Assembly: GCA_016199925.1 (NCBI GenBank) | Contig: JACQFT010000036.1 | Coordinates: forward strand, 1-37,663 | Length of the DNA stretch: 37,663 nt | Source: Opitutia bacterium | Lineage (GTDB): Bacteria > Verrucomicrobiota > Verrucomicrobiia > Opitutales > Opitutaceae | Reading direction: 5' to 3' | In this document: piece by piece, positions 1 through 37,663 of the stretch | Layout: each line of letters begins with the position of its first letter | Numbering within the stretch: position 1 is the first letter of the stretch | The notes under the pieces: generated by a model | What the model saw: the letters and a program-made list of their open reading frames with translations, nothing else | The model's database searches: none | Told to the model about the DNA's origin: nothing | Translations under genes and position numbers: made by a program

Positions 1-1772
1 GCGCGCAGGATCGCCTCGGTGACGAGGCGCACGCCCTCTTCCTGCCCGATGACGTGCTTGTGAAGCTCGTCCTCGAGTTTGAGCAGCTTCTCCTTGTCGC
101 CCTCCATGAGCTTCGTCACGGGGATGTGCGTCCACTTCGAAATGATTTCGGCGATCTCCTCGGCGGAAACTTCTTCCTTCACGAGCGTCGTCTTCGCGGT
201 CCCGGTCTTCTCGACCTTCGCCAGTTCCTTCTCGAGCTGCGGGATGCGGCCGTGTTTCAACTCGGCGATCTTGTTGAGGTCGTAGGCGCGCTCGGCCTTC
301 GCCATTTCAAGGCGCGCGGCTTCGAGCTCTTCGCGGACTTTCTGCACCTTGCCAAGCGAATCCTTCTCCTTCTGCCAAGTCGTGCGCAACGCCGTGGCTT
401 TCTCTTTCGCGTCGGCGAGTTCCTTGCGCAGATCGCCGAGGCGTCGCTTCGACGCGTCGTCCTTTTCCTTCTGCAACGCGGTCTCCTCGATCTCGAGCTG
501 CATGACGCGGCGCTGGAGTTCGTCGAGTTCGGTCGGCAGTGAATCGATCTCGGTGCGGATCATCGCGCAGGCTTCGTCGACGAGGTCGATGGCCTTGTCG
601 GGCAGAAACCGGTCGGCGATATAGCGGTGCGAGAGCACGGCCGCGGCGACGAGCGCGTTGTCCTGGATGCGCACGCCGTGGTGCAGCTCGTAGCGCTCAC
701 GAAGTCCGCGGAGAATGGAAATGGCGTCCTCGACCGTCGGCTCCTCGACGAGCACGGGCTGGAAGCGGCGTTCGAGCGCTGGGTCCTTCTCGATGTGCTT
801 CCGATATTCGTCGAGCGTGGTCGCGCCGATACAGTGCAACTCGCCGCGCGCGAGCATCGGCTTGAGGAGATTGCCCGCGTCCATCGCGCCCTCGGTCTTG
901 CCGGCGCCGACGATGGTGTGGAGTTCGTCGATGAACAGAATGATGCGGCCGTCGGCCGACTTGACCTCGTTGAGCACGGCCTTGAGGCGCTCCTCGAATT
1001 CGCCGCGGTATTTCGCCCCGGCGACGAGCGCGCCCAGGTCGAGCGAGAACACCGTCTTGTCCTTCAGGCCCTCGGGCACGTCGCCGCGCAGGATGCGCTG
1101 CGCGAGCCCCTCGACGATCGCGGTCTTGCCGACGCCGGGCTCGCCGATGAGCACGGGGTTGTTCTTGGTTTTGCGGGAGAGGATGCGGATCGCACGGCGG
1201 ATCTCCGCATCGCGGCCGATGACGGGGTCGAGCTTTCCCTTGCGCGCCTGTGCCACGAGGTCGAGGCCGTATTTTTCGAGCGCGTTGTAGGTCGCCTCGG
1301 GATTGTCGGTCGTCACGCGCTGCGCGCCGCGCATTTGCTGGAGTTCCTTGAGCACCTTGGCCCGGTCGAGCTGGAAGCTCGCGAAAAATCGTTTCAGCGC
1401 CGCCGGCCGGCCGACGTGAATGAGCGCGAGCAGCAGATGCTCGACGCTCACGAATTCGTCCTTCAACCGCTCCGCTTCCTTATCCGCCTGCGCGAGGACT
1501 TCGTTCAGCGCCTGGGTGACGTAGATTTTCGCAACGTCGACGCTGCCGGTGACTTTCGGCGTCCGTTCGAGTTCGCGGTCGGCCGCGAGCTGCAGGGCCG
1601 CGACGGTGAGCCCGAGCTTCTCGACGAGCGCCGGCACGATGCCGCCTTCCTGCGCGAGGAGCGCCACGAGCAGGTGCCACGTCTCGACCTCGTTGTGCGA
1701 ACGCCGGTGCGCTTCGTTCTGCGCCTCCTGCACGGCTTGGCGCGACATGACGGTCATTTTTTGCGGGTCCAT
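1..1772 (-). CDS. clpB: ATP-dependent chaperone ClpB (C-terminus runs off the window start)
   Basis: Minus-strand translation from ATG at 1772: [39 protein letters not shown]..., then [89 protein letters not shown]. Missing from the ORF track because it is open at the window edge. Confidence 0.97.
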
Positions 1773-1956
1773 GGGAAAGTGGATTCCCAGCGTATGCACG
1801 ATGCGTTCCATCGGCAAGGCCGGGGCTTCCCTCCCGTAGTCGGCACATTCCGCCCGGCGCTGTGCCAAAAGATGCGCCGGACGGCGCACCCGCGCGCCAA
1901 AGTGACGACCCGCCCCATTGACTATCCGGCCGGGGCGCCTCTAGCTCGGTGGTTCC

Positions 1957-3276
<1,320 letters not shown>

Positions 3277-3305
3277 ACCGGAACGGAGCGGCTGGTGGCG
3301 CGCAA

Positions 3306-3326
3306 GGGCGCAGCAAGCCTGCGCCC
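3306..3326. terminator. Convergent-gene hairpin, stem GGGCGCAG / loop CAAGC / CTGCGCCC
   Basis: Perfect 8-bp inverted repeat between the convergent 3' ends of hflX (3276) and the GIY-YIG gene (stop 3327-3329). Could be a terminator or a REP-like unit. Confidence 0.5.
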
Positions 3327-3617
3327 CTACAAGATCCGCTTGGCCCGCGGCATCGTCACGACGAGCTTGCCGCGGATCAGCGCCTGCTTTTGCACGCGGG
3401 TCAGTTGCTTCAACTGGTATTCGCGCCGCAGCGCCTTCGTCAGACTCAGCGGGCCTTCCTGATAGACCACGCGCACCGGCAGGCGCGGCCGCGTGTATTT
3501 GGCGCCGTTGCGCGCGTTGTGCACGGCAAGGCGCGCGACGACGTTCTTGGCCGTGCCGATGTAGAACGTCTTGTCCGCACAGCGCAGGATATAGACGAAG
3601 GCTTTTTTCGCGGGCAT
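3327..3617 (-). CDS. GIY-YIG nuclease family protein (YhbQ/UPF0213-like)
   Basis: FVYILRCADKTFYIGTAKNVVARLAVHNARNGAKYTRPRLPVRVVY: GIY-YIG core. Confidence 0.9.
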   Translation of the reverse strand: MPAKKAFVYILRCADKTFYIGTAKNVVARLAVHNARNGAKYTRPRLPVRVVYQEGPLSLTKALRREYQLKQLTRVQKQALIRGKLVVTMPRAKRIL

Positions 3618-3734
3618 GGCTCTCAGTGCTCCGGCTGCAGGGCCGGCCCTGGTGGCCGCGCCGTTTGGCGATTGCGAGCCGGCACGGCGACAAGCGACGG
3701 CCCTACGTTCGATCTGGCGGGCGGCGAGTTCACC

Positions 3735-4493
3735 TCAGCGGAAAATCCGGTAGAACAAGTTGCCATACGCCTCGCGGAGCGCGGTCTCGGTGTCGTGCAG
3801 CGCGCCGGCGTTGGGCAGAAAATCCAGCAGCGTGAGCGGCCGCGCCGGATCGCGGCGGAAATCGACGGGGAAAATCACGCAGTCCACGCCGGCGTGCCGG
3901 AACAGCCACGCCGCGCGCGGCATGTGCCAGCCGGTCGTGACGAGGATGACGCGCTTCAGGTTGTGCGCACGCAGCAGGTCGCGGACGGCCCGCGCCTCGT
4001 CGGCGGTGTTGCCGACTTCGCGGGTGATGAGGATTTTCTCCGCCGGCACGCCGCGCGCGATGGCGGCGGCGCGCGAGTCCTCGCCCTCGACCTTGTCGCG
4101 CCCTTCCCACGGGATGCGCCCGCCGGTGAACACGAGCCACGGCGCCGCGCCGGTCTGGTAGAGCACGATGCCGGCTTCGAGCCGCTCGCCCGACTCGGCG
4201 ACGTTCGCCAAAAAACCCGGTTTGACCTGCGGCCCGAAAATTCCGCCGAGCACGACGATGGCGTCGGCCTTCTCCACCCGGGCGACCGGCACCGCCGGGT
4301 AGCGTGTCTCCAGCCAGCCGATGAGCCGGTCGCCCACGGCCGGGATACTCGAGCCATAGAGCACCGCCGCCGCCGCCACCGCGGGCCACCGCTTGCGGAG
4401 CACCAGCGCGAGCGCGAGCAGCAGCAACGCGAAACCCAGCGGCAGCACGAAAATCGGCAGCAGTTTGTTCAGGAAAAGCATGGAGAAAAACAT
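3735..4493 (-). CDS. YdcF/SanA-like DUF218 membrane protein
   Basis: ADAIVVLGGIF...GAAPWLVFTGG...ILITREVGNTADEARAVRDLL...VILVTTGWHMPRAAWLFRHAG; N-terminal hydrophobic segments. Start chosen at MFFSMLFLNKLLP; longer ORF begins at 4538. Confidence 0.88.
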   Translation of the reverse strand: MFFSMLFLNKLLPIFVLPLGFALLLLALALVLRKRWPAVAAAAVLYGSSIPAVGDRLIGWLETRYPAVPVARVEKADAIVVLGGIFGPQVKPGFLANVAESGERLEAGIVLYQTGAAPWLVFTGGRIPWEGRDKVEGEDSRAAAIARGVPAEKILITREVGNTADEARAVRDLLRAHNLKRVILVTTGWHMPRAAWLFRHAGVDCVIFPVDFRRDPARPLTLLDFLPNAGALHDTETALREAYGNLFYRIFR

Positions 4494-4604
4494 TGCAGGC
4501 TGAGGCTGACGAGAGAGTCGCGACGGCTCCAGCCGCAAGTGACCGGGTCGCGCGGCGCAATTTTCACCTCCGCAGGTGTCCCGCCGGACCGCAAAAATCG
4601 CCGC

Positions 4605-5306
4605 TCAGCCAAGGCAGGCGGCCCTGACCGACGGCACCACCAAACGGCGGAAAATCGAATCGACCTCGGCCGGGGTGAGCCGCGGATTTTTTTCGCACCA
4701 CCAGAGGATCTGGGAGACCAGCGCGTCGCAGACAAAGTTGACCACGGCGCCGCGCGGGATGTCGTCGGAGCGCTCGGGGCGTCGGGCCGCGGCCAGTTCC
4801 AGGCGGACGAGGTCGGACAGCATGCTGCGTATCCGCGCCATCACGAGACCGCCCCCGCTCTGCCCGAGCGCGCGATACAGGTCGCGGTGCGAATCCACGT
4901 GTTCAAAGAGGGCGGAGCTGAAGCCCAGCAACCGCCCGGGCGAATTCTCCGGGGCGGCCTGCGCCGCGCGCTGGTGCTCGAGCAGATGGTCGCGCAGCAA
5001 ATTCAGGCCGCTCAGGAGCAGGCCTTCCTTGCCGGCATAGTGTGCGTAGAACGTCGACCGCCCCACGTCGGCGTGCGCGATGATGTCGCCGACGCTGACG
5101 GCCTCGTAGCCGTGCTTGAGCGTCAGCTCGAGCAGCGCGCGGTAGAGCGACTGCTGGGTGCGGCGGACGCGCCGGTCTGCTTTTTTTTTCGTTTTCACGG
5201 GCCGGCGGGTTTCGGGAATTCTGGCCGCGGTTGTTCCGTATCGCACAGCGAAGGGGCCAAGTTCATTGACGGGCGGCGGGGAAATTTCGGGACATGTGTC
5301 CATCAT
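4605..5306 (-). CDS. TetR-family transcriptional regulator (start uncertain; GTG at 5198 is plausible)
   Basis: HTH: LYRALLELTLKHGYEAVSVGDIIAHADVGRSTFYAHYAGKEGLLLSG. Divergent from the ABC operon. Confidence 0.88.
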   Translation of the reverse strand: MMDTCPEISPPPVNELGPFAVRYGTTAARIPETRRPVKTKKKADRRVRRTQQSLYRALLELTLKHGYEAVSVGDIIAHADVGRSTFYAHYAGKEGLLLSGLNLLRDHLLEHQRAAQAAPENSPGRLLGFSSALFEHVDSHRDLYRALGQSGGGLVMARIRSMLSDLVRLELAAARRPERSDDIPRGAVVNFVCDALVSQILWWCEKNPRLTPAEVDSIFRRLVVPSVRAACLG

Positions 5307-6102
5307 GAATCAACCGCTCTCTTCACCGCAATCCGGGAATTCCGCCGCGGCCGGCCGGCCCCGCCCGCCCGCCGCCGCCGCGCGCCCGCTCGTCGAGCTG
5401 GAGGCCGTCGCCAAAATCTACGGAACGGCCGCGCGGCCGGAAACGGCTTTGCGCGCCGTCTCGCTCACCGTCGGCGCCGGCGAGTTCGTCGGGATCGTGG
5501 GCCGGTCGGGCAGCGGCAAATCGACGTTGTTGAACCTGCTCACGGGCCTCGATCTGCCGACGAGCGGCGGCGTCACGGTGGCCGGCACGCGCCTCGACCG
5601 GTTGAGCGAAGAGGCCCGGGCGGTGTGGCGCGGGCGGCACGTGGGCATCGTCTTCCAGTTCTTCCAGCTCCTGCCCACGCTGACGGTGATCGAAAACGTG
5701 ATGCTGCCGATGGATTTTTGCGGCACCTTCGCCGGCGCGGCCCGGCGGCGGCGCGCCGCGGGCCTGCTGGCGCTGGTCGGGATCCCGGAGCAGGCGGACA
5801 AGCTCCCTGCCGCGCTCTCCGGCGGCCAGCAGCAACGCGCGGCCGTCGCCCGCGCGCTCGCGAACGATCCCCCGCTCGTCGTCGCCGACGAACCGACGGG
5901 CAACCTCGACTCCGTCACGGCGCAGAGCATCGTGGCCCTGTTCGGCCAACTGCGGACCCAGGGCAAGACGGTGGTCGTCGTGACGCACGAGCGCGATGTC
6001 GCGAACTATGTGAACCGGGTCGTCACGCTGCGCGACGGCGCGGTCGAAGCGGAATCGGCGGGCGCGCTCGGCTTCGCGTCCGCCGGAGGAGAATCCCCAT
6101 GA
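5305..6102 (+). CDS. ABC transporter ATP-binding protein (LolD/MacB type)
   Basis: [21 protein letters not shown] (Walker A), [32 protein letters not shown] (signature + Walker B). Confidence 0.95.
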
Positions 6103-8507
6103 ACCACCCGCGCTGGCAAAAACTCCGCGGCGACCTGCGCGCGTATCGCGGGCGGGTCGCGCTGATGGTGCTCGCCCTCGCGGCCGGCCTGCTCGGCGTC
6201 ACCGCCATGCTGACCGCCTACACGATTCTGACGCGCGAGATCGCGCGCAACTACCTCGCGACCAATCCGGCGTCGGCCACGTTGGAGCTGGAGCGCGTCG
6301 ATCCCGCCCTCGTCGCCCAAGCGGCGGCGTTTCCCGGCATCGCCGAGGCGGAAGCGCGCGGGGCCGTCGTGGCCCGCGTGCGCGTCGGAGCGGACTGGCT
6401 GCCGCTGCTGCTGTTCGTGATCGACGATTTCGCGGAGGTGAAACTGAACCGGTTCGCGCCCGAGGCCGGCGCGTGGCCGCCGCCCGACGGCTCGCTGTTG
6501 CTCGAGCGGTCGGCGGTCGCCATGCTGCAAACCGAGGTCGGCGGCGCGCTGTGGATCAAGACGCCCCACGGGGCGGCGCAGGCGGTGCCGGTCGCGGGCC
6601 TGGTGCACGACCCCGGGCTGGCGCCCTCGTGGCAGGAGCGCACGGGCTACGCCTATATCACCCGCGCCACGCTCGCCCGGCTCGGCGAGCCGCCGGTCCT
6701 GGAGGAATTGCGCATCCGCGTGACCGGCGCCGCGCCGGACGCGGCCGCGATCAACGCCACGGCCCAGCGACTCGCCGCGTGGTTGCGTGCGCGAGGCCAG
6801 CCGGTCCACTCGATCCAGATTCCGCCGCCGCGGATGCATCCGCACCAAACCCAGATGAACGGCGTGCTGTGGCTGTTCATCACGTTCAGCCTGCTGACGC
6901 TCGCCTTGAGCGCCGTCATGGCGGCGACGGTCGTGGCGGGCATGCTCGCCGGCCAGGTGCGCGCGATCGGCATGATGAAAGCCGTGGGCGCACGGACGCG
7001 GCAGATCGTCGCGCTGTATGTCGTGCTTCTCATCGGACTCGGCGGCGTGGCGGTGGCGCTCGGGCTGCCGGCGGGTTGGTTCGTCGGGCGAAAATTCGCC
7101 GGCATGATCGCGGTCCTGCTCAATTTCACGCTCGGCAGCATGGCGGTGCCGGGGTGGGTTTTCGCCGTTGTCGTGGCCGCGGGCCTGCTTCTGCCGCTCC
7201 TCGCCGCCAGCGGCCCGATCCTGCGCGGCAGCCGCCTGACCGTCCGCGCGGCGCTGAGCGACTACGGCGCGAACGCCGAGACTTTCGGCCAGCGCGGACT
7301 CGACCGGTGGGCGGGCGCGCTGGGGGGACTCGGCAGCCTGCGGCTGCTGGCGCTGCGCAATCTGCTCCGGCGCCGCGGGCGGCTCGCGCTCGCCCTCGGA
7401 TTGCTCGCCGCCAGCGGCGGGTTGTTCATGACCGGCCTGAATTTGAAGGAAGGCTGGCGCCACATGGTGAGCCGCGTCTACGCGGACCGTTTCTACGACG
7501 TGGAGATCCGGCTGAACGAGCCGGAGTCGGTGGCGAAAATGGAAACCGTGCTGCGCCGCGTGCCCGCGGTGCGCACCGTCGAAGCCTGGGGCTACTCGGC
7601 GACCGCGCTCGCGCACCCCGGTCAGACCGACGTCGCCCACACTTATCCCGACGGCGGGCACGGCAGTTTCATGCTGCTGGGTGTGCCGGCCTCGTCGCGG
7701 CTGGTGAGATTCCCGCTGCTCGCCGGCCGGTGGCTGCGGCCCGACGACACCGATGCCGTCGTGCTCAATCACCTGGCGCGCGCGCTGGTGCCCGGCGTCG
7801 CCGTGGGGCAGCGAGTGTTGCTGTCGGTCGGCGGCCGCGCGGTGGAGTGGCGCGTCGTGGGGATCGTCGAGGAGGTCGGCTCGCCCGCCGCGGCCTACGT
7901 CAACGGCGCGGCCTACGCGCTCGCCACGGGCACCACGGGGCGCGCGCAGATGCTGCGCCTCGCCTCCTCGACCCGCGATCCCGCCGAACGGACGGAGGTG
8001 ATCCGGCGGATCGAGGCCGCGCTCGCCGACGCCGGCGTGAGCGTGCGCACCGGCCTGCCGCTCGCGGAATTAAAAACGGCCATCGGCGACCATGTGGCCG
8101 TGTTGATCGGCACGCTCGTCGCCACCGCCACGCTCGTCGGACTGATCGGCGGGCTCGGGCTGGCCGCGACGATGAGCATGAACGTCATGGAGCGCACCCG
8201 CGAACTCGGCGTGATGAAAGCCATCGGGGCGCGGCCGGCCGCGATCCGCACGCTCATCGTGCAGGAGGGAATTTTTATCGGGGCCGCGAGCTGGCTCCTG
8301 GCGGTGCCGCTCTCGCTCGGGCTCTCGCAGATCGTCGGGCGCATCGTCGGCCTGATGTCCTTCAAGGTGCCGCTCGCCCTCGTGCCGTCGGTCCCCGCCC
8401 TGTTCGTCTGGCTGGCGGCGGTGATCCTACTCTCGGCGCTCGCGAGCTCCGTGCCCGCCTGGCGCGCGGCGCGCCTCACCGTCCGCGAAGCGTTGGCCCA
8501 CACCTGA
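6099..8507 (+). CDS. ABC transporter permease, FtsX-like, two FtsX domains
   Basis: Start ATG 6099 overlaps the end of the ATPase gene. Repeated VRAIGMMKAVGARTRQIVALYV and TRELGVMKAIGARPAAIRTLIVQEG FtsX motifs. Confidence 0.92.
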   Translation: MNHPRWQKLRGDLRAYRGRVALMVLALAAGLLGVTAMLTAYTILTREIARNYLATNPASATLELERVDPALVAQAAAFPGIAEAEARGAVVARVRVGADWLPLLLFVIDDFAEVKLNRFAPEAGAWPPPDGSLLLERSAVAMLQTEVGGALWIKTPHGAAQAVPVAGLVHDPGLAPSWQERTGYAYITRATLARLGEPPVLEELRIRVTGAAPDAAAINATAQRLAAWLRARGQPVHSIQIPPPRMHPHQTQMNGVLWLFITFSLLTLALSAVMAATVVAGMLAGQVRAIGMMKAVGARTRQIVALYVVLLIGLGGVAVALGLPAGWFVGRKFAGMIAVLLNFTLGSMAVPGWVFAVVVAAGLLLPLLAASGPILRGSRLTVRAALSDYGANAETFGQRGLDRWAGALGGLGSLRLLALRNLLRRRGRLALALGLLAASGGLFMTGLNLKEGWRHMVSRVYADRFYDVEIRLNEPESVAKMETVLRRVPAVRTVEAWGYSATALAHPGQTDVAHTYPDGGHGSFMLLGVPASSRLVRFPLLAGRWLRPDDTDAVVLNHLARALVPGVAVGQRVLLSVGGRAVEWRVVGIVEEVGSPAAAYVNGAAYALATGTTGRAQMLRLASSTRDPAERTEVIRRIEAALADAGVSVRTGLPLAELKTAIGDHVAVLIGTLVATATLVGLIGGLGLAATMSMNVMERTRELGVMKAIGARPAAIRTLIVQEGIFIGAASWLLAVPLSLGLSQIVGRIVGLMSFKVPLALVPSVPALFVWLAAVILLSALASSVPAWRAARLTVREALAHT

Positions 8508-8571
8508 CGACGCTCCGGTCTCGGGCGACCCGCCACGCAAAAGTCTCGTCCCCCATCCTCAACCAAATCCC

Positions 8572-8685
8572 ATGAAAAAACGCCTCCTCCTCACCCTCGC
8601 CCTGGTCGCGCTCGTCGGCGGCCTGCTGTATCTCGCGCACACGGCCGATCTCGTCGGGCTCATCAAGAACATGCACGGCGGTTAG
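8572..8685 (+). CDS. Small hydrophobic protein, 37 aa
   Basis: ATG...TAG: MKKRLLLTLALVALVGGLLYLAHTADLVGLIKNMHGG. Basic N-terminus plus one TM helix, 64 nt downstream of the FtsX permease on the same strand. Below the ORF-track cutoff. Confidence 0.65.
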   Translation: MKKRLLLTLALVALVGGLLYLAHTADLVGLIKNMHGG

Positions 8686-8797
8686 CATGGCGCCGTGCAG
8701 TTCCGCGCCGCGATTCCGGCGATCATCGGAGGGAACGGCACGAGACGGGTGACGTTGCCCTCGGGGTTTCTGTGCCGAGGAACATTCCAGAGCGATC

Positions 8798-10108
8798 TTA
8801 GCCGGCGGCGGCGCCGCGGTCCGGCGGGCAGTCGAAGGGCTCGAATTTCGGCGCGCACAGGTGATTGACGGCGAAGGCCACGAGGTAGGCGCAGCCGCAG
8901 GCGACGAAGAGCACCGCGTAGCCGCCGGTGACGTTTCCCGCGGCGGTGAACTTGTCGAGGAGCTGGCCGGAAATGATCGGGAAGAGGATGCCGCCGACGG
9001 AGCCCGCCATGCCGCCGAGGCCGATGACGGAGGCGACCGCGGCTTTCGGAAACATATCCGACACGCTCGTGAACAGGTTGGCCGACCACGCCTGGTGCGC
9101 GGCGCCGGCCAGACCGATGAGGAGCACCGCCGTCCAGTCGCCAACCTGCGTCGCGGCCATGATGGGCAGCACGCAGAGCGCGAAGACGAACATGCCGGTC
9201 TTGCGCGCGCGGGTGATGCTCCACCCCGACTGCGCGAGCCGGCCCGTCACCCAGCCGCCGGCAATCGAGAGCACGGTGACGATGGCGTAGATCGTCACGA
9301 GATGCACCCAACTGTTCTTGATGTCGAGGTGGCGGGTTTTTTTGAAATAGTCGGGCAGCCAGATCAGGAAGAACCACCACACGGGGTCGGTGAGAAATTT
9401 CGCGAGGATGAACGACCAGGTCTGGCGGCAGCGGAGCAGCTTGCGCCAGGGGATCCGCGCACCCTGCTCCGGCTCGGCGTCGCTGCGGATGTGGGCCAGC
9501 TCGGCGGCGCCGAGCGCCGGGATTTTCTCGGGGAGGTTGTAGAGCGGCACCCAGAGGAAGAGCCAGAGGAAGCCGGCGACGCCCGCGAAGACAAACGCCA
9601 TCTGCCAGCCCCACGCCAGCGCGATCCACGGCACGACGGCCGGCGCCACGATGGCCCCGACGTTTGTGCCGGCGTTGAAAAGACTGGTGGCGAAGGCGCG
9701 TTCGCGCTTCGGAAACCACAGCGCCACCGCCTTGATCGCCGAGGGGAAATTCCCGCCCTCGCCGAGGCCGAGCGCGACGCGCGCGACGAAGAACCCCGCG
9801 ACCGAGCCGACGAGCGCGTGCCCGAGCGCGGCGAAACTCCAGGCGACGATGGAGACGCCGTAACCGATCTTCGTGCCGAACCGGTCGATGAACCAGCCGA
9901 AGCCGAGCAACCCGACGGCATACGCGCCCTGGAAGGCGGCGTTGACCAGGCCGAACTGCTCATTGCTCCAGTGAAACTGTTCGTCGAGGAGCGGCTTGAT
10001 CAGCGAGAGAATCTGCCGGTCGACATAGTTGATCGTCGTGGCGAGGAAAAGCAGCGCGCAGACCAACCAACGGTAGCGACCGACAGGGGCGGAGAGAGGA
10101 GGCGTCAT
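8798..10108 (-). CDS. MFS transporter, ACS family (hexuronate transporter ExuT-like)
   Basis: INYVDRQILSLIKPLL...EQFGLVNAAFQGAYAVGLLGFGWFIDRFGTKIGY...ARVALGLGEGGNFPSAIKAVALWFPKRERAFATSLFNAGTNVGAIVAP. Confidence 0.92.
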   Translation of the reverse strand: MTPPLSAPVGRYRWLVCALLFLATTINYVDRQILSLIKPLLDEQFHWSNEQFGLVNAAFQGAYAVGLLGFGWFIDRFGTKIGYGVSIVAWSFAALGHALVGSVAGFFVARVALGLGEGGNFPSAIKAVALWFPKRERAFATSLFNAGTNVGAIVAPAVVPWIALAWGWQMAFVFAGVAGFLWLFLWVPLYNLPEKIPALGAAELAHIRSDAEPEQGARIPWRKLLRCRQTWSFILAKFLTDPVWWFFLIWLPDYFKKTRHLDIKNSWVHLVTIYAIVTVLSIAGGWVTGRLAQSGWSITRARKTGMFVFALCVLPIMAATQVGDWTAVLLIGLAGAAHQAWSANLFTSVSDMFPKAAVASVIGLGGMAGSVGGILFPIISGQLLDKFTAAGNVTGGYAVLFVACGCAYLVAFAVNHLCAPKFEPFDCPPDRGAAAG

Positions 10109-10187
10109 GGGGTGAGTGGGGCGGGAGGTGAACTGCAGCTCGCCGCACTGAGCAGGCGGGCGCGCGGAAAATTTTCAATCTTCGATT

Positions 10188-11459
10188 TCACGGGGCGGAG
10201 CGGGCGGCGAGGCGGTGAATCTGGCAGCCGGCGAGCAGGAACGCGCCGACGCCGAAGGGTTCGGTGGCGTCGGGGTCGAACTGCTCCGGCATGGACCCGA
10301 CCGGTTGCACGCGGGTGAGCTGCCCGTCGGGCTTCACGCAGCTCAACAACGCCGCCCAAGCCCGGGCAACGACCGGCGTGAACTCCGCGCGGTCGAGCAG
10401 CCCCTCGTTCAGGCCACAGGCGAGCGCGTAGCAAAAAAATCCGGTGCCACTGCTCTCCGGCTCGGGGAACGCGGCCGGATCGAGCAGGCTGGAGCGCCAG
10501 AAGCCGTCGGCGCTTTGCAATTCCGCGATCCGACCGGCCATCGCCCGAAACTGGGCGACGAAGCGCGGGCGGGCGGGATGGGCGGGCGGCAGGGCCGCGA
10601 GCATCCGCACGAGGCCGCCCAGCACCCAGCCGTTGGCGCGCGCCCAGAAAACCTTGGCCCCGTTCTTTTCCCGCCGCGAAAAAAAGCGGCTGTCGCGAAA
10701 GTAGAGTCGTTCCGCCGGGTCGTAGAGGAAATCCGAGGTCACCCACCATTGGCGGATCGCGAACTCGCGGTAGCGCGCCTCGCCCGTCACCTGGCTGAGC
10801 TTGACCCACGCCGGGGGCGCCATGAAGAGCGCGTCGCACCACGACCACCGGTCGAGACCGTCCGGGTTGCGCTCGGGGTCGAAGAGGAGGTTGTCGTCCT
10901 TCGGGTGCGCGAGGATGTCGTCGAACCGCGCGCGCAACGGCGCGATCATCGCGGGGGCGTGTTCCCGCGCGAACAAATCGGCGTAGGTCTGACCGACGGC
11001 GTGGTCGTCGGCGTGATAACGGCGGGCGCCCGGTTGCCAGCCGTTGCCCTCGCCCATGGCGAGCAGGGCGGCGGGAAACCGGGGCTCGGCGGAAATCTCC
11101 ACCAGCGCCATCACCCCGGCGTAGAAGGTCGCATAGTGCCAACCGTCGGGCTTCCAGCGCGGCGCCGGATGAGCGAGTTGCCAGTCGGCCGCTTGCTCCA
11201 GGACCGGCAACGGGGAAACGAACTCCGCTCCGCGCGCCTCCGCGGCGAAAATTAGCCCGGCCAGGAGAACGATGCTGCCGCGGCGGACGAGCGGCTTTCT
11301 TCGCGGCGCGTCCGAAACTCCGTTCCACCGGCCGGCAAAATGTTTCGGTCTTGCGGGGACGGGAAGGACCGGCTCCGTCCGGTCCGCGCTCCGACGGCGG
11401 ACCCGGCGGACGACACGGAGGTCGTCCCTCCAAGGCGGAGCGACGGTCGTCAATGGCAT
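10188..11459 (-). CDS. Glycoside hydrolase family 88/105 (unsaturated rhamnogalacturonyl/uronyl hydrolase-like)
   Basis: ADWQLAHPAPRWKPDGWHYATFYAGVMAL...WSWCDALFMAPPAWVKLSQVTGEARY...FWARANGWVLGGLVRML...SSGTGFFCYALACGLNEGLL. Signal-peptide-like segment RRGSIVLLAGLIFAAEARGA. N-terminal ~40 aa lie in a repeat element. Confidence 0.9.
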   Translation of the reverse strand: MPLTTVAPPWRDDLRVVRRVRRRSADRTEPVLPVPARPKHFAGRWNGVSDAPRRKPLVRRGSIVLLAGLIFAAEARGAEFVSPLPVLEQAADWQLAHPAPRWKPDGWHYATFYAGVMALVEISAEPRFPAALLAMGEGNGWQPGARRYHADDHAVGQTYADLFAREHAPAMIAPLRARFDDILAHPKDDNLLFDPERNPDGLDRWSWCDALFMAPPAWVKLSQVTGEARYREFAIRQWWVTSDFLYDPAERLYFRDSRFFSRREKNGAKVFWARANGWVLGGLVRMLAALPPAHPARPRFVAQFRAMAGRIAELQSADGFWRSSLLDPAAFPEPESSGTGFFCYALACGLNEGLLDRAEFTPVVARAWAALLSCVKPDGQLTRVQPVGSMPEQFDPDATEPFGVGAFLLAGCQIHRLAARSAP

Positions 11460-11512
11460 GAGGTTGGGTGGATGACTCCGGAGCCCGCCGAGGCGGGTAA
11501 ACTGGTTCCGGG
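11340..11512 (-). repeat. Modular hairpin repeat, copy A (upstream of GH105, same strand as gene)
   Basis: Reverse complement reads ATGCCATTGACGACCGTCGCTCCGCCTTGGAGGGACGACCTCCGTGTCGTCCGCC...GCGGACCGGACGGAGCCGGTCC. Hairpin GGACCGG/CCGGTCC at 11366-11385; upstream hairpin CCCGC..GCGGG near 11484-11497. Confidence 0.85.
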
Positions 11513-11517
11513 GCTGT

Positions 11518-12714
11518 TCATGGCGCGACCGAAAGCGAAATCGTCACCGGCGAGCGCAGGCGCGCGGCGGTGGCGGCGACGGCGGCGTCCCACTCGGCCG
11601 CCGTGGCGAAGTCGCCCGAGCGCGACCAGCCGGCGCCGACATAGTAGCAAAACGGCTGGCCGGATTTCACCGGCACGAGCGCGAGTTGGTTGAGCTCGTC
11701 CTCGGTCGTCGCGGCGAAGGCGCCCGCGCCGAGCAGCACGGCAGTGCCGAGCTGGCCTTCGGCGTCTTTCGGGTAGGTCGTCCAGCGGCTGAGGCGGCCG
11801 GTGGCGGGCGAATTGACCACGACGGCCGGCAGCTCGCGGCCGGCAGCCTTGGCTTTGGCGAGACCGAGCGCGAGCGTCACCTCCGGCCCGCCGGTAAAGG
11901 TCAGCGTCGTCTCGACGCGATGGAAATTCGCGCCGGCATCGACCGTGAACCGCTTGCGCTCGCTCACGCGCACGCCGCCGGCGTCCCACGCGTCGTAGTC
12001 CAGCTCGAAGACGGCGCGGAGCGGGCCGTTGGCGAGCACCCGCCAGGAACTCCAGTTGCCCGACGGGTGGAGCCGGCCGGCCGCCCAGACGCCCGTGCCG
12101 CCGAGCCCGCGGGACGTGCCGACCGTGTAGAAGTCGAGGCCCTCGCCGTTGTCGCGGTGGTAGGCGTCGTGGCCGCGGAGATACCAGCGGTCGATGATCG
12201 GGTAACGCACCCGCTTGGCCCAGAGGTCGAGGCCGCTGCCGGTCAGCCGGTGGCGGCCGGCGGCGGGCGTCGCCAGCGCCGGCCCGTAAACGCGGTGGGC
12301 CAGGCGGTCGTTCTCGAAAGCGAAATCGTCGAACCGTTCCGGCACGTAGCGCGCGAAGACTTTGGCGGGCCACGGCGGCACCGGCCCGGGCGCGCGCTCG
12401 ACGGTGAAGACGGCCCTCGCCTCGCCCGCGGCGAAATCGTGCTGGAACAGCACGTCGCCGTAGCGGCCCGCCACGTCGTCCGGTTGGAAGTTGGTGAACT
12501 GGTAGGCGAGCGCCGCGCCGGCGGCGTCGCGCACGACGAGGCTGTCGGGCTGCGCGCCGGGAAGGCGGCCCGCCACCTCGGTCCACGGCACGCTGATGGT
12601 CTCGGCGGGTCGGGCGGCGGCGAGACCGTGCGCGACGGTGACCACCAGCCGCTCCGCCGCGCCGGCCGGCGCGACGAGCAGCGCCGCAAGGAACAAGAAG
12701 GGGGAAATTTTCAT
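11518..12714 (-). CDS. DUF4861 domain-containing exported protein
   Basis: MKISPFLFLAALLVAPAGAAERLVVTVAHGL...; FQPDDVAGRYGDVLFQHDF...HRVYGPAL...YPIIDRWYLRGHDAYHRDNGEGLDFYTVGTSRGLGGTGVWA: DUF4861-like, commonly found in pectin loci. Confidence 0.82.
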   Translation of the reverse strand: MKISPFLFLAALLVAPAGAAERLVVTVAHGLAAARPAETISVPWTEVAGRLPGAQPDSLVVRDAAGAALAYQFTNFQPDDVAGRYGDVLFQHDFAAGEARAVFTVERAPGPVPPWPAKVFARYVPERFDDFAFENDRLAHRVYGPALATPAAGRHRLTGSGLDLWAKRVRYPIIDRWYLRGHDAYHRDNGEGLDFYTVGTSRGLGGTGVWAAGRLHPSGNWSSWRVLANGPLRAVFELDYDAWDAGGVRVSERKRFTVDAGANFHRVETTLTFTGGPEVTLALGLAKAKAAGRELPAVVVNSPATGRLSRWTTYPKDAEGQLGTAVLLGAGAFAATTEDELNQLALVPVKSGQPFCYYVGAGWSRSGDFATAAEWDAAVAATAARLRSPVTISLSVAP

Positions 12715-12797
12715 GGGCGGCCAAGATGAAATCGTGAGTTGCATACGGTTTGGGCAGAGGGCTGGCGGCTGGGCGGGAGGCTTCCGGAAAAATACGG

Positions 12798-13565
12798 TCA
12801 GCGCGCGAGCCAGCCGCCGTCGATGGCGAGCGTGAACCCGTGCATGTAGTCGGACGCGGGCGACGCGAGAAAGACGACGGCCCCCGCGAGGTCGTCGGGC
12901 GTGCCCCAGCGGCCGGCGGGGATGCGCTCCAGGATCGCCTGGTTGCGCGCGGCGTCGGCGCGGAGCGCCGCGGTGTTGTCGGTCGCCATGTAGCCCGGCG
13001 CGATGGCGTTGACGTTGATGCCCTGCGCGGCGAGTTCGTTGGCCATGAGCTTGGTGAGCCCGTGCAGGCCGCTCTTCGCCGCCGTGTAGGACGCGACGCG
13101 CAGGCCGCCCTGATACGAAAGCATCGAGGCGAGGTGGATGATTTTTCCGGGCGCCTGGCGCGCGACGAGGTGCCGGGCGAATTGTTGACTGAGCCGGAAC
13201 GCGGCGGTGAGGTTGACGTCGAGCACCTCGCGCCAGTCCTCTTCGGTGAAATCGAGGAAGGCGGCGCGGCGGATGAGGCCGGCGTTGTTGACGAGAATAT
13301 CGGCGCGGCCGAAGGCCGCCACGGTCGCCGCGAGGATGTGCCCGGCGGCGGCCGGCGCGGCGACGTCGGCCGCGACACGCAGGCAGCGGCGGCCGAGTTT
13401 CTCGATGTCGCCTTGCACCGCCGCGGTGTCGCCGCGGGCGACCAGCACGAGGTCGGCCCCCGCCTCGGCCAGCGCCACGGCCAGGGCGGCGCCGAGCCCG
13501 CGCGAGGCGCCGGTGACGATGGCGACTTTGCCGGTGAGACGGAAACGATCGAGCACGGAAGTCAT
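12798..13565 (-). CDS. kduD: SDR oxidoreductase, 2-dehydro-3-deoxy-D-gluconate 5-dehydrogenase-like (KduD)
   Basis: MTSVLDRFRLTGKVAIVTGASRGLGAALAVALAEAGAD...YTAAKSGLHGLTKLMANELAAQGINVNAIAPGYMATDNTAALR. Start overlaps the kduI stop by ATGA. Confidence 0.85.
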   Translation of the reverse strand: MTSVLDRFRLTGKVAIVTGASRGLGAALAVALAEAGADLVLVARGDTAAVQGDIEKLGRRCLRVAADVAAPAAAGHILAATVAAFGRADILVNNAGLIRRAAFLDFTEEDWREVLDVNLTAAFRLSQQFARHLVARQAPGKIIHLASMLSYQGGLRVASYTAAKSGLHGLTKLMANELAAQGINVNAIAPGYMATDNTAALRADAARNQAILERIPAGRWGTPDDLAGAVVFLASPASDYMHGFTLAIDGGWLAR

Positions 13566-14401
13566 GGCCCGCAACGGATGACCCGCGGATCGACCGGATC
13601 CATGTCGCTGAAATCCTGGTTCTCGCCGCCCATGCCCCAGACGAACGCGTAGTGCGTGGTGCCGACTCCGCAGTGGATCGACCACGGCGGCGAGAGCACG
13701 GCCTCGCGGTCGCGCAGCCGGAGATGCCGGACCGCGTCGGGCCGCCCGAGGAAATGTTTCACCGCGCCGCCCCGCTTCAGATCGAAATAGCAATAGACCT
13801 CCGACCGGCGCAGGTGGGTGTGCGGCGGCATGGTGTTCCACCGGCTGCCGGGCTGGACCACGGTGAAGCCCATCACCAACTGGCAACTGCGGATCCCCGC
13901 CGGGTGGATGCAGCGAAAGAGCGTGCGCGAATTTTTTTCAGCCGGCGCACCGAGCCCGAGGCCGGCCGCCGGATCGTAGGCCAGACGGCGCGTCGGGTGC
14001 CGGGCGTGCGCGGGATAGCTGAGCAGGTAGAACTGCGCCGGCGCAGCCGCGCGCTGGGAATGAAAGACCACCCTTCCGGCCCCCCGGCCGACATAGAGAC
14101 AATCGAACCGTCCCAGGCGATACCGGCGCCCGTCGACGACCACCTGGCCGGCCCCGCCGGTGTTGATGATGCCGAGTTCGCGGCGTTCGTTGAAAAATTT
14201 TGCACGCAGCGCCGGCGGGCACGGCAGCGCGAGTCCGCCGCGCAGAGGCACGGCCCCGCCGATGATGGTGCGGTCGGTCTCCCAATGGCGGAGGCTCACC
14301 CGTCCGCGCCGGAAGAGGCCCGCGACCACGAAGGCGCGCCGCAGCGCGGCGCCGCCGAGACCAGGATAACCGCGCGAATCAATGGAAGAAATTTGGTCCA
14401 T
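13562..14401 (-). CDS. kduI: 5-dehydro-4-deoxy-D-glucuronate isomerase KduI
   Basis: MDQISSIDSRGYPGLGGAALRRAFVVAGLF...ERRELGIINTGGAGQVVVDG...SRWNTMPPHTHLRRSEVYCYFDL...SPPWSIHCGVGTTHYAFVWGMGGEN. Confidence 0.93.
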   Translation of the reverse strand: MDQISSIDSRGYPGLGGAALRRAFVVAGLFRRGRVSLRHWETDRTIIGGAVPLRGGLALPCPPALRAKFFNERRELGIINTGGAGQVVVDGRRYRLGRFDCLYVGRGAGRVVFHSQRAAAPAQFYLLSYPAHARHPTRRLAYDPAAGLGLGAPAEKNSRTLFRCIHPAGIRSCQLVMGFTVVQPGSRWNTMPPHTHLRRSEVYCYFDLKRGGAVKHFLGRPDAVRHLRLRDREAVLSPPWSIHCGVGTTHYAFVWGMGGENQDFSDMDPVDPRVIRCGP

Positions 14402-14439
14402 GGGAAAAGGGTCGGCCGGGTTCGCGGACGGGGGCCCGG

Positions 14440-14943
14440 CGCGACCGGGCGCGCGACTGGTTGGCATCGAAGCAATCGTTATCGGCGAGATTTTTTCCGC
14501 TGAGCGTGACCGCCCGGTTGGCCCCGTTCATCTTCGAATCGTAGCCGTCCGGCATCGGGCGGTTCACGTCCAGTTCGGTAGGCCGGTTGCTGTCGGTGCC
14601 GATCTGTTGCTTGAACTTCACAAAGGAGTTGGTCGGGGGCGCTTGGTGAGGCAGTTCACCGTGCCGTCGGGCGTGATCCGGCCGCAGAGCAGGGACGCCG
14701 GGCCTTCGACGACCTCGACGCACGCGATCTTGCCGGCGTCGACACAGCGGCGGCCGGCACGGAATCGCCGGCCCGGCAGCCCACGACCCGGTCGGTCGCG
14801 ACCGTGGCCGGCGAGAGGGCACTCGTCGGGTCGGCCGGCGGGACGGTCGCCGGAGCCGGCGGCTCGGCGGCGAGGACCGGCGCCAACCGGAGCAGGCCAA
14901 CCAGCGGGCGGAGAGCGGGGCGAAACCGGGGGGAGACGTGCAT
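14440..14943 (-). pseudogene. Decayed TonB-dependent receptor (signal peptide + plug fragment + last strand)
   Basis: Three frames hold collinear receptor pieces: MHVSPRFRPALRPLVGLLRLAPVLA...ATDRVVGCRAGDSVPAAAV; VDAGKIACVEVVEGPASLLCGRITPDGTVNCLTKRP; TNSFVKFKQQIGTDSNRPTELDVNRPMPDGYDSKMNGANRAVTLSGKNLADNDCFDANQSRAR. Confidence 0.75.
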
Positions 14944-15110
14944 GGGGGCGGCGGGGTTGGGGCGAGGCCCGGAGCCGGGCGCGGCGGCATTTCGCTAATG
15001 AACTTCTCTTTCATGGTTGAACCTGCGCCCTCTTGGCAACAAAAATGTCCCGCCGCGCCCCGCTCCGTCTTTCCCCTTGGCCCCCGCGCGCAAAAAGTTT
15101 ACTCCCCGCC

Positions 15111-15914
15111 ATGCCGCTCCGCCCGTCCCCGCCCCGCCCGAACGCCGCCGACCAGAAACTGCTGCGTTACGTCATCCCCAACCTCCGCAACGCCTGCCGC
15201 ATCCTCAAGTGGCTCGGCCACAAGCCCGACGGCTGCAAGGCGGCCGACCTCGCGCGCGACCTCCACATCCCGGTCACCACCACGATGCGCATCATGGTCA
15301 CCCTCCAGCTCGAGGGCCTGGTCCGCAAGGTCGAGAGCCGCTTCGAGCTCGGTCCGGTGCTGATCTCGCTCGGCAACGCGTCGCTCGCGGGCACGGAGAT
15401 TCGGGACCTGGCGCTGCCGCTTCTGGCCACCCTCACGGCCCAGACCGACGAGACCTCCCACCTCGCGATCCCCTGCGACGACCGCTCCCTGATCGTCGCC
15501 GTGCAGGACAGCCCCCACCCGCTCCGCGCCGCCTCGCGGCCGGGCTTTCTGGCCGAACTGCATTGTTCGTCCACCGGCAAAGTTTTTCTCGCCTACGCGC
15601 CGAGCCGCCCGTTGGCGGAGATTTTTCCCCGCGGCGCCCCCCGGCGCACCCCGCGCACCAAACGCACTCTGGCCGAGATCAAGCGCGAGATCGAACTCAC
15701 CCGGAAGCGCGGCTACGGACTCGACGACGAGGAGTTTCATCCCGGCGTGCGCTGCCTCGCGGCCCCCATCACCTCCTCCGACGGCGTGGTGGTGGCCGCC
15801 ATTGGCATCACGGCGTCCGTCCAGCGTTTCTCCCGCGAACGGATTCCGGAAATCGCGCGCCTGGTGCGCGCGGCGGCGGACGAACTCTCGCGCCGGCTCG
15901 GCCATGCCCGCTGA
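15111..15914 (+). CDS. IclR-family transcriptional regulator
   Basis: LRNACRILKWLGHKPDGCKAADLARDLHIPVTTTMRIMVTLQLEGLVRKVESRFELGPVLISLG...CSSTGKVFLAYAP...GYGLDDEEFHPGVRCLAAPI. Confidence 0.9.
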   Translation: MPLRPSPPRPNAADQKLLRYVIPNLRNACRILKWLGHKPDGCKAADLARDLHIPVTTTMRIMVTLQLEGLVRKVESRFELGPVLISLGNASLAGTEIRDLALPLLATLTAQTDETSHLAIPCDDRSLIVAVQDSPHPLRAASRPGFLAELHCSSTGKVFLAYAPSRPLAEIFPRGAPRRTPRTKRTLAEIKREIELTRKRGYGLDDEEFHPGVRCLAAPITSSDGVVVAAIGITASVQRFSRERIPEIARLVRAAADELSRRLGHAR

Positions 15915-16107
15915 TTTTTCTCCCCGAGGGCGGGCCGGCCGACCGGGCCCCGGCCCGGACCTGGGGCAACTCGCGACCGCCGCTTCTGTTGGGAGGGAAG
16001 ACCTCCTTGTCGTCGGTCTTGTCACCGGCTGCGGGCCGGATGGAGCCGGTCCCTCCACTCGACCCACCACGCCGTCAGCTTCCAGCCCACCGCCCCGCCA
16101 CCCATGA
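15904..16107 (+). CDS. Putative leader ORF through repeat copy B, stop overlapping the eda start (ATGA)
   Basis: MPADFSPRGRAGRPGPGPDLGQLATAASVGREDLLVVGLVTGCGPDGAGPSTRPTTPSASSPPPRHP*. TGA 16105-16107 overlaps ATG 16104-16106; ATG overlaps the IclR 3' end. Speculative. Confidence 0.3.
   Translation: MPADFSPRGRAGRPGPGPDLGQLATAASVGREDLLVVGLVTGCGPDGAGPSTRPTTPSASSPPPRHP
15962..16056 (+). repeat. Modular hairpin repeat, copy B (upstream of eda, same strand)
   Basis: GGGCAACTCGCGACCGCCGCTTCTGTTGGGAGGGAAGACCTCCTTGTCGTCGG...GGGCCGGATGGAGCCGGTCCCTCC aligns with copies A, C and D. Hairpin at 16033-16052 with G-U in place of A-U. Confidence 0.75.
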
Positions 16108-16739
16108 ACAAATCCGCCGTCATCGCCCGGCTCAAAGCCGAAAAAGTCATCGCGCTCATCCGCGCCGACAACTCCGCCAGCCTGCTCGATTGCGCCCGCG
16201 CGCTGTCCGCCGGCGGCCTGAACTGCATCGAGCTGACGATGACGACCCCGGGCGCGCTCGAGCTCTGCGCACAGGTCGCCCGCGAATTGCCGCAGGTGCT
16301 CCTCGGCCTCGGCACCGTGCTCGACGCCGAGACCGCGCGCCGCGGCATCGCCGCCGGGGCGAAGTTCATCGTCACGCCGGCGGTGCGCCCGACGGTCATC
16401 GCCGTCGGCAAAGAACTCGACGTTCCGATTCTTTCCGGCGCGCTCACGCCCACCGAGGCCTATGCCGCCCACGAACTCGGCGCCGACGTCGTCAAGATTT
16501 TCCCGGCGGAATACTTCGGCCCCGCCTACATCAGGTCGCTCAAGGCGCCGTTCCCGCACCTGGAGTTCCTGCCCACCGGCGGCGTGACACCGGAGACGGT
16601 CGGCGAATTCCTGAAAGCCGGCGCCTTCGCCACCGCGGCCGGCAGCGCCCTGGTGTCGCCCGCCGCGCTGAAAGCGAAGGACTGGCCCGCCATCACCGCC
16701 CGCGCTCGCGAGTTCGTCGCCGCCGCCGCGAAGCCGTAA
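16104..16739 (+). CDS. eda: Bifunctional KDPG/KHG aldolase
   Basis: KVIALIRADNSASLLDCARALSAGGLNCIELTMTTPGALE...LLGLGTVLDAETARRGIAAGAKFIVTPAV...KIFPAEYFGPAYIRSLKAPFPHLEFLPTGGVTPE. Confidence 0.94.
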   Translation: MNKSAVIARLKAEKVIALIRADNSASLLDCARALSAGGLNCIELTMTTPGALELCAQVARELPQVLLGLGTVLDAETARRGIAAGAKFIVTPAVRPTVIAVGKELDVPILSGALTPTEAYAAHELGADVVKIFPAEYFGPAYIRSLKAPFPHLEFLPTGGVTPETVGEFLKAGAFATAAGSALVSPAALKAKDWPAITARAREFVAAAAKP

Positions 16740-17537
16740 GCGACCCGGCCGCCCCGGCCCGCCCGCCGGCCGAGGCGGCTCGCGCGCCAGCGCGGCGCCG
16801 GGGTGAGCGCGGCCTCGGCGAGGTGGACCACCCGCGGTCGCTCCAGCGCACGGAGATCGAAATCCGAAAGGAAAAACATGGGGGCGAGTCTCGCCGGGGT
16901 AGCTCACGGGGTTGAGCTCCGCCGGCTCGCCGAGTCGCCGCGTTTCGCCCCCGCGCCGGCCGGCTGCCGGACGCGGAAAGGACGGACAAACCTGCGACGC
17001 CCAAGGATGAAAGCTGCGTTCATTAGTGGTTTTTCACGGTAGCAGACCGGGCGTCCGTGCAAAGGGCTAATTTTCCCGCCGGGCCCCGTCGGGCTCTCCG
17101 CTGCCGGCGTGCGGCGGGGCGGCGAGGACAGGCTGGGACGCGGCGACGCCGGCGTCGGAAAACCCGACGCCGCGCGCGGGCAACAGCCGCCGGGCGGCCG
17201 GAGTCGCTTCCCCCGCCCGAGACGAGATGCGGCCACCCCGCGCGTGGGCGTCCCCGCCCGGCCGCGCGTGGCGGCTGCGGACGGGAGACCGGCGGGGGTT
17301 TTCTCCGGCCTTGACGGGCCCGGCCGGCGAGGGCGGCGCGCAAAGATCTGTTAGCCGTAACGTGGGCGCATTCGAGTTTTGACCGCGAACGCAACGAGCG
17401 CGAAGCTCGGTGATCCCGCCGAGTGTTCGCACGTTCTGCCCGCGCTGATCCCGCCGCTGGTTTCCATCGGTCCCCAGCCTCCGGCCTTGCCGGCCCCGGC
17501 GTTCTCACCCGTCCTCCCCGCACCATTTTTCGGAACC

Positions 17538-19157
17538 ATGAACCACTTGATCTTGCTGTTCGCCTGGCTCGTCTCGGCGCAGACGGAGGAGCCGACGGCG
17601 CCGCCACCCGGGACCCGGATGCTTGGCCGCATCCCGCCGAACGTCCTGTTTATCGCCGTTGACGACCTGCGCCCGATCGGCGGCGCGTATGGCAGTCCGC
17701 AGGTGAAAACTCCGCATCTCGACGCGCTCGCGCACCGCGGACTCCGGTTTGAGCGCGCCTACTGCCAGCAGGCGGTTTGCAGCCCGTCCCGCACGTCGCT
17801 GCTCACCGGTCGCCGGCCGGACACGACGCGCGTCTACGACCTGCAAACGCATTTCCGCCTTCATCTGCCCGAGGTGGTCACGCTGCCGCAGTTGTTCAAG
17901 CAGCACGACTATCACAGCCAGGGCCTCGGCAAAATCTTTCACGTCGGCCTCGACGATCCGCAGTCCTGGAGCGTGCCGCACTGGCTGCCCGCGGCCAAAC
18001 TTTACTCCAGTCCCGCGATCCGCGCGGCGCTGGAGGCGGAAGCGATTCGCCGAGGCGGTGCGCCGCCGGGCGCGGCCCCGGTGCTCCGACGCGACCCCAA
18101 AACCGGCACGGTGCTGAAGGTGGGCAATCCCAAGATCAAGGTGCGCGGCCCGTCGTGGGAAGCCCCGGACGTCCCCGATGAGGCGCTCCAGGACGGCGAG
18201 ACCGCCACCCGGGCGATCGCCACCCTCCGCGCCGTCAAGGACCGGCCCTTCTTTCTCGCCGTCGGTTTTCTGAAACCGCACCTGCCGTTTGTCGCGCCGA
18301 AACTCTACTACGACCTGTATCCCCCGGAGACGATCAAACTGGCGGACAACCCGTTCGTCCCGACCGACGCGCCCGCCCTCGCCCTGACCGACTTCAGCGA
18401 ACTGCGCCGCTACAGCGACCTGCCGCACGGGGACGAACCCGTCCCGGACGAAAAGGCCCGCGAACTCGTCCGCGGTTACTATGCCGCCACCAGTTATACC
18501 GACGCCCAGATCGGCCGGGTGCTCGCCGAGCTCGACCGGCTCGGCTTGCGCGACAACACCATCGTCGTCGTCTGGGGCGACCACGGCTGGCAACTGGGCG
18601 AGCACGGACTCTGGTGCAAACACACCAACTTCGAGGTCGCCGCGCGCGCCCCGCTGATCCTGAGCGTGCCGGGGCGGACGGACGCCGGAGCAGAAACCTC
18701 CGCCCTCGTCGAATTCGTGGACCTCTATCCCACCCTCGCCGAGCTCGCGGGCCTCCCGCTGCCGGCCGGATTGGAAGGGACGAGCCTGGTGCCGCTGCTG
18801 GCCAAGCCCGACCGCCCTTGGAAGCAGGCCGCGTTCAGCCAATATCCGCGCGAGGACGGCCGGGTGATGGGATATTCCCTGCGCACCGACCGCCACCGCT
18901 ACACCGAATGGATCGAGGTCAGCTCCGGCAAAGCACTCGAGCGTGAACTGTATGATCACGCCGTGGACCCCGCCGAGAACGCCAATCTCGCCCGCCGCCC
19001 CGAAAATCTCGCCCTCGCCGCGGCGCTGAGCCGGCGGTTGCACGCCGGCTGGCGCGCCGCACTGCCCCCGCCGGCCCCCGCACCCGCGACTTCCCGCCCG
19101 GCGAACGACGGCCCGGGCGCCCCGCCTCCGGCGCGCAACGGCCTCCGCGCTCGCTAA
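17538..19157 (+). CDS. Sulfatase, iduronate-2-sulfatase-like
   Basis: NVLFIAVDDLRPIGGAYGSPQVKTPHLDALA...CSPSRTSLLTGRRPDTTRVYDL (formylglycine motif C-x-P-S-R)...FFLAVGFLKPHLPFVAP...VVVWGDHGWQLGEHGLWCKHTNFE. Confidence 0.94.
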   Translation: MNHLILLFAWLVSAQTEEPTAPPPGTRMLGRIPPNVLFIAVDDLRPIGGAYGSPQVKTPHLDALAHRGLRFERAYCQQAVCSPSRTSLLTGRRPDTTRVYDLQTHFRLHLPEVVTLPQLFKQHDYHSQGLGKIFHVGLDDPQSWSVPHWLPAAKLYSSPAIRAALEAEAIRRGGAPPGAAPVLRRDPKTGTVLKVGNPKIKVRGPSWEAPDVPDEALQDGETATRAIATLRAVKDRPFFLAVGFLKPHLPFVAPKLYYDLYPPETIKLADNPFVPTDAPALALTDFSELRRYSDLPHGDEPVPDEKARELVRGYYAATSYTDAQIGRVLAELDRLGLRDNTIVVVWGDHGWQLGEHGLWCKHTNFEVAARAPLILSVPGRTDAGAETSALVEFVDLYPTLAELAGLPLPAGLEGTSLVPLLAKPDRPWKQAAFSQYPREDGRVMGYSLRTDRHRYTEWIEVSSGKALERELYDHAVDPAENANLARRPENLALAAALSRRLHAGWRAALPPPAPAPATSRPANDGPGAPPPARNGLRAR

Positions 19158-19180
19158 CACGCCGCGGCGAAAATCAGGCC

Positions 19181-20600
19181 ATGGCCAGACTAACCCTCCT
19201 GCTCCCGGCGTTGCTGGTCCTGACCGCTCCCCTCGCGGCTGCGGCTCCCGCGGCCCCCGCCGCGGCGCGCGCAGACAAACCGCCCGGCCCGAAGCCCAAC
19301 GTCCTGTTCATCTCCGTCGACGACTTGAACGATTGGATCGGCGCCCTCGGCGGCCATCCCGACGTCAAGACTCCGAACTTCGACCGCCTGGCCCGCCGCG
19401 GCCAGCTGTTCCGGCAGGCGTATGGCTCTGCGCCCCTCTGCAATCCGTCCCGCACCGCCCTCCTGACGGGCGTTCGCCCCTCGACCTCCGGCATCTACGA
19501 CAACTGGCAGTCGTGGCGCGCGGCGATGCCAGCCACCGTCACCCTGCCCCAGTTGTTCCGGCGCCACGGCTACGAAACGGTGGGCTTCGGGAAAATTTTC
19601 CACGGGCGGTTCGAGGACCCGGCGTCGTGGGACCGGTTCGTGCCCAAGTCGAACGACCCGAAACCCGCACCCGCGGTCGTCCACGATCCGCGCAACCGCC
19701 GCCCGGGCTCCGACCTCGAGTGGGGACCGCTCGACGTGCCCGACGAGCAGATGAACGATCACGCCCTGACCTCGCTGGCCGTCGACTACCTCGCCCGGCA
19801 ACACCGTCCCGCGCCGCTACTACGAACGGTATCCCGCGGCGACGCTTCGTCTGCCCGCCGCCCCGGAAGACGACCTCGACGATCTCCCGCCCGCCGGCGT
19901 GGCCATGGCGCGCAAGCTCGGCCCCCTCCACGAGAACATCCTGCAACACGGCAACTGGCGCGAAGGCGTGCAGGCCTACCTCGCGAGCATCAGCTTCGCG
20001 GACGCCCAGGTCGGCCGCCTCCTCGACGCACTCGAGGCCGGCCCGCAGCGCGACCACACGATCATCGTGCTCTGGGGCGACCACGGCTGGCATCTGGGCG
20101 AGAAGCGTCATTGGAGCAAATTCACCCTCTGGGAAGAGAGCACGCACACGCCGCTGATTTTTGTGGTGCCCGGCCTGACGGCCCCGGCCTCGGAGTGCGC
20201 GCACCCGGTGGATCTCATTCACGTCTATCCGACCCTCGCCGACCTGTGCGGCCTGCCCCTGCCGGCGGGGCAACTTTTCGACGGCGCCAGCCTGCGCCCT
20301 CTCCTCGCCCACCCGCAGGCCGCGTGGGATCGTCCCGCAATCATGACTCACGGCCGCAACAACCACGCGGTGCGCACCGATCGCTGGCGTTATATTCGTT
20401 ACGCCGACGGCAGCGAAGAACTCTACGATCACGCGGCCGATCCCAACGAGTGGCACAACCTCGCCCGCGAGCCCGCCAGCCGCACGATCCGGCAGGAGCT
20501 GGCCGCGAGGCTGCCGCAGTTCAACGCGCCGGAGGCCCCACGCCTGCCCAAACCGGAAAATCCCGGCGTCGGCCCCGGGCTCGAACCCCGGCCCGAGTAA
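19181..20600 (+). pseudogene. Second iduronate-2-sulfatase-like sulfatase, frameshifted with internal deletion
   Basis: N-terminal half in frame from 19181 (...CNPSRTALLTGVRPSTSGIYDN...ALTSLAVDYLARQ), C-terminal half in another frame from about 19800 (NTVPRRYYERYPAATLRLP...IIVLWGDHGWHLGEKRHWSKFTLWEE). The FFLAVGFxxPHxPF segment is absent. Confidence 0.85.
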
Positions 20601-20681
20601 ACGCCCCTGCGCCGCCAGCAGAAGGATTTTCGCCCGGACCTCCTGCAACCCACGCCCCCCGCCGAGAGGACGGGTCTGTCA

Positions 20682-20698
20682 CGGACGCAGAGCGTCCG
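20682..20698. repeat. Stem-AGA-stem palindrome CGGACGC-AGA-GCGTCCG
   Basis: Perfect 7-bp inverted repeat with AGA (TCT on the other strand) triloop, intergenic. Confidence 0.7.
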
Positions 20699-20842
20699 GC
20701 TCCAGCGACTCTCTTCGTCGATCGGCACGATCGGGGTTCAACTTTGCTGCTTCGCGTTGGCCTTCGTTTTGGTGCATCCACGGTTTCGCAGGCCCCATTG
20801 TTGTCGCGTTTCGGTTGCGTCGTGCGACACCTGACGGGTCGC

Positions 20843-21550
20843 ATGCCCGCCCGCACTTCCGTCGCCAAACGCTTCCAGTTGTTCGACCGCGCCGTTGCCG
20901 GGATGGGAAAACGCCTGCTCAAGGTCCGCGCGCCGGCCCAGATGATCACCGCCCTCCGCTGGGGCGCGGACGAGATGGAGACGACCTACGCGCAAACCTC
21001 CGCCCGCGTGCGCGCCACCGTCGCCTGCCGCGACGGCTGCGACTTCTGCTGTCACGTGCCGGTCGACGTGCAAGCGCACGAAGTCTTCTTCGCCGCCGAC
21101 CACATCCAAGTTCACTTCTCGCCCGCTGCACTGATCAAGTTGCTCGCCCGACTCGCGCGGCACCGCGACCGCATCGGCGCTCTCGCCGGCGGAGCCCGTG
21201 TCACCAGCCGCTCGCCCTGTCCGCTCCTGCGCGCGGGCTCCTGCTCGATCTACCCCGCCCGCCCCGAAGCCTGCCGCGCGCACCACACCAGCGACGCCGC
21301 CGTGTGCGAAGCCCACCGGCACGACCCGACCACCGATCTCGCCAAGGTCTACGTCCCTGCGCTGCGCGCCCGCCTGCTCGCCGTGAAGTTCGGCCTCGAC
21401 GAAGCCATCGAGACCCTCGGCTACGACGAACGCTGCTACGATTTCGGCTCCGCGCTGCACGAGGCGCTCACCGACAGCCTGTGCCTGATGCGCTGGATGC
21501 GCCGCCAGTCCGCCTTCCCCGACAACTGCCTCGCCCGCTCCGATTCCTGA
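20843..21550 (+). CDS. YkgJ-family cysteine-cluster (zinc/iron-chelating) protein
   Basis: CRDGCDFCCHVPVDVQAHEVF...SPCPLLRAGSCSIYPARPEACRAHHTSDAAVCE. Confidence 0.85.
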   Translation: MPARTSVAKRFQLFDRAVAGMGKRLLKVRAPAQMITALRWGADEMETTYAQTSARVRATVACRDGCDFCCHVPVDVQAHEVFFAADHIQVHFSPAALIKLLARLARHRDRIGALAGGARVTSRSPCPLLRAGSCSIYPARPEACRAHHTSDAAVCEAHRHDPTTDLAKVYVPALRARLLAVKFGLDEAIETLGYDERCYDFGSALHEALTDSLCLMRWMRRQSAFPDNCLARSDS

Positions 21551-21634
21551 ACGGAAAGCAAAACGGTTGGCGGGGCCGCGCTGCGCGTTTCACCCGCGAG
21601 CCGTTTCCCGCGCCGCCGGACGCGGTCCGGTGCG

Positions 21635-21669
21635 GTGGCGGCTACGCAGAAGCGCGTAGCCCGCGCCAC
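21635..21669. repeat. Imperfect palindrome upstream of the Sel1 gene
   Basis: gtggcg-gctacgc-agaagc-gcgtagc-ccgcgccac: inverted GCTACGC/GCGTAGC flanked by GTGGCG/CGCCAC. Confidence 0.6.
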
Positions 21670-21726
21670 GGCGAACCGCTTGCCCGCGCGCGCGGCACCG
21701 GTCAGAAAACGAGGACCCGATTGACG

Positions 21727-24700
21727 ATGAAAATTTTCTCCCCGCGACTCTCGGCCGTGCTCGTGTTCTCCGCGGCGTTGCTCGCCGCCGGTGCCGCCGA
21801 AGTTTCTCTCGAAGAATTGCAGGCCAAGGCCGACGGGGGCGACGTGCCGGCGATCGTCGCGCTGGCGGAGCACTACCGCGACGAAGTGGGCGGCGAGGAG
21901 GAGGCGCTGCGCTGGTATCGCCTCGCCGCCGCCAAGGGCCACGCCGGGGCGCAGCTCGAATTCGGCCTCCTCCTGCGCGACGGGCGCGGCACGACCGCAG
22001 ACCCGGAAGAAGCCTTCTCGTGGCTGCTCAAGTCGGCCGGGCAAGGCGAGCGCTACGCCATGACCCTGGTGGCCGGGAGCTATGTGGAAGGAGAGATGGT
22101 CAAAAAAAATCTCGTGCAGGCGCTGCGCTGGTATCGGAGCGCGGCGGAAAAGGGCGACGCGAACGCCGCCTTCGAGGCCGGTGCGATGCTGGCCGACGGC
22201 CGCGGCACGAAACGCGACCCGCTCGAAGCCGCGAAGTGGCTGGCCGTCGCCGCGCGCGCCGGCATCGCTGAGGCCCACGGCAAGCTCGCGACGCTGGCCG
22301 CGGCCGATCCGCAGCTCAGCGCCAAACTGGCCGCGCAGGCGCCGGCGGAGACGAAGCGGCTGCTCGCCCGCGCGACCGCAGGCGAGGCGCCGGCGCAATT
22401 CGAACTGGCGCAGCTCTACGCCGCCGGTGCAGGCGGGCTCCTGCGGGACCGGGCCGCACAGGTGCAATGGTTGCAAAAAGCCGCCGCACAGGGCCTCGCT
22501 CCGGCGCAGAACGCGCTCGGCCTGGCTTACGAGCAGGGCGAAGGCATCGCCGCGAGTCCGGAGCAGGCGTTCGTCTGGCTGAAAAAGTCCGCCGACCAGC
22601 GTTTCCCCGCCGCGCTGCTCAACCTCAGCCGCTACTATCTCGACGGACGCGAGGCGCCGCGGAAAAACCGCGACGAGGCGGCGCGCCTGATGCGGCACGC
22701 GGCGGAACTGGGGAGCGTCGAGGCGATGGTCGAGTTGGGAAATCTTCACCGGCACGGAGGCCACCCGCCGAAGAGCGACGCGATCACGTGGTTCGTGCGC
22801 GCCGCGCAGGCTGGCGACGTCGACGCGATGCTCCTGGCCGGCTACGCCTTCGAGGAGGACGCGGACGATCTGCCGAGCGCGTTGAAATGGTATCGCGCGG
22901 CGGCGGAGAAGGACAACAGCGAGGCGCGCGACCGCGCCGCGGCCGTCGAGCAGCAGTTGGCCGAACGGGCGTTTGCCGCCCGACTCCCGGCCAACGTCGC
23001 CGCCGAAAAGCGCGCGCTGTTTGCGCAAGCGCTGCGCGGCGACGCCGACGCGCAGCGGCAGGTCGGCGAGGCCTACCGCAGCGGCAGCGGCGTGCCGGAG
23101 GACATCGTGCTCGCGCAGCAGTGGTTCGCCAAGGCCGGGGCGCAGGGCCAGGCGGAGGCGAAGCGTTGGGCGGAGCAGCTCAAGCGCGACCCGAAATTCG
23201 AGCAGACAAAAGTGGCGGCAGACTTCGCGGAAGCCTTCATGCTCGCGCCGGACCTCAAGCGGCGCAAAGCGGCGGTCGAACAACTCTCGCGCTCGACCCC
23301 TTCCAACCTGAGCGACGCGGCGAGGGCAGAGTTTGTGTGCCGGCTCCTCGGGCCGAAGATGGACGCGAATTCCGGCGAGGCGGGCGACTACGTGCTCAGC
23401 ATCAGCCTGCTCGGGGTGACGTTCGCGACGCTGCAGCCGTATTGCTCCGCCGCGACACTCGAGCGGATCCGCGCGCACGCCGTCACCGTCACCGCCAGCT
23501 ACGAGGCGAGGCTCGCGGTGTTGCGCAGCATCGACGGCTTCTACGCGCGGGCCAAAGCGGGCGAGTCCCAGGCGCAGTTTCGGGTGGGAGAATTTTATCT
23601 GAACCAGACGATGGTGCGCGACGTAGACGTCGCGGCGGACTGGTTCAAACGGGCCGCGGCGCAGGGCCACGCGGAGGCGAAAAAGAAACTCCTGTCGATC
23701 GGCAACGGGGCGCAGCTCCACGCGAATCGCGCCTACAACTCGGGCCAATACCTCGACGCGCTGCACTGGTTCACGCTCGCGGCCGAATGGGGCAGCCCCG
23801 GCGCGGCGCACCAGCTCGCCGTGATGTATCGGGCGGGCATCGGTCTGCCGGCGCCGCGGCCGGGGGACGCGCGAAAGTGGTTCGAGCAGGATTTTGCCGC
23901 CGGAAACTGGGGCGCGGCGGCGGAACTGGCCGAGATGTGCGAGCACGGCGAAGGCGGTCCGCGCGATCCGGCGCGGGCGTTGCAGGTGCTGCGCGAGGCG
24001 GCGGCGCACGGTGAATTCCTGAGCATCACGGAGCTGGGTCGCCGCAGCCTGATGGAGGGCGCGGATCAAGAGCACGACCGGCAGGCGCTGGAGTTTTTCC
24101 GTCGCCCCGCCGCCAAGGATACGCCGGCCGCCAAGGCCTGGATCACGCTGGTCGAGCGCGCACCGGTGCGGCGCGACCGGGCGCAACTCGCGTTTCGCAC
24201 CGCGTCGGTCACGGACGAGGAGCTGGCCGGAGACATCCCGCTTCGGCCGCGCGACCTGCTCGACTACGCCGCGCATCTCGGCCACGCGGAGGCGCAGCGA
24301 TTGCAGCAGGTGTGGCACCCGCGCGAAATCTGGCCGGCCGAACCGCCCGAGACGGAGCAGGCCGACAAGCTGAACAAGGCGCACAAATATGCCGAGGCGC
24401 GCCCGCTCTGGGAACGCGCGGCCGGACAAGGCAGCCCGACGGCCGCGCTCGTCCTCGGCCGCATGCTCGTCAGCGGGGTGGACGGAGTGCCGCCGGACGT
24501 GGCGCGCGCGCAAGAGTGGTTCGAGCAAGCGGGCCGCGCGGGCCTGCTCGCGGGCTATGTGAACGCGGAGAATTGCCGCGCCGAACGCGAGTTCGACTTC
24601 GGGCTCGCAGCCTACACGGCGAAAGACTTGCCCGCGGCGCTGCGGTGGTGGACCTCCGCCGCCGAGCGCGGCGACCCTCCCGCGATGTTCAACGTCGGCG

Positions 24701-27246
24701 TGCTTCACGAGCAGGGGGAGGGCGTGCCGAAGGACGTGCCGCAAGCGCTGGCGTGGTATGAGCGCGCGGCGGTGTTCGCCTACGAGGACGCCGTGAAATC
24801 CGTCGCGCGTCTGCAAGGCAAGTCGCCCGGCGGCGACGCGCTCGCGCAGGCTCGCACGGCCCGGCAGGGCGGGAAAGGCGCGGAGGCGATCAGGCTCTAC
24901 GAGCAAGCCGCCGCACAGGGCAGCGTCGAGGCGATGGGCGAGCTCGGCGACACCTACTCGTTCGGAGTCGGCGTGCCCAAAGACGAGAAGAAGGCGCTCG
25001 TCTGGTTTGAGAAAGCCGTCGCCGCCGGCGACAAGGGGGCCGCCACCCGGGTGGCGATGCTCAAGAGCTCGCTGGCGTTGAAGCAACTGCTCGAATCACA
25101 GGATGAGATGAAGCGGCTGCAGGCAAAGATCGACGGCACCCCCGCGCCGCAGAGCCCCGCGACCACGCAAGCTCCGCCGAAAGACCTGCGGAAAAAATCC
25201 CCGTGGACCGCCGACCAGATCAGCGCGGCGTTGAAGGAGGGCGTGAACCACGACTCGCTCGCGGAAGCGCTCACGGCCGACGGCGTCCAGGATCTCTACG
25301 ATCTCGATGTCGCGCGCCTGCGCCTCACGCCCGCGGGTCAGGGGATCGGCCGGAGCGGCAAACTCGCCGAGGTCTTGCGCAACAACTCCCACCAGGGCGC
25401 CGGCGCGTGGACCTTCGAGATGGCGAAGGCGAAGGTGGACGCGCGGCGCGCCGTGACCGGGCGCCGGCCCGAGGTGACGGACTCGCCCGAATTGCGCGCG
25501 CTGGTGGCGGCCGGTGACGCGGCGGCGCTCTACGACCTCTTTTACTATCTGCCCGAAACGAAGCGCACGCAGGGCGACTTGCCGCAGAATTTTTCCTACA
25601 ACGATCTGCGCGACCGTTTCGCCGCGGCGCAGTTGCCCCAGGCCGCGTGGCTCGTGGCGGAGAAATGCGCGGGCAACGCCGACGCCGCGAAAAACGATCC
25701 TGTCCGGCAGGCCGAGTTGCTCTTCCAGTCGGCCGAGGCCGGCGATCCGCGCGGCATGAGGGCACTGGGCATGCTCTTCCTCGCGAGCGGCGAGAAAGCC
25801 GTCGCGACGAACTACGCCGAAGCGGAATATTGGCTGATCGAGGCGGCGGCCCGCGCGCCGCAAGACATTCTGGAGAGTGCCTACGAAAATCCCGGCCGCG
25901 ACGCCGCGTTCCTCTACAGCTTCGCGGTGCCCATGGGCGGACCGCTGTCGTGGCCGCTCACCGCGCGCGACGACGCTTCGCTCCGCTGGGCGCGCGAGAT
26001 GATCCGGCGCAGCGAGCAGAATCAAACCGGCCCGCTGGCCGGCGTCGCCAATTTCCGTTTGGACGAAGCCGAGCGCAAACCGCAGACGAAAGACGCCCGG
26101 GCCCGCATGGCGGCGTTGCCGCCGGAGGTGCCGCTCTGGAGCGGGCCGGATCGGGCGAAGCTCGAAGCGGCGGCCCAAGGCAGCGACATCAAGGCGCTGC
26201 TCCAACTCGCCGCCGCCTACGCCACCAGTCGCGGCGTGCACCAGAACGATCTCACGGCCGTCCGCTACTACGAGGCTGCCGCCGCGAAGGGCGACAACGC
26301 GGCGATGCTGAAACTTGCCGAACACACCGCGAAAGGAATGGGCGTCAAGAAAGACAAGATGCAGGCACTCGCATGGACGAACAAGGCCGGCGCGGCGATG
26401 GTGGCCGCGGTCGAGAAAAAGTTGCCCGGTTTGCCCCCGCCCGCGCCGGCGGCGGCGTCCGGGAAGGCCGCGAAAAGCGCGGACGACTACTACGGCGGTT
26501 TCGAGACGTTGGGTCGACTCGGCATGACGGTTGCGAAAACCGAAAAGGACCGGGGGCAAATCCAGGTCGACGCCTTCAACTATCTCAAGGAAGCGGTCAA
26601 GATCGCCGAGACCGGCAAGCCCGAGACCCAATACCGGCTCGCGACCTACCTGATCCAAGGCTTGCTCGGCATCCCGAAAGACCCGGCGCGCGGGCGCCGG
26701 CTGCTCGCCGCCGCCGCGAAGGCGGACTTCGCTCCGGCCAAACTCGACTACGCGCGCGCGTTGCAAGCCGGGGCGTTCGGCTTCGCGCCTGATGCGGCGA
26801 AGAGCCAAGCTCTGCTCTCCGAACTCCTCGCCGGCGCCGAGGACACCGTGCCGGAGGCGCGGCACCAGCTCGCCATGCTGCTCTTCCAAGGCGCGCCCGG
26901 CGTGCCGGCCGACAAAGCGCGCGCCCTGCGCCTGCTCGACTCCGCGGCGGATGAGGGCTTCGCGGCGTCGCAATTCGAACTCGGTCGCGCGCTCATCCAA
27001 GGGTTGCCGCCGGAATTGCCCGCCGATCCGACGCGCGGCATCGAGCTGCTGAAGCGTTGCGCCAATCAGGGCGCCGCCCAGGCCGCCGCCGTGCTCGGCG
27101 AAATCTACGAGCGCGGCGTGGGCACCGCGGCAAATCCCGCCGAGGCGCTGCAGTGGTATCAACAGGCACTCGCCGCCGGCCTCGCGCCGGCGAAGGCTGC
27201 CGTCGACCGCTTGCAGGCGCAGTTGAGACCGGCAGTGAAAAAGTGA
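21727..27246 (+). CDS. Giant exported Sel1-like (SLR/TPR) repeat protein, 1839 aa
   Basis: MKIFSPRLSAVLVFSAALLAAGAAEVSLEELQAKADGGD...; many units of the type AMFNVGVLHEQGEGVPKDVPQALAWYERAA. Start ATG 21727 within ORF 20815-27246. Confidence 0.92.
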   Translation: MKIFSPRLSAVLVFSAALLAAGAAEVSLEELQAKADGGDVPAIVALAEHYRDEVGGEEEALRWYRLAAAKGHAGAQLEFGLLLRDGRGTTADPEEAFSWLLKSAGQGERYAMTLVAGSYVEGEMVKKNLVQALRWYRSAAEKGDANAAFEAGAMLADGRGTKRDPLEAAKWLAVAARAGIAEAHGKLATLAAADPQLSAKLAAQAPAETKRLLARATAGEAPAQFELAQLYAAGAGGLLRDRAAQVQWLQKAAAQGLAPAQNALGLAYEQGEGIAASPEQAFVWLKKSADQRFPAALLNLSRYYLDGREAPRKNRDEAARLMRHAAELGSVEAMVELGNLHRHGGHPPKSDAITWFVRAAQAGDVDAMLLAGYAFEEDADDLPSALKWYRAAAEKDNSEARDRAAAVEQQLAERAFAARLPANVAAEKRALFAQALRGDADAQRQVGEAYRSGSGVPEDIVLAQQWFAKAGAQGQAEAKRWAEQLKRDPKFEQTKVAADFAEAFMLAPDLKRRKAAVEQLSRSTPSNLSDAARAEFVCRLLGPKMDANSGEAGDYVLSISLLGVTFATLQPYCSAATLERIRAHAVTVTASYEARLAVLRSIDGFYARAKAGESQAQFRVGEFYLNQTMVRDVDVAADWFKRAAAQGHAEAKKKLLSIGNGAQLHANRAYNSGQYLDALHWFTLAAEWGSPGAAHQLAVMYRAGIGLPAPRPGDARKWFEQDFAAGNWGAAAELAEMCEHGEGGPRDPARALQVLREAAAHGEFLSITELGRRSLMEGADQEHDRQALEFFRRPAAKDTPAAKAWITLVERAPVRRDRAQLAFRTASVTDEELAGDIPLRPRDLLDYAAHLGHAEAQRLQQVWHPREIWPAEPPETEQADKLNKAHKYAEARPLWERAAGQGSPTAALVLGRMLVSGVDGVPPDVARAQEWFEQAGRAGLLAGYVNAENCRAEREFDFGLAAYTAKDLPAALRWWTSAAERGDPPAMFNVGVLHEQGEGVPKDVPQALAWYERAAVFAYEDAVKSVARLQGKSPGGDALAQARTARQGGKGAEAIRLYEQAAAQGSVEAMGELGDTYSFGVGVPKDEKKALVWFEKAVAAGDKGAATRVAMLKSSLALKQLLESQDEMKRLQAKIDGTPAPQSPATTQAPPKDLRKKSPWTADQISAALKEGVNHDSLAEALTADGVQDLYDLDVARLRLTPAGQGIGRSGKLAEVLRNNSHQGAGAWTFEMAKAKVDARRAVTGRRPEVTDSPELRALVAAGDAAALYDLFYYLPETKRTQGDLPQNFSYNDLRDRFAAAQLPQAAWLVAEKCAGNADAAKNDPVRQAELLFQSAEAGDPRGMRALGMLFLASGEKAVATNYAEAEYWLIEAAARAPQDILESAYENPGRDAAFLYSFAVPMGGPLSWPLTARDDASLRWAREMIRRSEQNQTGPLAGVANFRLDEAERKPQTKDARARMAALPPEVPLWSGPDRAKLEAAAQGSDIKALLQLAAAYATSRGVHQNDLTAVRYYEAAAAKGDNAAMLKLAEHTAKGMGVKKDKMQALAWTNKAGAAMVAAVEKKLPGLPPPAPAAASGKAAKSADDYYGGFETLGRLGMTVAKTEKDRGQIQVDAFNYLKEAVKIAETGKPETQYRLATYLIQGLLGIPKDPARGRRLLAAAAKADFAPAKLDYARALQAGAFGFAPDAAKSQALLSELLAGAEDTVPEARHQLAMLLFQGAPGVPADKARALRLLDSAADEGFAASQFELGRALIQGLPPELPADPTRGIELLKRCANQGAAQAAAVLGEIYERGVGTAANPAEALQWYQQALAAGLAPAKAAVDRLQAQLRPAVKK

Positions 27247-27375
27247 ACTCAGCGCGCGGCGCTGGCACCGGGATTCTTGCCTCACGAACTACCCGACGGC
27301 GCAGCGCAGGGCGAAACGGATCTTTAGCGACTCGCATAACAGCCTGACAGCAGTCGGTTCCGTTCCCGGGAGAGC

Positions 27376-27462
27376 GCACGCGTCTCGCGTGCTGGGGCCG
27401 GCGTCTCGCCGGCCCCTCCGGGAATCCCCGGCGGGACTCCGAGGACAGCCCGCGAGACGCGG
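27376..27462. repeat. Cluster of three stem-TCT/AGA-stem hairpins
   Basis: GCACGCG-tct-CGCGTGC (27376-27392); GGGGCCGGCG-tct-CGCCGGCCCC (27394-27416); CCGCG-aga-CGCGG (27450-27462). Confidence 0.8.
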
Positions 27463-27597
27463 ACCCTCCCCGAGAAAAAAGGCGTCCGCCTTTTGCGCGA
27501 ACCTCAATCGGTCTCGATTTTTGAGCGCGCCTGCCGGCCCGGGCGCCCAGCGGTTTTCCCTTTTGCCACCCTTCCACCCGACGCCCATCGTGGCCGG

Positions 27598-28098
27598 ATG
27601 CTGCGCAGTCTTTTCGTCGTCGTCCTCATCGGCCTCCTCGCCGGCTGCGCCAAGCCCGTCCTGCCCGATCTCGTCGTGCGCGCCGGCACCAGCGAAGACC
27701 TCGCCACCTTTCGCTCCGACCTCGCGGCGCGCTTCACCGCGCAGGAACTCGAGCCCTTCGACACCGCGATCCAAGAGCTGAAGCTCGACGCCATGAACCG
27801 CAACGTCGCCCCCGCCTCCGCCCGCGAGGCCGACACGCTCGCCGCCGTCAACGGCAAGACCGTGCACGACACCCTAGTCCTCGGCTGGCGCGCCCGCCGC
27901 GAACGCCTCCTCCGCGAAATCGCCCTCTTCACCGCGATGCACGAGCGCGACCTCCAGCTCCAAAAAGAAAACGGCCCCGACACGACACAGACCGTTCTCA
28001 ACCGAATCCAGAACGAGGAAGACATCCTCTCCCGCCTCCAGCACGACCTCGCCGACGCCAACACCCGCCTCACCACTTGGGCCGCCCCGCCCCGGTGA
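27598..28098 (+). CDS. Putative lipoprotein, hypothetical
   Basis: MLRSLFVVVLIGLLAGCAKPVLPDL: lipobox LLAGC; rest coiled-coil-like and charged. Confidence 0.75.
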   Translation: MLRSLFVVVLIGLLAGCAKPVLPDLVVRAGTSEDLATFRSDLAARFTAQELEPFDTAIQELKLDAMNRNVAPASAREADTLAAVNGKTVHDTLVLGWRARRERLLREIALFTAMHERDLQLQKENGPDTTQTVLNRIQNEEDILSRLQHDLADANTRLTTWAAPPR

Positions 28099-28255
28099 AA
28101 GAGCAATCCGTGTGAAGGGTGCAACCCGCAGTCACCTCCGATTCTGTTTCCAAAGGTCGACCCCACATTTTCCGACCCCGGATGCCACGGATGTTCACGG
28201 ATTCAGATTCCGTGTTTCCGCTCTTCCGTCATTCCGCGATTTTTCTGCCCCGCCT

Positions 28256-28346
28256 GACTCCTGAATTCTGGATTCTGGATTCTGACTCCTGACTCCTGAA
28301 TTTTGACTCCTGGATTCTGGATTCTGACTCCTGGATTCTGGATTCC
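28256..28346. repeat. Heptameric tandem array, 13 x 7 nt
   Basis: gactcct gaattct ggattct ggattct gactcct gactcct gaatttt gactcct ggattct ggattct gactcct ggattct ggattcc (consensus G[AG][AC]T[TC]CT), no register slip. Confidence 0.95.
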
Positions 28347-28351
28347 CAAGT

Positions 28352-28813
28352 CTACACCACCTCCGGCGAGATCAGCCAGCGCACGACCCAGCCCGACTCT
28401 TTGCGGTCGAGGCGCATCACGGCGCATTTTTTGAAGACGAAGCTCACCGGTTCTTCCTTGCCCGTCACGAGCAGACTCGCGAGCGCGCTCAGATGCGGCT
28501 CGTGTCCGACGAGCATCACCGGGTGCCGCGTGCCGTTCAGCCGTTTCGCCATCACCTTCGGGTCATCCTCCGGGCGCAGTGCCGCCACCACGAAAGGCTC
28601 CGCCGACAAACGCAACACGCCCGCCAGCCGCTCCGCCGTGTCCTGCGCGCGCAGCAGCGGGCTGTGCCAGACCTCCTCCGCCTCGACCGCGTCCGCTTTG
28701 CGCAGCGTCGCGCCGATCTCGCGGATTTGCGCGATGCCCTTGCCGCTCAACGGCCGCACGGCGTCGTCTTCGCCCCCGAGTGCGTGCGCGTGCCTGACCA
28801 GATAAAGATGCAT
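28352..28813 (-). CDS. sixA: Phosphohistidine phosphatase SixA-like (histidine phosphatase superfamily)
   Basis: MHLYLVRHAHALGGEDDAVRPLSGKGIAQIREIGATL...WHSPLLRAQDTAERLA...PVMLVGHEPHLSALASLLV. Confidence 0.88.
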   Translation of the reverse strand: MHLYLVRHAHALGGEDDAVRPLSGKGIAQIREIGATLRKADAVEAEEVWHSPLLRAQDTAERLAGVLRLSAEPFVVAALRPEDDPKVMAKRLNGTRHPVMLVGHEPHLSALASLLVTGKEEPVSFVFKKCAVMRLDRKESGWVVRWLISPEVV

Positions 28814-29016
28814 CCCGGTCACCGTAGCGCGAAACCCCGCGCCGACAAGCCGCGGAAGCCTGACCACGGACGACCCAGGCCGTCGCGGATTCAGCTTCGT
28901 CTTCGCAAACCGCCGGGCGCACTCCGCGCGATCCGTGGCCACCTCCGGCCCCGACTCCGTCGCCGCCACTTTCCGCCGCGCACCGCTCCCGCGCTTGCCA
29001 GCACGACCGCTCTGCT

Positions 29017-29044
29017 GAATTCTGGATTCTGCCTCCTGCAGCCT
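29017..29044. repeat. Second short heptamer array
   Basis: gaattct ggattct gcctcct gcagcct, ending 8 nt before the ATG at 29053; same heptamers as 28256-28346. Confidence 0.8.
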
Positions 29045-29052
29045 TTCCTTCC

Positions 29053-29598
29053 ATGACTCTCCCCACCAAAGAAGCCGCGACCGCTCTCCTCCACCAGCAC
29101 GTCAACGACGCCTACCAGCGGCAGCACGCCGTCATGGTCGCCACGGCGATGGAGGGTTACGCGGCCGTCTACGGCGAAGACCCGCTGCTCTGGCATCTCA
29201 CCGGTTTGCTGCACGACCTCGACTACGAGGAGCATCCGGCCGCGCATCCCGGCCCGTCGCTCGGCTGGTTCCGGGACTGGGGTTACCCGCCCGAGTTCAT
29301 CCACGCCGTCGAGGCGCACGCCTACGGCTACCACGAATTCAAGACGCTGCCGGAAACGAAGCTCGCGGCGGCGCTGCTCGCCTGCGACGAGATCAGCGGG
29401 ATATTCTACGCCTACCGGAAAATGAATCCCGTGCCCTACGGCCAGATGAAAGCCAGCTCGATCAAGAAAAAATTCAAGGAGCCCTCCTTCGCCGCGAAGA
29501 TCGACCGTTCGGTCATCCAACTCGGCTGCGACCGCCTCGGGGTCGATCTCGACGCGCACATCGCGAACCTCATCCGGTTTCTCGCCCCGCTGCCTTAG
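29053..29598 (+). CDS. HD-domain protein (predicted hydrolase)
   Basis: RQHAVMVATAMEGYAAVYGEDPLLWHLTGLLHDLDYEEHP...VEAHAYGYHE...ALLACDEISG. Confidence 0.85.
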   Translation: MTLPTKEAATALLHQHVNDAYQRQHAVMVATAMEGYAAVYGEDPLLWHLTGLLHDLDYEEHPAAHPGPSLGWFRDWGYPPEFIHAVEAHAYGYHEFKTLPETKLAAALLACDEISGIFYAYRKMNPVPYGQMKASSIKKKFKEPSFAAKIDRSVIQLGCDRLGVDLDAHIANLIRFLAPLP

Positions 29599-29712
29599 TC
29601 GGCCGTCGCGATCTTAGCTCACTCGCTGTGCCGGTCTCGCCACCGCATCGGCCTGGCCGGCCCGGTGGCTTTGCCGTTGCGGCAGGCCCGCCGCGGACGC
29701 AGCATCCGGTCC

Positions 29713-30090
29713 ATGAGCGAACCGAAAGAATATCCGTATGTCACGCGGCTCAACGTTCAGTTTCAGCCGCTCGAGTTGATCGACGAAGGCGCGTTGTCCG
29801 CCGCGTGCGCGCACCGATGGTTCAACCAGACGCTGTGCGAGGTCAACGAATCCGTGGTGCGCGTCGGCGTGGTCGAGGGCGAATACCACTGGCACAAGCA
29901 CGACGATGACGACGAGTTCTTCTACGTCGTCGAGGGCCTTTTCCACATCGATCTCGAAGGCCGCACCATCACGCTCGCACCGCGTCAGGGAGTCGTGATC
30001 CCCAAAGGCGTCATGCACCGCCCGCGCGCGCCACAGCGCACCGTCATCCTGATGGTCGAGACCAAGGGCATCGTGCCCACGGGCAACTGA
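29713..30090 (+). CDS. Cupin-domain protein
   Basis: GVVEGEYHWHKHDDDDEFFYVVEGLFHIDLEGRTITLAPRQGVVIPKGVMHRPRAPQRTVILMVE. Confidence 0.9.
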   Translation: MSEPKEYPYVTRLNVQFQPLELIDEGALSAACAHRWFNQTLCEVNESVVRVGVVEGEYHWHKHDDDDEFFYVVEGLFHIDLEGRTITLAPRQGVVIPKGVMHRPRAPQRTVILMVETKGIVPTGN

Positions 30091-30131
30091 TCGACCGCGC
30101 GGTGCAGCACCGCAGGCTGCCGTTTCGCTTC

Positions 30132-30158
30132 ATCCGTGCGATCCGTGAAATCCGTGGT
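30132..30158. repeat. Nonamer direct repeat atccgtgcg atccgtgaa atccgtggt
   Basis: Three consecutive 9-mers starting ATCCGTG; the reverse complement CACGGAT occurs twice at 28186-28202. Confidence 0.8.
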
Positions 30159-30278
30159 CAATTCCGGGCCTTTGTCCGTCGTGGCGCTTTCGTGGCCCGG
30201 CTCTTTCGGACGAAAACTTCCGGCAAACAATAGTTCGCTACCGGCGCGAAGTGGGTTTCTGTTGGGGGCCCGCTTCCG

Positions 30279-30998
30279 ATGAAAATCCACACCGCCGCCT
30301 TCGCTGTCAGTGCGCCCAACCTGGCGCTGTGCCCGCCGGCCCGGCTCCCGGAGTTCGCGTTCATCGGCCGCTCCAACGTCGGCAAGTCGTCGCTCATCAA
30401 CCTGCTCACGGGCAAGAAGGACCTCGCCCGCGTCTCCGACCTGCCGGGCAAGACGAAGCTCATCAATTTTTTCACGATCAACTCGGCGTGGACGCTCGTC
30501 GACCTGCCGGGCTACGGCTACGCCAAGGTCGCGAAGACCGACCGGCAGGAGTTCAGCACCGCCGTGCGCACGTTCCTCCGCGAGCGTCCGTCGCTCGTCC
30601 ACACCTTCGTGCTGATCGATTCGCGCCATGAGCCGCAGGAGATGGACCTGAAGTTCGTCCATTGGATCGGCAGCAGCGGCCGGCCCTTCGCGCTCGTCTT
30701 CACCAAAATCGACAAACAGTCCGCGCAGGTCTCGCGCAACCGCATCGACCAGTTCCGCGCGGCGATGGCCGGGACGATGGATTTCCGGCCGCCCGTCTTC
30801 GCCAGCTCGGCCACGACCAAGGCCGGCCGCGACGACATCCTCTCGTTCATCACCAAGAGTCTCCCCGACAAGAAAACCGCGAGTGACTTCACCGTCGCCG
30901 CCATGATGACCCACCAGGACCGCGGCCCGGACACGCCGCGCGAGACGTCGGACTGGGACACCGAACCCGTCGACGGCGAAGAAGAATCCGCCGGGTAA
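30279..30998 (+). CDS. engB: Ribosome-biogenesis GTPase YsxC/EngB
   Basis: EFAFIGRSNVGKSSLINLLTGKKDLARVSDLPGKTKLINFFTINSAWTLVDLPGYGYAKV...ALVFTKIDK. Confidence 0.96.
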   Translation: MKIHTAAFAVSAPNLALCPPARLPEFAFIGRSNVGKSSLINLLTGKKDLARVSDLPGKTKLINFFTINSAWTLVDLPGYGYAKVAKTDRQEFSTAVRTFLRERPSLVHTFVLIDSRHEPQEMDLKFVHWIGSSGRPFALVFTKIDKQSAQVSRNRIDQFRAAMAGTMDFRPPVFASSATTKAGRDDILSFITKSLPDKKTASDFTVAAMMTHQDRGPDTPRETSDWDTEPVDGEEESAG

Positions 30999-31149
30999 CT
31001 CTCACGCACGCCGGGCCGCAAGACCGCAGAGGCAGAGATCGCGGAAGCGCCGAAGCGCGGAAAAGGCGGAACCGTTCTCCGATCCGCGGTGCTGCATTCC
31101 GGGCCCTCAGCGCTAGACTATCAGCTCTCAGCTTTCCCCTCCCACTCCC

Positions 31150-31428
31150 ATCTCCGCCCATCCCGATCTTCCCCTGTGCGCCGGCTGCGGCCGTTGCTGC
31201 CATCTGGTGGTCGAGTTGCGCGCGGGCGACGTCGTTGAGGAAAAATTTGTCGTCGAGCACGACGGCGTGCGCTGCATGGACCAACGCGGCAACGGCGCGT
31301 GCGTCGCGCTCGATGCCGCCACGATGCTCTGCACGATCTACGAGTCGCGCCCGCAGACCTGCCGCGATTTCACCCGCGGGGAGAGCCTCTGCCGGCGCAT
31401 CCTCGGCCGGCCTGCGCCGGCGGTTTGA
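31150..31428 (+). CDS. YkgJ-family cysteine-cluster protein (start codon unclear; possible AUC start)
   Basis: In-frame sequence ISAHPDLPLCAGCGRCCHLVVELRAGDVVEEKFVVEHDGVRCMDQRGNGACVALDAATMLCTIYESRPQTCRDFTRGESLCRRILG. Stop TAG at 31114 and no ATG/GTG/TTG before the CGRCC motif. Confidence 0.75.
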   Translation: MSAHPDLPLCAGCGRCCHLVVELRAGDVVEEKFVVEHDGVRCMDQRGNGACVALDAATMLCTIYESRPQTCRDFTRGESLCRRILGRPAPAV

Positions 31429-31822
31429 CGATCGGGCGGACGCGTCCCCGCCGCCCGGCTTTCCGGTTTGGTTTCGTAAGTGTTGGCCAACGCGCTGCGC
31501 GCCAAACCGCGCGCCAGCGCGCTGACCCACGGGGGAATCGTTGGCGCGGGCAAACCGCAAAGCCCTGCTCCCTGCCGCGCCGTCGGGGTCGCGCCCGACC
31601 TCCCAAGCCGCCACCGCACCCGGCGGACCGCCGGTCGCTTTGGGCCCGCGTTTCCCCCGCCGCGCTTTTTTCCAGAAAGGGATTGAGCCGGTTCCGGCGA
31701 CAGTGCAGCTTTTTTGCAACCCCGCCCCGTGATCGGCCACGAACACCGCTCACCTCCGGCCTGTTTCTGTTCCGCCCCACCCGATCCACCCCACCCGATC
31801 CCTCCCTCCGGAGGAACTCCGC

Positions 31823-32659
31823 ATGCTCAACGCCCAACACTTGGTCATCGAAAATTTCACCGCGAGTCTCGAGACCGCCTACCGCCGGACCTACGGGCTC
31901 TTAAAACCCGAGCATGGCACGGTGATTTCCTGGGCCGGCCGCCTCGCGCTCGAAAACATCGGCAACTCCGACATGCTTTACCACGACGTCGAGCACACCA
32001 TGCTCGTGACCGCCGTCGGCCAGGAAATTCTCATCGGCAAACACCTCTCCGAGGGCGGCGTCAGCCCGCACGACTGGCTGAATTTCATGCTCGCGCTCCT
32101 GTTTCACGACATCGGTTACGTCCGCGGCGTCTGCCGCCAGGACGCCCATCCGAACTACGCAACCGGCGCCGGCAGCGAGTCCGTCGTGCTCCCCGAAGGC
32201 AGCACCGACGCCGCACTCACGCCCTACCACGTCAGCCGCAGCCAACTCTTCGTGCGCGAGCGTTTCGGCGGCCGCGTGATGGTCGACCTCGATGTCGAAT
32301 CCATCTGCTCGTTCGTCGAGATGACGCGTTTCCCGCCGCCGCAGAAACCCGAATACCAGCCGACCAACACTTACGCCGGTCTGGTGCGCGCCGCGGATTT
32401 CATCGGCCAGCTCGGCGACCCGAACTACCTGCGCAAGATTCCCGCGCTCTACTACGAGTTCGAGCAGCTCGGCATGAACGCCAAACTCGGCTACAAGCAC
32501 CCCGACCACATGCGCAAGGGCTACGCCGGGTTTTTCTGGAACGTCGTGCAGCCGTATATCCCCGACGCGCTCAAATATCTCCGCGCCACCGTCGAGGGCA
32601 AACAGTGGATCGCCAACCTCCAGTCGCAGGTCTTCGAGGTCGAGCACGCCCCCAAGTAA
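31823..32659 (+). CDS. HD-domain metal-dependent phosphohydrolase (Npun_R2479-like family)
   Basis: MLYHDVEHTMLVTAVGQEILIGKHL...LNFMLALLFHDIGYVRGVC...TPYHVSRSQLFVRERF...VESICSFVEMTRFP...AADFIGQLGDPNYLRKIPALYYEFEQLG. Confidence 0.85.
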   Translation: MLNAQHLVIENFTASLETAYRRTYGLLKPEHGTVISWAGRLALENIGNSDMLYHDVEHTMLVTAVGQEILIGKHLSEGGVSPHDWLNFMLALLFHDIGYVRGVCRQDAHPNYATGAGSESVVLPEGSTDAALTPYHVSRSQLFVRERFGGRVMVDLDVESICSFVEMTRFPPPQKPEYQPTNTYAGLVRAADFIGQLGDPNYLRKIPALYYEFEQLGMNAKLGYKHPDHMRKGYAGFFWNVVQPYIPDALKYLRATVEGKQWIANLQSQVFEVEHAPK

Positions 32660-32695
32660 AGATCCGCGGAGAATTCGCGGCGACCGCCGCCCGTC

Positions 32696-32829
32696 GGTGC
32701 GAGCCCGTGTGCTCGCGCCTCTGTCCGCTTGCGGGAGCGAGCGTGCTCGCGCCCCTGCCGCCTGTGGGAGTGAGCTTGCTCGCGACCCTGCCGTCTGCGG
32801 GAGCGAGCGTGCTCGCGACTCCTCCGCCG
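32696..32829. repeat. 33-bp tandem array of REP-like palindromes
   Basis: Units at 32731, 32764 and 32797 with exact 33-bp spacing: g[ct]gggag[ct]gagc[gt]tgctcgcg[ac]..., plus a diverged unit at about 32696. Each has a GCGAGC/GCTCGC-type palindrome (GTGAGC in the 32764 unit). Confidence 0.9.
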
Positions 32830-32968
32830 TCGGCCGCGACCCAGCTCTCCCCCGCCCCCTCCTCGCCAAGTCCGGCCGGAGCACCCTCCGGAAATTCGCC
32901 CCGGCCGAGCAGAATTTTTCTCGCGCCCGGCTTGCGGACCGCCGGGGCACCGCCGAGACTCTCCGCCG

Positions 32969-34084
32969 ATGCCCGCCCCCGACTCCCCCGCGCCCCCGCC
33001 GCCCACGCCGGCTGACCCCGCAGCCTCCGCGCCCCACCGCCGCCGCCCCCGTTACGCCGGCAAGAATCCGCGCCGCTTCGCCGAGAAATACAAGGAGCTC
33101 GACGCCGGGCGCTACGCCGGCGACGTCGCCAAAGTCGTCGCCTCCGGCAAGACCCCCGCGGGCAGTCACCGCCCGATCATGGTCGGTGAGATTCTCGCCG
33201 CCCTCGCGCTCCAGCCCGGCGAAACCGCCGTCGATTGCACGCTCGGCTACGGCGGCCACGCCCGCGAATTGCTCGCGCACGTCGCGCCGCCGGGAGCCGC
33301 CGCGCGCGGCCGGCTCGTCGCCCTCGACGTCGATCCGCTCGAGCTGCCGAAGACCGTCGCGCGCCTGCGTGCCGCCGGCTGGGGCGAAGATACTTTCACC
33401 GCAGTGCGCAGCAATTTCGCCGGCCTGCCCCGCGTGCTCGCGTCGCTCGGTCTCGCCGGCGCCGACGCCGTCCTCGCCGATCTCGGCGTCTCCTCGATGC
33501 AACTCGACGACCCGGCGCGCGGCTTCACCTTCAAGGCCGACGGGCCGCTCGACCTGCGCCTCAATCCCCAACGCGCGCCCTCCGCCGCCGCCTGGCTCGC
33601 GCGCGCCTCCGTGGCCGATCTCGCCGCCGCGCTCGCCGAAAACTCCGACGAGCCGCACGCTGACGCCCTCGCCCGCGAACTCGCGGCCCGCCGTGCCCAC
33701 CCGCCGTTCGCGCGCACGCGCCAGCTCGCCGACGCCGTCCGCGATATTCTCGCGGCGCTGCCGAAGCCCGTGCGCGATCCCGCCGCCGTCGACCTGACCG
33801 TGCGCCGCGTTTTCCAGGCGCTGCGCATCGCGGTGAACGACGAGTTTGGCGCGCTCGACACGTTGCTGCGCCAACTGCCCGCCTGCCTCAAACCCGGCGG
33901 CCGCGTCGCCCTCCTCACCTTTCATTCCGGCGAAGACCGCCGCGTGAAACACGCCTTCCGCGACGGTGTGCGCCGCGGCCTCTACGCGGCGGCGAGCGAG
34001 GAGATCGTCAAGGCCGGCCTCGCCGAGCTCCGCGCCAATCCCCGCAGCGCCGCCGCCAAACTCCGCTGGGCCGTGCGCGCGTGA
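32969..34084 (+). CDS. rsmH: 16S rRNA m4C1402 methyltransferase RsmH (MraW) with proline-rich N-terminal extension
   Basis: HRPIMVGEILAALALQPGETAVDCTLGYGGHARELL...LADLGVSSMQLDDPARGFTFKADGPLDLRL...ALRIAVNDEFGALDTLLRQLPACLKPGGRVALLTFHSGEDRRVKHAF. Confidence 0.93.
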   Translation: MPAPDSPAPPPPTPADPAASAPHRRRPRYAGKNPRRFAEKYKELDAGRYAGDVAKVVASGKTPAGSHRPIMVGEILAALALQPGETAVDCTLGYGGHARELLAHVAPPGAAARGRLVALDVDPLELPKTVARLRAAGWGEDTFTAVRSNFAGLPRVLASLGLAGADAVLADLGVSSMQLDDPARGFTFKADGPLDLRLNPQRAPSAAAWLARASVADLAAALAENSDEPHADALARELAARRAHPPFARTRQLADAVRDILAALPKPVRDPAAVDLTVRRVFQALRIAVNDEFGALDTLLRQLPACLKPGGRVALLTFHSGEDRRVKHAFRDGVRRGLYAAASEEIVKAGLAELRANPRSAAAKLRWAVRA

Positions 34085-34148
34085 GGCTCGCGCGCTAGAC
34101 TGCCCCGGCCGACGAAGCCCGGCGCAGCGCGGCGCCCCAGTCTGAGTT

Positions 34149-34191
34149 CCGGGCGGGAGCACGCGGGCTGAAGCACCGCGCTCCGCCCGGG
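34149..34191. repeat. Long imperfect inverted repeat CCGGGCGGgAGC...CGCGCTCCGCCCGGG
   Basis: ccgggcgggagcacgcgggctgaagcaccgcgctccgcccggg, just after rsmH. Confidence 0.75.
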
Positions 34192-34329
34192 CAACAGTGG
34201 CGGCCCGGGGGGAAGCACAGTCGCCGCCTTCGACCGGCGGCACACGCCGGCTGCGGGCCTCGCGCCGCAATTTGCCATCGCCAATCCGTCGGCCCGCTCC
34301 GAATTTCTCCGCGCCCCCACCGCCCGCAA

Positions 34330-34575
34330 CGATCCTCGGAGCAAGTCCCGAGACTTTCAGCCAAACCCCATGCAATTCACGACCCTCACGCCGCCTTGGC
34401 AGGATTCTGCTGGCCAGCAGAGTGTCGTCCGCCGGGCTCCGACCTGGTGGGACGACCTCCGTGTCGTCCGCCGTGGCGTCCGCCGTATTCATCGCCGGAC
34501 CACGGACCGGACGGAGCCGGTCCCTCCCTTCCCAGCAAAGCCGAAGCGAACCTCGGCGTATCGGACCTATTACTT
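34330..34575 (+). repeat. Modular hairpin repeat, copy C (upstream of PLP decarboxylase, same strand)
   Basis: ATCCTCGGAGCAAGTCCCGAG...CCCCATGCAATTCACGACCCTCACGCCGCCTTGGCAGGATTCTGCTGGCCAGCAGAGTGTCGTCC...GGGACGACCTCCGTGTCGTCC...GGACCGGACGGAGCCGGTCCCTCC...AAGCCGAAGCGAACCTCGGCGTATCGGACC. Confidence 0.9.
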
Positions 34576-34579
34576 ATGA
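34370..34579 (+). CDS. Putative 69-aa leader ORF in repeat copy C, stop overlapping the decarboxylase start (ATGA)
   Basis: MQFTTLTPPWQDSAGQQSVVRRAPTWWDDLRVVRRGVRRIHRRTTDRTEPVPPFPAKPKRTSAYRTYYL*. TGA 34577-34579 overlaps ATG 34576-34578. Confidence 0.4.
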   Translation: MQFTTLTPPWQDSAGQQSVVRRAPTWWDDLRVVRRGVRRIHRRTTDRTEPVPPFPAKPKRTSAYRTYYL

Positions 34580-35922
34580 AAGAAATTCTGACCGACGCCT
34601 CCGCCCGCGCGATTCGCTACCTGCAAGGCCTTGAGACCCGCGCGGTGGCGCCGACGCCCGCCGCCGTCGCCGCGCTGTGCGCCTTCGACGAGCCGCTGCC
34701 GGAAAATTCCTCTGCGCCCGCCGACACGCTGCGCCTGCTCGACGAGGTCGGCTCGCCGGCCACGGCGTCGATGGCCGGCCCGCGCTACTTCGGTTTCGTC
34801 ATCGGCGGCGCGCTGCCCGTCACGCTCGCGGCCAACTGGCTCGCGGGCGCGTGGGACCAGAACACTCATTATTACCGGGCGACGCCCGGCACGGCCTACC
34901 TCGAGCAAATCGCGCTGCGTTGGCTGCTCGACGTGCTGCGCCTGCCGGCGGAGTGCTCGGGCGCGTTCGTCACCGGCGCGACCGTCGCCAATCTCTGCGC
35001 GCTCGCCGCCGCCCGCCACGCCGTGCTCAAGGCCGCCGGGTGGAACGTCGAAGCGCACGGGCTCTTCGGCGCGCCGCCCATCACGGTGCTCGTCGGCGCG
35101 GAGGTTCATCCCTCGGTCACCAAATCGCTGGGCGTGCTCGGCCTCGGCCGCAGCCGCGTGGTGAAAATTCCCGTCGATGGTCAGGGCCGGATGCGCGCCG
35201 ACGCGCTGCCGGCGATCGCCGGTCCCACCATCGTCTGCGTGCAGGCGGGCAACGTGAACACGGGCGCGTTCGATCCCGTCGCCGAGATCTGCGCGCGGGC
35301 CCACGCGGCCGGCGCGTGGGTGCATGTCGACGGTGCGTTCGGGCTCTGGGCCGCCGCCGCCCCGTCGCGGCTTCATCTCGCCGCCGGCGTCGCGCTCGCC
35401 GATTCGTGGGCGACCGACGCCCACAAGTGGCTCAACGTCCCCTACGATTGCGGCCTCGCTTTCGTGCGCGATCCCCTCGCCTTGCAGGCCGCGATGGCGA
35501 TCACGGCCGAATACCTGCCGACGCAGGGCACCGCCCGCAATCACGCGGACTTCACGCCCGAGCTGTCGCGCCGCGCGCGCGGCGTCGAAGTCTGGGCGGC
35601 GCTGCACGCGCTCGGCCGCGCGGGCCTCGCCGAGCTGATCGAGCGCAACTGCGCGCAAGCGCGCCGCTTCGCCGCCGGACTCACGGCGGCCGGCCTCGAG
35701 GTCCTCAACGACGTCGTGCTCAACCAGGTGCTCGTCGCCTTCGGCGACGCCGCGCAGACTGCCCGTGTCATCCAGGCGATTCAGGACGATGGCACGTGCT
35801 GGGCCGGCGTCACCGTCTGGCAGGGCCGCACCGCGATGCGGATCAGCGTCTCCTCCTGGGCGACGACCGACGCCGACGTGGACCGCAGTCTCGCGGCCAT
35901 CGTGCGCCTCGCGCGGGCCTGA
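34576..35922 (+). CDS. PLP-dependent decarboxylase (aromatic-L-amino-acid/glutamate decarboxylase group)
   Basis: TYRATPGTAYLE-type region (HYYRATPGTAYLEQIALRWLLDVLRLP), GAFVTGATVANLCALAAARH, AWVHVDGAFGLWAA, SWATDAHKWLNVPYDCG (PLP lysine). Confidence 0.9.
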   Translation: MKEILTDASARAIRYLQGLETRAVAPTPAAVAALCAFDEPLPENSSAPADTLRLLDEVGSPATASMAGPRYFGFVIGGALPVTLAANWLAGAWDQNTHYYRATPGTAYLEQIALRWLLDVLRLPAECSGAFVTGATVANLCALAAARHAVLKAAGWNVEAHGLFGAPPITVLVGAEVHPSVTKSLGVLGLGRSRVVKIPVDGQGRMRADALPAIAGPTIVCVQAGNVNTGAFDPVAEICARAHAAGAWVHVDGAFGLWAAAAPSRLHLAAGVALADSWATDAHKWLNVPYDCGLAFVRDPLALQAAMAITAEYLPTQGTARNHADFTPELSRRARGVEVWAALHALGRAGLAELIERNCAQARRFAAGLTAAGLEVLNDVVLNQVLVAFGDAAQTARVIQAIQDDGTCWAGVTVWQGRTAMRISVSSWATTDADVDRSLAAIVRLARA

Positions 35923-35941
35923 GCGAAAAAAATTCCCGCCG

Positions 35942-36121
35942 ATGCCAAAGCGACCTACCAGACGGCCGGTGTCGGCGGAGCAGCAGCGCAGTTGCACGCG
36001 CAAGCGCCGCTACCGTAGTCAGGGCGACGCGCTCGACGCCGCGCTCTTGGCCGGCGTCGAGCGGCAGCGGGTCGCCTACCCGTGCCCGCTCTGCGGACAC
36101 TGGCATCTCGCTTCCGCCTGA
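35942..36121 (+). CDS. Small 59-aa protein with CPLCGHWH motif
   Basis: MPKRPTRRPVSAEQQRSCTRKRRYRSQGDALDAALLAGVERQRVAYPCPLCGHWHLASA*; zinc-ribbon-like pattern. Confidence 0.6.
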   Translation: MPKRPTRRPVSAEQQRSCTRKRRYRSQGDALDAALLAGVERQRVAYPCPLCGHWHLASA

Positions 36122-36136
36122 CGGTCGGACCCGGGC

Positions 36137-36874
36137 TCAGCCGCCGGAGCCCGGCCGCGGGAGCAGCGCGGGCACTCGGCGCTGATATTCCTGATAGCGC
36201 TCGCCGAGGGCCGCGACGAGATCGCGTTCCTCCAGCCGCGTGCCGATGAGGATGTAGCCGGTCGTCGCGGCGGCGAAAAGCAGATGGCCCGTCGTCATCG
36301 TCGGCGCCGCCCAGAACGCGATGATGAAACCGCTCATGATCGGATGCCGCACGAGGCCGTAGAAAAACTTCACCGTGAACTCCGGCGGCGCCGGCGCCCG
36401 GCCGTTGAGGTAGAGGTAAACTTGGCGGAGCCCGAAGAGATCGAAGTGGTCGATCATGAACGTCGAGGTGAGCACCACCAGCCAGCCGAGCGCGAACACG
36501 CCCCAGATGACTTTCCGCCACAACTCACTCTGCACCGACCACACGACGGTGGTGATCGGCGCCCAATACCAGAAGATGCCGAGCAGGATCAAACTCGAGA
36601 GGAGCACATAGGTGCTGCGTTCGACGTGCTTCGGCACGAACCGCGTCCACCACACCTTGAACCCGGGTCGCGCCATCACGCTGTGCTGCACCGCGAACGC
36701 CCCGAGCAGCGCCGAGTTGAGCAACACCGCGAAGGAGAGACTGTGCGTGTTCGGGCTGACGTCGATCGACCGCGGCACGACCCAGTTTCCGACGAACCCG
36801 ATGGCGTAGAGAAAAGCGATCAGGAAGATCGCGTAGCAAACGACGGCGTAAGCCGCGGAGAGCAACTTGTTCAT
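36137..36874 (-). CDS. Membrane methyltransferase, methanethiol S-methyltransferase (MddA)-like / NnrU-ICMT fold
   Basis: FAVQHSVMARPGFKVWWTRFVPKHVERSTYVLLSSLILLGIFWYW...HFDLFGLRQVYLYLNGR...FKVKFFYGLVRHPIMSGFI-like segment (FTVKFFYGLVRHPIMSGFIIAFWAAPTMT)...GTRLEERDLVAALGERYQEYQRRVPALLPRP. Confidence 0.75.
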   Translation of the reverse strand: MNKLLSAAYAVVCYAIFLIAFLYAIGFVGNWVVPRSIDVSPNTHSLSFAVLLNSALLGAFAVQHSVMARPGFKVWWTRFVPKHVERSTYVLLSSLILLGIFWYWAPITTVVWSVQSELWRKVIWGVFALGWLVVLTSTFMIDHFDLFGLRQVYLYLNGRAPAPPEFTVKFFYGLVRHPIMSGFIIAFWAAPTMTTGHLLFAAATTGYILIGTRLEERDLVAALGERYQEYQRRVPALLPRPGSGG

Positions 36875-36968
36875 GGGGTGTTGAAGGTCGCGCGCGTGGG
36901 ATTACGCACCCAACCCGAGGGGAAACTACGGTCCCGGCACCGCGCGGGCAAGCCGCGTCTCGGCGCGC

Positions 36969-37394
36969 TCAAGCCAACTGCGCGTCGAGCGTGATCGTGG
37001 CGTTGAGCACGCGGGAGACCGGGCAGCCGGCCTTGGCCTTTGCGGCGATCGCGGCGAACTTCGCGGCGTCGAGGCCGGGCACCTTCGCACGCACCACGAG
37101 ATGCGACGCGGTGATGGTCCAGCCCTGCGGCGGCACGTTTTCGAAATTCAACTCGGCGGAGGAGTCCAGCCGCTCGGGCGGGCAGCCCGCTTCGCCGAGG
37201 GCGGCGGCCAGCGCCATCGCAAAACAGCCGGCGTGGGCCGCGGCGATCAGCTCCTCGGGATTGGTGCCGGCGCCCGAGGCAAAGCGCGAGCCGAACGAAT
37301 ACTCGGTGTTCCGCAACGCGCCGCCGGGAGAGGTCAGCGTGCCCTTGCCTTCTTTGAGCGAACCTTGCCAGACGGCGGAGGCAGTGCGTTTCAT
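36969..37394 (-). CDS. OsmC-family peroxiredoxin
   Basis: MKRTASAVWQGSLKEGKGTLTSPGGALRNTEYSFGSRFASGAGTNPEELIAAAHAGCFAMALAAALGEAGCPPERL...GCPVSRVLNATITLDAQL. Confidence 0.93.
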   Translation of the reverse strand: MKRTASAVWQGSLKEGKGTLTSPGGALRNTEYSFGSRFASGAGTNPEELIAAAHAGCFAMALAAALGEAGCPPERLDSSAELNFENVPPQGWTITASHLVVRAKVPGLDAAKFAAIAAKAKAGCPVSRVLNATITLDAQLA

Positions 37395-37543
37395 TCGCGA
37401 TGGGTCCGATACCCCGGAGTTTGCTCCGGCTTGGTTTGGGTGGAGGGACCGGCTCCGTCCGGTCCGCGGATTGCGAAAAGACGGACGACATTCTGCTGGC
37501 CAGCAGAATCCCTCCAAGGCGAAGCGATGGTCGTGAGTTGCAT
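37391..37543 (-). CDS. Putative 50-aa leader ORF in repeat copy D, stop overlapping the osmC start (ATGA)
   Basis: MQLTTIASPWRDSAGQQNVVRLFAIRGPDGAGPSTQTKPEQTPGYRTHRE*. TGA occupies 37393-37391, overlapping ATG 37394-37392. Not in the ORF track (below 60 aa). Confidence 0.4.
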   Translation of the reverse strand: MQLTTIASPWRDSAGQQNVVRLFAIRGPDGAGPSTQTKPEQTPGYRTHRE

Positions 37544-37588
37544 GGGGACTGGTCGAATGCCTCGGGGCTTGCCCCGAGGATGTTTACT
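37395..37588 (-). repeat. Modular hairpin repeat, copy D (upstream of osmC, same strand)
   Basis: Reverse complement: CATCCTCGGGGCAAGCCCCGAGGCATTCGACCAGTCCCCATGCAACTCACGACCATCGCTTCGCCTTGGAGGGATTCTGCTGGCCAGCAGAATGTCGTCC...GCGGACCGGACGGAGCCGGTCCCTCC...CCGGAGCAAACTCCGGGGTATCGGACCCATCGCGA. Confidence 0.92.
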
Positions 37589-37663
37589 GCGGGCGGGAAG
37601 ATGGTTTGGAGGGAAGGACGATCCAGCGCAGGGGCAGATTCAGGCGGTGAATCCGCTGGGTCC

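Follow-up and report, generated by a model that had tools for sequence, protein, structure and literature searches.

The insertion point of IS608, of the IS200/IS605 family, is 3′ of a tetranucleotide which its left flank retains, and the guide at the foot of its hairpin pairs with the first two target positions (A+16:T-3 and A+17:T-4; PMC5934647). The Opitutaceae element considered here likewise has its insertion point 3′ of a retained tetranucleotide, a guide at a hairpin foot and pairing of the first two guide and target bases, but it targets TCAT or TTAT rather than TTAC, two natural guide variants coexist and the copies studied are without tnpA. It shares with the IS605-type PATEs of Haloquadratum walsbyi the lack of a transposase, subterminal palindromes without terminal inverted repeats, the lack of target duplication, ends in common with IS605-type transposons, and a tendency to be hit by other small mobile repeats (PMC3119063), the repeat in this case being a REPIN-like core. 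Unlike those PATEs it is bacterial, on the strand of the genes its ends spell stop and stop/start codons, and it has an ORF that is kept in phase and ends on the target. IS605-derived PATEs with small repeats inside are already known from Haloquadratum (PMC3119063); the new part would be the relay function proposed below.

REPINs and GTAG-type REPs with their RAYTs (PMC3116915, PMC3733652) are matched by an inverted pair of tagged palindromes and by a RAYT gene between two solo copies, and REPs are abundant in Opitutus terrae (PMC3733652); in contrast to described REPINs, however, the REPIN here is a passenger in another element, the shell of which also occurs with other cores or none. A functional parallel is offered by integron ORF-11 and the short ORFs of attC sites, where a short ORF in a recombination site obtains its stop codon from the inserted cassette, ribosomes are carried through the attC hairpins and there is coupling to the next gene (PMC8876359). 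ORF-11 is nevertheless unrelated, has its own Shine-Dalgarno site and belongs to tyrosine-recombinase biology. BOX elements (PMC3049150) and the Rickettsia palindromic elements (PMC3733652, PMC10969869) are likewise non-autonomous repeats, modular or palindromic in structure, which give rise to ORFs and extend operons or genes; guide-directed ATGA insertion and a target-ending ORF are not reported for them in the accessible portions of those sources. A literature search that reached a minority of the subscription papers found no element that targets ATGA overlaps or has a phase-kept ORF ending on its target.

The window, a 37,663-nt stretch of DNA from an Opitutaceae MAG, has four copies of the element. 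Our preferred reading, with a probability of roughly 0.7, is that the family is a non-autonomous PATE of the IS200/IS605 family with a REPIN-like passenger, that it inserts before ATGA, and that translation may be relayed across it.

Copies in the window and spread of the family

The first-pass annotation had distinguished four copies, A to D, with a common order of modules, and both sequence comparison and nhmmer bear this out (Table 1). Chance is ruled out as their origin: when up to 3 mismatches are allowed, the window contains 4 matches to an 18-nt hairpin, GACGACCTCCGTGTCGTC, where 0.06 would be expected. The genes 3′ of the copies are, as had been noted, mutually unrelated. The description of each copy as adjoining its gene is accurate for C and D, which have complete right ends and abut the starts of the PLP-dependent decarboxylase gene and osmC (both named by Pfam), and inaccurate for A, which does not abut the called GH88/GH105 start. 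Copies A and B are degenerate; what is left of B (about 15966-16103, + strand) is mainly core, together with an ORF in frame that closes with a TGA overlapping the ATG of eda.

Table 1. Coordinates of the four copies and their parts in the window
Feature	Position	Strand	Basis
Copy D, complete element (GTAA end to base before ATGA), 5′ of osmC	37395..37587	-	nhmmer 154 bits, model 1-190; boundaries set by consensus and ATGA target
Copy D, ATGA target: osmC start codon and TGA stop of element ORF	37391..37394	-	
Copy D, element ORF, 50 codons, MQLTTIASPWRD...GYRTHRE*	37391..37543	-	
Copy D, subterminal hairpin beside GTAA end (right end in transposase orientation)	37560..37579	-	sequence; common to intact elements
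Copy D, REPIN-like core GGAGGGATT...GGTCCCTCC	37442..37515	-	sequence; RAYT gene beside solo copies
Copy D, subterminal hairpin CCGGAGCAAACTCCGG beside ATGA end (left end in transposase orientation)	37414..37429	-	sequence
Copy D, TATC, complement of guide GATA at hairpin foot; its C pairs with G of ATGA	37408..37411	-	covariation
Copy C, two partial cores in tandem, 5′ of PLP-dependent decarboxylase gene	34326..34575	+	nhmmer matches 34328-34430 and 34436-34580
Copy C, element ORF, 69 codons; TGA overlaps decarboxylase ATG at 34576	34370..34579	+	
Copy A, degenerate, terminal ATGA lost (AGAA)	about 11298..11484	-	nhmmer 57 bits
ORF from element ATG of copy A, in frame into GH88/GH105 gene (fusion)	10188..11459	-	ORF and Pfam
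Copy B, degenerate element core 5′ of eda	15966..16070	+	nhmmer 45 bits
ORF through copy B, 67 codons; start inside end of upstream gene; TGA overlaps eda ATG at 16104	15904..16107	+	

A 20-nt hairpin, GGACCGGACGGAGCCGGTCC, has 105 matches in the 3.79-Mb MAG at up to 2 mismatches and its reversed control has none, and among 56 relatives only the congener G001 matches (up to 1 mismatch). About 1.15 Mb surrounding the copies was gathered from the same genome and then searched with a 190-nt consensus, which gave 118 matches, 78 of them nearly complete; the copies are related by descent, and the counts here and below are of copies rather than of independent events. Some part of the consensus is matched in 57 of 150 genomes and 26 of 49 genera of the family. 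When the exact ATGA-type end was searched for with one genome per species, the matches listed were all titled Opitutia, Opitutae, Opitutaceae, Opitutus, Lacunisphaera or Verrucomicrobia/Verrucomicrobiota. The length of the element, about 135-250 bp, is too short for a transposase gene.

A shell with a REPIN-like core

The consensus is GTAAACATCCTCGGGGCAAGCCCCGAGGCATTCGACCAATCCCC-ATG-CAACTCACGACC...(core)...AAGCCGGAGCAAGCTCCGGGGTATCGGACCCAYYGCGA-ATGA, with an outer shell of two hairpins and GTAA...ATGA ends, so that subterminal palindromes lie close to both ends and terminal inverted repeats are absent. The inner part, GGAGGGAC(hairpin)GTCC...GGAC(hairpin)GTCCCTCC, consists of two tagged palindromes in inverted orientation and, as in REPINs, is present in many copies; it also occurs solo, and between two copies there is a gene for a RAYT, a REP-associated tyrosine transposase (L037:1369-1863; NF047646, 83 bits with a cut-off of 80). 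Because of the inverted palindrome pair, the solo copies and the position of the RAYT gene, the core looks like a REPIN carried as a passenger. A REPIN as the whole unit was rejected in view of the shells with other cores or none: in relatives within the family the shell is widespread and its core is swapped or absent. At locus L236 (genome G135) two right ends of the shell lie 58 nt apart, one element having inserted into or beside another.

Ends, guide and target

Intact elements in other genera have the ends of the shell in common. At locus L124 of genome G074 a 151-aa Y1 transposase of the IS200 type (PF01797, 117 bits; NF033573, 115 bits) is flanked by both of them, and its relatives are between or beside them in G090 (two copies), G009, G119 and G066. 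In the orientation of the transposase the left end is T(C/T)AT, directly followed by TCNC...GGGTCC(G/A)ATA-hairpin, while hairpin-AT(C/G)TTTAC forms the right end. Judged by these sequences, the shell is in all probability a non-autonomous IS200/IS605-type element, that is, a PATE. Mobility, which had been surmised, is thus upheld by the type of the ends together with the guide/target pairing and the clean empty sites described below; no matching TnpA was found in the 89%-complete MAG itself, so present mobility is putative.

On the transposase strand the guides are GATA or AATA and the targets TCAT or TTAT, and so with pairing like that of IS608 the first base of the guide is expected to covary with the second base of the target. 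Among the fetched relatives, read on the gene strand, C goes with ATGA in 47 cases and with ATAA in 2, and T with ATGA in none and with ATAA in 14 (Fisher 3e-12); in the MAG itself C is present in 45/45 ATGA copies. The same covariation is visible in a scan of 200 genomes with a pattern that allowed all four guide/target combinations, and the pairing positions of the guide are those of IS608.

For the insertion point, the flanks of copies in the MAG were joined in silico and aligned to element-free relatives, the joined-flank query consisting of eight sites and 1597 nt. Clean empty sites, at which the boundary has neither gained nor lost a base, were found for L069, L112, L056 and L064 against G001 and for L046 against G011. 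A sixth, L097 against G025, is in a pyrG-kdsA pair (identified by Pfam), where the MAG has ...GCC AAG AA/G TAA AG...GCGA/ATGATTTTC and G025 has ...GCG AAG AA/A TGA TCTTC, slashes marking the junctions. At all six the element is directly 5′ of ATGA without target duplication, and at L069, L056, L064, L046 and L097 the upstream gene now stops at the TAA of the element where the empty site is a stop/start overlap, xxA TGA. The alignment of L083 (mtnA-mtnB) to G001 was not comparable and gave no clean empty site.

Gene context

With genes called by a home-made hexamer gene finder trained on the fetched DNA, 33 of the 75 copies that have a right end lie exactly at the start of a called gene and another 23 have an opposite-strand gene facing them, so the statement that the repeat is always 5′ of a gene does not extend from the window to the genome. 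Tabulation of position and strand across the MAG shows that the upstream, same-strand bias is real for copies ending in ATGA and does not hold for the family as a whole. The right ends are NTGA in 49 copies (ATGA in 45), and 33 of these 49 are the exact start of a called gene, against a null of 33% from the ATGA sites outside genes (343/1034 are gene starts; binomial 2e-6). With the 5-mer ATGAA the null rises to 49%, with 26/35 observed at starts (p 0.003). Where the left end is intact (31 copies), the upstream gene ends in the TAA of the element at 10, compared with 49 stop/start overlaps among the 1034 candidate sites (p 1e-6).

In Opitutus sp. Baikal-deep-G227 there has been a recent burst of nearly identical 135-bp copies, and 9/34 of these, at loci picked by a pattern that itself contains ATGA, coincide with starts, the null being 30%. 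The upstream, same-strand placement follows from the target, since ATGA includes a start codon; in the simplest reading ATGA is what the transposase picks, and copies at starts are retained longer. Recruitment of a cassette for its 5′ position, as the first-pass annotation had it, is then not needed, given a target that holds the start codon and a fresh burst at 9/34 against 30%.

Copies ending in ACAA or ACGA (L039, L045, L048, L061, L085, L091, L097, L103 and L109) are 3′ of genes and mostly without the ATG, and 10/11 with such ends face an opposite-strand, convergent gene. Their ends may represent a third class of target or targets that have decayed, and the copies themselves are perhaps terminator-like. 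At L096:4326-4506 and at L135 the ORF that follows starts within a conserved domain (hisI-like DADTQQVLMLGYMNTEAL and nucleotide-sugar dehydratase-like MNTGGAGFIGSNF, respectively), as if the element had taken the place of the initial codons.

An open reading frame that ends on the target

The ATGA copies, C and D of the window included, read ATG CAA CTC ... GAA TGA, the TGA being formed by the target ATGA. An open, in-phase frame overlapping the next start codon, as in a leader ORF, is present in 39/42 ATGA-type copies that have the site and in 4/16 others (Fisher 7e-7). Distances from the ATG to the TGA are multiples of three for 13 of 14 distinct values; the leader 5′ of the ATG, with lengths of 42, 43, 44, 45 and 57, is not so held. 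By alignment, 28/29 ATGA-type copies have a net change in ORF length that is divisible by three, against 6/13 others (Fisher 0.0004), and where a copy has an indel not divisible by three this is compensated in 4/5 of the ATGA type and 1/8 of the other class. In L097, L046 and L109, which are one core subtype and not three independent events, the core is read in another frame and yet phase is regained before the TGA, from which it follows that what is kept is phase and not peptide.

Relatives with unrelated cores have the same property: counted by frame, an ATG within the first 75 nt in frame and open to the end is present in 29, 3 and 1 of 49 ATGA elements, or 11, 3 and 1 of 28 after dereplication. 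In elements ending in ATAA that frame is often closed by TAT TGA. The ORF is intact in 12/12 copies without a called gene 3′ and in 27/30 at gene starts; being equally intact with or without a gene, it argues against selection locus by locus, and the same pattern would result from selection on source elements or from recent copying.

No Shine-Dalgarno sequence was found before the ORF starts (0/42) or the element-borne gene starts (0/33) of the MAG, and across that genome the sequence precedes 8% of starts and is no rarer (8%) in a control window. The repeat as donor of a Shine-Dalgarno site was thus rejected, 0/33 starts and 0/42 ORFs having one and the genome showing no such signal. The lineage seems to initiate without it, and in the absence of enrichment an insert just 5′ of an ATG removes no such site.

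A possible translation relay

On the strand that is transposed the left end would adjoin the target TCAT, picked by pairing of the guide GATA at the hairpin foot, and the right end would finish in TTAC. Read on the gene strand, TCAT and TTAC become ATGA and GTAA, and insertion would be directly before ATGA. At the stop/start overlap of an operon the GTAA would close the frame of the upstream gene with a new stop (xxA TGA to xxG TAA), and the target ATGA would remain as start of the downstream gene. By itself the insert would uncouple the two genes by 135-250 nt of hairpin-rich DNA, but the ORF of the element, with its start about 40-65 nt past the new stop and its end on the next start, could restore coupling by termination-reinitiation. 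Ribosomes coming off the upstream gene may restart at the element ATG, cross the element and be passed to the downstream ATG, and by keeping the operon translated such a relay would allow open-frame insertions to be tolerated and kept. We propose that in this way the ORF relays translation across the insert. A translation-initiation module, one of several functions suggested at first, comes nearest to this: the ATGA copies do keep an open frame ending in a stop/start overlap, and an effect on expression is putative.

The relay has to be weighed against a plain selfish PATE with a REPIN passenger, whose position and orientation would reflect the availability of ATGA and the loss of harmful copies, and whose frame would be inherited from a few sources and without function. 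We regard this as unlikely, though it would be in keeping with start use at the null level in the recent burst, with an ORF just as intact where no gene is downstream, and with other frames too often being stop-free in GC-rich DNA. It sits less well with the frame specificity of an ATG in phase with the TGA (29/3/1), with a compensation of frame-breaking indels that is restricted to the ATGA class, and with lengths 5′ of the ATG that are not confined to multiples of three. The stronger form of the preferred reading, that of an operon-adapted element in which the cleavage motifs double as stop and stop/start codons, the relay ORF is selected for its frame and insertion is nearly silent, is in our estimation evenly balanced.

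Spread of a recruited regulatory cassette (promoter, riboregulator or 5′-UTR module) through regulation of the genes downstream is improbable. The excess at gene starts over the null in the MAG (33/49, p 2e-6) and the conservation of the hairpins would suit it, but the hairpins are those of the transposase ends, the downstream genes are unrelated, the recent burst is without preference for starts, and the ACAA/ACGA copies are between convergent genes (10/11). No Rfam family matches the element, the window having 0 matches at gathering thresholds, and no evidence was found for the promoter or riboregulator that had been suggested. It is scarcely credible that the ORF encodes a functional small protein spread by the element: N- and C-terminal residues (MQLTT..., ...GYRTHxE) are conserved in many copies, but they follow the hairpin sequences, minimal relatives have only 24 aa, there is no Pfam or NCBIfam match, and the middle is read in different frames (L097, L046, L109), on which ground a conserved small protein was rejected.

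In compact bacterial genomes mobile elements must avoid breaking operons, and here a target picked by a guide through DNA-DNA pairing coincides with a common operon junction, ATGA, in an element that appears to be selected to stay translatable. If true, insertion between translationally coupled genes would preserve their coupling and be nearly silent, which offers a testable route to an operon-transparent transposon. The choice of target accounts for what had the appearance of a regulatory cassette, and the natural variants GATA/TCAT and AATA/TTAT are useful for studies of IS200/IS605 insertion. For annotation it needs to be kept in mind that short ORFs and fused N-termini beside copies derive from the element.

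Other repeats in the window

Tandem REP-like palindromes (GTGGGAGYGAGCTTGCTCGCGA) at 32725-32847 of the window resemble the REPs of Pseudomonas. A pair related to them, GTGGGAGCG..., is the core of shell copies L062, L071, L082, L083, L091 and L097. A long inverted repeat at 27369-27471 (GGAGAGCGCACGCGTCTCGCGTGC...) matches a third type of core, inside shell copies L090 and L106, and at 28253-28357 there is a short intergenic tandem array of CCTGACTCCTGAATTCTGGATT-like units.
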